Under the pieces are notes generated by a model. The model worked only from the letters and a program-made list of their open reading frames with translations, had not been told where the DNA came from and did not search any database. Positions 1 to 53,466 of a stretch of DNA of 53,466 nt are shown piece by piece. Both the position numbers and the translations under genes were made by a program. Position 1 is the stretch's first letter, and each line of letters opens with the position of its first letter. Where the stretch lies: positions 1 through 53,466 of the forward strand of contig JAHHIL010000038.1 in assembly GCA_019358975.1 (NCBI GenBank), in the 5' to 3' direction. This DNA is from Trichocoleus desertorum ATA4-8-CV12. GTDB lineage: Bacteria; Cyanobacteriota; Cyanobacteriia; FACHB-46.

Positions 1-130
1 ACAGAGCTACAAACTGGAAAGCATCTGTAGGTGTCATGACCCTTGAAACGTAGCCAGTGAAGGCTCAGACTGGTCAGCTATCTAAAGTCGAGGCATGAAG
101 CCCCGTTCTTTAGAGCGGGGTGCTGACCTG
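1..130 (+). mobile_element. Right end of an IS200/IS605-type (TnpB) element, partial
   Basis: The segment ends in a GC-rich hairpin at 101-120, with arms CCCCGTTCT and AGAGCGGGG, a TT loop and one G-T wobble. A subterminal hairpin of this kind is characteristic of IS200/IS605 ends, and in TnpB elements this region also encodes the 3' part of the guide (omega) RNA. Immediately after it a methyltransferase coding sequence begins in mid-protein, so the element seems to have inserted into that gene. The transposase lies outside the window, and none of the three frames of bases 1-60 gives a recognisable protein. The exact boundary, somewhere near 121-132, is inferred. Confidence 0.55.
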
Positions 131-367
131 TTATTTACCTACTCTAATCAGCTCTCAACCGAGTTTCACATCCAGGCGATCGCAGAACTTTTACGAGTCG
201 CTCCCGAAGCGCGCATCTTCCCAATTTTAGACATCTCCGGCGCAACCTCCCCTCACCTCCAACCTGTAATGGATCACTTTCAGCAACAAGGCTATCAGCC
301 AGAAATCCAACCCGTTAACTACGAATTCCAAAAAAGAGGCAATCAACTCCTCAAAATCACTACATAA
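130..367 (+). pseudogene. C-terminal remnant of a SAM-dependent methyltransferase-like gene
   Basis: From about base 130 the frame reads like the last ~79 residues of a cyanobacterial class I SAM-dependent methyltransferase-like protein. It has a conserved-looking block AEFHIQAI-like (here STEFHIQAI), then RIFPILDISG, SPHLQPV and a terminal YEFQKRGNQLLKI. The nominal ATG at 95 lies inside the IS605-type hairpin region, so residues encoded by 95-129 are element sequence and not part of the original protein. The N-terminal part with the SAM-binding glycine-rich motif is missing. The gene is most simply read as cut by the insertion at its 5' side. Family assignment comes from memory of the conserved tail only. 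Confidence 0.55.
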
Positions 368-387
368 CCCTTAAAACACCAACCATC

Positions 388-457
388 AACCCCTTCGGAG
401 GGGGTCTGGGGGAAGCGGGCCGTCCCCAGAAGGGGGTTTGGGGGTCTTCCCCCAAGG
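388..457. repeat. Dispersed GC-rich palindromic repeat, copy A
   Basis: This ~69-bp intergenic block is dominated by complementary C5 and G5 runs (AACCCCTTCGGAGGGGGTCT, then GCCGTCCCC, AGGGGGTTTGGGGG and CCCCCAAGG). A closely similar block occurs at 3418-3490. The series of C/G tracts can fold into nested hairpins on either strand. Sequences of this style are common between cyanobacterial genes. The ORF that can be read through it has low complexity and is not believable as a protein. Confidence 0.7.
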
Positions 458-669
458 TTCGGATTCATCAGATGCCAGCAGCAAGCCCACCAATCTGCCA
501 ACTGTCACAATCCAGCCGGGGTTCAACCCTAGGATTACCGTTGCGATCGCTGTGCCAATCCCAGCCAATTGAGGTTCTGGATTAGCCACCACTCTCTGAT
601 TGTCATAAGCAGGATTTACTCAAGCTATAGAACTTCACCAGTTCAACGTGCATCAGCGAGGTAAATCTT

Positions 670-861
670 ATGAACTTCAAGCAAACCGTTCTCAACCTTT
701 TCCCTTGGCTCAAGTCCACCACAGCATCCAACTTAGAGCCACTTACACCCGAATCTGAACCCAACGCTGCGCCCCAGACTCCCGTTACTATGTCCTTCTA
801 CGCTGCCATGCCCAAAACAAGAACGATTCCTGGACGCCGCACTCCCGCAGGTTCTCGTTAG
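670..861 (+). CDS. Small hypothetical protein (63 aa)
   Basis: I do not recognise this gene. The start is supported by a Shine-Dalgarno-like GAGGT seven to eight bases upstream of the ATG. The protein has an amphipathic/hydrophobic N-terminus (FKQTVLNLFPWLK), a Pro/Glu/Thr-rich middle and a basic, Arg-rich tail (KTRTIPGRRTPAGSR). There are no cysteines and no clear signal peptide. It stands alone between a palindromic repeat and ~800 bp of mostly non-coding DNA. It may be a genuine short protein or precursor peptide, but spurious coding is possible. Confidence 0.4.
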   Translation: MNFKQTVLNLFPWLKSTTASNLEPLTPESEPNAAPQTPVTMSFYAAMPKTRTIPGRRTPAGSR

Positions 862-1017
862 GCACTGCCCTTGACGAAAATGTGATTCTTTTGGCGTAGC
901 ATGGGGCGATCGCGCAGTGTCATCAAATCTAGATCACCTTATTGCAACGTGATCACGTCCCTCTGAGAGAACCGCTTCACCGTCTCACTTGTTTGCTCCA
1001 ACGTCTAGATCCTTCAC

Positions 1018-1173
1018 TTAATCCTTTAGGGAGTCCAACAACTCTGTCAAAGCGGAAAAGGTATCTGGATTGCCGATGATCAAATCACCATTCGCATCCA
1101 TTGAGAAGTCTTCGCCAAACTCGAAGCCACTGCGAATGAGAAACAGTACTATATCAACCTTAAAGTCATCCAT
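1018..1173 (-). CDS. Possible 51-aa hypothetical protein
   Basis: A minus-strand ORF starts at an ATG at 1173 and ends at a TAA. Its composition is protein-like: MDDFKVDIVLFLIRSGF, then FGEDFSMDANGDLIIGNP and a helical, Leu-rich end. The acidic/hydrophobic alternation and the absence of low complexity make it look more real than a chance ORF. No good ribosome-binding site is visible. I recognise no family. It could be a small gene or the remnant of a longer one, because the frame is closed upstream by a stop without another start. Confidence 0.35.
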   Translation of the reverse strand: MDDFKVDIVLFLIRSGFEFGEDFSMDANGDLIIGNPDTFSALTELLDSLKD

Positions 1174-1676
1174 GATCTGTAGATGAAAGCCTATACCTGA
1201 ATCTAAGTAAAATTAACAGCTATAGCCACCCATCTATAGGACTAATTCAGCTAACTAAAGCTCTAACCTGCGAGTGTCGTCCTTCCTAGAGTCGGCTTGG
1301 AAGGCTCAGTGCTTGCTGGAGTAGAAATGTTAAATTAGTTACTTTATTTTGTATATTTTTCCAGCAATTTTACAGGAAAGATTGAATCAACTTATTATTC
1401 TACTTCAGGGATTTAGGCTTTTTGAAGCTATCGTAAAATCGCCAATTTCTGCATTTAGGGAACTTTAGAACCTGATATCCTTCAAATCTAAGGGGGCTTG
1501 AGAGCTATGCGTATGCTCGATTAAAGCCACTACTTATTCGTCAGGATGATGGTTCTTAATGGGCAAGCTTGATGTTAATTACAGCATCTACAAGTGTTGG
1601 TAAATAAGCCGATGCCATTAAAGTGAACAGTCTCGCTAGATTGTTTTCACCTTAATCCTCCTCACCTACTTCGGTA
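1174..1676. other. AT-rich intergenic region upstream of the export gene
   Basis: About 500 bp with no convincing ORF. It becomes AT-rich around 1330-1440, which is compatible with promoter or regulatory DNA for the polysaccharide export gene that follows. I see no RNA gene and no clear inverted repeat. Confidence 0.5.
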
Positions 1677-3224
1677 GTGAGCCCAACTCTGAGTGAGTCA
1701 TTTGTGGAGATGTTAATGAATCGCCCAAGCTTAAATTTCCTAACTCGGTGGTATCTGCAAACGGCATTGGGCCGAACTCAGCCGCCAAAAGGCTTTCAGC
1801 GGCAGATTGGAACTGCAAAACAATTGGTGTTATTGGTGCTGGTCGGATTGATTACCCTACCTGCCCCTGGGATGGCGCAGTTTACCCAGGCTGTTCCCAA
1901 TCTACAGCCTAGTGCAGAAACCACAGGAGACGCCGGATACATTCTGGGAGCGGGCGATCGCATTCGAGTCGATTTCTTTGAAGTACCAGAGTACAGCGGT
2001 GAGTTTATTGTCTTGCCGAGCGGTACTGTAAACTTGCCTCAAGTTGGGGCTGTCTCCGTGCAAGGCCAAACCTTGAAGCAAGCTTCTAATAGCATTGGAG
2101 CTAGATTTGCGCCTTATTTAAGACAGCCCCTAGTCACAATTAGTTTGTTGGCTGCTCGCCCGATCAAAGTTGCGATCGCGGGTGAAGTAAATCGTCCTGG
2201 TTCCTACACCACCAAGCCAGACGCTTCAGCTACCGATATTGGCGCAACCTCAGTCACAAGAATGATTGAACTTGCAGGTGGCATTACTCAAGCTGCGGAT
2301 GTGCGTCGAGTGCAAATTCGCCGAGCTAAACCCGGTAGTACTGGGGCTGCTATGCTCAATGTCGATCTGTGGCAACTCCTAAAAACAGGCGATGTCAATC
2401 AGGATGTTGCCTTGCGGGATGGCGATAGTATTTTCATTCCTGCCTCTGAAAGCATCAATTTAGATGAGGCATCTCAGTTAGCCGCTGCTAGTTTCTCCAC
2501 CACTGAAACCCGTCCCCTCAAAGTTGCCATTGTGGGTCAAGTGCAGCGTCCGGGTCCTTATATCATTAGTGGTGCAACCGATAATGAGACTGGCATCAAC
2601 ACCAACAGCCAAGAAAAGATTCCCACTATTACGAAGGCGATCCAGGTAGCAGGGGGCATTACCCAAACGGCAGATATCCGTAACATTGAACTGCGTCGTC
2701 GGACTAATTCAGGACCTGCCCAAGTTACCAAAATTGACTTCTGGCAACTTCTAGCAGGAGGCGACCTACGTCAGGATCTTCCTTTGCAAGATGGCGACAC
2801 GATTGTCATTCCCACTGCTACTACTCTCAGCGCTCAAGAAGCTACAGAATTAGCTGCCGCCAGCTTCTCCCCGGATAAGATCACAGTCAACATTGTGGGT
2901 GAAGTTGTCAAACCAGGGGCCGTGGAAGTACCACCCAATACGCCGTTGAATCAGGCAGTGTTGGCCGCAGGTGGCTTTAATAAGCGCCGCGCTAAGCAAA
3001 GTGCTGTGACTCTCATTCGTCTCAACCCTGATGGCACTGTATCGCAGCGAGTGATTGAGGTTAACCTTGCTCAAGGCTTGAGTGCACAGAATAACCCGCC
3101 CCTACGAAATAACGACACAGTGATCATTGGCAGATCTTCTCTCGCAGGCATCTCAGATACTGTTGGAGATGTTCTTTCACCCCTGAGCGGCTTCTTTGGC
3201 CTCTTTAGATTGCTGGGGCTGTAG
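1677..3224 (+). CDS. Polysaccharide export protein (OPX/Wza-like) with three SLBB domains
   Basis: Predicted outer-membrane or periplasmic component that exports capsule or exopolysaccharide, forming a channel with a Wzc-like inner-membrane partner (compare the gene at 25566). A hydrophobic segment at residues 48-67 ending in PGMAQ suggests a signal sequence. A Poly_export domain follows at about 83-160 (YILGAGDRIRVDFFEV). Three SLBB domains begin near residues 161, 279 and 400, each opening with a G-(E/Q)-V-x-x-PG motif (GEVNRPGSY, GQVQRPGPY, GEVVKPGAV). The nominal GTG at 1677 is less convincing than the ATG at 1716, which has GGAG six bases upstream. There is no lipobox cysteine, unlike E. 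coli Wza. The gene stands apart from, and opposite in strand to, the main polysaccharide cluster. Confidence 0.9.
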   Translation: MSPTLSESFVEMLMNRPSLNFLTRWYLQTALGRTQPPKGFQRQIGTAKQLVLLVLVGLITLPAPGMAQFTQAVPNLQPSAETTGDAGYILGAGDRIRVDFFEVPEYSGEFIVLPSGTVNLPQVGAVSVQGQTLKQASNSIGARFAPYLRQPLVTISLLAARPIKVAIAGEVNRPGSYTTKPDASATDIGATSVTRMIELAGGITQAADVRRVQIRRAKPGSTGAAMLNVDLWQLLKTGDVNQDVALRDGDSIFIPASESINLDEASQLAAASFSTTETRPLKVAIVGQVQRPGPYIISGATDNETGINTNSQEKIPTITKAIQVAGGITQTADIRNIELRRRTNSGPAQVTKIDFWQLLAGGDLRQDLPLQDGDTIVIPTATTLSAQEATELAAASFSPDKITVNIVGEVVKPGAVEVPPNTPLNQAVLAAGGFNKRRAKQSAVTLIRLNPDGTVSQRVIEVNLAQGLSAQNNPPLRNNDTVIIGRSSLAGISDTVGDVLSPLSGFFGLFRLLGL

Positions 3225-3552
3225 ACATTTCTATCCTGAGTCTCCCTTGACCTAGCGATCGCTTGCCATTACGATACAAGAAGTCATACCAACTTTGTCT
3301 TATGCGTACCCAGCAGCGATCGCTACGCCATCCCTCTACCCTACTCCTAGGGCTGGGATTGCTGCTGCGCTTGGCGCGCAAATAATTTTTGAGCTTAATT
3401 TAGTTTTTTTCAAATTTAACCCCCTTCTGGAGGGGGTCTGGGGGACGCAGCCGTCCCTCAGCGGGGGTTTGGGGGCGAGGGCCCCCAAGGCTTTGTTTTA
3501 GAGTTTTAGAACATTTAGCTATCCACTGTCTTAACTTCACCGGAGCTCTCTC
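3225..3552. other. Intergenic region holding palindromic repeat copy B
   Basis: About 330 bp without a credible gene. It contains a HIP1 site, a T-rich stretch near 3400 and the palindromic repeat at 3418-3490. A 68-aa ORF reading through the repeat is low-complexity and rejected. Confidence 0.55.
3418..3490. repeat. Dispersed GC-rich palindromic repeat, copy B
   Basis: This block is nearly identical in layout to 388-457: AACCCCCTTCTGGAGGGGGT, GGGGGA, GCCGTCCC, GGGGGTTTGGGGGC and GCCCCCAAGG in the same order and spacing. The differences are concentrated in the loops, as expected of a repeat whose stems are maintained. Confidence 0.7.
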
Positions 3553-3717
3553 ATGCGACTGCAACAAACATTAAAGGCATTACTGCGACTGTGGGTGGGT
3601 TGTCAGGCTCGGACTGAGTGGCAACCTACATTGCAATCTGACAACCCCAAGCTTTTAATTACCATCGCCACAACACCTCATCCACCTCAGAAATTAAGGA
3701 TTTGTCGATCATGTTGA
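3553..3717 (+). CDS. Leu-rich small upstream ORF overlapping leuA (candidate leader peptide)
   Basis: A 54-residue ORF has a well-placed GGAG seven bases before its ATG. Five of residues 3-13 are leucine ([14 protein letters not shown]). It ends at a TGA lying inside the ATG-T-TGA overlap with the leuA start at 3711, so ribosomes finishing it would sit on the leuA start. A Leu-rich peptide before leuA is what translation-coupled or attenuation control by leucine would need, but I see no obvious terminator/antiterminator pair here. It could also be an ordinary coupled short gene. Confidence 0.4.
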
Positions 3718-5375
3718 AGCAGCCTGCTAACAAATACCGCTCCTTTCCCCCAGTCGCCTTGCGCGATCGCACTTGGCCTGACCACATCATCACCCAACCT
3801 CCTATCTGGCTCAGCACCGACTTGCGCGATGGTAATCAAGCGCTAATCGAGCCGATGAACGGAGAGCAAAAATTACAGATATTCAATTTGCTAGTGCAGA
3901 TTGGCTTCAAAGAAATCGAAGTCGCGTTTCCCTCCGCTTCACAAACTGACTTCGATTTTGTCCGCCACCTGATTGAGCAAGACTTGATTCCCGATAATGT
4001 CACAATTCAAGTTTTGACCCCTGCCCGCGAAGCCTTAATTCGTCGCACTTTTGAGGCTCTACAAGGTGCTAAACAAGCGATCGTGCATCTCTACAACGCC
4101 ACCGCTCCAGTTTTTCGCCGCGTTGTGTTTGGGTTGGATCGCCCCGGTACCATCGACCTCGCAGTCACCGCTGCCCAACTGTTCAACGACCTCGCTGCCA
4201 AGCAACTCAACACCGATTGGCAATTTCAATATTCGCCGGAAGTCTTTACCTCGACAGAGTTAGACTTTGCCAAGGAGATCTGTAATGCGGTGCTAGAAGT
4301 TTGGCAACCCACGCCTGAACGCAAAGCTATCATCAATCTCCCTGCTACGGTGGAAGTCGCAACTCCCAATATCTTTGCCGACCAAGTGGAGTGGATGCAT
4401 CGTCATCTCACCAGGCGAGACAGCGTGATTTTGAGTGTGCATCCTCACAATGACCGAGGCTGTGCGATCGCGGCAGCAGAACTGGCTCAAATGGCAGGGG
4501 CCGATCGCGTGGAAGGCTGTCTATTTGGCAATGGCGAGCGCACAGGCAATGTAGATTTGGTCACATTGGCGCTTAATCTCTACACCCAAGGCGTTGACCC
4601 AAGTTTAGATTTCTCCCAGATTAATCAAGTCGCCAGATTAGTAGAAGACTGTACGCAACTTCCGATCCATCCCCGCCATCCCTATGTGGGCGATCTCGTC
4701 TTCACTGCCTTCTCCGGATCTCATCAGGATGCGATCAAAAAAGGATTCGCCGCCCAATCACCAGATGACATTTGGGAAGTGCCATATCTCCCTCTTGATC
4801 CTGCTGATGTTGGACGCACTTACGAATCTGTGATTCGGGTCAATAGTCAGTCGGGGAAAGGTGGTATCGCATTTTTGCTGGAGCGCGACTACAACTTAGT
4901 GTTATCTCGGCGCTTACAGATCGAGTTCAGTCGCATTGTGCAGCAAGCTGTCGATACCCACGGTCAGGAGATGGCCGCAGCAGACCTCTGGAAACTGTTT
5001 GAGCAAGAATATTTACAAGCAGTCTCATCCTGCAAATACCTCTCTCATCACCTCACAGAAGTGGATTCACAGCAGTTGATCAGCGTGACACTGGAGATAG
5101 AGGGCCAACCCGTAACGCTGCAAGGAACAGGCAATGGCCCGATTGATGCTTTCTTGCAAGCCTTGAACCTAGACATCCGAGTTGATCATTACGAAGAGCA
5201 CTCCCTCAACCAAGGCAGTGATGCGGCGGCGATCGCCTATGTAGAAGTCACCAGCGATCGCATCTCCGGTTCGTTGCATGGCGTTGGTATTCACCCCAAT
5301 ATCGTCACCGCATCTTTGTTAGCCATTCTCAGCGGCGTGAATCGGATACTGACCCTTACTAAAACTAAGGTTTAG
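3711..5375 (+). CDS. leuA: 2-isopropylmalate synthase (type II-like)
   Basis: Catalyses condensation of acetyl-CoA with 2-oxoisovalerate, the first committed step of leucine synthesis, in the cytoplasm. Visible HMGL-like TIM-barrel motifs (residue numbers counted from an upstream in-frame TTG at 3702): STDLRDGNQ at residues 38-46 (metal-binding Asp), HPHND near 246 (metal-binding histidines) and GNGERTGN soon after. The C-terminal ~130 residues match the LeuA dimerisation/leucine-feedback domain. The length (~555 aa) and the N-terminal [16 protein letters not shown] block fit the longer type II LeuA subfamily. The ATG at 3711 is preferred because AAGGA lies ten bases upstream of it but directly against the TTG at 3702. 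It overlaps the Leu-rich small ORF by seven bases. It converges with the ABC pseudogene, ending 13 bp away. Confidence 0.92.
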
Positions 5376-5388
5376 CTTGCAGGCATTC

Positions 5389-7179
5389 TCAAAACTGAGC
5401 ATTGCGATATTGCAGACGATACAACTTAGCGAACAGGCGATCGCGCTTGAGCAATTCTGCCATCGTTCCCTGCTCCGTCACTTGTCCATCTTCGATCACA
5501 ATAATCTGATCCGCTTGCTCAATTGTAGACAGGCGATGGGCAATCACAATCAAGGTGCAACGCTGGCTGAGAGCATTGATGGCTTCCTGGATGAGATGCT
5601 CGGAGGTACTGTCTAAGGCATTGGTCGCTTCATCCAGAATCAAGATTTCAGGGTTGCGAATAATCGCGCGGGCTAAGGCGAGGCGTTGTCTTTGTCCTCC
5701 CGACAACCGCACTCCCTGATCACCCACTTGGGTCTGATATCCCTGCGGGAGCTGGCTAATAAAGTCATGGGCATTGGCTTGTTTCACAACAGCGATCACT
5801 TCCGCTTCCGTAGCTCCAGGCCGACCATAGGCAATGTTCTCGTAAATTGTGGTGCTAAAAATATGCACGCTCTGACTTACAACGGCAATGCGATCGCGCT
5901 AGTCGGCTAGATTGAGCTGTGGCAAAGGCTGACCGTCGATCTCAATTTCGCCACTAGTCGGGTCATAGAAGCGACAAATCAAACTGATCAGAGTGGATTT
6001 ACCCGCTCCCGAAGGCCCTACGATCGCCGTAATTTTGCCTTTGGGAATACAGATAGAAATATTTTGCAGTGCTGTCTTTTCACCCGCGCCATAACAAAAA
6101 TCTACGGCTCGAAACGCGATCGCCTGTTGCAATCCTGTAAAACGAGTTTTGCCAAAGCGGATATACGGTTTATCACTGCGATCGAGCAGGGACATGACAT
6201 CATCGATCGCAGTAGTGAGCGACATCAAATTAACTCGCGCTCCATCTACATGCCGCACCTAGGGTTGCAGCCGATAGAGCATAAACACAAAGGTCAGCAA
6301 GGTGGGCAGATTCACTTGTTGCTGCAAAGCGATCACCAGGATGCCAGCCAGCAATCCCGTAGAGAGAACTTCGGAGAGGGGATACACTGCCCCAGAGATG
6401 CGATCGAGTTCCATAAAGGAGTGGCAAACTTGCTGAGAGGCTTGATCAAATCGCGCCTGTTCATCAGATTCGCGACCAAACTCCCGAATCACCCGCATCC
6501 CTAGCAATCCTTCCCAAACCCGTTGCACAAAGACGGCATTTGCTTTTTCGGCTTGCTTGCCCAACTGTTTGACCCGACGAGTCATGAATTGAATCATGCT
6601 AGAAATCAGTAGCATGACCGCTGCTACCGAAAGCGTAAGCTTCCACGAAATTAGCAGCAGCAAAATTGCGAACACAACCACTGTGCAGCTACTAATAATC
6701 AGGCCAACTAGCACTGATAGGGCTTGACTCGTTCGCCATGTTTCGTTGTCTAAAGTACTAAGAAACTTACCCGATGGATAACGTTCTAAAAAGCTATAGC
6801 CAACAGTGAGTAACTGCTTAAAAATTCCAGAACGTAATCGATAGCTAATTTGCCAATTCAGCCAGGAAAACAGTAGGGTATTACCGTATAACAAAGCATT
6901 TTTGAGTAAAACGCTACCGAAAATGAAGCCAGCAGTAATGGGTAAACGATTTTGAGCAGGAATTTGAACAAAAATTCGATCAAAAAAAGCAATTAATGCA
7001 TTACTTTGAGCAGCCTGAGCCGTACTAGAATCAAAACTTTGTAGTAAAGGAATAAATAAACTGATTCCTAACCCTTCCGAGAGAGAAGCTAAAATTCCCA
7101 AAGCTATGATGACTGGAATTGCTCAAGGATATAACCTCAATAAAGGCCACAGTTTTTTGATTGCTTTTGCTTCTTTCAT
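5389..7179 (-). pseudogene. ABC exporter (MsbA/HepA type) broken by three in-frame stop codons
   Basis: Read from an ATG at 7179, a single frame encodes a ~596-residue half-size ABC exporter. It has an N-terminal membrane domain (about 7100-6260), then Walker A GPSGAGKST near 6000, signature LSGGQRQRLALARA, Walker B ILILDEATNALD and the H-loop AHRLS. Three stops interrupt the frame without any frameshift: TGA at 7123-7125 (after RLYP), TAG at 6259-6261 (after YRLQP) and TAG at 5888-5890 (after NLAD). Each is explained by one transition from the residue expected in homologues (W, Q, W). It is the last gene of the polysaccharide cluster and was probably a second polysaccharide exporter. Simple pseudogenisation is the default reading; the domains otherwise look well preserved, so the loss may be recent. 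Confidence 0.85.
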
Positions 7180-7201
7180 GAATTCCTATTTTGCTAAATA
7201 G

Positions 7202-8374
7202 CTAATGCAAAATCAGCAATTTTTGCGGATTGTTTGATTTAGTAGAAGTAAGCTGATGACAGATTTTCATCGCTTTTTCCCAGCGCCATAGAAGTACCCA
7301 ATCATAAGGCTTCAAAATCCGACGAGAACGCTGTTTTTCCTGATCGTTGACTTCTTCAATGGTTAAGGAGGGGGGCTTCAGCCTAAAGCGCTGTCTAAAT
7401 TCTACCCAGGAGCGGTGGTCAGACCAAATTAAAGAGGTGATAGGCTTGGTGGCAATTTTTAATAAGCAAGTTAAAATCATTGGATATAAACCGGGGCGTA
7501 GCAGCAAGCTAGGATCATCTTTGAGGGTGAGATAAAGCCATTGCAAAGTGCTCCAGTGTGTTCCGGATTGATAGCTTTTGCCCATTAAATAGTGATAGAA
7601 ACAACCTCTAGACCAGCGATAAATAGTTTTTGGGATTTCTGGATGGCGAGCTTGCACTTCCACCATAACTAACTGATAGGACTTAGCCATTGCTTTCGAG
7701 TTGCTAGCCATGCTACCCAGTAACTGACGATAGCCCACTAAAAACTCAGGTACCACGCGAAATTCATAAGCATCAGCAATGCGTAAATACAGTTCCCAAT
7801 CTTCACAACCTTGAGCATTTTGCGCTCGTAATTCTGGGTTGAATCCTCCCACTCGCTCAATACAAGTGCGACGAATTAGAGTATTGCTAGCGTTGTCTAA
7901 AAAGTTAAAATAAACCAAGATGGGATAAATATCTCCTTCTGGTTTGTAAGCCCGATTATGCTTATATTCACCAATGATTGATCCTGATTCATCAATATGC
8001 ACCGACCAGGTATAAACCAGACCTACTTCAGGCCCCGATCGCAACATACATTGCACTTGTTTTTCTAGCTTTTGGGGATACCAAATATCATCGGCATCGA
8101 TGGGAGCAATGTATTCTCCCTGAGCATGGGCGATCGCTAGGTTTCGAGCCGCTGCCACGCCAGCATTTTTTTGCCTAAATAGCTGCACACGCGGATCTTT
8201 CTGCACAAAGGATTCGACAATTTCGGCAGTCCGATCTTTTGAACCATCATCTACGACCAAAACTTCAATATTTTGATACGTTTGTGACAGCACAGATTCC
8301 AAAGCTGGGCCGATATAAAGTTCAGTATTGTAAGCAGGGATAATCACCGAAACGAGAGGAAACTGAGAACTCAT
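7202..8374 (-). CDS. Glycosyltransferase family 2
   Basis: Predicted cytoplasmic inverting glycosyltransferase with a GT-A fold, adding a sugar to the lipid-linked repeat unit. The N-terminus shows VSVIIPAYN (residues 8-16), VLVVDDGS, the donor-binding block and the DADD metal-binding motif (PIDADDIWYP). A further segment GGFNPELRAQ...CEDWELYLRIA is typical of the acceptor-side ED motif with the catalytic base. The C-terminal ~130 residues are basic and aromatic, without a recognised domain. AGGA six bases upstream supports the ATG. It lies just upstream, in transcription order, of the broken ABC exporter. Donor and acceptor cannot be deduced. Confidence 0.88.
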   Translation of the reverse strand: MSSQFPLVSVIIPAYNTELYIGPALESVLSQTYQNIEVLVVDDGSKDRTAEIVESFVQKDPRVQLFRQKNAGVAAARNLAIAHAQGEYIAPIDADDIWYPQKLEKQVQCMLRSGPEVGLVYTWSVHIDESGSIIGEYKHNRAYKPEGDIYPILVYFNFLDNASNTLIRRTCIERVGGFNPELRAQNAQGCEDWELYLRIADAYEFRVVPEFLVGYRQLLGSMASNSKAMAKSYQLVMVEVQARHPEIPKTIYRWSRGCFYHYLMGKSYQSGTHWSTLQWLYLTLKDDPSLLLRPGLYPMILTCLLKIATKPITSLIWSDHRSWVEFRQRFRLKPPSLTIEEVNDQEKQRSRRILKPYDWVLLWRWEKAMKICHQLTSTKSNNPQKLLILH

Positions 8375-8531
8375 GAGTTATCCTGAAGTGCTAAATGAAC
8401 TGAAGTCAGAGCCAAAGGCTTTGAAGATAAATGCACAAAGCTTCCCCATATCCTCTATAAAGAGAGGTCTAGTGGAGGTGAAGACCCGATTCTAAGGCAG
8501 TATCTTAATTCGATTTCGGGAATAGCGAGGG

Positions 8532-9629
8532 TTATAGCCCAACATGGGCAGAAGATTTAGAGCGATCGCGATCGGCAATCAACTCTTGGTAGAGTGCCAG
8601 GGTTTCCTGCTGCACACGAGATACACTCAACCAACCTAAGTTACGTTGAGCCCGCTCCTTCCAGACCTGCAACTGCTCAGGAGATTGAAGCAATTCTAAT
8701 AAAGCTGCTGCGATCGCCGCTCTATCTTTAGGAGGAACTAATAAACCTGCGGCTCCTTGATCTAATGCTTCGGGAATTCCATCCACATTGCTGGCGATGA
8801 TGGCGCAGCCTGCCTCCCGCGCCTCTGACAACACCAAACCAAACGGTTCTTGATGAGAAGCTAAGACAAAAATATCTATGGCTTGCAAGTATCTTTGGGG
8901 TTGCGGTTGAAACCCCAGAAAATGGATACGCTCTGACACCGGAGTAGCGCCAGCTTGAGTCTCAAACATTTGGCGGTCAGGCCCCTCGCCAATCAGATAC
9001 AGATGCGCCTCCGGACAATCTGTGGCAATCTGAGCAAAGGCCGCAATTAGTTCTGTAATGCCTTTGCGCTGATACATCCCTGCCACAGTCGCGATCGCGG
9101 GATGCTGGAGCGAGATCGGTTCAGGGAGAGAAGAGGGTCGATCACGAGGACTGCCCAAAGTGCCATTGCGAATCACTCGCAGCTTTCTTTGAGGAATGCC
9201 CCGTCGTGCCATCGAATCGGCCACCGCTTGGCTTACCGCAATCACGCGATCGGCGACTCCCATTAAGGTGGCGCTGCGCTGGAACTCGTTGTGGACCGTA
9301 GAAACTAGCCCATAGTGACCAAATCGCCGTAAACAGCGGGCTAAAACCACCCCGGTCATCATGTGGGCATGAACGATATCCGGTTGGAACGTCTGGGCGA
9401 TCGCGCGATAACCTTTAGCGGCCCGGAGGAGATTCCCCAGTTGCCGCTGCTGATTCAAGGGGAAATGAGTGACGCCATAGTTTGTGAGTAAGGCTTCGTA
9501 TTCGCCGCCCTCAGAGGCTACCGCCACCTCATACCCAGCCTTGGCTTGTAGACAGGCGAGATCGATCGCCACATTAATAATGCCGTTCCCTAGTTCGCGG
9601 ACATCGTTCAGGATATGGAGAATTCGCAT
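8532..9629 (-). CDS. Glycosyltransferase family 4
   Basis: Predicted GT-B retaining glycosyltransferase. The N-terminal acceptor domain starts with MRILHILNDVRELGNG, and the C-terminal donor domain carries YQRKGITELIAAF and EPFGLVLSEAREAGC, the E-x7-E nucleotide-sugar motif. The ATG at 9629, at the conserved MRILHIL start, is preferred over a TTG at 9647. It is followed by a ~150-bp gap before the GT2 at 8374, the largest break in this part of the cluster after the one near 13400. Sugar specificity cannot be read from the sequence. Confidence 0.87.
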   Translation of the reverse strand: MRILHILNDVRELGNGIINVAIDLACLQAKAGYEVAVASEGGEYEALLTNYGVTHFPLNQQRQLGNLLRAAKGYRAIAQTFQPDIVHAHMMTGVVLARCLRRFGHYGLVSTVHNEFQRSATLMGVADRVIAVSQAVADSMARRGIPQRKLRVIRNGTLGSPRDRPSSLPEPISLQHPAIATVAGMYQRKGITELIAAFAQIATDCPEAHLYLIGEGPDRQMFETQAGATPVSERIHFLGFQPQPQRYLQAIDIFVLASHQEPFGLVLSEAREAGCAIIASNVDGIPEALDQGAAGLLVPPKDRAAIAAALLELLQSPEQLQVWKERAQRNLGWLSVSRVQQETLALYQELIADRDRSKSSAHVGL

Positions 9630-9664
9630 TACATTTCTGTTCAACAACTGAGCTAGCTTGTAGA

Positions 9665-10828
9665 TTAGCTGGCTTGAAGAGCATCTTGGCGGCTGAGGTT
9701 CTCCAGCACATCCAGATATTGCTCCACGATGTTGTCCATGGTAAAAGCATTGGCCCGCTGCTGTAGCACCTCAGCAGCGGTTGGTTGTTCTAGGGCCGCA
9801 ACAATCCCATCGGCCAGAGCATTTGGGTCACCGACAGGAGCTAAACGACCATATTTGCCATTGCCCAAGATCTCTGCTGGGCCGCTTTCGCAGTCAGTCG
9901 AAACCACAGAAGTACCTGCGGCTAAGGCTTCCGCTACCACATTGCCAAATCCCTCATAGATGGAGGAGAGCACAAACACGGCTGATTGTGCCATGTAGGC
10001 ATAGGGGTTCTCCACAAAGCCAGGGAGCGCCACATCATCTTGCAATCCTAGCTCTTGAATCAAAGCCTCCAATTCAGGCTTTACTAGAGCTTCGCGTGGA
10101 TCGGCTTCTCCCAAAATCATCAATCGGGCGGGATGCCGCTGCCGCACCAAAGCAAAAGCGCGTACCAAGGTAAGAAAGTCTTTCTGTTTCACTAACCGTC
10201 CCACTCCTAAAACCACAGGAGGTTCCCCAACTGCAAACCAGGGATGATCAATCGGCGCTTTGATTTTTTCAGCCAAATCTGGCATCACCACTGGATTGTA
10301 AATCACCTGTACTTTGTCCTCAGGTAGCCCTGCCATCTTTGCCACATCCCTAGCGGTTCCTTGGGAGGCAGCCACGATCGCGTCTGCCCAAGGATAAAAC
10401 TGCTTCACCAGAAAAGGTCGAACATTGCCAGTACCTCCATGCCTGTCTTGAAACTGTTGTGAGAGATTGGTCTGCACACACATGACCACACGAGTCGGTA
10501 CCCCTGCCAATCGCTGTGCCAAAGTTGCGGAACTAGCGATATCGAGTGCTGAGAGCAAGAAATCTGGCTTTTCCTGTTGCAAATAGCGTCTGAGCGCCCA
10601 AGTTTTGGAAACTATGACCGGAGATTTGGCTTTGAGGTTAATCAGGCGGACATTGGCAGGCACTTTATCGAGGTAAGCACCTTCTCCCTGAGCCAGCACT
10701 AAATCGGTTTTCAGCCCTCTTGCAGCAAAGCCTTGAGCCAAATGCAACATAGCTCGCTCTGCTCCGCCCCCCGCTAAGTTGGGGATAAATAAACTTACAG
10801 ATGGTTGTTGCGATCGCGTTACAGGCAT
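9665..10828 (-). CDS. Glycosyltransferase family 4
   Basis: Predicted GT-B retaining glycosyltransferase of 387 residues. The N-terminal motif SLFIPNLAGGGAERAMLHLA is the glycine-rich block seen in GT4 enzymes that elongate lipid-linked oligosaccharides, such as PglJ/PglH types. The donor domain shows VGRLVKQKDF and the EGFGNVVAEALAAG E-x7-E motif. GGAGG five bases upstream of the ATG gives a strong ribosome-binding site. It sits between the lipoprotein hydrolase and another GT4, all on the same strand with short gaps. Confidence 0.88.
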   Translation of the reverse strand: MPVTRSQQPSVSLFIPNLAGGGAERAMLHLAQGFAARGLKTDLVLAQGEGAYLDKVPANVRLINLKAKSPVIVSKTWALRRYLQQEKPDFLLSALDIASSATLAQRLAGVPTRVVMCVQTNLSQQFQDRHGGTGNVRPFLVKQFYPWADAIVAASQGTARDVAKMAGLPEDKVQVIYNPVVMPDLAEKIKAPIDHPWFAVGEPPVVLGVGRLVKQKDFLTLVRAFALVRQRHPARLMILGEADPREALVKPELEALIQELGLQDDVALPGFVENPYAYMAQSAVFVLSSIYEGFGNVVAEALAAGTSVVSTDCESGPAEILGNGKYGRLAPVGDPNALADGIVAALEQPTAAEVLQQRANAFTMDNIVEQYLDVLENLSRQDALQAS

Positions 10829-10861
10829 AAAATCCTCCAGTTGCTTGGGTTATGAGTTCAC

Positions 10862-12166
10862 TTAGGCTGGGGCTAGCTCAATCACGAGCGGATGGTCAGG
10901 AATGCTCAGATCCAGTTGTTGAGGATTGGGATATTGCTGCAAAGATGCAGCGGCTCTCACTGGTTTATAGAGCGAGGCCTGACGCATTGGGGTTTGTATG
11001 CTAACGGTGACTGCTGGTTTTGGTGCATAAACATCAAGCTTACTTTGCAGATCAAAGCTAGGTACTTCGTGCCAAAGAATCAAATAAAATCTGCCATCTC
11101 GTTTTTGCAGCAGTGTATGATGCACGTCGGCAGTATTGCCACTCAAGCTGTAGCTCAAAGCCTGAGGGGCAAACTCAGGGCCTGGATCTTGCAGCAATGC
11201 AATCAAATTCTTAAGGGAGTCAAAGGCAGGTTTAGGCGAACCATTGTTACGGAGCAGACCAAAGTTCTGTTCTTGGGTCGTGTCCTGATGCTCGTTGATT
11301 AGTTCGTAAAGGAACGATCGCTGGATGCCTCGATTAAAATACTCCAGATAGAGTCTGGGGACGTACTTAGCCGCTGCAAGTTCCGAGATCCCTGGCTGCG
11401 ATGCTTTGAGATCGTTGGTGGCATTGTGCCAACCACATTCCGTCGCCACAATGGGCTTGGCTGGCCCCGTGATCATCTGAGTCAGAGGCACCCATTTCAT
11501 GTCTAGATCTTGGCTGGGCAGGTTACCACCCGCATAGCTGTGCATATTGCCTAGATCAGCCGAAGCAAGAGTACCTACGCGCATAGCGTTGTAGGGAATG
11601 GCTAGAGCAGGCATCAAAACGGGCAATGCGGCTGTCGTGGGATCTGCTTTAACTGCGGCATACAGTTCGTCTTGGTAGGCCCGCAGCCCTTCGGGAAAGG
11701 CTTGATCTTGATAAGTCACTTGAGGATTCACATCCCACTCATTCGGGCCTTCTACCGCTTCAATGGAGGACAAGACAGGCTGAATCGCCTCTGTGACAAC
11801 ATTGTCAGGAGTAATCCCATCTCTGACATCCATCACGAGTGTTGATTTAATTCCCAATGCGGCTAAATCGTTGAGTCGGTCATAAAAGATAGAATTCTTG
11901 CCACCATCCCGAATATGGCGTACTCCCAACTCTTGCAGTTTGGGCTTGATCAGTGTGTCGTAATTGCCATAGGCGGTGTCAACATAGCGCAGATGCGTGG
12001 CAATCCCAATTGAATTCACGAATGAGTCAGCGCTGCGAGCCTGCTCTGGTTGCAATTGGGCCTGTAAGGGATTGAGAGAAGAGGTACAGGCAATCAGTAA
12101 AGCGCTTAGTAAGGCGAGTAAGGGATAACGGTAGCATTTCATGCAGTAGACAAAGGAAAACTTCAT
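10862..12166 (-). CDS. Lipoprotein glycoside hydrolase-like protein (GH-A-type barrel)
   Basis: Predicted exported lipoprotein. A basic N-terminus and hydrophobic stretch end in LLIAC, a good lipobox, followed by TSS. The mature part reads as a TIM-barrel hydrolase: GVRHIRDGG, then VEGPNEWD (an N-E pair typical of the acid/base Glu in clan GH-A) and IVATECGWHN (candidate nucleophile Glu), with an aromatic-lined NMHSYAGG loop between. A beta-rich C-terminal domain follows from about residue 335. Starts are uncertain: TTG 12175, ATG 12166 (used) or ATG 12142, none with a good ribosome-binding site. In a polysaccharide cluster it may trim or release the polymer. Family is inferred from motifs only. 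Confidence 0.7.
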   Translation of the reverse strand: MKFSFVYCMKCYRYPLLALLSALLIACTSSLNPLQAQLQPEQARSADSFVNSIGIATHLRYVDTAYGNYDTLIKPKLQELGVRHIRDGGKNSIFYDRLNDLAALGIKSTLVMDVRDGITPDNVVTEAIQPVLSSIEAVEGPNEWDVNPQVTYQDQAFPEGLRAYQDELYAAVKADPTTAALPVLMPALAIPYNAMRVGTLASADLGNMHSYAGGNLPSQDLDMKWVPLTQMITGPAKPIVATECGWHNATNDLKASQPGISELAAAKYVPRLYLEYFNRGIQRSFLYELINEHQDTTQEQNFGLLRNNGSPKPAFDSLKNLIALLQDPGPEFAPQALSYSLSGNTADVHHTLLQKRDGRFYLILWHEVPSFDLQSKLDVYAPKPAVTVSIQTPMRQASLYKPVRAAASLQQYPNPQQLDLSIPDHPLVIELAPA

Positions 12167-12208
12167 ATCTGGCAACTAGCGAATAATCAAGAACAGGCTC
12201 AGGTGTGA

Positions 12209-13366
12209 TTAAACCTGGGGAACTCGTGCTAATGTTTGCCCCAAAAGTTGAGCGATTTGTTGGTTGATAGTTGACAGGTCAAAACGTTGACTAGCTTGGA
12301 TTTGAGCTTGATGAGCGATCGCCCTAGAGCGTTCTGGTTGGTTCCGACAGAGATTAATCACAGCTGCCAGTTGTTGAGGATTCCCAGGAGAGGCCAGCCA
12401 ACCATCAACCTCTGGCGTAATTAATTCGATCGCCCCGCCCGATTTGGCAGCAACCACAGGTTTGCCACAAAGCATGGCTTCTACAATCACGCGACCAAAT
12501 GGTTCTGGAGCTGTGGAAGTATGAGCAATCAGATCACACAATTTCATCAGAGTCACGACATCCGAGCGAAACCCTAAAAAACGCACCCGTTCCTGTAAAC
12601 CGAGTGCGTTGACTTGCTGATGCAGTTGTTCGACATATTCGTGCTCTCCAAATAAAGCATCACCGACCAATAAAGCTGTGACATCCTCTGGACAATGAGC
12701 TAAAGCTTCCAGCAAGATATGCTGCCCTTTCCAAGGTGAAAGCCGACTAAAGTGACCCACGACAAACTGTTCTGTCAAGCCCAGTTGCTGCTTCAGTTGC
12801 ACAGCATCGGCGCTAGCAGACTGATAGGTTTGCGGTTCAAAGCCGTTATAAATCACCTGAGTTAGCTCAGCACGGCCACCCGCCACGATAAAAGCGGTTT
12901 TGCTTGCCTCTGAGTTTGCGATCACCAACGAAGCAAAACGATTTGCCAAAGTGACCGCGAGCCGCCGATTCATGGAGCTGAAATGGTCAGGGGAGAGAAT
13001 ATCATGCAGGTGATAAACCAAAGGCCGACGGCTGATCCAAGCTGCCAAAGCTCCTACAACTAGTGCTTTTTGAGTATTGGCATAGATCAAATCGTAGTTG
13101 CGGCTCAACTGCACCACTTTGCGAATCAGGGGCAAGAGTTGCGCCAAACTACCGAAGCCTTGTCGCCAACCGCTGTCTTTACGCACTTGAATCCCCTCAG
13201 CGTTGAGCACCTGTACCGGAATCTCATGTTGTTCTAGAAGATCTCGGAATGGGCCATCAGCGAATAAAGCGACCAAGCAGCGATCGCGATAGGGTTTTGC
13301 AATATCCAGCAGGCACAATTCAGCCCCACCCGGTTTTCCGCTTTGGTCTAAGAAGAGAATCTTCAT
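12209..13366 (-). CDS. Glycosyltransferase family 4
   Basis: Predicted GT-B glycosyltransferase of 385 residues. MKILFLDQSGKPGGAELCLL opens the N-terminal domain. FSRLSPWKGQHILLEAL and EPFGRVIVEAMLCGKPVV (E-x7-E) mark the donor-binding domain. It has the family's normal length and both conserved motifs, so it should be active. It shares the strand and short spacing of its neighbours, and is separated from the acyltransferase gene by ~150 bp containing nothing recognisable. Substrate unknown. Confidence 0.87.
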   Translation of the reverse strand: MKILFLDQSGKPGGAELCLLDIAKPYRDRCLVALFADGPFRDLLEQHEIPVQVLNAEGIQVRKDSGWRQGFGSLAQLLPLIRKVVQLSRNYDLIYANTQKALVVGALAAWISRRPLVYHLHDILSPDHFSSMNRRLAVTLANRFASLVIANSEASKTAFIVAGGRAELTQVIYNGFEPQTYQSASADAVQLKQQLGLTEQFVVGHFSRLSPWKGQHILLEALAHCPEDVTALLVGDALFGEHEYVEQLHQQVNALGLQERVRFLGFRSDVVTLMKLCDLIAHTSTAPEPFGRVIVEAMLCGKPVVAAKSGGAIELITPEVDGWLASPGNPQQLAAVINLCRNQPERSRAIAHQAQIQASQRFDLSTINQQIAQLLGQTLARVPQV

Positions 13367-13515
13367 AAGATTGGAATACTCAGAAACGCCAGAATTGATT
13401 CAGAACTAGACAAGCGGGTCACCTATGAAAACCGATTCGTGTATGTAGCTATACCATCTGATTTTGCTTTTACCTACTTGTATTCCGGGCATCTTGACTG
13501 CGGCTGCAACTGAGT

Positions 13516-14685
13516 TTATTGAGCATTCGCCCAAGCGGATTGCTTCGGCACTAATTTACGTCGTAGCCAGGTAATTAACGGTTTTTCAAGATACAAGTAG
13601 GTCAGCCAGCCAGCGATGACAGCGATCACTGCTAACACACTAATGCTGAGAAAACTTCCTAGCAAACCCACTAGATTTAGCGCGATCGCCACCTTAAATG
13701 TGGCAGCTAAACAAGGGTAATGCACTAAATAAATGGAGTAAGAAGCATCCCCTAATCCATTCAGCCAAGTTGGCATTTTCCAGCCTTGGTTGAGATCAAT
13801 GGAGGCTGCCCCTAATACAACTAACATTGAAGGTAATCCATAAGCCACCACATCAGGAAGTTCTATGATTTTGGAGTTATCCCATAATCCTGAGGCGATA
13901 AATAACAACGTTCCTGTGATGAAGCAAACGATGCCTGTGATTCCTGGTTTTATTTTTTCTCCTACTACCCAATAAGCAGCTAAACAGCCGAAGGCAAACT
14001 CTAAATTGTGCGGATTAAAAATGAAGTTTAAGAGCAGAGGTAGTTGTGTAGATGAGGCGCGATCGCTGATGCTGAGACAGAAAAATGCCAAAGTTCCTCC
14101 TAACCAACTGCAAAGCACAAATCGAGAAACTTTGGGTGCCAGCCAAATAGCCAAACCAAATATAAAGTAGAAGAAAATTTCGTAACTGAGGGTCCAGCCC
14201 ACAATTAAAACTGGAAAGTTCTCTTGGGGATATAACAAGAGTGATTTTACAATCACCCCTAAATTGCGCTCATATCCTTTGCCAAATGAGGGAATTAGAA
14301 AGTAAATCGGTAGGAGAGCGAGGGTGATCATCCAATATAAGGGATACACTCGAATAGCTCGTTTGACAATAAAAGTATTGAGTTTCTGTTTTTGCCCAAT
14401 ATCAGCTCGATGAGCAAAGAAAATAATAAATCCACTGAGGACAAAAAAGAAATCAACTCCCGATCCTCCAAAGGCAAATAGCCCTGAAAAGAAATTTTGA
14501 TTTAACTTCTGTTGACTGAGTTCAGTCACATGAAACAGAACCACTAATAGCGCTGCAATACCTCGACAGGCTTGAATGATTTCTAGTTTTTTCTTACTTG
14601 GTGAAACTGGAACTGAGGGATTGGTTGAAGTTGCTCGCAATTCTCGACTGAGTGCAGCCGCAGGATAGTCTGAAGCATCTTTCAT
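13516..14685 (-). CDS. Acyltransferase family 3 (OafA/YrhL-like) membrane protein
   Basis: Integral inner-membrane acyltransferase expected to O-acetylate or otherwise acylate the polysaccharide. The N-terminal motif RGIAALLVVLFHVTE carries the conserved Arg and His of the family. FFVLSGFIIFF and RVYPLYWM follow, then about ten hydrophobic segments, ending YSIYLVHYP and LEKPLITW, all typical of acyltransferase_3. An AGGAG six to seven bases upstream of the ATG fixes the start. The first ~30 residues are polar and cytoplasmic. Confidence 0.88.
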   Translation of the reverse strand: MKDASDYPAAALSRELRATSTNPSVPVSPSKKKLEIIQACRGIAALLVVLFHVTELSQQKLNQNFFSGLFAFGGSGVDFFFVLSGFIIFFAHRADIGQKQKLNTFIVKRAIRVYPLYWMITLALLPIYFLIPSFGKGYERNLGVIVKSLLLYPQENFPVLIVGWTLSYEIFFYFIFGLAIWLAPKVSRFVLCSWLGGTLAFFCLSISDRASSTQLPLLLNFIFNPHNLEFAFGCLAAYWVVGEKIKPGITGIVCFITGTLLFIASGLWDNSKIIELPDVVAYGLPSMLVVLGAASIDLNQGWKMPTWLNGLGDASYSIYLVHYPCLAATFKVAIALNLVGLLGSFLSISVLAVIAVIAGWLTYLYLEKPLITWLRRKLVPKQSAWANAQ

Positions 14686-14758
14686 TCATTTCTCCTGAAA
14701 CTAAAGTAAAATCCACTACTACAAAGAGCGTGACTGCGATCGCCATGCTCTAGACCTT

Positions 14759-16171
14759 TTACCCCGACTGTAGGGCTGTTAACCTTTGGTAGCGGTGGTA
14801 TTGGCTGGCGGCCAGGGCCATACCCGCAAAACCCCAAAACACAACTCCTGAAAGAGCCAGCGTCACACTTCCCAAACCGATTTGGGCAAATACGCCCAAG
14901 CTGATGGCACGAGCCGCACTGGCAAAGGCATCTGCTCGAATGTCAACAGACTGAAATAAGCTAAATAGCAGCAAAATAATGCCGCCCAAGTAAGGAATCG
15001 TACCGAACCAACCCAGGGAGAAAAACATACTCAAAATGCCGCTGTCATTACTACCCAAACTGGTGCCCTCCAACACAAACCCCAAACCCTGACCGAGAAA
15101 CTGGGAAAACGCCAAACTCAAGGTTTCGGCATAGCCTTCACTGCGCTGGGCATAGCTGACATCTCCTTTTGTATTTGTGAGAGACTGCAAGCGGGCTCCA
15201 ATCGTATCGGCAAAAGGATCGAGATTGATCAAAGGGATAATGCAAAGCGCCATCACCACAATCGTCACAACCAATCGCATTTGCAGCTTTGGCTTCAGGG
15301 ATGGCAGAAAGGTCAGCATCGCCACGCCCCAACCCAGCCAAGCTGCTCGTACCAGAGATAACAGAAACGATAAATAGCCAACCCCAGAGGCAAAAAATCG
15401 GAGATTTCCTTTGCCGCTCAAGAGCAACATCAAGCCTGCCAGCATCACCGTGGCGAAGGGGCCAGGAGAATTCATGATGCTAAAGACCCGAATCCCCAAA
15501 GGCTCTGGGGTGCCGAAAGCACTGGCATTGGAATTAACTAACCAAAATCGATCCCATGGGGGCGCGACTAAGTATTGATATACGCCGTAAGTCCCTGAAA
15601 CTAAAACGCCCCAAAGAAATATGCGCTCTAAGCTTTGACGGTAGCTAGGATAACTTCGCCAATTAACAAATAGGTGAAACCCAAACAAGATGGGGGTGAA
15701 CCAGTTCAGCATGGGTACCACTACAGCCATTGGCGGATATTTGATCAGCCCTACCAAAAAGCCATAGATCACGCCAACAAAAGCCAAGATAAAGGGTAAA
15801 CCTCCCTGCCGTGTGGCTCTAGGCAGCGATCGCACCAAAGTCATGATAGTCACAAACATGACCAAAAAAGGAGCCAATAGGATAGGGCTTGGATCAACCC
15901 AACCACTTTGGTAATCCACCATCCGCCGCACCCAAGGCGATAGAAATGCAATCCACCAGGTAAATCCCAAGTAGAGCAAGGGATAACGCCCATATAAAAA
16001 CAAGCCCACCAGAAAAGCGCCTCCCGGAAACGCTATTCTCAGGAGCCCCGCTTTCACCACCAGACAGAGGGCTGAAAACAAGGTAAAACCTAGAATTGCC
16101 ATCCAAGCAGGCGCTGGTTTTAAACCAAAGTTAAAGCTTTTTGTAGCTGCTCTGGAGGAGCGAATTTGCAT
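14759..16171 (-). CDS. O-antigen polymerase/ligase-like membrane protein (Wzy/WaaL type)
   Basis: Polytopic inner-membrane protein of 470 residues with about ten hydrophobic segments. Near residues 215-245 a periplasmic-type loop precedes RVFSIMNSPGPFATVMLAG, and later SYAQRSEGYAETLSLAFSQF and GQGLGF resemble the conserved R-x-x-x/GxG region of Wzy_C (O-antigen ligase) proteins. In this cluster it probably polymerises lipid-linked repeat units on the periplasmic face. Polymerase and ligase roles cannot be told apart from sequence alone; with no LPS-core genes nearby, polymerase is the better guess. Confidence 0.8.
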   Translation of the reverse strand: MQIRSSRAATKSFNFGLKPAPAWMAILGFTLFSALCLVVKAGLLRIAFPGGAFLVGLFLYGRYPLLYLGFTWWIAFLSPWVRRMVDYQSGWVDPSPILLAPFLVMFVTIMTLVRSLPRATRQGGLPFILAFVGVIYGFLVGLIKYPPMAVVVPMLNWFTPILFGFHLFVNWRSYPSYRQSLERIFLWGVLVSGTYGVYQYLVAPPWDRFWLVNSNASAFGTPEPLGIRVFSIMNSPGPFATVMLAGLMLLLSGKGNLRFFASGVGYLSFLLSLVRAAWLGWGVAMLTFLPSLKPKLQMRLVVTIVVMALCIIPLINLDPFADTIGARLQSLTNTKGDVSYAQRSEGYAETLSLAFSQFLGQGLGFVLEGTSLGSNDSGILSMFFSLGWFGTIPYLGGIILLLFSLFQSVDIRADAFASAARAISLGVFAQIGLGSVTLALSGVVFWGFAGMALAASQYHRYQRLTALQSG

Positions 16172-16213
16172 GGGCTTGAATAAGTGATTAACGACTGAAA
16201 AAGGATTGGCAAC

Positions 16214-17050
16214 CTAAGCTTGCACCTGACGATTGGATGCCGCAGACAAGCCAAATTCTTTCTGTTCAGGTTGTGTATTCCCTTTGGCCTGCCAATCAAT
16301 TTCATAGAGCTTGATTTCCTTGAGAAAAATGTAGTAACTCCATAAACTAGCCAACGTGAAACCTGCCATGCCTTGACGATACATGCCATACCAAAGATAT
16401 TGCTGCAAAAACTTGGCGGGTGGCTTTAGTAGCAATCTAATTAAATTAAATTTCTTACCTAATGAGTGAGCTTGCTTGGCGTCTAAATCCGTATAACGGT
16501 TAAATCGAACGACTAAATCGCTCATGTCTCGAAATCCCTGATGCCATAAAGTTCCTGGTAGCAAAGTAATAGGTGCATCCTTCACATCAGGCCCTTCATG
16601 TACTAGCACATCTTTAATCCGAAACTGAGTTTTGTCGTACAAACGCACATGTGCTTCCGCTCGACCATCTAACCACTGCCCGAAGAGATCTCCGACGCGG
16701 TTGACTGATAGAGCCTTTGTGGTCAGCTCTGAACCCGTTTTCCACGCTAAGATTGCACTCGCTAGCTCTGTGTCTACAACTTCATCTGCATCGAGAAAAA
16801 AGATCCAATCATGCTTGGCTTGGTCGGCACCAAAATTACGTTGCTTTGAGTATCCTGGCCAAGGATTTGCGTAAACCTTACAGCCCAAATTTTTTGAAAT
16901 TTGCACTGTAGCATCTTGGCTGCCACCGTCAACAACTACGATTTCATCCGCAAAAGGCAAACAAGACTGAATAGCATTCGCAATACATTCTTCTTCGTTT
17001 TGAGCAATGATGACCGTTGAAATTGAACGGCACAAAGCAGCTTGAGTCAT
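16214..17050 (-). CDS. Glycosyltransferase family 2 (WaaE/KdtX-like)
   Basis: A short GT2 enzyme of 278 residues. ISTVIIAQNEEECIANAIQS, FADEIVVVDGGSQDAT, GYSKQRNFG and FFLDADEVVD are the hallmark blocks of the WaaE/KdtX-like subgroup (beta-glucosyltransferases of the LPS core, and related enzymes). The final third has aromatic and basic residues including a hydrophobic stretch, possibly a membrane-associated helix. AGAGG lies upstream of the ATG. It overlaps no neighbour and is followed after 42 bp by the Wzy-like gene. Confidence 0.87.
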   Translation of the reverse strand: MTQAALCRSISTVIIAQNEEECIANAIQSCLPFADEIVVVDGGSQDATVQISKNLGCKVYANPWPGYSKQRNFGADQAKHDWIFFLDADEVVDTELASAILAWKTGSELTTKALSVNRVGDLFGQWLDGRAEAHVRLYDKTQFRIKDVLVHEGPDVKDAPITLLPGTLWHQGFRDMSDLVVRFNRYTDLDAKQAHSLGKKFNLIRLLLKPPAKFLQQYLWYGMYRQGMAGFTLASLWSYYIFLKEIKLYEIDWQAKGNTQPEQKEFGLSAASNRQVQA

Positions 17051-17157
17051 TTCTCGTTTCCTCTAAAATGTACTGGTTTAAGGATGAAAAATTCAATAAC
17101 TTTTGAGTTTTTTAGGCTCTGAGACAACCGTCTTTAGACACAAGATGTATTAACCAA

Positions 17158-18174
17158 TTACAAATGGTTGGAATAGTCAGCAAAGACATTTCGCACCTGT
17201 AGAAATGGACTCGCTAATGTCTGAGGCATAAAGCTTAGAGTCAAAGCTACTATCGTACGGACATTCAACTTATTTTGTTGGAGCGATCGCAAAAAATAAG
17301 GCCGAGCCGCGATCGCCTGATTTGCCCGGAGTAGCCCGATACCCAAAGTTGTACTAGCGTAGGCCCATTCCCGCTCAAAGTAGGCTCGTAATTTAGGTGT
17401 GGGAGCATCGGCCATGAAGCGTTCATAGCAAGCAATTCCTGCCTTACCTTTGCGAATTTTGGCTTGAGCATTGCGATTGCCACTAGTCATATTCTCTGAT
17501 TGAGCATGAATGCGATAGCAAGCTAAGCGCTCTGGGTAATAGTAGGCTCCTCGACCCAAACGGCAGGCGAGATAGCTAATGTAGTAGTCCCAAAACACAC
17601 CTGCTTCCTGTAAGCGTTCCCAGTCCACGACCTCGCGTCTAATCAGAGCCGCAGAAGCTGCGAACACCGAGCGATCGATTAAACCGAGTTCCCAAAAAGG
17701 TTGATGAATACCTGGCTGGAGCTGATGGCGTTTTTCACGGCGAGACTGTCTCTCAGTGGCTAAATTATCAATTTCGCTCTCGGAGTTAATAATGGAGTAG
17801 TCACAAAACGCCAAGGCCACATCTGGATTGGCTTCCAGCGGCGGCACCAATTTCTCTAGAAAATCTGGACGCCAAAGATCATCATCATTGAGACTCGCCA
17901 CATATTTGCCTTTAGCATCTTTGAAAGCATATGTCGCATTCAAGCCAATGCCTAAGTTGGTCGGATTGCGGCGTAAGCGAATCCGTGCATCTTGAAAGGC
18001 ATCAATTACAGGCTGAGGATGTTCAGGGCTACAGTCATCTGAGACAATGATTTCCAAATGGGTGTAAGTCTGTTGAACGACACTGGCGATCGCCTGCTTT
18101 AAGTAATGGGGGCGATTGTAGGTCGGAATAATCACACTCACAAGTGGGTTTTGTTTCTCAACATTTGCAAGCAT
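17158..18174 (-). CDS. Glycosyltransferase family 2
   Basis: Predicted GT-A inverting glycosyltransferase. LVSVIIPTYNRPHYLKQAI and LEIIVSDDCSPE are the N-terminal nucleotide-binding blocks, and SLNDDDLWRP is the metal-binding DxD region. The C-terminal half is helical and ends with FLQVRNVFADYSNHL. The ATG at 18174 just before the conserved LVSVIIP block is preferred over a TTG at 18192; a weak GGTGGA lies about ten bases upstream. It is one of three GT2 genes of the same general subtype in this cluster (with 7202 and 18242), suggesting old duplications. Confidence 0.86.
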   Translation of the reverse strand: MLANVEKQNPLVSVIIPTYNRPHYLKQAIASVVQQTYTHLEIIVSDDCSPEHPQPVIDAFQDARIRLRRNPTNLGIGLNATYAFKDAKGKYVASLNDDDLWRPDFLEKLVPPLEANPDVALAFCDYSIINSESEIDNLATERQSRREKRHQLQPGIHQPFWELGLIDRSVFAASAALIRREVVDWERLQEAGVFWDYYISYLACRLGRGAYYYPERLACYRIHAQSENMTSGNRNAQAKIRKGKAGIACYERFMADAPTPKLRAYFEREWAYASTTLGIGLLRANQAIAARPYFLRSLQQNKLNVRTIVALTLSFMPQTLASPFLQVRNVFADYSNHL

Positions 18175-18241
18175 CGTTTTAGTTTCCACCAATTACATTC
18201 ACCCTAAAAGCTTTAAGAAGTACATCGCAAGCTAAAAATAC

Positions 18242-19246
18242 TTAATCAAGCTCTGATCTCAAGCCAGAACTTATTGGAAACTTCTGGCGAAAACTCAGTA
18301 CTGACTCGCGCAGCTTTTTGTATCCCTGATCTCCTAACAAACGTTTTCCTAAAACAATCAGTATTAGGCGGATATAACTTTTGTCAAAACCTAATTGAGG
18401 ATAATAGAATAAAGCTTGTCGAGCAAAATGCATGGCTGCTTGAGCATCTTTGCTTTCCACGGCCTTCCAAGCAATATAGAGATTAATACGACCATAAGCC
18501 TTGCGCTTTAAGTAAAGATCCGTTGGTGAAGCATGTCTAAAATTTTTTTCAACCACTTTGGCCAGGTCAGGAAGAATCTCGTCAAACCTTTTGGATGTGT
18601 TTTTAGAGTGTTGTCGATAAAAAACTAAAGGTTCCTTGACCACAGCGAAAGTGTAATGAGCAGCAATTCGTACCCACATATCCCAATCTTCACCAAAGCG
18701 CAGACTTCTATCAAACTCTCCAGCCATGTCAAAGCAGCAACGACGAACTAGAGGTGTGCTGCCACAACTGAGTAGATTAGACTGAATAATCTGCCTCCAA
18801 ACATTACCTTCGGCCTCAGAGATCGTGACTTTACCCGAAGGCTCACCTTGCTCATTTGTTAAAGCAATCCAGGTATCTACTAAACCAACAGAGGCATTAT
18901 TTTCTAAGTGCGCTACCTGCTTTTCTAATTTTGTACGCTCCCAGAAATCATCTGCATCTAGAAAAGCAATGTACTCTCCTTTAGCTAAAGAAATTCCTTG
19001 ATTACGGGCTGCGGAAACGCCTTGATTTGTTTGTGTAATGAGTTGCAGTCGAGGTTCTATAGTTTGAATTTGAGCAGCCCACTGTTTGATCTCATCCGAA
19101 CTACCATCATCCACAATTAGAATTTCGAAACTGGCAAAGGTTTGTCGTAAGACACTTTCCACTGCTTGTGGAAGATAATCCATTGCATTGTAGGCTGGGA
19201 TAATTACAGAAACCTTGGGCATAAAGTTTGCACTCATTACCTTCAA
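18242..19246 (-). CDS. Glycosyltransferase family 2
   Basis: Predicted GT-A glycosyltransferase of 334 residues. PKVSVIIPAYNAMDYLPQAV, FEILIVDDGSSDE, AARNQGISLAKGEYIAFLDA and the DADDFW metal site are all present. RFGEDWDMWVRIA is the ED-containing catalytic block. It is similar in plan to the GT2 at 7202. The start ATG precedes the conserved VSVIIPAYN by only eleven residues. It follows the FkbM methyltransferase gene after 15 bp, which implies co-transcription. Sugar specificity is unknown. Confidence 0.87.
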   Translation of the reverse strand: MKVMSANFMPKVSVIIPAYNAMDYLPQAVESVLRQTFASFEILIVDDGSSDEIKQWAAQIQTIEPRLQLITQTNQGVSAARNQGISLAKGEYIAFLDADDFWERTKLEKQVAHLENNASVGLVDTWIALTNEQGEPSGKVTISEAEGNVWRQIIQSNLLSCGSTPLVRRCCFDMAGEFDRSLRFGEDWDMWVRIAAHYTFAVVKEPLVFYRQHSKNTSKRFDEILPDLAKVVEKNFRHASPTDLYLKRKAYGRINLYIAWKAVESKDAQAAMHFARQALFYYPQLGFDKSYIRLILIVLGKRLLGDQGYKKLRESVLSFRQKFPISSGLRSELD

Positions 19247-19261
19247 TGAAAACTCATCAAG

Positions 19262-20005
19262 CTAAACCTTAAAATCCTGCTGCTTAAAGATTAGAGTGTA
19301 AACAGTTTTTGCGTAGAGATCATAGCCTTGGCTATACATGAAGTTGGCGATCGCAGATGAGGTGTTTCGATTAATTGACGTTATATCTAAGTCCTCAACT
19401 AATACAACTTTTGGTCTGTATTTCTGCCAATCGTTAGACTTCAAAACTTGATAATCTAAGCCTTCTACATCAACATTTATAAAATCTATACTTTGGGTAT
19501 TAGGCAAATATTGATCTAAAACTTCAGCCAAGGTAGATGTTTCCAGTTCTGTTTCAGAAACAACTTTTACTTCTGTACCATCTCCAACTGTAATTCCATC
19601 TCTTTCAGCAGAGAGCTCTTTAGAAAATCCATTAAAATTGGACAAATTAAAACTGTAATAAGTCAAAACTTGTTTACTATCCGAAATTGGAATTTCTAAA
19701 TTAATATCTTTTGGTCTCAGTTGGTTAAAGGCTGCCATACTACCTGGCATAGCATCAAGGTTTATGCCTTGCCAACCCTGAAGATAAAAATAGTATGTAT
19801 TGGACAAGCATTGTGGATGAAATGCACCAATATCTACAAAAAAGCCACTTTTTCGGTTTTCAAAGATACGAGCCAGGATCATATCTTCTCCCTCTTGTGA
19901 ATAAGACGGCCTATAGCCATCCGGCTGCTTGGGAACCACCTTGTGATAAAGGGCAGCTGCTTTACGTTTATAAGGTCTCAAAACATTCTTTAAGGTTGTG
20001 ATCAT
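19262..20005 (-). CDS. FkbM family methyltransferase
   Basis: Predicted SAM-dependent methyltransferase of 247 residues that would O-methylate a sugar or a glycan terminus. SYSQEGEDMILARIF, FVDIGAFHPQ (the SAM-binding acidic/glycine motif I) and DFINVDVEGLDYQVLKS are the diagnostic FkbM blocks. The N-terminal ~30 residues are basic (RPYKRKAAALYHKVV). The base composition is AT-richer than in the flanking genes and it contains only one HIP1 site, at its 5'-proximal edge near 19347; with the next two genes it forms a HIP1-poor stretch. Confidence 0.87.
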   Translation of the reverse strand: MITTLKNVLRPYKRKAAALYHKVVPKQPDGYRPSYSQEGEDMILARIFENRKSGFFVDIGAFHPQCLSNTYYFYLQGWQGINLDAMPGSMAAFNQLRPKDINLEIPISDSKQVLTYYSFNLSNFNGFSKELSAERDGITVGDGTEVKVVSETELETSTLAEVLDQYLPNTQSIDFINVDVEGLDYQVLKSNDWQKYRPKVVLVEDLDITSINRNTSSAIANFMYSQGYDLYAKTVYTLIFKQQDFKV

Positions 20006-20080
20006 CGGTTAGGCACCCAATGCAACTTACTATCGAAGCTAGTATCATTCTTAAAGCGAGGCAAAACACGATGATAGCAA

Positions 20081-21256
20081 CTATGCCACTTCCGTTAACA
20101 ACTGCTTCATCGACTGGGCAGCAGCTTTCCAGTTCAAGCGAGATTGATACTCATTGAATGAGGAGTAAGCAAGCTGTTTATACTCCTCGTATTTCGTCAT
20201 GAGAGAGATTACATAGGTGCAATATTCTGAAATCTCCGCATCTAGGGCAAAGGTTTTTCCATTAAAGCCATCCCTAATTACAGTGGTCATCCCTCCCACT
20301 TTTGATGCCAAACAAGGAACTCCAAAAGAATTTGCTTCACAAAGAACGTGACCAAATGTTTCTGCTCTAGATGGCAAAATCAAGAAATGAGATTCACAGA
20401 ATAGCTGGTTGAGTTGTTGCAATCCTTTTTCTGTATATTTGTCAACAAAACCAATTGTTTTTACAAAATCAGGTAGAGGTTCAGTTGTAATGGGTTGGCA
20501 TCCGACCAGAAGCAGCTCGGTCTTTAATCCCCTCCTATTTAATTCCTTGGCAACTTCAAGGGCAACATCTCCGCCTTTACGAAACCACTCAAGACCGATA
20601 AACAATAACTTACAAGGTTGAGCTGCCCTAGCATCAACGATATTTTTGATATCTTCATGGGTTCTATCACACTTGATGTTTGCCCCCCAAGGAATAATCC
20701 TAATCTTAGACTCTGCAATTCCATAGGTTTGGATCGCAGTTTGAGCGGCCCACTCCGATAAAAACACTACTCTTTCACATCGTTCTAATGATGCTTTTTC
20801 TAGCGCACAGATATTTCTTCTGGTCTCATTACAAAGATTCTTAAATGTAGGATAGGCATTAATCACCCATTGAAATGTTGCATCTGTCCAAAGAACAATG
20901 GGTTGTTTGCAGTCTAGGTAGGAGAATGGCAAAGCATTTTCTGGACATAGCACTATATCCGAGTTGAATTCAGAGAGCTTTCTAGAAACTTTGGACGCAT
21001 ACTCTTGCAGGACTAATGGCTCTGCCCAACTTTCATAAACTCTTTTAAGAACTTTGTAATAAAACTTTTTCTTAAAAGTAGTAATGAGCCTATTTTCCTT
21101 TTGATCTAAAGGACCTAGGTAATCCAGCAAGACTGATTCACTTTCTAAATTCTTTGCTAGATGATGACCTGCGCCAAAAAGGCCAAATAGCTCTTTCGGC
21201 CAACTCGACTCATCTAAAGCATCATAGGTAGTTAGATAGCCCAGTCGTAACACCAT
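20081..21256 (-). CDS. Glycosyltransferase family 4
   Basis: Predicted GT-B glycosyltransferase of 391 residues. Visible features are VVFLSEWAAQTAIQTYG (hinge region of the acceptor domain), KLLFIGLEWFRKGGDVALEV (donor-domain start) and the late SRAETFGHVLCEANSFGVP block, the E-x7-E motif. AAGGAG eight bases upstream confirms the ATG. It is AT-rich and lacks HIP1 sites, unlike most genes in the window, which suggests the stretch 19360-22725 was acquired or recombined separately. Confidence 0.86.
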   Translation of the reverse strand: MVLRLGYLTTYDALDESSWPKELFGLFGAGHHLAKNLESESVLLDYLGPLDQKENRLITTFKKKFYYKVLKRVYESWAEPLVLQEYASKVSRKLSEFNSDIVLCPENALPFSYLDCKQPIVLWTDATFQWVINAYPTFKNLCNETRRNICALEKASLERCERVVFLSEWAAQTAIQTYGIAESKIRIIPWGANIKCDRTHEDIKNIVDARAAQPCKLLFIGLEWFRKGGDVALEVAKELNRRGLKTELLLVGCQPITTEPLPDFVKTIGFVDKYTEKGLQQLNQLFCESHFLILPSRAETFGHVLCEANSFGVPCLASKVGGMTTVIRDGFNGKTFALDAEISEYCTYVISLMTKYEEYKQLAYSSFNEYQSRLNWKAAAQSMKQLLTEVA

Positions 21257-21316
21257 CAGTTATGCTCCTTGGATCATGATTCGTAAGTGATGAGCGAAAT
21301 CAAACTAAAAGCAATG

Positions 21317-22513
21317 TTAGACAGCGATTTTTTGCTTAGGTAAAATTTGTTGATTCATAGTCTTGAGCAACACTGCTTCAATCCCATTCACCATGCTATC
21401 TAAGCTAAATCTACTCGCCATATGTTCGCGGCATCTCTGACCCAACTGGGGATCTTTCTCTTTCCAATCCAAGTTTTGCTGTAATACTTTGGCTAACTCT
21501 TGAGCATTCCCAGGTTCGAAAAGTTGAGCTTGGAATTCTCCCGTCAAAATTTCTGGAATCCCTCCGATTTGACTCGCCACCACAGGAGTTCCACAGGCCA
21601 TTGACTCAATCACAACTCTGCCGAAAGGTTCTGACCACAAGCTCGGAACAACAGTGACATCACTGGTTTGATACAAAGTTGCAGTATTGGTTAAGTGTCC
21701 TAAAAAGCTAACCCGCTGTTCTATACCCAAATCTTTCGCTAGTTGCTTCAGAGACTGTAGATATTGCTCTCCCGACTCAGAACAAAGGTCTCCAATTTCA
21801 GGATTAAAGTGAATTAATGGTTTGCCTGCAATTAATAGCTTGATATTGACTCCTCGATCCGCCAGTAGAGCAGATGCTTTAATCAAAACTTCTAAACCTT
21901 TAGGTTTATCTATTCTGCCGACATAGCCAATAACTTTGACATCTTCAGCAATATCTTGCTCCTCTCTCAAAGCTAAGCTATTAGCAACAGGTCTAAACTT
22001 CATCAAGTCAGTGCCGTTATAGACGACGTCAATTTTTTCCTTGGCAATCCCCTCCTGAAGCCAATCATTCTTAGTTTGGTCTGAAACTGCGACAAACTGA
22101 TTAACTCGCTTCAAAGCAATGCGCCTTTGATAATTAAATTCCAGCGGGGGGAGTTGCAGATAGCAAACAAAAGGGAGTGATCTAAAGCTAGAGAGTAGAC
22201 AGCCGAAAAAACTAGAATAGTAGTCATTGCTGAAGACAACAGTATCTTGCTCTATGGGAATCTCTCGAATACTGTTTAAGCCAGAAATGAAAGTAAGAGT
22301 TTCTTTGAGTTTTCGTCGATCAAAACCATAGCTATTGACCTTAGTTAGAGAACTGCAAAAAGATTGATATTTCTCTAATAGATCCCCCTCTTTGATGTAA
22401 ACCAGGCTAATACGATGACCTCGCTGAAATAAACCGTGACAAATCTCAAGCAAGTTTAATTCTTGCCCACCTCGACGGGAAGAAAGTTCATTTTCTAGAG
22501 CAATCACATGCAT
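21317..22513 (-). CDS. Glycosyltransferase family 4
   Basis: Predicted GT-B glycosyltransferase of 398 residues. RRGGQELNLLEICHGLFQRG marks the N-terminal glycine-rich motif, VGRIDKPKGLEVLIKA the donor domain, and EPFGRVVIESMACGTPVV the E-x7-E motif. A GAGGAA lies upstream of the ATG. Like the preceding gene it is AT-rich and free of HIP1 sites. It lies directly downstream of the hepA-like exporter, 58 bp away. Substrate cannot be assigned. Confidence 0.87.
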   Translation of the reverse strand: MHVIALENELSSRRGGQELNLLEICHGLFQRGHRISLVYIKEGDLLEKYQSFCSSLTKVNSYGFDRRKLKETLTFISGLNSIREIPIEQDTVVFSNDYYSSFFGCLLSSFRSLPFVCYLQLPPLEFNYQRRIALKRVNQFVAVSDQTKNDWLQEGIAKEKIDVVYNGTDLMKFRPVANSLALREEQDIAEDVKVIGYVGRIDKPKGLEVLIKASALLADRGVNIKLLIAGKPLIHFNPEIGDLCSESGEQYLQSLKQLAKDLGIEQRVSFLGHLTNTATLYQTSDVTVVPSLWSEPFGRVVIESMACGTPVVASQIGGIPEILTGEFQAQLFEPGNAQELAKVLQQNLDWKEKDPQLGQRCREHMASRFSLDSMVNGIEAVLLKTMNQQILPKQKIAV

Positions 22514-22571
22514 AAATTAATGTTCCTCTTGCTACGGGATTAACCTTTTGAAAGTTGGTAAGTTTTGAGAA

Positions 22572-24422
22572 CTACCCTACTTGGCCCATCTCATATTGCA
22601 TTTGGTGATATTTCCAGAGCTTGCCGCGTTGTTCTAGCAATTCTTGGTAAGTGCCCTGTTCTACAATCCTTCCTTGTTCCAAGACTACGACTTTGTTAGC
22701 CCGAACAATGGTCGAGAGTCTATGCGCGATCGCAATTACCGTGCGACCTGTAGATAGTTTCTCTAAAGACTCCTGAATCAAGCGCTCTGAAAGCGAGTCA
22801 AGCGCACTCGTAGCTTCATCCAAAATCAAAATTTCTGGGTTGCGGAGGAGTGCCCGTGCGATCGCTAGCCTTTGTCGTTGACCACCAGAGAGACGCACTC
22901 CGCGATCGCCTAGTTGGGTATCAAAGCCTGCTGGCATCTCTTGAATAAACTCTAGAGCATTGGCAAATTTAGCCGCTTCCCAAATTGCTGCTTCATCCAC
23001 ATTCTCTAAACCGTAGGCAATGTTGTTACGGATAGAAGTGTTGAAGATAAACGTATCTTGACTCACTACCGCGATATGACGGCGCACTGAGTTAAGCTCA
23101 AACTCTCGCAGATCTACACCATCGACCAAGACTTTGCCTTGGGTAGGATCATAAAAACGAGGTAACAAGTCAACCAGTGTAGTTTTTCCAGCACCTGAGG
23201 CCCCGACTAAGGCGGTCATTTCTCCTCGCTTAATCGCCAGCGTCACATTCTGAAGCACTAACTGAGCAGACTCATAACCAAAGTCAACAGAAACTAGTTC
23301 GATCGCCTTCTTGAGTCCAGTGAACTCTCGAACTCCATTAGATAAATATGGTTTGTTATCAGTCCGTAGAAGCTCCTTAATATTGTCTAGGGAACCTCGG
23401 AAGCTACTGATCATGGCACGGTTACCATTAATTTCATGAACTGCGGGTACTAGACGAAACAAGATAAATAGAAAGGTGAGCAAAGAAGCTGTTTGCATTG
23501 TGCCATTGGCGACAAATACAGTCAGAGCCACGATGATCATGCCAACCAAAATGGTGGTGGCCAAACCTTCTGCTAAAGGCCGTACGATCGCCCAGCCGAT
23601 GACCGCTTTGGTTCCCGCGTCCACAATTTCATCACTGGCTCGATAGAAGCGTTTACGCTCAAAATCTTGAGTTGCAAAAGCTTGAACCGTGCGAATTCCA
23701 TTAATAAATTCCATCGCTACAGATGTAAATTTACCGTTGGCTTCGGAAACTGGAAAACTCGCTTCTCGAACTCGCTTATTTAATGTCGAGAGTCCTACAC
23801 CTAGCAAAACAAATAACAGTACTGAGGTGACGGAGAGTTGCCAAGAAATGCGGAAGATGATTACCACATAGACTAAAAGCGTCAAGCCTTTAGTCATAAT
23901 GAAGGCAGTCAGGTTAAACACTTGTCTGAGCCGACCAATCTCTCCGGTAATGCTATTCAGCAGTTCACCAGAATGAGACTTGCTGAAATAGCTCAAACTC
24001 AAAGCTTGCCACTGTTCAAAAATGCGCTTGTGTAAGCGATTGACCAGATGCATTTGAGCCATTTCTGTATAGACATAGGTCAGATAGTTAAATCCTGCCC
24101 GCAGCCAAGTTGACAATAAGATTAGGCCAGAGACCCGAAACAGGCGGCTTGTTTCCGATGTGTTAACTCCTAAAACCCAGATATCAAACCAGTTAATTCC
24201 TGTTCTGAACGGCTCAGCATTGGGGTTGACTAAATTCTGCAAGAATGCCAACAAGAAGCCTAGCCCGAATCCCTCAAAGGCTGCCGATAAGAGCGAGAAG
24301 ACGACAGCTAAAATTGCGATTTGTGGAAAGTATTGAAACTCCCGGAGAATTAACTCGTTCTCTTTCCAAAAGCTCGTTGCTTTTAACAGGTGACGAAGAA
24401 ATGCTGGAAGCTTTAACTGCAT
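22572..24422 (-). CDS. hepA: HepA-type ABC exporter (polysaccharide export)
   Basis: Half-size ABC exporter (616 aa) likely moving polysaccharide or its lipid-linked precursor across the inner membrane. The first ~330 residues form six membrane segments. The ATPase domain carries Walker A GASGAGKTT near residue 409, VSQDTFIFN (Q-loop), LSGGQRQRLAIARALL, ILILDEATSALDS and AHRLS. The N-terminus (LPAFLRHLLKATSFWKENEL) and its place directly after a HepC-like gene match the heterocyst-envelope hepC-hepA pair of Anabaena. The symbol marks that similarity; a heterocyst role cannot be concluded here. It may replace the missing Wzx flippase. The gene at 5389 is a broken relative. Confidence 0.85.
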   Translation of the reverse strand: MQLKLPAFLRHLLKATSFWKENELILREFQYFPQIAILAVVFSLLSAAFEGFGLGFLLAFLQNLVNPNAEPFRTGINWFDIWVLGVNTSETSRLFRVSGLILLSTWLRAGFNYLTYVYTEMAQMHLVNRLHKRIFEQWQALSLSYFSKSHSGELLNSITGEIGRLRQVFNLTAFIMTKGLTLLVYVVIIFRISWQLSVTSVLLFVLLGVGLSTLNKRVREASFPVSEANGKFTSVAMEFINGIRTVQAFATQDFERKRFYRASDEIVDAGTKAVIGWAIVRPLAEGLATTILVGMIIVALTVFVANGTMQTASLLTFLFILFRLVPAVHEINGNRAMISSFRGSLDNIKELLRTDNKPYLSNGVREFTGLKKAIELVSVDFGYESAQLVLQNVTLAIKRGEMTALVGASGAGKTTLVDLLPRFYDPTQGKVLVDGVDLREFELNSVRRHIAVVSQDTFIFNTSIRNNIAYGLENVDEAAIWEAAKFANALEFIQEMPAGFDTQLGDRGVRLSGGQRQRLAIARALLRNPEILILDEATSALDSLSERLIQESLEKLSTGRTVIAIAHRLSTIVRANKVVVLEQGRIVEQGTYQELLEQRGKLWKYHQMQYEMGQVG

Positions 24423-24477
24423 TATTTTCTGGTTAGGTAAAAGTTGTCACGCCCAAGAAAAGATCATTGTTAGCTTC

Positions 24478-24527
24478 TCCCCATTCCTTCTGCTGGGGGA
24501 GGGGTAACCCAAGCGGAGGAATGGGGA
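24478..24527. repeat. Intercistronic inverted repeat between hepC-like and hepA-like genes
   Basis: Perfect 11-bp arms (TCCCCATTCCT at 24478-24488 and AGGAATGGGGA at 24517-24527) enclose a 28-base loop. There is no T tract on the minus strand directly after it, so it is not a standard terminator. It could be an RNA-processing or stability element between two co-transcribed genes, or a dispersed palindromic repeat. Confidence 0.6.
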
Positions 24528-24548
24528 ATTGCCTAGACTTCACTCTTC

Positions 24549-25466
24549 TTAGTAAGCGCCAAAACCGGACAGCACTTTAGGAACGGTCAGTAGGAGAATC
24601 TTCAAGTCTTTCCAAAGCGACCAGTGACGGAGGTATTTCAGATCGGAGCGGTTGACCATGTCGATGTCTCGAAGGTTAGAGCGGGCCATTACTTGCCATG
24701 CTCCTGTAATTCCTGGGAGCGCGTTCAGTCGTTGTCGCACATCGGGGCTGATTCGGACTGCGTCATACAGTGCCCAAGGACGCGGACCCACAAAGCTCAT
24801 CTCTCCGCGCAACACATTAAACAGTTGAGGGAGTTCGTCCAAGCTGTACTTGCGTAACCAGCGACCATTGGGAGTAATGCGGGGATCATTCTCATGTTTG
24901 TGCAAGCCTTGCTGATTACCCATAACTTGGTGGTGCAGTTCTTCTGCGTTCACAATCATGGTGCGGAACTTATAAATCCGGAACAGACGGCCTCGTTCGC
25001 CCACACGCCACTGACAGAAGAGGATGGGACCAGGTGATTGTAGGTGTATCACTAAGGCGATCGCCAGAAATACAGGGCTCAGGAGCAAGATGGCGATCGC
25101 AGCAGCGACTCGATCTAGCAGGCGCTTGATCCACCAACTGCCACCAGATTGCTTCTTCGGGAGTTCTGGGGTGTTAGGAATGGTGAGAAATAAGGATTTA
25201 CCTGCTTGCGCGGAGGCATCAGCCCAATACCGGAGCTTTTCTTCTCCTACATCCGGAGCGAGGCTGATCAGGCGAACGGGCGATCGCTTTAGGCAAGCCA
25301 CCAGCCAACGTTGGCTATCGAGAGAAGGTAGATGCAGTCTGTCGTTGGTGTGAGCGAGGCGAACCAAGAGCTGTTTCTGTCGCCATTTCAGTTCGTATTT
25401 AAATGGGTGCTCGCTTTTAGGAAGAGGTTTAAGAGCAGAATCTTTGGGGATTGAAAGTAGGTTCAT
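24549..25466 (-). CDS. hepC: HepC-type initiating sugar phosphotransferase
   Basis: Polyisoprenyl-phosphate hexose-1-phosphate transferase, loading the first sugar onto undecaprenyl phosphate. The C-terminal ~190 residues are a bacterial sugar-transferase domain: WWIKRLLDRVAAAIAILLL (membrane re-entrant helix), FRIYKFRTM, DPRITPNGRWLRKYSLDELP, LRGEMSFVGPRP and LPGITGAWQVMARSN. The ~110-residue N-terminal extension (WRQKQLLVRL, LPSLDSQRWLVACLK, YWADASAQAGK) is that of HepC proteins as I remember them, not of WbaP, which has several extra membrane helices. It precedes hepA in transcription order, as in the Anabaena island. Confidence 0.85.
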   Translation of the reverse strand: MNLLSIPKDSALKPLPKSEHPFKYELKWRQKQLLVRLAHTNDRLHLPSLDSQRWLVACLKRSPVRLISLAPDVGEEKLRYWADASAQAGKSLFLTIPNTPELPKKQSGGSWWIKRLLDRVAAAIAILLLSPVFLAIALVIHLQSPGPILFCQWRVGERGRLFRIYKFRTMIVNAEELHHQVMGNQQGLHKHENDPRITPNGRWLRKYSLDELPQLFNVLRGEMSFVGPRPWALYDAVRISPDVRQRLNALPGITGAWQVMARSNLRDIDMVNRSDLKYLRHWSLWKDLKILLLTVPKVLSGFGAY

Positions 25467-25565
25467 AGCGATTCAGAGGGATAGGTGATACTGAATGGGG
25501 GGTCAGTCGGTAATCAGTTTCGACATCTGAAGTTGAAGACTTCAATCCAGGGAAAACCGAGATGG

Positions 25566-27764
25566 CTAGGCAGACCTAGAGTAGGGTAGATAACTGCTGG
25601 CTGAGATTTCAGCGCCATTGGCAATCACACCAATTACGTTGAGTTTGTGCAGCATATTGGTGGCTTGAGTAAGCTCGCTGCGAGTGACTTGGCCCATACG
25701 ACCCACCATTAACACTCCATTGCAGAAGGAGGCCGTGAGGATAGCATCTACGATCCCCAAAACGGGCGGTGCATCGAGTAACACTAGATCGTAAGATTCC
25801 TCAAAGGTAGAAATCAGTTCTGCCATCCGCTGAGAACTCAGAAGCTTGGCAGGATCGGTAGGAGTGGGGCCAGCGGTCAAGATCGAGATATTGCTGTAGG
25901 CGATCGCGGGTTGAATATAACTGTGCTCCTCGGTAATAGGGCGATCGCTGGCTAACAGAGTAGAAAGTCCCTGTTCATTGGGTAGGTTGAGCTGTTTATG
26001 CAAACTTGGACGACGCAAATCTGCATCAATCAGGAGCACCCGCTGGTGTAAACGCGCCGCACTCATCGCCAAGCCTAGCGCCAAAGTTGATTTGCCTTCG
26101 CCTGCTAAGGCAGAGGTAACCACCAGAGATTTGAAGGGGAAGGTGGAATTGAGGAGCTGAATGTTTTTGTAAATCAGGTCTAGGGATTCTCGGAAAGGAG
26201 GCCAATCTACGACTTGCAGAGTGGCTGGGGCCAAAGCAGGAGCTTTACGGAAAGATAAGTTGAGCATGGGCTCGCTAAAGCCAGAGCGCGGCACCGCTGG
26301 GATCAAGCCGAGTAAAGGGACTGCTACTTGTTTCTTCAGTTCATCAGAACTGTGAACCGCATCGTCAATACCCTCTCGGACAAAGGCGGCGACACTTCCT
26401 AGAATCAAGCCTGCCACCGCTCCCAAGAGCAAGTTCTGCTTCAGACTGGGGCCAATTTGGCTACCCAATTGTGCCGCTTCTACCACCTGCCAGTCAAACC
26501 CACCCCGTGCAATCTCCAGCGCTAGTTCCTGCTTTGCGGTCAAGAGTTGTTGCAGTGTCTCCCGACCCACTTGCACATTGGGCTGTAGCCGTCCATATTC
26601 AGCCAGCAATCGAGGAAAGCGTTTGAGCTCTGTGGTTAATTGCTGCTCGGTTTGGGTTAGGGTCTGGCCACGAGCCTGCAAAGCTCTAGTATTGACCTGA
26701 GCCTCTACCAATTGAGTGATCAGAGTTAAGTCTGTAGCCCCTAGTTGGCCTGCTCTGAGTAAATCCCTCCCTGACTGGTTTAGCTGGGCTGGAACCGTTC
26801 CCAAGACTCGGCTGACTTCAGCTCGTAGTAAATTGAGTTGTCGTTGGCGCTGTTCTATCAAAGATTTAATGTGCGGATCGGCATCTTTAAACCGGAGACG
26901 CTGTTGCTCTAAGGCTAATTCACTCTTCTGTAGCTCATTAAGCAAAGCTTGGTAGCGCGAAGATTGACTGAGGCGAGAGGCGACCAAGGCTTCTTGAGGC
27001 GATCGCTTGACCTGTTGTTGCAAAGCCGCATAACGGGCCTGCATATCTTTCAACTGTGCTTGATTAGTACGTTTATCTTGTCTGACACTATTGAGCGCAT
27101 CAAACAAAGCTTTCGATTGTGCTTCTGGGTCAATCAGGTTTTGGCGATCGCGGAACTTCTCCAGAGCATCTTCTGCTTGCTTAACTTGCTCTTGCACCTT
27201 GGGCACTTGCTCAGTAATAAATGACAGACCCTTGGCTAAGCGTTGCTGTTGCTGCTCTCGGTTATAACCTTGATAAACCTTTTGAATTGCCTGTAAGACT
27301 TTTTGCGTTTTCTCTGGGTCAGAATCAGCGTAGACCACCTCAAACACCTTGGTTTTGACTTTATCTTCAACAAGTTGAGTCAAGACCAACGACTTCTGAA
27401 GTTCCCCCACCGTAATGTCTGGATATTGCGGCTTCAAAATCTTCACCGCTCGCTGCAACAGATGAGAACTCCGCATTAGCGTCAATTGGGTGGCAGTATC
27501 CACCTCAACTCTAGCGTCCGCAAACGACATCTCCGCATTGCCGTTTTCTCCTCTTTTACTTTGGTAGTTGGATTCCACCAACAGTTGCATAGAGCTTTGG
27601 TAAACTGGCTCAGCTAGAAAAGTGAGGACTGCAGCGATTGATAAAACGCCGCTAAATACACCCAAAAGCCAGAAGCGTCGGCGCATGAGGACTGCGAACA
27701 GTTGTCCATATCCTGGATCTGCCTCAGCGGCCTCAATGTGCTTTCCTTCAGTTAGGTCTACCAT
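25566..27764 (-). CDS. Wzc-like polysaccharide co-polymerase with tyrosine-kinase domain
   Basis: Inner-membrane protein controlling polymer length and export, partner of Wza-like channels (compare 1677). A first membrane segment lies near residues 30-50 (FWLLGVFSGVLSIAAVLTFL), followed by a Wzz domain and a long periplasmic coiled coil (about 150-440, rich in Gln/Lys/Leu). A second membrane segment (LLLGAVAGLILGSVAAF) lies near 450. The cytoplasmic BY-kinase has Walker A ALAGEGKSTLA, VLLIDADLRRPSLH and LVLLDAPPVLG. The C-terminus has only two tyrosines (SSYLPYSRSA), not a full Tyr cluster, so autophosphorylation may be limited. The ATG at 27764 with GAGGTGAG just upstream is preferred over a TTG at 27794. 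Confidence 0.9.
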   Translation of the reverse strand: MVDLTEGKHIEAAEADPGYGQLFAVLMRRRFWLLGVFSGVLSIAAVLTFLAEPVYQSSMQLLVESNYQSKRGENGNAEMSFADARVEVDTATQLTLMRSSHLLQRAVKILKPQYPDITVGELQKSLVLTQLVEDKVKTKVFEVVYADSDPEKTQKVLQAIQKVYQGYNREQQQQRLAKGLSFITEQVPKVQEQVKQAEDALEKFRDRQNLIDPEAQSKALFDALNSVRQDKRTNQAQLKDMQARYAALQQQVKRSPQEALVASRLSQSSRYQALLNELQKSELALEQQRLRFKDADPHIKSLIEQRQRQLNLLRAEVSRVLGTVPAQLNQSGRDLLRAGQLGATDLTLITQLVEAQVNTRALQARGQTLTQTEQQLTTELKRFPRLLAEYGRLQPNVQVGRETLQQLLTAKQELALEIARGGFDWQVVEAAQLGSQIGPSLKQNLLLGAVAGLILGSVAAFVREGIDDAVHSSDELKKQVAVPLLGLIPAVPRSGFSEPMLNLSFRKAPALAPATLQVVDWPPFRESLDLIYKNIQLLNSTFPFKSLVVTSALAGEGKSTLALGLAMSAARLHQRVLLIDADLRRPSLHKQLNLPNEQGLSTLLASDRPITEEHSYIQPAIAYSNISILTAGPTPTDPAKLLSSQRMAELISTFEESYDLVLLDAPPVLGIVDAILTASFCNGVLMVGRMGQVTRSELTQATNMLHKLNVIGVIANGAEISASSYLPYSRSA

Positions 27765-27833
27765 TCTCACCTCGAAAACAGTTGAAGAATTCAAATCAGT
27801 TCAAACCAGGCACAAGTCAAACCAGTGCTCAGC

Positions 27834-28916
27834 TTAGTAAATAGCTTGGTCAATCACCTGATCAACTTGCTCAAAGAACGCCTCTTCCGAAAATTTGCTC
27901 ATCGCGTGTTGGCGGATGTTACTGTAATCCCAAGTCATATCCGAGGCTTCGCATAAAGCTGTTTGTAGCGCTTCTGGGGTTTGGCGATTGAAAAAGACAC
28001 CCGTTTTTCCTGGCACCTGCGTATCTAGCACTCCCCCAGCTCCATAAGAAATCACGGGAGTGCCGCTAGCATTGGCTTCTACAGGCACTAACCCATAATC
28101 TTCCAGGGCTGCTACCACCACTGAGCGAGCCTGAGCCATCAGTTGAGTCCGTTTAGTGTCACTGACATGACCAAGAAACCGGATGTTACCCAAAGCTTGG
28201 GCCTCTAGGCGCGATCGCTCTGGTCCATCGCCTGTAATCAACAGAGGCCATCCCAGCCAGTTAAATGCCTCAATGATCACATCCAGACGCTTATAGCTAA
28301 TTAGCCGAGCCGATGCTAAGTAAAAGTCTTCTTTTTGGTCTGCGAACAAAAACTTACTGCTGTCAATCGGATAGTTAATCACCATCGCGGGCTTGCCATA
28401 AGTCTGCTGAATGCGCTTCGCCACCACACTAGAATTGGCAATATAAAGATCAGGCTCCTGAGCATATTGCAAATCTAAATTGCGCATCATGCGGAAAACG
28501 CTTTCTAGCAGTGGGTAGAATCTGGAATATGTACCGTACTCCCGTAAATAGGTCTGGGTATCCCACAGAAAACGAGTCACATTGTGACAAAAACAAATAT
28601 GGCGTGCACCTGGACCTTTTCTTACCGCTTTCGCAAAACTAGTGCTGCTGCTAATAATCAGGTCATAGTCTCGCAAGTCCAACGCTCGAAAAGCTGAAAA
28701 GTAGAACGGAGCTAATAGCCGAAAGTACTTGCTTGCCCCTGGAATCCGCTGAAGTAAAGTTGTGTTGACGGAACGATCTCCTAAGTCAATTGTTCGTTTA
28801 GGATCGTAGAGTGAGGTAAAGATATCGGCCTTAGGATATCGCTTACAAAGCAATTCAAAGACTCGTTCTGCGCCACCTTTTTGCGTCAAGTAGTCATGAA
28901 CTAAAGCAACTTTCAT
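27834..28916 (-). CDS. Glycosyltransferase family 4 (WbaZ-like mannosyltransferase)
   Basis: First gene of the minus-strand polysaccharide cluster. MKVALVHDYLTQKGGAERVF, then ADIFTSLYDP, HICFCHNVTRFLWD and YIANSSVVAKRIQQTYGK are the characteristic blocks of WbaZ-type GT4 mannosyltransferases. Further on, SARLISYKRLDVIIEAF and EDYGLVPVEANASGTPVI (E-x7-E) complete the donor domain. The length, 360 residues, is typical. A mannosyl specificity is a family-level inference; it would agree with the mannose-6-phosphate-isomerase-like cupin at 30347. The promoter for the cluster should lie just above 28916. Confidence 0.87.
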   Translation of the reverse strand: MKVALVHDYLTQKGGAERVFELLCKRYPKADIFTSLYDPKRTIDLGDRSVNTTLLQRIPGASKYFRLLAPFYFSAFRALDLRDYDLIISSSTSFAKAVRKGPGARHICFCHNVTRFLWDTQTYLREYGTYSRFYPLLESVFRMMRNLDLQYAQEPDLYIANSSVVAKRIQQTYGKPAMVINYPIDSSKFLFADQKEDFYLASARLISYKRLDVIIEAFNWLGWPLLITGDGPERSRLEAQALGNIRFLGHVSDTKRTQLMAQARSVVVAALEDYGLVPVEANASGTPVISYGAGGVLDTQVPGKTGVFFNRQTPEALQTALCEASDMTWDYSNIRQHAMSKFSEEAFFEQVDQVIDQAIY

Positions 28917-29028
28917 GGCTAACCAAGAATTGGGAATTACAGTTTTACCTGGAAGCCAGCCTTCAAACTAGACCAGTTTTCACTTCTTAATGTTCCGCTG
29001 ATCTAAGGCTAGTAAAAACAGTCCAAGG

Positions 29029-29262
29029 CTATAGCGAGATGGGGATTTTCTCACTCTTTAGCGAGATTTTTGTTACTTGTAGCAAATGCTGCCAAATCCA
29101 ATCTGGACCTTTGGCAACACACTGAGGGCAGAGATCGCCACAGGTATTACCGCCTTCATTACAAACAATAATTCTAGCTTCTTGTAACTCAAACTCTTGA
29201 TCGCACAATAGGCAAGACTGGTCGGTTAAGGAAGCGTTGTTACACTCAATTTGTAATTGCAT
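29029..29262 (-). CDS. Small zinc-ribbon hypothetical protein (77 aa)
   Basis: The start at 29262 is fixed by AAGGAGG seven bases upstream; a longer frame from 29370 lacks support. The protein begins MQLQIECNNASL and contains cysteine pairs CLLCDQEF and CGDLCPQC, plus another Cys in IIVCNEGGNTC, enough for a zinc ribbon. A PDWIWQHLLQ block and a basic tail follow. I recall similar small conserved cyanobacterial proteins without known function. It lies 113 bp upstream of the polysaccharide cluster on the same strand and could share its transcript. Confidence 0.7.
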   Translation of the reverse strand: MQLQIECNNASLTDQSCLLCDQEFELQEARIIVCNEGGNTCGDLCPQCVAKGPDWIWQHLLQVTKISLKSEKIPISL

Positions 29263-30346
29263 AAACAATCCTCCTTGGCACTGGTAAATCTGGGATTGAG
29301 AACTCATCTGAGACATGAGTTGATGGATGATCAATAGGTTCAGTTGAAATCCCTTTCTTGGGGGTAGCAAAAATTACAAAGATTGCAAAATGTTCCTAGG
29401 TCAAGCTTTTCCTGAGTAAGACAAAAATTTCGTACCAAACCTATTAATAGAGCTTGAAAGTTAACTAAGGGTTATTGCGTTGGTGGAGTTAAAAGCTGAG
29501 TAAATCAGGTTTTGGGTTCCATTTAGAGATATACCTCCTTGCTCAATCACCTCAATAATTAAAAACTGATCGACCTGCTGATGTAAGAGAGGGTTGAGCA
29601 ACTTTCTAGCATTGGATTCAGTTGAGCTCTAGTGGTTTGGATGGGCTCACTGGATACTCTGCCATGCATAAAAGGGAACAACATTTGTACGGTCAACGGT
29701 AGATGGCTAGGGGACTAAGTATAAAGCCATACAGCTGGCACGTACCCTGATTTGCTGCTGATGAGCGCAGCTTCTACGAACGATACGGATTTTTTTAATG
29801 GGTCATCATCACTCTATGGAGTGATTTTTCTTTGAAGGAATAAATCTATCCAAAGGAGGAGGGCAAGTTCCTTGAGTGAAAAATTAGCAAAGTTGAGGGC
29901 GATCGCAACTTTTCTGGCGGTGGCAACGTCTAACTAGCTCAGTGCCTAGGCACATTTCTGAAAGTGCTTAACTAGTCAGGATTGCAGCGGTCAGCCTTAT
30001 TGGCGTCTGAACCACAGGGATGGATGAGGTTGTATCCCGAAGGAGGGCTAGAGGAGAGTAAATGAGGAGAGCAATTACTGAAGTGAAACAATTGTCGAGC
30101 TGAGGGTTATGGTTTTCGGCCTTTCACCCTGATTTTTTAAGGATTTGGTTTTGGGTTGTGTATTTTGGTGCAAGCCTCCCTGCTTAAAGGTGAGCAAACG
30201 ATCTTTATGCGGTATTAGGGGTGACACCCTGCATCTGACATTTGCTATGGTGGCCTCAAGATCAAGATAAGGTTTGCAATGCCCTGCGATCGCTGGCTCA
30301 AGTTTTCTAGATTGCCGTTTTGAAGTAATTCCTGGGAGGAAGAAAT
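29263..30346. other. Long intergenic region with a hairpin and no certain gene
   Basis: About 1.08 kb without a confident gene. It holds a hairpin followed by T residues at 29808-29829, and a short GCTGC/GCAGC stem near 29751. A minus-strand frame at 29461-29628 has protein-like composition (LLNPLLHQQVDQFLIIEVI) but no ATG, perhaps a gene remnant. A 13-codon plus-strand ORF at 30062-30103 (MRRAITEVKQLSS) follows a GAGGAG ribosome-binding site. The region could encode small RNAs; nothing matches an RNA family I can name. Confidence 0.45.
29808..29829 (+). terminator. Hairpin plus T tract, possible terminator of a small transcript
   Basis: ATCACTC and GAGTGAT form a 7-bp stem around a TATG loop, directly followed by TTTTTC. 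This has the shape of an intrinsic terminator on the plus strand. No protein gene lies upstream on that strand within the gap, so if it works, it ends a non-coding transcript. Confidence 0.45.
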
Positions 30347-30790
30347 TTGGCTAAGCCTCAAAAAATGATTCAAGTAAGCTCGCATTCTTCAGCGATGGCA
30401 ACCTCCAACCCTGCACCGACTACTGTTGCCACCACCGAATTACGCCCCTGGGGATCATTCACCGTTCTTGAAGAAGGTAGAGGCTACAAGATTAAGCGCA
30501 TTGAAGTTAAACCAGGTCATCGCCTCAGTTTGCAAATGCATCACCACCGCAGCGAACATTGGATTGTGCTTTCTGGCACAGCGCGAGTGTTTTGCGATGG
30601 ACAAGAATTAACCCTTTACAACAACCAATCTACTTATGTCCCTCAATGCACCCAACATCGGCTAGAAAATCCCGGCGTGATTCTGCTGGTTTTGATTGAA
30701 GTGCAAAACGGTGATTACTTAGGAGAAGACGACATTGTGCGGTTCCAAGATGACTACAATCGTCAGCCCAGTTTGGCAGTTACTCCTTAG
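30347..30790 (+). CDS. Mannose-6-phosphate isomerase-like cupin (type II C-terminal domain)
   Basis: Stand-alone cupin of ~147 residues resembling the isomerase domain of bifunctional ManC/type II phosphomannose isomerases. It would interconvert fructose-6-P and mannose-6-P for GDP-mannose supply. Key blocks are RPWGSFTVLEEGRGYKIKRI, PGHRLSLQMHHHRSEHWIVL (metal-binding His cluster), GTARVF, and QHRLENPG with EVQNGDYLGEDDIVRFQDDY. No nucleotidyltransferase domain is attached. The TTG start at 30347 is supported by GGAGG about nine bases upstream; an ATG at 30365 is the alternative. It probably serves the polysaccharide cluster next door. Confidence 0.87.
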   Translation: MAKPQKMIQVSSHSSAMATSNPAPTTVATTELRPWGSFTVLEEGRGYKIKRIEVKPGHRLSLQMHHHRSEHWIVLSGTARVFCDGQELTLYNNQSTYVPQCTQHRLENPGVILLVLIEVQNGDYLGEDDIVRFQDDYNRQPSLAVTP

Positions 30791-30899
30791 CATTTTGAGG
30801 TCAGGTTAAATTTCCCAGATCCGAGCAATGACTTGTGTAAGATGACAATAAGATTTCTGATCTGACACAGACTCTCTGGCTGGGAAGCACGCTCAATCA

Positions 30900-32450
30900 A
30901 TGCCTCACTCCTCACCCATTCATCCGGATCTTATTTTAGACAAGCGGTACAAAATTGTTCGCATGTTGGGCCAAGGAGGCTTTGGGCGGGTATATTTGGC
31001 CGAAAACCTCAACCGCTTTCATGAATATTGCGTGTTGAAGGAATTTGCTCCCCAAGTCAAAGGGACGGCAGTTTTGCAAAAGGCGGCTGAGCTATTTCAG
31101 CGAGAAGCTGGGGTGCTCTACCAACTTCACCATCCCCAAATCCCAGAATTTCGAGAACTCATTCAGACCCATCTAAATGGAGAAGATTATCTTTTCCTGG
31201 TTCAGCAATATATTGAAGGCCCTACATACTGGGAACTGCTAGAGCAAGGACAGAAATTTAGCGAAACGGATGCCCTCGCTCTTTTGCTCGATTTGTTGCC
31301 TGTGCTGGAGTATATTCACGCTCAAGGTGTGATTCATCGTGATATTTCCCCAGACAACTTAATTCAGCAACGGTTTACAGGTCAACCAGTTCTGATTGAT
31401 TTTGGGGGTGTGAAACAGGTAGCGGCAACCGCAGTGCGCCAGTTGACTCAACAAGCCATCTCCACTCAGTTAGAGAAACAAGGCTACACCCCACTTGAGC
31501 AGAGATACGGCAAAGCTTCCCCAGCCAGTGATTTGTACGCTTTAGCTGTAACTGTTTTGGTATTGCTCACAGGCAAGAATCCCACTGAGTTGTATGATTC
31601 TCATCAGCGGACTTGGTGCTGGCAGCAAACTCTCAAGCTGAATCCTCGATTTGCTGCTGTATTAGAAAAGATGTTGGCGGAGCGAGAGAGCGATCGCTAT
31701 GCCTCTACCCAGGAAGTCAAACAAGCCTTAAAACCTCTCGTTCAACCGCAAGCCCAGACTTCTCAAGTACAAACTTTGGCGGTGGCACGAGCAGCCCCCC
31801 CAGCCCAGCGAGTTAGACCAGCCAAGGCAAAAGCTCAGGGTTCTGCTCAGGTGTCTCCTCAAGCCTCTGCTCAGAGTTCTGCTCATTCTGGGGTGAAAAC
31901 TTGGGTCGTAGCTCCGATCGCCCGTCCACCGATCGCGCCGCCAGCCCCCCAACCACCAACCCCTGCGGCCCCTGTCCCTGTGGCTCCGACACCGAGTCCC
32001 GCTAAACCTCGCGGTCCGTCATTCTTCAGCTTTATCGGTAACCTGGTTTCCTGGCTGGTGATTAAGCCTGTCTATTATTTATTACTCAAACCCCTGTGGT
32101 ACATCGTCAAAAAGTTGCTGATATTGGGAATAACCATTTTAGTCATCGTGGGAGTGAGTTATTGGTTTGGCCCTGCTTTGCTGGCTTGGCTAAAAGGTGC
32201 TGTGGTCCCCACCCCCCAAACCGCAGACTCCGGTTGCCAAGAGCAAGTGCTGAAACGGTATGAAGCTCTTAACTTTCCGACGGGAGCTTTCTACCCGCAA
32301 GTAAATGAGAAATTTTATGCTCAGCATCCAGAACTCAAAGGACGCACCTTAACTAGCAAGCCAGAAGACGCGCCCTTACGACAGGATTGGTGCCGAGTTG
32401 CTGATGAAGTTTTAGACCAAGCAGAACAATCTCAACAGAAGTTGAATTAA
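30900..32450 (+). CDS. Membrane-anchored serine/threonine protein kinase
   Basis: Hanks-type kinase of the cyanobacterial kind. The glycine loop GQGGFGRV lies at residues 24-31, the catalytic Lys at 47 (CVLKEF), HRDISPDN near 145 (catalytic Asp) and DFGGVKQ near 167. The family-typical GYTPLEQRYG follows the activation loop. From about 275 the chain is Gln/Ala/Pro-rich and probably disordered. A single membrane helix (LLILGITILVIVGVSYWF) precedes a short C-terminal domain with cysteines (SGCQEQVLKRYEALNFP) that is presumably periplasmic. Target proteins are unknown. It converges with the pentapeptide-repeat gene at 32542. Confidence 0.92.
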   Translation: MPHSSPIHPDLILDKRYKIVRMLGQGGFGRVYLAENLNRFHEYCVLKEFAPQVKGTAVLQKAAELFQREAGVLYQLHHPQIPEFRELIQTHLNGEDYLFLVQQYIEGPTYWELLEQGQKFSETDALALLLDLLPVLEYIHAQGVIHRDISPDNLIQQRFTGQPVLIDFGGVKQVAATAVRQLTQQAISTQLEKQGYTPLEQRYGKASPASDLYALAVTVLVLLTGKNPTELYDSHQRTWCWQQTLKLNPRFAAVLEKMLAERESDRYASTQEVKQALKPLVQPQAQTSQVQTLAVARAAPPAQRVRPAKAKAQGSAQVSPQASAQSSAHSGVKTWVVAPIARPPIAPPAPQPPTPAAPVPVAPTPSPAKPRGPSFFSFIGNLVSWLVIKPVYYLLLKPLWYIVKKLLILGITILVIVGVSYWFGPALLAWLKGAVVPTPQTADSGCQEQVLKRYEALNFPTGAFYPQVNEKFYAQHPELKGRTLTSKPEDAPLRQDWCRVADEVLDQAEQSQQKLN

Positions 32451-32541
32451 TTGGGAGATGTGGGGGCGATCGCGATCACCAGCCCTGTCCCAACTCAGCT
32501 CATCCCTATTTAAAAGATCGCTTGTTTAACTAATCACTTGT

Positions 32542-33102
32542 TTAACTGATCAGTGTACTGTCCCCACTTTCGAGAACCGTACCTTCTAACTTGACATCTT
32601 CTAGCTTGGCTCCTGCCAAATTGACATCCTCTAAGTTTGCTCCCTCTAAATTGGCTTGCTTTAATTCAGCGTGGCTGAGATTGGCTGCATGTAGATCCGC
32701 TACCTCTAAGTCGGCTGCGGTTAAATTTGCTGCTTCCAAATCCGCCTCACTGAGGTCTGCCTGACTGAGATCTGCTCCTGCTAGGTTAGCCGCTTTCAGA
32801 TCGGCTTGATTCAAAATAGCGTCGTCGAGAATAGCTCCCTCTAAAATTGCTGCATCGAGCACAGCATCACTTAAATCTGCTCCGCTGAGGTCAGCTTGGG
32901 TTAAGTCTGCCCCCTTGAGAACGGCTCCACTCAAGGTCGCTTGGCTGAGGTTCGCGCGCCGCAAGTTGGCTCCATCCAGCATGGCTCCATGCAGAATAGC
33001 TCCACTCAAATTAATTGCTTCTAGTACAGCTCCCCTCAGGTCAATGATGCTAAAGTCTCGCTCTCCGGCGGCATATCGCTGGATCAATTCTTCCGTATTC
33101 AT
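32542..33102 (-). CDS. Pentapeptide-repeat protein (186 aa)
   Basis: After ~24 residues (MNTEELIQRYAAGERDFSII) the chain is almost wholly A(D/N)LXX pentapeptide repeats to residue ~175, about 30 units, folding as a right-handed quadrilateral beta helix. There is no signal peptide. Its function is unknown; some pentapeptide proteins mimic DNA, most cyanobacterial ones are uncharacterised. A GGGAG about ten bases upstream supports the ATG. The repeats create local DNA repeats that may promote recombination. Confidence 0.88.
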   Translation of the reverse strand: MNTEELIQRYAAGERDFSIIDLRGAVLEAINLSGAILHGAMLDGANLRRANLSQATLSGAVLKGADLTQADLSGADLSDAVLDAAILEGAILDDAILNQADLKAANLAGADLSQADLSEADLEAANLTAADLEVADLHAANLSHAELKQANLEGANLEDVNLAGAKLEDVKLEGTVLESGDSTLIS

Positions 33103-33555
33103 TTATTATGGCTCCCTTTTCCTAAGGCAAAGGATGAAGTTACTGGCTAGCGTCTGTCTGTACTAGCCCGACGATATTCAAACCGTATGTGAACCTAAAT
33201 AGCCCAACGCCTGTCTAGAGGCACACCTTGCCAACGAGAGGATCGCATCTCCATAACCTCTCCATAACTGCATCCCAGGCCGTAACAGCAAGACTTTGTC
33301 TCCTTAGACACTTGCAAGCTTCACTGTGCCAGTTGTCAGGGTGGAATATGGCATCCTCCCCAAAGCGCTGTTAATGCACTAACCTGGTTCAAGCGATTTC
33401 GCGGACGGGCGATCGCTCGAATTAGACAAGCTATGCAGGGAACTACCGCACTGATTCAGACAACATTCTCAGGAGAGATGACAAGGTACATTGTTTTTGA
33501 CGATGCTAGTCGTGCTCCAATATATCGATGTAGTTTGTCCTAGTAGGAGTTCTCC
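33103..33555. other. Intergenic region between divergent pentapeptide-repeat genes
   Basis: About 450 bp between two divergently transcribed genes, so it should hold both promoters. A plus-strand frame open from about 33287 to 33543 has some protein-like stretches (LTWFKRFRGRAIARIRQAM) but no good start codon, and is not called. No RNA gene or clear operator is seen. Confidence 0.45.
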
Positions 33556-34833
33556 ATGACAGAAACAGAGAACGAATTCCTCAGTCTGCTAGAACAAGGA
33601 GCAGAATCTTGGAATGGTTGGAGAGAGAAAAACCCTACTATTCAACCAGATCTCAGCAGAGCTTATCTGTTTGAGGCCAACCTGGCAGGGGTAAACCTTA
33701 GAGGTGTTAGTTTGAGTCGGGCTTGCTTGATTGGAGCCAACCTAGAAGGAGCCAACCTAGAGGGTGCAGATCTAGAAGGCGCTTATGCCAGCGGGGCGAA
33801 TTTTAGCAAAGCTAATCTGACTCAAGCGAACTTAGAAGGTGCAGATCTCAGTCAAGCGAATTTAACCCAGGCGAATTTGGCTCAGGCGATCGCTACATCG
33901 GCCAATTTCAATGCTACGGAATTGACGGGGGCTTGTATCGAAGCTTGGCAGATTAATAGTGCGACTCAAATAGAAAACATCACCTGCAAGCATGTTTACT
34001 TGCAAGGGAACCAACAGCAGCGCCAACCCGCTAAAGGAAAATTTAAACTGGGTGAGTTCAAGCAACTAGTGCAAGTCGCTTCCCCCGGCGTTCGTTCGGG
34101 GCAGGGAGTTCCGTCTTCCACGGCGGCGATCGCCTTAGGTAGTTCAGCTGCTGTAGCCACTCTGACTCCTGTAGAGCGTCTCCACGCTAACTCAGCGGAG
34201 GCGAACCAATCGATTCCTGCTTTCACCCCGCTACGGGAGCGCAGTTGGCGATTGATTGCGGGGGGTGTATTGATGGGAGTGGGGATAACCGCAGTAGCGA
34301 GCACAGCTATCCTCCGCTTTACCCAGGCTGGAGCACCTACCGCTCCAACTTCTACAACTCAGCGATCGCCAGTCACCGTCGCCAGCTTGCCAGCCCTACC
34401 TTGCCAAGAGCCACTTCCCGCTGCTTTGCCTGATCGCACCCCTGACTACAAATACCAAACAGGTACACAATATTTCGGCCCTTTAGCCAATGGCGAACCT
34501 GCGGATGGTCGCGGCACAATGTCTTACAGCGGTGGCAATCGCTATGACGGTGAATATCGCAACGGCAAACGCAATGGCTGCGGCACGTTTACTTTTGCCA
34601 ATGGCAGAAGTTATGTCGGGCAGTTTCAGGATGACTGGTTTCAGGGCAAAGGCATTTGGACCTTGGAGAATGGCGATCGCTATGTCGGAGAGTTTCGCGA
34701 AAATAAATGCAATGGACGCGGTACATTCATCTTTGCGGATGGTTCATCTCAAGCTGGGACTTGGCAGAATGGTGTTTTGGTAGGCACGAACTTCTCTTGC
34801 GATCGCACGCCCCTAGAAATGCCTCGCTCTTGA
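33556..34833 (+). CDS. Pentapeptide-repeat, transmembrane, MORN-repeat fusion protein
   Basis: A 425-residue protein with three parts. Residues ~33-125 are pentapeptide repeats (ANLEGANLEGADLEGAY). A polar linker leads to one membrane helix near 233-252 (LIAGGVLMGVGITAVASTAI). Residues ~300-400 carry about four MORN repeats (GRGTMSYSGGNRYDGEYRNG, GCGTFTF, GKGIWTLENGDRYVGEF, GRGTFIF). The pentapeptide part would be cytoplasmic and the MORN part periplasmic. AGGAG six bases before the ATG confirms the start. Function unknown; MORN repeats elsewhere bind lipids or act as membrane-side scaffolds. Confidence 0.85.
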   Translation: MTETENEFLSLLEQGAESWNGWREKNPTIQPDLSRAYLFEANLAGVNLRGVSLSRACLIGANLEGANLEGADLEGAYASGANFSKANLTQANLEGADLSQANLTQANLAQAIATSANFNATELTGACIEAWQINSATQIENITCKHVYLQGNQQQRQPAKGKFKLGEFKQLVQVASPGVRSGQGVPSSTAAIALGSSAAVATLTPVERLHANSAEANQSIPAFTPLRERSWRLIAGGVLMGVGITAVASTAILRFTQAGAPTAPTSTTQRSPVTVASLPALPCQEPLPAALPDRTPDYKYQTGTQYFGPLANGEPADGRGTMSYSGGNRYDGEYRNGKRNGCGTFTFANGRSYVGQFQDDWFQGKGIWTLENGDRYVGEFRENKCNGRGTFIFADGSSQAGTWQNGVLVGTNFSCDRTPLEMPRS

Positions 34834-34911
34834 GAAGAGTACTTCCACTTCACTTCCATATCTATTAGAAAAAGGCCTTACTGTCAGCCTTTATTGTCAA
34901 GAGGAGACATC

Positions 34912-35451
34912 ATGACTCAGCAATTACCCCCTATGTTGCAATGGTTTCGTCGTTCCGTCGTTTCGCTATCTGTAGCGAGTTTAGCGGTTGTGGCTCCTCT
35001 ATCCGCTCAAGCTCAAGATGCACCACCCCCTACTCCCGCCTCAGAAGTGCTGACCTCACCCAGCCCTAGTTCCACGCCAGAACCTACCCCAGTCCCAGAA
35101 GCAACTCCTACCGCTCAGCCCACTCCTACCACCCCAGCCACCACCCCAGCCACCGCTCCAGCCACCACGACACCACCCGAATCTGAGGTCGAACCTGCGA
35201 TCGAGGAGCCCACTTCTCCCGCCGCTCCTGCTGTGGAAACATCTCCCACCGATCCCACTTCAGAGCCTGCGACTTCTCCTCAAGCCCCCTCCGAGTTTGA
35301 GTCTGCTCCCGTGGAAGAGAACGCAGCGCCAACAGAGATTCCTCCGGCTGCCCCACAAGCGGAGCCAACTCAACCAATTGAGAATTCTGATGAGAGTTCT
35401 GAAAGCACCTCAACTCCGATCAGCGATCCCAATCCTGCCGCTCTGTGGTAA
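34912..35451 (+). CDS. Exported Pro/Thr/Glu-rich low-complexity protein
   Basis: The ATG at 34912 with GAGGAG five bases upstream is the start, not the in-frame codon at 34894. A signal peptide is clear: RRS, a hydrophobic stretch (VVSLSVASLAVVAPL) and cleavage after SAQA. The mature ~145 residues consist of Pro, Thr, Ala, Ser and Glu (for example TPTTPATTPATAPATT) with no domain, likely an extended wall- or envelope-associated stalk. It precedes the L,D-transpeptidase gene by 45 bp on the same strand, so a cell-wall role is plausible. Confidence 0.75.
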   Translation: MTQQLPPMLQWFRRSVVSLSVASLAVVAPLSAQAQDAPPPTPASEVLTSPSPSSTPEPTPVPEATPTAQPTPTTPATTPATAPATTTPPESEVEPAIEEPTSPAAPAVETSPTDPTSEPATSPQAPSEFESAPVEENAAPTEIPPAAPQAEPTQPIENSDESSESTSTPISDPNPAALW

Positions 35452-35496
35452 TTCCATTCACCAGAATCTCCGTGATCGTTAGGACGAAGTATAGCC

Positions 35497-36081
35497 GTGT
35501 CTCTAAATCGTTCTTTGTGGGTTTGTTTGGGAGTCGCCATTTGCTGGAGTGCTGTGGGTACTCCGGTGGTGGCCAAAACGAGCCTTAACAGCAAAACTCC
35601 AGCTCCTATCGTAGGGCTGAAAGCTAAAGCTCTGGCTCCCTATAGTCCGGAGCTACCTCCGATTCGTCCGATTCTGCCAGATGTGACGGCTCAGGAAACT
35701 CGACTGGTGCTGAAGCTGAAGCAACGTCGTCTCTATGTCTATCAAGGCAAGCAGCTCAAAGCTAACTATCCGGTTGCAGTCGGTCGCTCAGGCTGGGAGA
35801 CGCCCACGGGTCAGTTCCGAGTCATGGGTATGGTGCAAAATCCAGGCTGGACTAACCCCTTCACCCGCAAAGTGATGCCTCCGGGGGCTGACAATCCTTT
35901 AGGCGATCGCTGGATTGCCTTTTGGACAGATGGCCGTAACTCGATTGGGTTTCATGGCACCCCTGATCGCGACTCTGTAGGTCAGGCGGCTTCACATGGC
36001 TGTGTGCGGATGTTAAATGAGGACATTCGCGAATTGTATGAGATCGCGGTACTAGGGACTCCCGTGACGGTGGAGCTTTAG
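35497..36081 (+). CDS. L,D-transpeptidase (YkuD domain)
   Basis: Exported peptidoglycan cross-linking enzyme of 194 residues. A signal sequence (SLWVCLGVAICWSAVGTPVV) precedes the YkuD domain at about 65-194: RLVLKLKQRRLYVYQGKQ, PTGQFRVMG, IGFHGTPD and the catalytic SHGCVRM with its Cys nucleophile, followed by TPVTVEL. All motif residues are present, so it should be active. The start is a GTG with a weak AGGA about ten bases upstream. It is probably co-transcribed with the Pro/Thr-rich exported protein before it. Confidence 0.92.
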   Translation: MSLNRSLWVCLGVAICWSAVGTPVVAKTSLNSKTPAPIVGLKAKALAPYSPELPPIRPILPDVTAQETRLVLKLKQRRLYVYQGKQLKANYPVAVGRSGWETPTGQFRVMGMVQNPGWTNPFTRKVMPPGADNPLGDRWIAFWTDGRNSIGFHGTPDRDSVGQAASHGCVRMLNEDIRELYEIAVLGTPVTVEL

Positions 36082-36179
36082 GGGAAGTGGAGTTGAGGGG
36101 CGATCGCGACGGGAAATTCTGGATCTCACAATGCCTGGGATAGACTTGAAAGGTGACATCACTTCACCTTAGGGTTTTC

Positions 36180-37235
36180 ATGACGGCTGAAGCAGACGTT
36201 GTCAAACAAAGCGACTTGCTCAATCAATTAGTCCTCGATCGCAACAACATGGAAGAGTTGGGGCGAGTCGATATGCTGTGGATGTATCCCGCCGCCCATC
36301 GCGTCCTGGGATTTATCTGCAAGTCAGGCTTTTTGGGAGCGAAGAAGATTGTCTTTAAGCTGCCACAGATTCAGACCCTCGGCACCAACAGCATTTTGGT
36401 ACACTCCCAACCAGAAGAAACCGACGGCGAAAAAGTGAAGCAGTTAGACTCGCTACTCAATTGCGAAGTCTGGAGCGACGGTGGCAACAAGATTGGTCGC
36501 ATCACCGATTACCGCTTCCGTCTCAAAACAGGGGAGATTACGCAGTACCTATTTGTCTCTAGTGGCTGGAATGGCATCACCGGAGATGTCTACCAACTGC
36601 CTCCTAGCCGTGTGCTCAGCTTCGGTCGTAAGCGAGTATTGGTGCCAGAAGCAGCAGTGCCATCCTTTGAACTCGATCGCCCTGGAATTAAACAAACCCT
36701 GACCAAAGCCCGCAATATCCTCAAAGACGATTACATTTCGCTGGTGAAGCAAGCCCAAATCCTGACGGAGCAAGCCAAAGAACGAGCACAGGCGATCGCG
36801 GAACAAGCCAAAGAGACGGCGCAGACTTTCACCGAACAACTCAAAGAAGAAACCCAAACCTTTACCGAGCAGGCCAAAACTACCAGTCAGACAGTAGCCG
36901 AGCAGGTGAAAGAGCGTACCCAAACGGTAGTTGACCAAGCAAATACGGGTTTTCAGAGCCATCAGCAGACTAGCCAAGCCCCAAGTACCCCAGAACCCAC
37001 TGCCAGCGCTCCCGTCTCTCCCCCACCTCCCAGCGCCAAGTCTCAGCCCCAAGCGACAGCAGCAACCCATTCCTTCGCAGACCAAGAAGACGACCCCTGG
37101 GACTTTCTGGAGGAAGACGATCTGTTCACCCCCACTGCCACTAATCCAGATACCTTCAGAAAAGTTGACTCCAACCCCAAAACCAATACGACCAATACAG
37201 GCATGGAAGATGACGATGACGAGCCTTGGATCTGA
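36180..37235 (+). CDS. PRC-barrel protein with 11-residue repeats and acidic tail
   Basis: The ATG at 36180, shortly after AGGG, is preferred over a GTG at 36153. The N-terminal ~175 residues contain two PRC-barrel-like modules (LVLDRNNMEELGRVDMLWMY and LLNCEVWSDGGNKIGRITDY). Six exact-length 11-residue units follow at 36762-36959 (LTEQAKERAQA, IAEQAKETAQT, FTEQLKEETQT and so on), predicted to form an amphipathic helix like LEA or apolipoprotein repeats. The last ~90 residues are Pro/Gln-rich, then acidic with EDDPWDF and DDDDEPWI. There is no signal peptide. The combination suggests a cytoplasmic membrane-surface or thylakoid-associated protein, but its role is unknown. Confidence 0.75.
   Translation: MTAEADVVKQSDLLNQLVLDRNNMEELGRVDMLWMYPAAHRVLGFICKSGFLGAKKIVFKLPQIQTLGTNSILVHSQPEETDGEKVKQLDSLLNCEVWSDGGNKIGRITDYRFRLKTGEITQYLFVSSGWNGITGDVYQLPPSRVLSFGRKRVLVPEAAVPSFELDRPGIKQTLTKARNILKDDYISLVKQAQILTEQAKERAQAIAEQAKETAQTFTEQLKEETQTFTEQAKTTSQTVAEQVKERTQTVVDQANTGFQSHQQTSQAPSTPEPTASAPVSPPPPSAKSQPQATAATHSFADQEDDPWDFLEEDDLFTPTATNPDTFRKVDSNPKTNTTNTGMEDDDDEPWI
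36762..36959 (+). repeat. Six 33-bp in-frame units encoding an 11-residue repeat
   Basis: Six consecutive 33-bp units encode x-(T/A)-E-Q-x-K-x-x-x-Q-x, with Glu-Gln and Gln at fixed positions. The DNA units have diverged at third positions while the protein pattern is kept, so the repeat appears selected at protein level. Confidence 0.75.
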
Positions 37236-37335
37236 GCTGGAAGTCTAGATTCAGGAATGATTCAATCAGCGTATGAAGTGAGACTTTGGGGGGCGATCGC
37301 TGCACCAATAGAGAGTAATTTGTCATGATCGCGGT

Positions 37336-38106
37336 ATGGAGCGATTTCCCACTGTTTTAATTCCCCCCGCGATCGCCGCTGCTGCATCCCTGTTGCAAGT
37401 TCAGCAAGTCTTGCAACAAACTTCGCCGCCAATGGGGGTGCATATGAAAGCTCCCAAAGGCCACTCTGAAACTCAATTTGAGCATGATCTGTGGCGCTAT
37501 TTTCCCGGCAAAATCCACACGGGACTGCTGGTGAGCAACCCCAAGCTGCAACAGCCTTATGTCCCCGATTTCGCTTACATTGATCAGTCACTCAATTTGC
37601 ATATTGATATCGAGATTGACGAGCCTTACGCTTACGACAGCCGCAAACCGATCCACTATCTCGATTCTGCTAAAGACCAGCAGCGGAATCAATATTTCCT
37701 AGACCAAGGCTGGCTGATTATCCGTTTCAGCGAAGAACAAGTGGTGCGATCGCCTGCCAGTTGTTGCAAAGCTGTGGCTAGCGCGATCGCCACCTTACTG
37801 GGAGATAGCGCCATGTTGCATCCCTTTCGGCAAGTCCCCACCCTGAAACCCCAAAAACGTTGGACTGAATCAGAAGCACAAGTCATGGCTGAGCAAGCTT
37901 ACCGAGAGAAATATTTAGCCGCTCAGACCCCCGCTCAACCTGCTACGACATCCCAGCAACGCCAAAAACAAACCTCTCGCTCCAGCCCCCGCTTAATGAC
38001 TGCTAATTTCACGTTTTACTGCCCAGAGTGCGGCGACGGCCCCATTCGCTGGCAGGGACACTATGTCAGTTGCCCTACCTGCCATTACGATGACTTTGTG
38101 CTGTAG
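37336..38106 (+). CDS. Possible PD-(D/E)XK-type nuclease with C-terminal zinc ribbon
   Basis: A 256-residue protein I cannot name. Residues ~40-150 resemble a Vsr/DUF559-like restriction-endonuclease fold: HSETQFEHDLWRYFPGK (helix with Glu), YVPDFAYID, LHIDIEIDEPYAYD (the D...E-x-D pattern of the active site) and QGWLIIRFSEEQVV. A polar linker follows, then FYCPECGDGPIRWQGHYVSC and CPTCHYDDFVL at the end, a four-cysteine zinc ribbon. No partner or methylase gene is adjacent. Function could be DNA repair, RNA processing or a structural role; catalytic activity is inferred from motif layout only. Confidence 0.6.
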   Translation: MERFPTVLIPPAIAAAASLLQVQQVLQQTSPPMGVHMKAPKGHSETQFEHDLWRYFPGKIHTGLLVSNPKLQQPYVPDFAYIDQSLNLHIDIEIDEPYAYDSRKPIHYLDSAKDQQRNQYFLDQGWLIIRFSEEQVVRSPASCCKAVASAIATLLGDSAMLHPFRQVPTLKPQKRWTESEAQVMAEQAYREKYLAAQTPAQPATTSQQRQKQTSRSSPRLMTANFTFYCPECGDGPIRWQGHYVSCPTCHYDDFVL

Positions 38107-38218
38107 CGAGCCAAACAGCGATTCTTTACCCCACCTAAGAGGTGAGGAGATCCGTCCAGCATACCCCACCAAAATTTAGCCAAGATGGGAATCAGAGGCA
38201 TATACGAGAGGTTGAACT

Positions 38219-38416
38219 ATGTTTCCTTTCTGGAGTAGCAATTGGGGCAACGCCTGCTACGGTAATGAGCCTGTTTCTCGCAAGGCTCGCTTAGAACGCA
38301 AACTGGGTTTTCTGCGATCGATGCGGGATGATTTAGAAACCAGATTAGCAGGACTCAACGCGGCGATCGATAACGTAGAACGGCAAATCGGCCAAGATGA
38401 TGCCACACAAGTCTAG
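38219..38416 (+). CDS. Small coiled-coil hypothetical protein (65 aa)
   Basis: GAGG seven bases before the ATG supports translation. The N-terminus is aromatic (MFPFWSSNWGNACYGNEP), and the remainder is a continuous charged heptad-like helix (LERKLGFLRSMRDDLETRLAGLNAAIDNVERQI), likely a dimeric coiled coil. It ends 40 bp before a strong bidirectional terminator. The family resembles DUF5320-type small proteins, which start with an aromatic/Gly/Cys-rich segment before a coiled coil, but I am not certain of that. Confidence 0.65.
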   Translation: MFPFWSSNWGNACYGNEPVSRKARLERKLGFLRSMRDDLETRLAGLNAAIDNVERQIGQDDATQV

Positions 38417-38457
38417 ATAGCGATCGCCTTTTGGAAGTGCTTGAGAGAGCCACAAAT

Positions 38458-38516
38458 AAACCCCAACCTTCTGGCTAGCTAAGCTGCTAAACGAAAGAGG
38501 TTGGGGTTTGTTTTTG
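38458..38516. terminator. Strong bidirectional intrinsic terminator
   Basis: A perfect 12-bp stem, AAACCCCAACCT (38458-38469) with AGGTTGGGGTTT (38498-38509), encloses a 28-base loop and is followed by GTTTTTG on the plus strand. It lies between the convergent genes ending at 38416 and 38518. Its A-rich flank gives U residues on the minus strand too, so it probably serves both. Confidence 0.75.
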
Positions 38517-38517
38517 C

Positions 38518-39237
38518 TTATGACGCTTTATTAGAGGCAGCAGCATTGCGAGACAGACTGTATTGCCCAGTTCTGCCGCGATGCCACTTGTTCTCCTTAA
38601 CGCCAGCCGAGAGCACATGCAAAATGCGATCGCGTGCTTTGTTCCGTACAGTTTGAGGCATCTCCTGCTCGAAGATGGCATCTACAATTGCGGGCACTTC
38701 AATAATGTCTTCAGGCTGGCGTTGGAGGACTACTGAAACAGCTTCAGGCAGAGGAGTTTTACCAAACTCCGCCCGCACATATCGCTGCCAACCTTCTAGT
38801 TTTCTGGCTGGCTTAGCATTCCGCTTGGGCTTGTCTGGGTTAGCCCGCCGACCTCTACCAGATTTGACAGGAGCGGGAGCTTCGGTTTCTGCTTCTGGAG
38901 GAGACGCAGGCGTAGAAGGCTCAGGAGGAGTGACTTCATCGGCTACAGGGGCAGTCTTTTCAGCATCCTGAGCTTTACTCTCTTTAGGCTTTCTCCCAGG
39001 TTTAGCACGTGTAGCAGGTGCAGCAGGTGTAGCAGGTGTAGCAGGGGTTGAGCCCGCATCTGTAGAGCTAAACATACCAATCACGCTTCTCAGGCTGTGG
39101 CGTTTTTCCCGGACAGCCTCTAGCTGCACCAAAAGTGTAGCTTCCTGAGATGCCAAATCAGCATCTACGTCTAGAAGTTTAGTCAGTACGGAAGTGGATG
39201 TTTGATCAGACGATGGAGAATCTGTCACCGGAGACAT
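38518..39237 (-). CDS. AT-hook-like DNA-binding protein with C-terminal helical domain
   Basis: A 239-residue protein I cannot name. Residues ~18-55 form a coiled-coil helix (LLDVDADLASQEATLLVQLE). The middle (~60-140) is Pro/Ala/Thr/Glu-rich with two basic hooks, KPGRKPKE and SGRGRRANPDKPKRN, of the R-G-R-P AT-hook style. The last ~90 residues (WQRYVRAEFGKTPLPEAVSV, VPAIVDAIFEQEMP, KARDRILHVLSAGV and KWHRGRTGQYSLS) read like a winged-helix domain. It is likely a nucleoid-associated or regulatory protein. A 9-bp tandem repeat (39009-39044) encodes part of the linker. An AAGGA touches the ATG, an unusually short spacing. Confidence 0.6.
   Translation of the reverse strand: MSPVTDSPSSDQTSTSVLTKLLDVDADLASQEATLLVQLEAVREKRHSLRSVIGMFSSTDAGSTPATPATPAAPATRAKPGRKPKESKAQDAEKTAPVADEVTPPEPSTPASPPEAETEAPAPVKSGRGRRANPDKPKRNAKPARKLEGWQRYVRAEFGKTPLPEAVSVVLQRQPEDIIEVPAIVDAIFEQEMPQTVRNKARDRILHVLSAGVKENKWHRGRTGQYSLSRNAAASNKAS
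39009..39044 (-). repeat. Four tandem 9-bp units inside the AT-hook-like gene
   Basis: Four copies of GTGTAGCAG (the second GTGCAGCAG) in a row encode the Pro-Ala-Thr-type linker on the minus strand. Because the unit is a multiple of three, copy-number change would alter linker length without breaking the frame. Confidence 0.7.
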
Positions 39238-39560
39238 TCCTTTAGGTTACGCATGTTAGTGTCAATTCTAAAAGAGAGAATGAACTGTTCTATCGTTTCA
39301 GACAAATGTTTTGCATAAAAATTCACATCTTTGTCACACATAACCGCTTATATCTGCTTTTTTAGACATAAGTTGGCGATCGCTGACACTAATCTCAGTA
39401 ATTTTACAGATCTCAGTAGATAAGCTGAAATCTAGCTCTGAGTTACGGTTGCCCATCTGTGTTACTAGCCAATTTACGCTAGTTAACAGTGAAGGCGATC
39501 GCCTCAGGCACAGATTAATTGAGTCAGTAATTTTGGCTGAGTCATTCAGGTGGAGATAAG
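39238..39560. other. Intergenic region between divergent genes
   Basis: About 320 bp between the AT-hook-like gene and the mini-ORF before tex. It should contain both promoters. Two HIP1 or near-HIP1 sites are present. I see no RNA gene or strong inverted repeat. Confidence 0.45.
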
Positions 39561-39620
39561 ATGATCAAGACTGCTACAACAGTTGACCCTGACGTTCCCA
39601 CTCGACTCTTGCAATGCTGA
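39561..39620 (+). CDS. 19-aa upstream mini-ORF overlapping the tex start
   Basis: ATG at 39561 has GGAG five bases upstream (GGAGATAAG then ATG), whereas tex itself shows no Shine-Dalgarno sequence. The peptide (MIKTATTVDPDVPTRLLQC) ends at a TGA inside ATG-C-TGA, where the ATG is the tex start at 39614. The geometry is that of translational coupling: ribosomes finishing the mini-ORF can restart on tex. The peptide may have no function of its own. Confidence 0.45.
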   Translation: MIKTATTVDPDVPTRLLQC

Positions 39621-41917
39621 ACATTCCTCAAACTCTGGCCGAGGAGCTAAACCTCAGACCTAACCAGGTTAAAAGTGCACTGGAACTCTTTGCCGAAGGA
39701 GCCACCGTTCCCTTCATTGCCCGCTACCGCAAAGAGCGCACTGGAGAGATGAATGAGATACAACTGCGAGATCTCTTCGATCGCTACACCTATCTCACCG
39801 AGTTGGAAGAGCGCAAAGCGGCCATCCTAGAGGCGATCGCGGCTCAGGGAAAGCTGACCGAGGAATTGCAAGCCAAGATTGTCCCTTGTCTTCAGAAAAC
39901 CGAATTAGAAGATCTTTATTTACCTTACAAACCTAAGCGCCGCACTAGAGCCACCATTGCTAGAGAAAAAGGATTGCAACCGCTGGCCGAGTTTATCCAA
40001 GCCTTGAACCGCCCCGGTGCCACCCCCGCAGACCTGGGCACAGAAGCCAGCAAGTACATTTCTGAGGAGCAGGGAGTGAAAACTGCCGAGGATGCCCTCC
40101 AGGGTGCCTTGGATATCTTGGCAGAAGGTATTGCCGAGCAAGCAGAGCTACGGGCCTATTTGCGAGACTACCTGATGGAGACAGGCATCTTTGTCTCCAA
40201 AATCAAGTCAGACCATGCGGAAGGTACAACTAAATTTGAGATGTACCGCAACTTCCAAGCTAAAGTTAAAGGCATTGCCCCTCACAACCTCTTGGCGCTG
40301 TATCGCGGGGAAGCAGAAGGTATTTTAGACTTCGACCTCACCTTCGATGAAACAGCGGTGCTCGCCTATTTAGAGACGCAGACGATTCGGACCAAAACTC
40401 CAGCGGTGCGCGACTTGTACCATGCCATGATTAAGGATGCGTTTAACCGCTTGATGAAAACCTCTTTAATTGGTGAGGTGAAAGGCGATCGCAAAGCCTA
40501 CGCGGATATGGAGTCGATCAAGACCTTTGAAGCCAATCTCCGGGAACTGTTACTCTCCAGTCCTGCTGGCATGAAACCCACCCTGGCGATTGACCCTGGT
40601 TTCCGCACCGGGTGCAAAGTCGCAGTGCTTGACCAAACAGCACAGTTTCTCGCCTATCAAGCCATCTTTCCCCACCAAGCAGCCGCTCAACGCGCCCAAG
40701 CCGCAGCTACCCTTAAGCAATTAATTGAGCGCTATCAGGTTGAATTGATCGCGATCGGCAATGGCACCGCTGGACGAGAAACGGATGAGTTCGTCACAGA
40801 AGTATTGGCAACCTTAGACCGTAAACCAATTAAGGTGATGGTGAACGAGTCGGGTGCTTCGATCTATTCGGCTAGTGACGTGGCGATCGCGGAATTCCCC
40901 AACTTAGACATCACAGTACGAGGCGCAATCAGCATTGGGCGGCGCTTGCAAGACCCCTTGGCAGAACTGGTAAAGATTGACCCCAAATCGATTGGAGTGG
41001 GGCAGTACCAGCATGATGTAGACCAAAAGCTGCTGAAGAAGAAGCTGGACGAGACCGTAGAGAGTTGCGTCAACTATGTGGGCGTAGACCTGAACACTGC
41101 TTCTAAGGAGTTGCTCACCTTTGTTTCTGGCATCACTCCCACGATCGCCAACAACATCGTCGCCTACCGCAACCAAAACGGTGCCTTCAAGAACCGCCGT
41201 TTGCTCCTAAAAGTCCCGAAGCTCGGTCCCAAAGCCTTTGAACAGGCTGCAGGCTTTTTACGGATTCGGGACGGCGAGAACCCACTGGACAACACCGCCG
41301 TTCACCCAGAGAGTTACAAAGTTGTAGAAGCGATCGCCAAGGATTTACAAGTACCTCTCACCCAAATCACCCAAGTTGCCGAACGACTCAAATCCACTGA
41401 TCTAAAAAAATATGTAACGGAGACGGTAGGAGAACCGACGCTACGCGACATGGTTAGTGAATTGGAGAAACCAGGCCGTGACCCCCGCGCTGAGTTCAAA
41501 TACGCCACCTTTAAAGAAGGGGTGAAAGAGATCTCCGATCTACAAGTGGGCATGGAATTGGAAGGCGTGGTCACTAATGTGGCTAACTTTGGAGCCTTTG
41601 TCGATATTGGGGTGCATCAAGACGGCTTAGTCCACATCTCCCAACTCGCCGATCGCTTTGTCAGCGACCCTAAACAGATTGTAAAAGTGGGTCAGGTAGT
41701 CAAGGTACGAGTACTAGAGGTCAACGAAGCCCTGAAGCGAATCAGCCTCACGATGCGCTCTGGTCAAGACGCTCCCAAACCCACCAGTAAGACCAGTAAA
41801 GCGAATCAGGTCATCCAACCGCAAGGCGAAAAACAGAGTGAAAAGCAAGGCGATCGCGCCAAAAACCCACCCCCCACACTCAACGACCTCAAAGCTAAAT
41901 TTGGCAAGAAAAAGTAG
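39614..41917 (+). CDS. tex: Tex family S1 RNA-binding protein
   Basis: Conserved nucleic-acid-binding protein (767 aa) linked to transcription and RNA handling. The N-terminal Tex domain has FIARYRKERTGEMNEIQLRD and LEDLYLPYKPKRRTRA. A YqgF-like RNase H fold follows (AIDPGFRTGCKVAVLD near 328, then AIGNGTAGRETDEF). A helix-hairpin-helix pair lies near 490-555 (VGVDLNTASKELLTFVSGI, GAFKNRRLLLKVPKLG). An S1 domain lies near 645-715 (GVVTNVANFGAFVDIGVHQD). The tail is basic and polar. Length and all domains are normal. Translation is probably coupled to the overlapping mini-ORF. Confidence 0.95.
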   Translation: MLNIPQTLAEELNLRPNQVKSALELFAEGATVPFIARYRKERTGEMNEIQLRDLFDRYTYLTELEERKAAILEAIAAQGKLTEELQAKIVPCLQKTELEDLYLPYKPKRRTRATIAREKGLQPLAEFIQALNRPGATPADLGTEASKYISEEQGVKTAEDALQGALDILAEGIAEQAELRAYLRDYLMETGIFVSKIKSDHAEGTTKFEMYRNFQAKVKGIAPHNLLALYRGEAEGILDFDLTFDETAVLAYLETQTIRTKTPAVRDLYHAMIKDAFNRLMKTSLIGEVKGDRKAYADMESIKTFEANLRELLLSSPAGMKPTLAIDPGFRTGCKVAVLDQTAQFLAYQAIFPHQAAAQRAQAAATLKQLIERYQVELIAIGNGTAGRETDEFVTEVLATLDRKPIKVMVNESGASIYSASDVAIAEFPNLDITVRGAISIGRRLQDPLAELVKIDPKSIGVGQYQHDVDQKLLKKKLDETVESCVNYVGVDLNTASKELLTFVSGITPTIANNIVAYRNQNGAFKNRRLLLKVPKLGPKAFEQAAGFLRIRDGENPLDNTAVHPESYKVVEAIAKDLQVPLTQITQVAERLKSTDLKKYVTETVGEPTLRDMVSELEKPGRDPRAEFKYATFKEGVKEISDLQVGMELEGVVTNVANFGAFVDIGVHQDGLVHISQLADRFVSDPKQIVKVGQVVKVRVLEVNEALKRISLTMRSGQDAPKPTSKTSKANQVIQPQGEKQSEKQGDRAKNPPPTLNDLKAKFGKKK

Positions 41918-41982
41918 AGAGAATCAGCGATCGCTCTTTGCTGAGGAAAATAGGGGCGATCGCTGGTGTTACTTCTCTTGCA

Positions 41983-42321
41983 TCAACTTTCAGGAGGAAC
42001 CTTGGATTTCAACTCTTCGATCAGAGGCGGTATCTCACTTTGCACAACATTCCATACGATGTTGAGGTCTACATCGTCGTATTCATGAACTAATCGATTT
42101 CGCATACCATTGATTTCTTGCCACGCAATAGTTGGCAGAGTCTGGCGAGTTGTTGCTGAAACCCGTCTGGCAGCTTCAGCAATCACCAAGAGTCGCCGAA
42201 TCACTGCATCTTGTAGCTGCACATTGGTCAGGAACTCGTCTTTGGAGCATGGAGCAGTGTAGTTGATGACGAGTTCTGCGGATTGCAGCATATCAAGCAG
42301 AAATTGGAGATCCCGTTGCAT
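41983..42321 (-). CDS. hepT: HepT-like ribonuclease toxin (DUF86)
   Basis: HEPN-domain toxin of 112 residues. The RX4HXY motif is intact as RNRLVHEY near residues 80-87, the catalytic signature of HepT RNases that cut tRNA or mRNA. Flanking helices (MQRDLQFLLDMLQSAELVIN, LQDAVIRRLLVIAEAARRV) fit the four-helix HEPN bundle. The gene overlaps the upstream mntA by 29 bp on the same strand, the standard arrangement of the HepT/MntA (type VII) system, in which MntA AMPylates HepT near the motif tyrosine (Tyr of HEY) to silence it. Confidence 0.9.
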   Translation of the reverse strand: MQRDLQFLLDMLQSAELVINYTAPCSKDEFLTNVQLQDAVIRRLLVIAEAARRVSATTRQTLPTIAWQEINGMRNRLVHEYDDVDLNIVWNVVQSEIPPLIEELKSKVPPES

Positions 42322-42625
42322 AAATCACTTGGGCAGAGGAAAGGATTTCTTGACGGCGTAAGTAGTTACGACTGGTTTCGATGCCCTGACGGGTAATCAA
42401 GTCAACGTCTCGATGGAAAATGGTCTCTAACTCCGCCTCCATTTGGTCTAGGCTACTGAATGTGGGGTGAGCCTCCGGGTGAAATTGAACCATCACATCA
42501 ATGTCACTGTCAGGGCGAAAGTCGTCACGCAGAACAGAACCAAATAGAGCCAGCTCAATCACTTGCCAGCGATCGCAAAATTCAGCAATTTTTTCCATTG
42601 GCAGATCGATAGCCTTAATGGTCAT
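42293..42625 (-). CDS. mntA: MntA-like nucleotidyltransferase antitoxin
   Basis: Minimal nucleotidyltransferase of 110 residues. LALFGSVLRDDF and DSDIDVMVQF give the GSx(10)DxD signature with both metal-binding aspartates. HRDVDLITRQGI supplies the third acidic residue. It is the antitoxin of the downstream hepT, acting by adding AMP to the toxin. GGAGG about ten bases upstream supports the ATG. The order antitoxin then toxin with overlapping ends is usual for the pair. Confidence 0.9.
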   Translation of the reverse strand: MTIKAIDLPMEKIAEFCDRWQVIELALFGSVLRDDFRPDSDIDVMVQFHPEAHPTFSSLDQMEAELETIFHRDVDLITRQGIETSRNYLRRQEILSSAQVIYATGSPISA

Positions 42626-42717
42626 TGCAGTATTACCTCCAAAGCTTCGAGTTATAGGTTCATCTAGGCGATCGCTCCTGGTTGAGGAGAAGAGGGGGCG
42701 ATCGCCTTTCTACATTT

Positions 42718-45273
42718 TTAATACTCAACCCCATGTTTAGTGAGCACTAATTCAATCTGATTCTGTATTTGCTTTAGTTCTTCAGATTTCAAGGCAATCC
42801 ACCTTTTATCTGCCTCGCGCTTCTCCAGAGTTTCAGAATGGGTTCTCTCTTGCTGTTCTAAAAGATTCTCATAGAAAGATATCGCTCTCCCAATAATCTC
42901 ATCTGCTTGCTTAGATCTTTCAGATACAGCTGCCTCAATGGTCTCAAAAAGTTTTTCAAAAACACTTTCTAAGGACTCAACAAACTTTTCACAGCCCGTC
43001 TCAAAAACCTTATTTCTAATTTCTTGATCTAGTCCAAGTACACCTCCAGCACCTATGCCAAGAAAACCACCACCAACCAAGCTTCCTATGATAAGAAGTA
43101 TAGGACCAGCAAAAATAAATGCGGGCACCAGCACTGCTGCGCCTAGACCAGCAAGCCCAATATTTCCTAGGACTCCTGAATCCTTAAAAATATCATCTGG
43201 ATTCCCTAAAAATACCCATTTTTTAGTGCTATCACTCAATCTACTAATGCTATTGAATTCTCGCTCTATAGCCTTTAATTCTTGATTTATGAAGTCATCC
43301 AAGTGTTTTATTTTCTTGCTTAAAACATTTTGCTTCAATTGATTCTCTATCCACCCCTCTAGCTCTTGAGACAAATCACGATTAAATTGATTTACATAGT
43401 CTTTAATTAACTGATCTCTGCTAAATATAGCCGAGTGTTTGGAGGACCAACTTGCCACTTTTTCAGATAAACGCTCATCTAAGCCTTCAATCCATTCATC
43501 CCATGAAACATTTGTCTCTTCAATAATTTCATCTATTAGACTATCTGCGAATAACTTAATTCGTATATCCCTACCACTTGCTTCTCCAATCTTTTCTACA
43601 ATCTTCTGCTTCTCCGCATCAGAAACTTTCAACTCCCCATCTAAAGATTTTTGAGCTTGTTCGGAAAAATCTAGACTTGTTTTAATCAAAGAATCAATTC
43701 TTCTCTTATATTGAATAGTTCTTGGAATACCACGCTCATTAATCAGAAATTTTTCAAGTGACTTTGTAAAAGCATTAAATGCATCTAAGTATTCATTCTT
43801 AGTATCATTTAGTATAGAATTTAGAGTCTCTTTAGCAGAAACAAAGTGTATACGAGCTTCACCATCTATAATAGGTGGTTGGTTTTGAAGTAAGTTTACA
43901 ACCCTTCGTTGAATTTGTTTTCGTCCAACATCAGAAGTTATGCTATCCCAAAAGTTGACTAGCACAAAAATCTTGTCAGTAGGTTGATCTATTTTATTGT
44001 CGTTTAAGTAATATCTTAGATCTGATAGTAATTCGCGCTCTCCTTGATTCAATGGCTGAAAAGCACTCGTCAAGAAAATTGCAGCATCTATATCTTTAAT
44101 TAGTTTTTGTGTAATTTCTGTACGGTTAGGATGTTCATTTAACCCAGGAGAATCTAGGATTTCTATACCATTACGGCACAAGCTGAGCCCAGGATCTTCA
44201 AAAATAATCTCCTCAATAGAGTTGTTGACAAACTCATCATCAGAATTACCTAATGCTGCCTCCTCTGAAATAGAAGCTTTTTCCTTATATTCCTCAAAAG
44301 AAATTTCTTCTACTCTACCATCTTTGTGATGGCAAGTAACTCGCCTTTCTTCTCCATACTTCAAAACTGTCACTTGACCACTACATGGAATTTCTCTAAC
44401 AGGCTGAATCTCTTCACCTAATAAAGCATTTAGTAATGTTGATTTTCCTTTACTAAATTCTCCAATAACTGACACTCTAAAGCTTTCACTATTTAATTTC
44501 TGAAATTCTTGCTCGAACTCATCTAGTAAATTAATTGGAATGAAGTTACGCTCTTTACAGTCTCTGGCTATAGCAGAAATCTTAAGGCAAAGACTTTTCA
44601 ACTCACCTCTTAAAACCTGAAATTGAGTTAGACTGTCATAATCAATAGTTTTCCTCTTTTGAGAATTTCCCTGATTTGAGTACCCAGAAAAAACTGAGAG
44701 AATGTCGCTAGCGGCTTTAACCAAAAAAGCATCTAAATCATAAAATTTTACTGGATCAATTAAAGATTGCACTTCTCTCAACACAGTAATATCAATATCA
44801 CTTTTGTGTGTAAATCCAGCCTCTAGAATTGATAAGTATTTAGGTTGGATTTGTAGTTTATCTGCAATCGCTTCTAAATACTTCTTCTCAGAGGTGGCAA
44901 TACTGCCATCTGTTGCCGACATTTCATAACCAAGACCAATTAACAATAAGCGTTCTGCCTCTGAAAGAGGAGTGGTTAATGTCAGTAAATCTTTAGCGCT
45001 TGTATATATCCGGTTGTTCCGAATTCCTTTACTTATAAGCTGAACTAGCGAACGAATATTGCTATTAGCCGGAATAAAGCGATTTATTGTTTTTTGCCAT
45101 TGTTGCTTTTCTTCTTCTGTAATTTGACCATCTTGCAACATTACCCCTTGCAGAACTGTGATCAGTGCAGACAAGAAAACGATGGATGGTGAGAGATCTT
45201 CCCGACGTAGATTTTGTCCAGTAATGCGTGATAGTAGCTCAATAGTCTCGGAATTGATGCGGGTGAGTTCCAT
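42718..45273 (-). CDS. TerB-domain dynamin-like GTPase with membrane segment
   Basis: An 851-residue bacterial dynamin-like protein. Residues ~25-155 are helical and TerB-like (VMLQDGQITEEEKQQWQKTI, SATDGSIATSEKKYLEAIAD, with the paired acidic motifs). The GTPase domain follows: G1 GEFSKGKSTLLNALLG near 270, a conserved Thr in the switch, G3 ILDSPGLNEHP, and a G4-like VNFWD. A helical stalk leads to a strongly hydrophobic paddle-like region near 705-750 (GLGAAVLVPAFIFAGPILLI, GGGFLGIGAGG) and a coiled-coil end. It probably remodels or senses membranes. The gene is AT-rich with no HIP1 site, unlike its surroundings, suggesting transfer. It is divergent from the gene at 45411. Confidence 0.85.
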   Translation of the reverse strand: MELTRINSETIELLSRITGQNLRREDLSPSIVFLSALITVLQGVMLQDGQITEEEKQQWQKTINRFIPANSNIRSLVQLISKGIRNNRIYTSAKDLLTLTTPLSEAERLLLIGLGYEMSATDGSIATSEKKYLEAIADKLQIQPKYLSILEAGFTHKSDIDITVLREVQSLIDPVKFYDLDAFLVKAASDILSVFSGYSNQGNSQKRKTIDYDSLTQFQVLRGELKSLCLKISAIARDCKERNFIPINLLDEFEQEFQKLNSESFRVSVIGEFSKGKSTLLNALLGEEIQPVREIPCSGQVTVLKYGEERRVTCHHKDGRVEEISFEEYKEKASISEEAALGNSDDEFVNNSIEEIIFEDPGLSLCRNGIEILDSPGLNEHPNRTEITQKLIKDIDAAIFLTSAFQPLNQGERELLSDLRYYLNDNKIDQPTDKIFVLVNFWDSITSDVGRKQIQRRVVNLLQNQPPIIDGEARIHFVSAKETLNSILNDTKNEYLDAFNAFTKSLEKFLINERGIPRTIQYKRRIDSLIKTSLDFSEQAQKSLDGELKVSDAEKQKIVEKIGEASGRDIRIKLFADSLIDEIIEETNVSWDEWIEGLDERLSEKVASWSSKHSAIFSRDQLIKDYVNQFNRDLSQELEGWIENQLKQNVLSKKIKHLDDFINQELKAIEREFNSISRLSDSTKKWVFLGNPDDIFKDSGVLGNIGLAGLGAAVLVPAFIFAGPILLIIGSLVGGGFLGIGAGGVLGLDQEIRNKVFETGCEKFVESLESVFEKLFETIEAAVSERSKQADEIIGRAISFYENLLEQQERTHSETLEKREADKRWIALKSEELKQIQNQIELVLTKHGVEY

Positions 45274-45410
45274 AGTTGTAGGGCTAGTAATGTTGCTCGT
45301 CTTCCAATATGCCCAATTTTCTCTCAGAGGGCTCTAGATCCGGATAAATACGGATACCTTTCTTAATCTCAGAATTTAGGCTGGAAAAATCCTGTAAGTG
45401 AGTAAAAAGC

Positions 45411-46694
45411 ATGCTTTTCCAATTCTCTCCCGCTATTCAGGCTGGTTTAGCGGCTGGAAAATACGTACAAGTTCTCACCTCTTCAGGAGTGCCATTAAGT
45501 ATTGCTAGGGACGCAACTACTGGACAGTTTGTTGGTCATGCCGTTAGCTTACTTAGTAATGGCGGTATTCCCCTAAATCCTTTAGCTGTTCCCCTACAAC
45601 TCGCTACCGCTGGGGCGCAGATGTATCAGACGCATCAAGGCTTTACAGCTGTGCAAGCAGGCTTAAAAACGCTCCAGGCCAGCGTTGGAGTTCTACAAGC
45701 TACAACTGCGGTCATTGGTGTGGGAGTCGCGGCAGGTGTCGCTCTCTCAGCCGTCAACTTGTGGCAAACCCTCAAGCTTCGGGAGGATGTTAAGCAGCTT
45801 AAGCTTGAGGTTAAAGATGGATTTATCGATCTGAAAAAAGCTCTGAAAGAGCAGGGAGCCGAAATCCTCTTAAAGATCGACCAGATCGCCCAAGATATTA
45901 AATTTGAACAACATCGCCAGATTTTGATTCGAGCCTATGGAAAGTTTTTGGAAGCTAACAAGCTCATCAAGACTGCAATGTCATGCAGTGATATAGCAAT
46001 CCGGAACGCTGACTTGGCCAACGCACGACAAATGCTGGGAGAAGCTCTGGGAGACTACAGCAATCCCCATATTTTGTCAGAAACTTCGGCTCCTGGCCAA
46101 CTGCGTAGACTAGAGTGTGCCTGGGCAATTGAGCAAACGATCGCACTGACTTATCAATTACAAAATGAACCTGCTGCCACTAGCGATCGCCTATCTCACC
46201 TCCGCGATCGAGTCCGTCAAGATGCGCTAGCAGTTATAGAAGCTTGCGAGTCTGAAGAAGAACTAGACTTTATTTTTCCTGAAATTACTCGAATTCACGA
46301 TCACGATCTAGTTGCTTTGGAGTCTTGGCAAAATCATATTGACTGGGAGCGATCGCTTCCTGAATCTGAGAGAAAGCTATTGCAAGGTTCTAACTCTCTT
46401 GAGCTAGAGAGTACCGCTGATTTCAATACAGCTACTAGCGTGGTTGAAATAGCGCCTGAACAAACACTCTATGAGGACTTGAAGGATAAGTCTCATCTCT
46501 CCTCGCTGAGAGATCAGTTAGAGTTGCTCATCAAACCCAGCTTACGACGGGAGTACGCTGTCTATATAGGTGAGCAAGCTGTTGCTGCTGGACATAGAGT
46601 TTTAACTTCCTCTAACCTTCAGGAAGCCTCTAACCTCACCATTGCCAATCTTTATTGGTATTTCAAGGTTAGAGATGACTCTGAAGAAGACTAA
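45411..46694 (+). CDS. Unrecognised membrane/coiled-coil protein divergent from the dynamin-like gene
   Basis: A 427-residue protein I do not recognise. Residues 1-60 are small and hydrophobic (SPAIQAGLAAGKYVQVLTSS). A longer hydrophobic stretch near 90-118 (VGVLQATTAVIGVGVAAGVA) could insert into membrane. A charged coiled coil follows (LKLREDVKQLKLEVKDGFID, LKKALKEQGAEILLKIDQIA), then a helical domain to ~280 and an acidic end. This hydrophobic-hairpin plus coiled-coil layout recalls membrane-acting proteins or regulators. It is separated from the dynamin-like gene by 137 bp, presumably a shared promoter region. It carries HIP1 sites, unlike the dynamin-like gene. Confidence 0.7.
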   Translation: MLFQFSPAIQAGLAAGKYVQVLTSSGVPLSIARDATTGQFVGHAVSLLSNGGIPLNPLAVPLQLATAGAQMYQTHQGFTAVQAGLKTLQASVGVLQATTAVIGVGVAAGVALSAVNLWQTLKLREDVKQLKLEVKDGFIDLKKALKEQGAEILLKIDQIAQDIKFEQHRQILIRAYGKFLEANKLIKTAMSCSDIAIRNADLANARQMLGEALGDYSNPHILSETSAPGQLRRLECAWAIEQTIALTYQLQNEPAATSDRLSHLRDRVRQDALAVIEACESEEELDFIFPEITRIHDHDLVALESWQNHIDWERSLPESERKLLQGSNSLELESTADFNTATSVVEIAPEQTLYEDLKDKSHLSSLRDQLELLIKPSLRREYAVYIGEQAVAAGHRVLTSSNLQEASNLTIANLYWYFKVRDDSEED

Positions 46695-46722
46695 GAATTA
46701 GGCCGATGCACCAAGTTGTATG

Positions 46723-47190
46723 TTACAAGGGGTAGTTGTTAGGATTTTCAACCAATAGCCCTTCACTAGCAGCAGCCAAATTTAGCTCATTGTCTGCCGA
46801 TACAAAAACGATGGGTGGCAAGCCGCTAGCCCCAGACAACGCATTGATGGCACAACCTGCTGCTAGCTGAACTGCATCGTAGCCGCGTAACCCTCGCATT
46901 TCAGCCAGCATCATCCCAGACTGGATAATTTCTTCTGTAATTTCAATAACTTGATAGTCTACCTGTATATCGTTTCTGAATTGATTACATATCATCGCTG
47001 CATCAGCGACACTAATACTTCCACTGCGTGCCCGTCGCGTAATTGCTGCAATGATTTCAACGGGTGTAATGGCTGCAACAAAGATTTCACTGTCTAATGC
47101 CGAATCAAACAATCCTAAAACCCATGCCGAGCCTACTTCATTGACATATCTCTTGACTAGAGCACTACTGTCTACAAAGTAAACTGCCAT
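46723..47190 (-). CDS. vapC: VapC-like PIN-domain toxin
   Basis: PIN-domain ribonuclease of 155 residues, the toxin of a VapBC-type pair. Acidic active-site residues are visible in FVDSSALVKRYVNE (first Asp), PVEIIAAITRRA (Glu), RGLRGYDAVQLAAGCA (Asp) and FVSADNELNLAA (fourth Asp). The ATG directly abuts the TAA of the upstream antitoxin gene with no spacer, so translation is coupled. Target RNA is unknown. Confidence 0.88.
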   Translation of the reverse strand: MAVYFVDSSALVKRYVNEVGSAWVLGLFDSALDSEIFVAAITPVEIIAAITRRARSGSISVADAAMICNQFRNDIQVDYQVIEITEEIIQSGMMLAEMRGLRGYDAVQLAAGCAINALSGASGLPPIVFVSADNELNLAAASEGLLVENPNNYPL

Positions 47191-47454
47191 TTATCGGCGT
47201 TCCTCAACAATCGTTTGAGAAACAGGTTCACCTTGAATTTGAACGAGGTGCTGGGACGTTCTTTGCCCAAAGGTAGAAGGCTTAATCTGCCGTACCAATC
47301 CAGCAGTAACTAATGATTGATGAAAAACTGTTCGTTTCGCTGCTGTCTCCTTATCTGCAAGATAACTTTGAACAGCCGCACTAAGTTGCTGCAACTCTGA
47401 TGGTTCCAACGTTTGCAGTTGCTCAAGAATTTGCTGAAGGACTGCCTGAGGCAT
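47191..47454 (-). CDS. Putative antitoxin of the VapC-like toxin (87 aa)
   Basis: Small protein directly upstream of vapC. The N-terminal half is a helical, Gln/Leu-rich segment (LQQILEQLQTLEPSELQQLS) without the AbrB or ribbon-helix-helix signature of classic VapB. The C-terminal half is basic and polar (TFGQRTSQHLVQIQGEPV), suited to wrap the toxin. Function follows from its position and coupling. Similar Leu/Gln-rich small proteins pair with PIN toxins in cyanobacteria, as far as I recall. Confidence 0.7.
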   Translation of the reverse strand: MPQAVLQQILEQLQTLEPSELQQLSAAVQSYLADKETAAKRTVFHQSLVTAGLVRQIKPSTFGQRTSQHLVQIQGEPVSQTIVEERR

Positions 47455-47594
47455 ATTTGTAACCTACAGATTGGTATGACTTTGACCTCTATTCTACAAA
47501 GACCCAAGCCAACCACTCCACAAGCAGTCTTTCGGAGCGATCGCAACCTCTCCCAAATTTTTGAGGGTTCAGCATCGCCAAACCCCTCCTATTG

Positions 47595-50159
47595 CTATGC
47601 CACCACGAAGTTAACTAACTTACCAGGTACTACGATCACCTTCTTGATCTCCTTGCCTTCAATGTAGCGCTGAGCCAATTCCGACTCGCGGGCATATTGC
47701 TCCTGGGCTGCCTTGTCAGCTCCCGCAGGCACCTGGATGCTGCCACGGGTTTTACCCAGGATTTGAATCACGATCGTGATCTCATCTGCTACTAGGGCCG
47801 CAGGGTCAGCTTCAGGCCAACTTTGCAAGTGAATGGACTCGGTATGCCCAATCCGTTGCCATAGCTCATCAGCAATGTGCGGAGCCAAAGGAGCCAACAG
47901 CAAGAGCAACGTCTGAATCCCCTCCGCATAGATGGGTGAGTCCTTGCAGGGAGCATCTGTGAGGGCATTGCTCAGCTTCATCAACTCAGACACCGCTGTG
48001 TTGAACTGATATTCCCCTTCAAAGTCCTCCGTCACCGCTTGGATTGCTGTATGAATGGCGCGACGGAGATCCTTCTCTGGCTTGCTCAGTTCGGCGAGAT
48101 TTACCTTCTTGGTGCGATCGCCACCTTTCTCTGCAAACTCACTCACCAATCGCCACACCCGACCCAAGAAGCGGAACTGACCTTCCACATCGGCATCATC
48201 CCACTCTAAGTCTTTCTCCGGGGGAGCCTTAAACAGGATAAACATCCGGGCTGTGTCTGCGCCATACTTCGCTAATACAGATTCTGGATCAACTCCGTTG
48301 TACTTCGACTTAGACATCTTTTCGTAGAAGACTTCCAACGCTTCTCCGGTTTCGGGATCTTTGGGATCGGCGGCGTTCACCGAGGTAGGGGTGACATACT
48401 TGCCCGTGGTCGGGTTCTTGTAGGTCAAGCCTTGCACCATTCCCTGAGTCAACAAGCGATCAAAGGGTTCATCGAAATTGAGCAGACCGCGATCGCGCAA
48501 CACCTTAGTAAAGAAGCGGGAGTAGAGCAAGTGCAAAATTGCGTGCTCGATGCCACCCACATATTGATCCACCGCCATCCAGTCATTGGTTTTGGCGGGG
48601 TCAAAGGCTTGCTGATCGTTGTTGGCATCCGGGTAGCGGAGGAAGTACCACGAGGAATCAATAAAGGTATCCATCGTGTCAGTCTCACGCTTAGCGGCAG
48701 TGCCACAACTGGGACAAGGCACATTCACCCAATCTTCCAATTGAGCCAAAGGAGATGGCCCCCGACCGGAGAACGCAACACTCTCTGGCAACCGCACCGG
48801 GAGATCTTGCTCAGGAACTGGCACTGCGCCACAGTTGGGGCAATGAATAATCGGAATCGGTGCACCCCAATAGCGTTGACGGGAAATCAACCAATCTCGC
48901 AAGCGATACTGCACCCGCGCCTTACCAAACCCTTTCTCCTCAGCAAACTTAACGATCGCTTCTTTACCTTGAGGAGAAGGTAGACCATCAAACTGGCCAG
49001 AATTGACCATCGTTCCTGGCTCAGTGTAGGCAGCTTCCAAAGGTGCATTGGCATCGCCGCCTTCGGGCACGACCACAACTTTGATCGGCAAGCTCTTTTC
49101 CGTGGCAAACTTGAAGTCGCGCACATCATGGGCAGGTACACCCATCACTGCCCCAGTGCCGTACTCGTACAATACATAGTCGGCAATCAGAATTGGGACT
49201 TCCTCTCCGGTAAAGGGATTAACTGCTTTACCGCCAGTCGGAATACCTCGCTTGGGTTTGTCCTCTGCGGTTCGCTCCAATTCGCTTTGACCCGCCACTT
49301 CTTTGGCAAATGCTTCCACTGCTTCCTGGCGATCGCTGGTGGTAACGCGAGCCGTAAGCGGATGCTCTGGTGCCAACACGACATAAGTCACGCCATAAAC
49401 CGTATCCGGGCGAGTCGTAAACACACCAATTTTTTCGTCAGAACCAACGATGGGGAATTCCAAATAAGCTCCGACTGATTTACCGATCCAGTTAGCCTGC
49501 ATCAGCTTGACTCGCTCTGGCCACCCTTTGAGCTTATCGAGGTCCGTTAGCAGTTGCTCGGCATAATCGGTGATCTTGAGGAACCACTGCTTCAGCAACT
49601 TCCGCTCTACCTTCGCGCCCGATCGCCAAGAACGTCCTTCATTGTCTACCTGCTCATTCGCCAGCACCGTCTGGTCAATGGGGTCCCAGTTCACCGCCGA
49701 CTCTTTTTGGTAGGCCAAGCCAGCCTGATAAAATTGCAAGAAAATCCATTGAGTCCAACGGTAGTAGTCTGGTGAGCAGGTGGTGACTTCTCGGCTCCAA
49801 TCGAAACAGGTGCCTAGCTTCTGCAACTGCTTCTGCATCTGAGCGACGTTTTTGTAGGTCCACTCGGCAGGTTGAATGCCGCGATCGATCGCCGCGTTTT
49901 CGGCGGGCAAACCAAAGGCATCCCAGCCCATCGGATGCAACACGCGGTAGCCCTGCATCTTTTTCAGCCGCGCAATCACATCGGCAATGGTATACACCCG
50001 CACGTGCCCCATGTGCAGATTACCCGAAGGATAGGGAAACATGGACAGCGCGTAAAATTTGGGCTTGTTAGGATCTGTAGAGGTCTGGTCTAAGCTTAGC
50101 TCAGTCCAAGTTTGCTGCCACTTTTCCTCAATTGCTTTGGGGGTATACCGGGACTCCAC
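47595..50159 (-). CDS. leuS: Leucyl-tRNA synthetase
   Basis: Class I aminoacyl-tRNA synthetase of 854 residues charging tRNA-Leu. The HIGH motif is HMGH at residues 49-52 ([12 protein letters not shown]). A CP1 editing domain lies in the middle ([20 protein letters not shown]; the TTRPDT loop and [13 protein letters not shown]). CPNCG and CPSCG zinc pairs follow, and KMSKS lies near 613-617 ([13 protein letters not shown]). The anticodon-binding and C-terminal domains are complete. The start is a GTG at 50159, supported by AGGAG eight bases upstream. Length is normal for bacteria. Confidence 0.97.
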
Positions 50160-50240
50160 GAACGGAACTCCTGCTAAATTTCAGTCATCGGGTTTGCCTA
50201 CCTATTCTAATTGCTCGGCACTGGTCTATTACGTCACCCA

Positions 50241-50657
50241 ATGGATTTCTTGAAAGTCTTTGTCTACGGCACCCTGAAGCCCGGAGAGGTGAATTATCAG
50301 CGCTACTGTGCAGGTAAAGTCGTAGCGGCAACGCCCGCGATCGCCCGTGGTCAGCTCTTTGCTCTATCCTTGGGCTACCCAGCCATGACCACCGGAACTC
50401 AGACAGTACATGGGTTTTTGCTTAGCTTTGATGACACAGCTATCTTGTCCCGCTTGGATGCTTTAGAAGATTTTGTGCCAAGGCGATCGCCAGAGAAAAA
50501 CGAATATCAGCGAGAAGTCATTACCGTTTTTGATGCAGAGGGGCAACCTTTGGATGATGCTTGGGCTTACCTCATGCATCCTCAGCGCATTCAACAACTT
50601 CGAGGCGTCTTACTACCCAGTGGAATTTGGAGTGCTAAAAGTTTGCAAGTTGAGTAA
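50241..50657 (+). CDS. Gamma-glutamylcyclotransferase-like protein
   Basis: A 138-residue protein of the gamma-glutamylcyclotransferase (AIG2/GGCT) fold, expected to act on gamma-glutamyl-amine type substrates. The substrate-binding loop VYGTLKPGEVNYQRY opens the protein, and the catalytic-type Glu occurs in LDALEDF. The ATG at 50241, just before the conserved MDFLKVFVYGTLK, is chosen over a TTG at 50211. It is divergent from leuS. The true substrate is not known. Confidence 0.85.
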   Translation: MDFLKVFVYGTLKPGEVNYQRYCAGKVVAATPAIARGQLFALSLGYPAMTTGTQTVHGFLLSFDDTAILSRLDALEDFVPRRSPEKNEYQREVITVFDAEGQPLDDAWAYLMHPQRIQQLRGVLLPSGIWSAKSLQVE

Positions 50658-50663
50658 ACCTTG

Positions 50664-50708
50664 ACAAAATAAAAGAGGCAAAGCATCTTCCACCCATGCT
50701 TCACCTCT
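50664..50708 (-). terminator. Intrinsic terminator downstream of the sigma/anti-sigma pair
   Basis: Arms at 50674-50686 and 50696-50708 pair over 13 positions with two mismatches in the middle, around a CTTCCACCC loop. On the minus strand it is followed by TTTTATTTTG, as expected of a terminator for the genes read from 52245 towards 50814. It also lies just after the plus-strand gene ending at 50657. Confidence 0.5.
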
Positions 50709-50813
50709 TCTGCACCTGATTTTTTGACCTGATGTTGTTGCCTGGAGAACTGAGACCTGCGATCGCTAGAGGTCGTCTAGTGGCTCACACTCTTTTAGTC
50801 TTTCAGCGAACAT

Positions 50814-51440
50814 TTAGCGAATATTGGCGTTGGAATCGTTATAAATGTCACCACTTGCAGCGGCGGGCATAGAAACCGGAGCCTTAGGAATTTGCACCAC
50901 GGGCTGGTCTAACGCGATCATCAAAGCATCAGAATTAACGGATGATGCTGAGCTTGGCAGTTGCGCGTTTTGAGTCGCACCCGACCCTTCAATCGGTGAC
51001 TGGGCAAACTGAGGCCTGAACGCATCACTACCAGGCAAGAAGCCTGAAACCGCACCGACAAACAAAGCTGCAACCGCTGCACCACCCCAAAGCAGAATTT
51101 GCTTAGGCCGACGATTAACCCGCTTAAACACAGCATCCACTGTTTGCTCTACGGATTGGCTTGCGGCAGGTATTGGCATTGATTGCAAGCCTTGGCGAAG
51201 TTCTAGCAAGCGAGTATACAAGCGCTTTACAACTGGGTCTGTTGCTAGCCACTCTTCGACTTGCTTACGTTCTGCGGCGGTGACTTCACCATCTAGGTAA
51301 GCACTCAATAATTCAAAGCGATCGCGTTGGAGCATAGAAAGGGCACCCGTAGGCTGATGGGGAGTATCAATCTGTCCAGTGAAACCATCCTCAGAGGATG
51401 TGGATTCAGAGCGGTTACGGGACTCAAATTCAGGCATCAT
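50814..51440 (-). CDS. Membrane-anchored anti-sigma factor
   Basis: A 208-residue single-pass membrane protein. Its N-terminal cytoplasmic part contains an RseA/ZAS-like helical domain (RFELLSAYLDGEVTAAERKQ, VEEWLATDPVVKRLYTRLLE) that would bind the ECF sigma factor encoded just upstream. The canonical HxxxCxxC zinc motif is absent. A membrane helix follows near 117-134 (ILLWGGAAVAALFVGAVSGF), then a Ser/Ala/Gln-rich exported tail. It lies 145 bp downstream of the sigma gene on the same strand. Envelope signals presumably release sigma through this protein. Confidence 0.85.
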   Translation of the reverse strand: MMPEFESRNRSESTSSEDGFTGQIDTPHQPTGALSMLQRDRFELLSAYLDGEVTAAERKQVEEWLATDPVVKRLYTRLLELRQGLQSMPIPAASQSVEQTVDAVFKRVNRRPKQILLWGGAAVAALFVGAVSGFLPGSDAFRPQFAQSPIEGSGATQNAQLPSSASSVNSDALMIALDQPVVQIPKAPVSMPAAASGDIYNDSNANIR

Positions 51441-51585
51441 TTTTACATCACTACCAGGTCACGCCAGGGAAAACACACCAAAATTCACAAACAACTTAGT
51501 CCAACTAGACCAATCATAGAAGAACAACTTGGGACTGACACTGTTCCTACAGTCAGAAAACCCAACTTACTTCTAAGGGGCTAGA

Positions 51586-52245
51586 TTACTGACCATCTAA
51601 ATAATTCTGCAATTGGGACTGCAAGCGCTGTCTAGCACGAGCAATTCTTGACTTTACAGTACCCAAGGAAACGCCTGTAATCTCGGCAATTTCTTCGTAA
51701 GCCATGCCTTCAATTTCGCGCAACACAATGGTAGTGCGGAAAACTTCTGGCAAATCAGCGATCGCCTCATGAAGTTGGTCGTAAAACTCGCGGGTCGTTA
51801 AGTGTTCTTCTGGGCCTGGATCAGCAGAAGCGATCTCCCAATCCATTTCGCCGTCATCCATCGCTCGCGGCGCGTCTAGAGATAGAGGCTCTGAGACCCG
51901 CTTACGCTTCCGTAGTTCGTCATAGAACAAGTTGGTGGCAATGCGGCTGAGCCAACCCCGGAACTTGACTGGATCATTTAAGCGTTTGACGTTGCGGTAA
52001 ACCCGAATCCAGACTTCTTGAGCCAGATCTGAGCGATCCTGCCAATCGGGAGCAAGGTGATACAGCACCCGCTCTACATGGGATTGATAGCGCCGCATTA
52101 ATTCAGCAAATGCCGAGCGATCGGGCCGCAGCCCTTCCTGACACTGCAAAATTAAATCGTAGTTTGAGAGTTTTTCGGGTTGCACTGGCACTTGAGGAGG
52201 ATTCGCCTCAACCGTGGACCAGGATACAGGAAGGGAGTGACTCAT
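51586..52245 (-). CDS. ECF (group IV) RNA polymerase sigma factor
   Basis: A 219-residue extracytoplasmic-function sigma factor. Region 2 carries FAELMRRYQSHVERVLYHLA, DLAQEVWIRVYRNV and KFRGWLSRIATNLFYDELRK. An acidic linker leads to region 4 (LPEVFRTTIVLREIEGMAYE, EIAEITGVSLGTVKSRIARA, the helix-turn-helix). Order and pairing with the membrane anti-sigma gene recall the cyanobacterial SigG type, but the group is not proven by sequence alone. It likely controls an envelope-stress regulon. No ribosome-binding site is evident before the ATG. Confidence 0.92.
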   Translation of the reverse strand: MSHSLPVSWSTVEANPPQVPVQPEKLSNYDLILQCQEGLRPDRSAFAELMRRYQSHVERVLYHLAPDWQDRSDLAQEVWIRVYRNVKRLNDPVKFRGWLSRIATNLFYDELRKRKRVSEPLSLDAPRAMDDGEMDWEIASADPGPEEHLTTREFYDQLHEAIADLPEVFRTTIVLREIEGMAYEEIAEITGVSLGTVKSRIARARQRLQSQLQNYLDGQ

Positions 52246-52520
52246 GGGTGGAATCTGGGTCTATAACATTCCTGTTTTGTTTGACGCCCGTAGATTCAGA
52301 GAGTTCCCAAGACTCGCCTCAGTTAGTTTTAACCCCAGGTATTTGGATTAGGCCGCTGAGTAAAGACCCATTCTGCCCCCAAGGCTAGCTAAGGCTGATC
52401 ATCCCGCATCTTGCACATGGTTTTCATTAACGACATTTCAATAGTACTTTGCGGATTGCCGATTGTTTCAACATCAGGTCAACATCGGGCAAGTTCTACC
52501 AACACCCATCCAGCAAAAAG

Positions 52521-52721
52521 CTAGAGCGCAGGGGGTTTGATGAAGTTAGGCAATAAAACTTGAACTTTTGAGTCGTTGGTGAGTGGGCTAGAGCCAACAG
52601 GCAGTTGAGCTTTCTCAGCTGCTTGGGTATCAGATGCTTGAGTAGAGGAGGGCCAATTGCCTCCTAAAAACAAATTCAGCGAAAAGGTAATGGTAATAGC
52701 TAGTAAGAGTTTTTCTGGCAT
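52521..52721 (-). CDS. Small exported protein (66 aa)
   Basis: GAGGAGA seven bases before the ATG supports translation. A signal peptide is plausible (MPEKLLLAITITFSLNLFLG), followed by a polar Ser/Thr/Gln segment (SSTQASDTQAAEKAQLPVGS) and a short hydrophobic end (VQVLLPNFIKPPAL). There is no lipobox. I recognise no family. It follows the sigma gene, on the same strand, at a distance of 275 bp with no clear features, and could belong to the same envelope theme. Confidence 0.55.
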   Translation of the reverse strand: MPEKLLLAITITFSLNLFLGGNWPSSTQASDTQAAEKAQLPVGSSPLTNDSKVQVLLPNFIKPPAL

Positions 52722-52988
52722 GACGGGCTCTCCTCACAAAGTAGTTGAGTCAGGGCTACTGAAGTGGAGGGTGCTGGTTGAATATCGCCCATGCTACCCA
52801 AATCCCTGAATCCGCTGTACAGATTTAATGGTTTCTACAGCCTTACCTTAGGGTGCCCATCAATTACTAAAGGGAGTGCCTCAACTACTAAATAACCATG
52901 AAGCAAACAAGAAGTTGTGATGAAGTTTACGAGAGTGATGCGTAAAGCCCCCGCGTTTTAACCGGGGGATATCAGCGAATAGCCGAAT

Positions 52989-53153
52989 TTATTCGGCAGT
53001 GTCCTCCTTTTGGGGAGTGGGTAGGCGATCAATCCAGTCCTCAATCAACTGAGTCATGGTTTTCTTTCTCACTTTTGCGACCTGTCGTAGTTTCTGAAGC
53101 CTTGACTCTTCAACCCTAATATTGAGCGTCTTTTTCATCTTGTGTCTATACAT
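52989..53153 (-). CDS. Ribbon-helix-helix (CopG-like) protein within the TnpB element
   Basis: A 54-residue minus-strand ORF (ATG at 53153; a second ATG at 53138 gives 49 residues). MKKTLNIRVEESRLQKLRQV has the basic beta strand then helix of a CopG/Arc-type RHH DNA-binding domain, followed by a second helix (TMTQLIEDWIDRLP) with the usual turn between. It ends in a polar tail. It lies between the hairpin end and tnpB, in the opposite direction, 30 bp from tnpB. It is probably a regulator of the element or an antitoxin-like protein. The palindrome in the shared gap is a natural operator. Confidence 0.65.
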   Translation of the reverse strand: MYRHKMKKTLNIRVEESRLQKLRQVAKVRKKTMTQLIEDWIDRLPTPQKEDTAE

Positions 53154-53154
53154 T

Positions 53155-53170
53155 GCCTATGCAAATAGGC
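53155..53170. promoter_or_regulatory. Palindrome in the RHH/tnpB shared upstream region
   Basis: GCCTAT-GCAA-ATAGGC is a perfect 6-bp inverted repeat with a 4-bp centre. It sits directly upstream of both the RHH gene (start 53153) and tnpB (start 53184), where an RHH dimer pair could repress both. RHH proteins bind short palindromes of this size. Function is inferred. Confidence 0.5.
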
Positions 53171-53183
53171 TATCATAGAACTC

Positions 53184-53466
53184 ATGAAGACTCTGAAGTT
53201 TAAGCTCTATCAGCACAAGCGCAACCGCCATCTCAAGCGGTGCATCAATGCTGCTGGGGTGATTTATAACCATTGCATTGCTCTCCATCGTCGATACTAC
53301 CGCATGTGGAGTCAGCACTTGAGTTGCGCCAAGCTTCAGTCTCATATTGCCAAGCTACGGAAGCGTAAAGCGTTCTGGCAATGGGTCGGCTCTCAAGCCG
53401 TGCAAGATGTTTGCCAACGCATTGAGAAAGCATATCAACTGTTTTTTAAGCACCACAAACAAGGGG
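53184..53466 (+). CDS. tnpB: TnpB (IS605 OrfB) RNA-guided nuclease, N-terminal part
   Basis: The frame is open from ATG 53184 to the end of the window (94 codons visible). MKTLKFKLYQHKRNRHLKRC, then GVIYNHCIALHRRYYRMW, is the diagnostic N-terminus of TnpB, the ancestor of Cas12 nucleases. SQAVQDVCQRIEKAYQLFFK matches its conserved WED/REC helix. The RuvC-like catalytic residues and zinc ribbon would lie downstream, outside the window, so activity cannot be judged. No ribosome-binding site is visible. Confidence 0.85.
   Translation, partial: MKTLKFKLYQHKRNRHLKRCINAAGVIYNHCIALHRRYYRMWSQHLSCAKLQSHIAKLRKRKAFWQWVGSQAVQDVCQRIEKAYQLFFKHHKQG

Follow-up and report, generated by a model that had tools for sequence, protein, structure and literature searches.

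A small ribbon–helix–helix gene divergent from tnpB in a cyanobacterial IS200/IS605-type element: a candidate dedicated repressor with a putative tandem operator

RESULTS

Organization of the locus

The window, by which we mean the whole stretch of 53,466 nt that was analysed, makes up all of contig C38, which belongs to a cyanobacterial draft genome of 6.06 Mb. At the very end of this contig lies an IS200/IS605-type element with a small ribbon–helix–helix (RHH) gene and, divergent from it, a tnpB gene that is interrupted by the contig end. The features are:

52927–52930 (+), TTAC target site to the left of the element, an IS608-like cleavage site and presumed TAM, where homology between copies starts
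52931–53466 (+), left part of the IS200/IS605-type element, cut by the contig end
52948–52968 (+), subterminal left-end hairpin CCCCCG-N9-CGGGGG (stem 52948–52953/52963–52968), conserved among the four copies, with a similar hairpin in a sibling that carries tnpA
52989–53138 (−), RHH gene, 49 aa from a conserved Met at 53138 (54 aa from the first ATG at 53153), supported by Pfam profiles, a CopG-like AlphaFold2 model and signs of purifying selection
53142–53152 (+), putative operator half-site 1, GTGTCTATACA
53153–53163 (+), putative operator half-site 2, TTGCCTATGCA, matching half-site 1 at 8 of 11 positions
53147–53176 (+), predicted tnpB promoter: −35 TATACA (53147–53152), 18-bp spacer, −10 TATCAT (53171–53176)
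53155–53170 (no strand), perfect 6-4-6 palindrome GCCTAT-GCAA-ATAGGC
53184–53466 (+), 5′ part of tnpB (94 codons), which runs off the contig end (NCBIfam NF038281/NF040570)

Three further copies of the RHH–tnpB element are found elsewhere in the genome (C82, C4:83421 and C2:56469), with 89–91 % identity over nearly the whole stretch. Since the homology of the aligned copies begins at the TTAC and the flanks outside it are unrelated, the left end of the element is placed at 52931; the hairpin at 52948, which the initial annotation had taken for the element end, is subterminal. In the complete copies the right end consists of a hairpin and then GATCAA. TTAC and TCAA are the cleavage sites of IS608, and the subterminal hairpins, TTAC on the left, GATCAA on the right and unrelated flanks, with neither terminal inverted repeats nor a target duplication, are those of IS200/IS605 ends. 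All four copies retain the RHH gene, the gap with its putative operator, and tnpB. Y1 tnpA is absent from the RHH elements, and the RHH–tnpB element is therefore an IS1341-like non-autonomous form. Two tnpB relatives in the same genome (C4:39803 and C29:57183) are siblings that have Y1 tnpA in the RHH slot; both share a similar −10, and the left end of C4:39803 is also similar (TTAC, GTAAAGCCC-hairpin-GGGATATAAG). Loss of the RHH gene from other copies, which the initial annotation had named as telling against its proposal, was not seen in any of the three further copies, although the two related elements carry tnpA instead. The palindrome is perfect in only two of the four copies in this genome and in the nearest relatives.

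The start of tnpB at 53184 on the plus strand, proposed earlier, is borne out by matches to the NCBIfam TnpB models. The full copy of the gene, in L011, codes for a protein of 374 aa that could be aligned with solved TnpB structures across the RuvC D/E/D residues and the zinc finger; the copy in the window is cut at 94 aa.

Two solo left ends of this type of element were found, both at contig ends (G000 C77:59–131 and C2:362508–362575; L015 and L016), and element copies probably break the assembly. Adjoining the element in the window is a gene at 51586–52245 (−) that looks sigma-factor-like when its translation is judged by eye; by eye and from translation alone, the gene downstream of it (50814–51440, −) resembles an anti-sigma factor.

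The minus-strand gene and its product

Start codons of both the RHH and tnpB genes are predictions. For the RHH gene the internal Met at 53138 is more likely to be the start than the ATG at 53153, as the corresponding Met is the first residue in most relatives; the RHH–tnpB gap would then be 45 bp, not the 30 bp first reported. Among 21 RHH relatives, 15 match Pfam DUF6364 (best E 4e-6) and four match RHH_1 (best E 1e-4). CopG_antitoxin and TacA1 profiles also matched weakly. In the AlphaFold2 model (mean pLDDT 84.8), helices span residues 11–24 and 28–37. Model and Foldseek together give the strand–helix–helix order, with the strand extended but lacking a DSSP assignment because the dimer is absent from this monomer model. 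Foldseek against the PDB places CopG first, followed by CopASO, PutA, ParG and Arc, with a probability of up to 0.95 and E-values above 0.3, as expected at about 37 aligned residues. By profile and predicted fold, then, the product is an RHH protein, and this part of the initial annotation stands. The protein has a short, variable C-terminal tail, which is the region that antitoxins use for binding.

Copies of the RHH gene within the genome differ with dN of 0.01–0.04 and dS of 0.16–0.37. Median dN/dS is 0.40 for tnpB-linked genes (130 pairs) and 0.15 for genes linked to the non-coding stretch described below (129 pairs), the pairs being related by descent and not independent, so that the medians overstate the independent evidence. 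Values well below 1 indicate that the gene is under purifying selection.

A tandem 11-bp repeat overlies the predicted tnpB promoter

Among 28 dissimilar RHH–tnpB gaps (RHH start to tnpB start), the best self-match at a spacing of 11 bp reached 184 versus 121.5 (sd 5.2) in dinucleotide shuffles (z = 11.9, which overstates the independent evidence as the gaps are related by descent), and other spacings from 5 to 18 bp in the same gaps gave z between −2.7 and 2.3. Upstream of 38 RHH-less tnpB genes no 11-bp repeat was detected (z = −2.1, mononucleotide shuffles). The consensus of the putative half-site is approximately TGGCTACMCAA, beginning no more than a few bp from the RHH start codon in most clear cases. 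CopG/Arc repressors have tandem sites one helical turn apart beside their own gene, and the 11-bp direct repeat has this arrangement.

The palindrome at 53155–53170 is real and perfect, as first described, but its proposed role as a shared control site is rejected: 8.8 % of shuffled gaps equal it, it is perfect only in close relatives, and the conserved signal is the tandem 11-bp repeat. A test for inverted repeats with 8-bp arms on the window gap gave p = 0.15, and perfect inverted repeats with 6-bp arms occur in 7 of the 28 RHH–tnpB gaps versus 2.7 expected.

Scanning of the window gap returned one promoter-like site, with a weak −35 (four of six matches). As about 0.7 such sites arise by chance, the weight of the promoter evidence is carried by a cross-family box, [TG]GnTAnnAT: in 14 of 25 gaps, versus 0.32 expected, it stands at a distance of 25–34 bp from the start of the RHH gene. 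With the −10 at 53171–53176, transcription is predicted to start near the tnpB ATG at 53184, and in the window the 11-bp repeat covers the −35 and the spacer of the predicted promoter.

Distribution of the RHH gene and its partners

A search of 291 cyanobacterial genomes (130 genera sampled) found the RHH gene in 25 genomes from 21 genera, often in several copies, and the window RHH sequence searched against GTDB species genomes gave 73 loci, all cyanobacterial. The 155 RHH loci, again all cyanobacterial, comprise 87 with tnpB (intact or decayed) directly divergent, 50 with a conserved non-coding stretch in that place, 10 with neither and 8 too close to a contig end; having been gathered by RHH search, they give the frequency of RHH with tnpB and not that of tnpB with RHH. 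Among 43 tnpB loci taken regardless of RHH, the RHH gene accompanied 3 and a detected Y1 tnpA 5. In the genome of the window, 8 of 11 RHH-profile matches are divergent to tnpB, beside several different TnpBs. Some RHH copies are degraded.

Distances between RHH proteins and between TnpBs are correlated (Mantel r = 0.39, with 0 of 5000 permutations as high). Partners have also been swapped: RHH versus TnpB identity is 88 % versus 17 % for L167/L170, 81 % versus 29 % for L018/L020 and 80 % versus 16 % for L034/L100. Because the RHH cassette thus sits beside TnpBs only 16–29 % alike, and beside a non-coding partner as well, it would appear to act on DNA and not on one TnpB; the swaps are more easily explained by a cassette that acts on DNA than by a partner that binds TnpB.

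The genome of the window also holds two RHH-only elements of 562 bp, 97 % identical to one another (G000 C10:46496 and C4:158807; L263 and L264), with a different RHH lineage, IS605-like ends and the right end GTGTCAA.

RHH elements without tnpB

At about 50 RHH loci, mainly in Nostocales (e.g. L142:2076–2455 (−), L143, L160 and L186), a non-coding stretch of about 360 nt stands in the tnpB position, beginning about 40 bp from the RHH gene and running to a right-end hairpin and GTACTTCAC; in RHH–tnpB elements of that order, too, the end is formed by a similar hairpin and GTCAC. RNAalifold gives 44 pairs, 19 of them with compensatory changes; part of these fall within the right-end hairpin, whose conservation may be at the DNA level. 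In Rfam the stretch had no match above the gathering score and no credible one below it. We suggest that these elements are non-autonomous relatives that retain an omega-RNA-like segment, possibly a solo omega RNA; in six genomes no nuclease-bearing full-length parent was seen. An origin from HEARO/IscB was considered and rejected, given the Rfam result and 30 IscB loci with neither RHH gene nor stretch. Within the gaps of these elements the clearer signal comes from inverted repeats, with perfect 6-bp arms in 11 of 20 versus 2.5 expected (for example AAATAGACATAC / GTATGTCTATTT in L160).

As a separate observation, a sequence in the genome of the window (L013:7301–7351, −) has an Rfam match to NsiR1, the nitrogen stress-induced RNA.

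DISCUSSION

The analyses presented above make it likely, in our judgement, that the element is a non-autonomous IS200/IS605-type transposon that carries tnpB, a gene for an RNA-guided nuclease, together with a dedicated, probably autoregulating repressor of tnpB. We favour repression because the copies keep the layout, tnpB is divergent at 87 of 155 loci, the 11-bp repeat lies on the predicted promoter, the modelled fold is CopG-like and dN/dS is low, and because CvkR represses cas12k from the same position (PMC9938897). That most sampled tnpB genes have no RHH gene counts against it. The dedicated RHH control module first proposed from the window is well supported by comparison (the three further copies, the divergent loci and the selection on the gene), but with the direct repeat, not the palindrome, as its candidate control site.

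From sequence comparison we infer the following mechanism. The 49-aa RHH protein would most likely bind as two dimers to the two adjacent 11-bp half-sites, 22 bp in all as for CopG, situated between the RHH start codon and the tnpB promoter. Bound there, it would keep RNA polymerase off the tnpB promoter by covering the −35 and spacer, and its own promoter would probably be damped too. TnpB may in this way be kept low once the element is established, with a burst when the element enters a repressor-free cell, and RHH elements could be mobilized in trans by the TnpA of sibling elements.

RHH proteins can also activate, and the weak −35 could need help, so that RHH might be an activator or switch of the divergent promoter. 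We regard this as unlikely, given that the sites cover the −35 and spacer instead of lying upstream, and that repression is the mode of action of minimal RHH proteins and of CvkR, the analogue in CAST. Somewhat less probable still is a role in transposition, with the protein binding the left end of the element or standing in for TnpA-linked control, and tnpB regulation secondary. The RHH gene does occupy the tnpA slot of the siblings, between terminal hairpin and tnpB, and is kept in short elements without tnpB, but the repeated site is at the promoter, with 200 bp between it and the left end, and its position follows the start of the divergent gene; in addition, Y1 elements transpose without RHH. 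We give slightly less credence again to an antitoxin-like partner that binds and inhibits TnpB directly, DNA binding being secondary. Many RHH proteins are antitoxins, the weak CopG_antitoxin and TacA1 matches point the same way and TnpB is a DNA-cutting enzyme; against this, RHH and tnpB are divergent and do not share the operon typical of type II toxin–antitoxin systems, near-identical RHH proteins stand beside TnpBs 17 % alike (L167/L170), 50 RHH loci are without any tnpB, and the C-terminal tail is short and variable. Scarcely credible is the view that the RHH gene has no role and is just a passenger or a remnant in decay, as might be read from the 3 of 43 tnpB loci and the degraded copies, considering the dN/dS well below 1, a position and operator fixed over many genera, and several RHH lineages beside different TnpBs within one genome.

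Extending the repressor reading beyond tnpB, we raise, as a tentative and rather doubtful proposal, a whole cyanobacterial class of IS200/IS605-like elements under RHH control. In these a mobile repressor–operator cassette would govern either TnpB or, where the nuclease gene is absent, a structured RNA of about 360 nt reaching the right end; the RNA-only elements would carry just a guide RNA and, under control of the repressor, rely on TnpB acting in trans.

Comparison with known systems

To our knowledge, transposon control of RNA-guided nucleases is little known outside CAST. Our literature search, which covered few subscription papers and few preprints outside PMC, found no report of RHH genes paired with tnpB, a weak sign of novelty. 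A minimal repressor–operator cassette on TnpB elements, present in 21 of 130 sampled cyanobacterial genera, would offer a directly testable answer on nuclease control, and would supply small matched repressor–operator pairs for controlling TnpB.

With IS605 (divergent tnpA–tnpB) and IS1341 (tnpB alone) the element shares TnpB, subterminal hairpins and TTAC/TCAA ends and, with IS1341, the lack of its own transposase; it differs in having an RHH gene and putative operator in the slot held by tnpA in siblings of the same genome. The 50 tnpB-less RHH loci resemble PATE-like short IS200/IS605 derivatives in being short elements with IS200/IS605-like ends, but retain an intact RHH gene and the structured stretch with compensatory changes. 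CopG of plasmid pMV158 (PDB 1b01, 1ea4), the best structural match, is likewise a minimal RHH protein (about 45 aa); in 1ea4 it is bound to 22-bp DNA, and here the putative site is 2 × 11 bp. CopG controls its own plasmid replication operon, whereas the main proposed target here is a divergent nuclease gene.

The nearest parallel in layout is the cyanobacterial type V-K CAST, in which a reverse-oriented gene for either the MerR-type CvkR or an RHH-type Arc_1/Arc_2 protein lies upstream of cas12k, repression of cas12k by CvkR has been shown, and the cvkR and cas12k mRNAs are leaderless (PMC9938897). Two of its three regulator types are RHH proteins of 53–72 aa, and the precedent for repression is CvkR (PMC9938897). 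Nine cas12k loci were recovered again here: a MerR-type gene accompanies five of them, and two others (L283 and L284) have an Arc-type RHH gene (MAEETREVRGRVPKDIK...) that diverges from cas12k at a distance of 163 bp. With these two Arc genes as examples, our RHH profile detected no homology; the common feature is the layout. The element described here has TnpB as its effector and is a simple IS200/IS605-type element, as against Cas12k in a Tn7-like transposon; no TniQ was found in the genome of the window, where the RHH partner is tnpB and not cas12k. What the two cyanobacterial systems appear to share is a gene for a small DNA-binding regulator that lies, in reverse orientation, immediately ahead of the gene for a TnpB-family effector, with leaderless or near-leaderless starts. 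The RHH–tnpB cassette would also suggest that divergent repressors beside TnpB-family effectors arose more than once.
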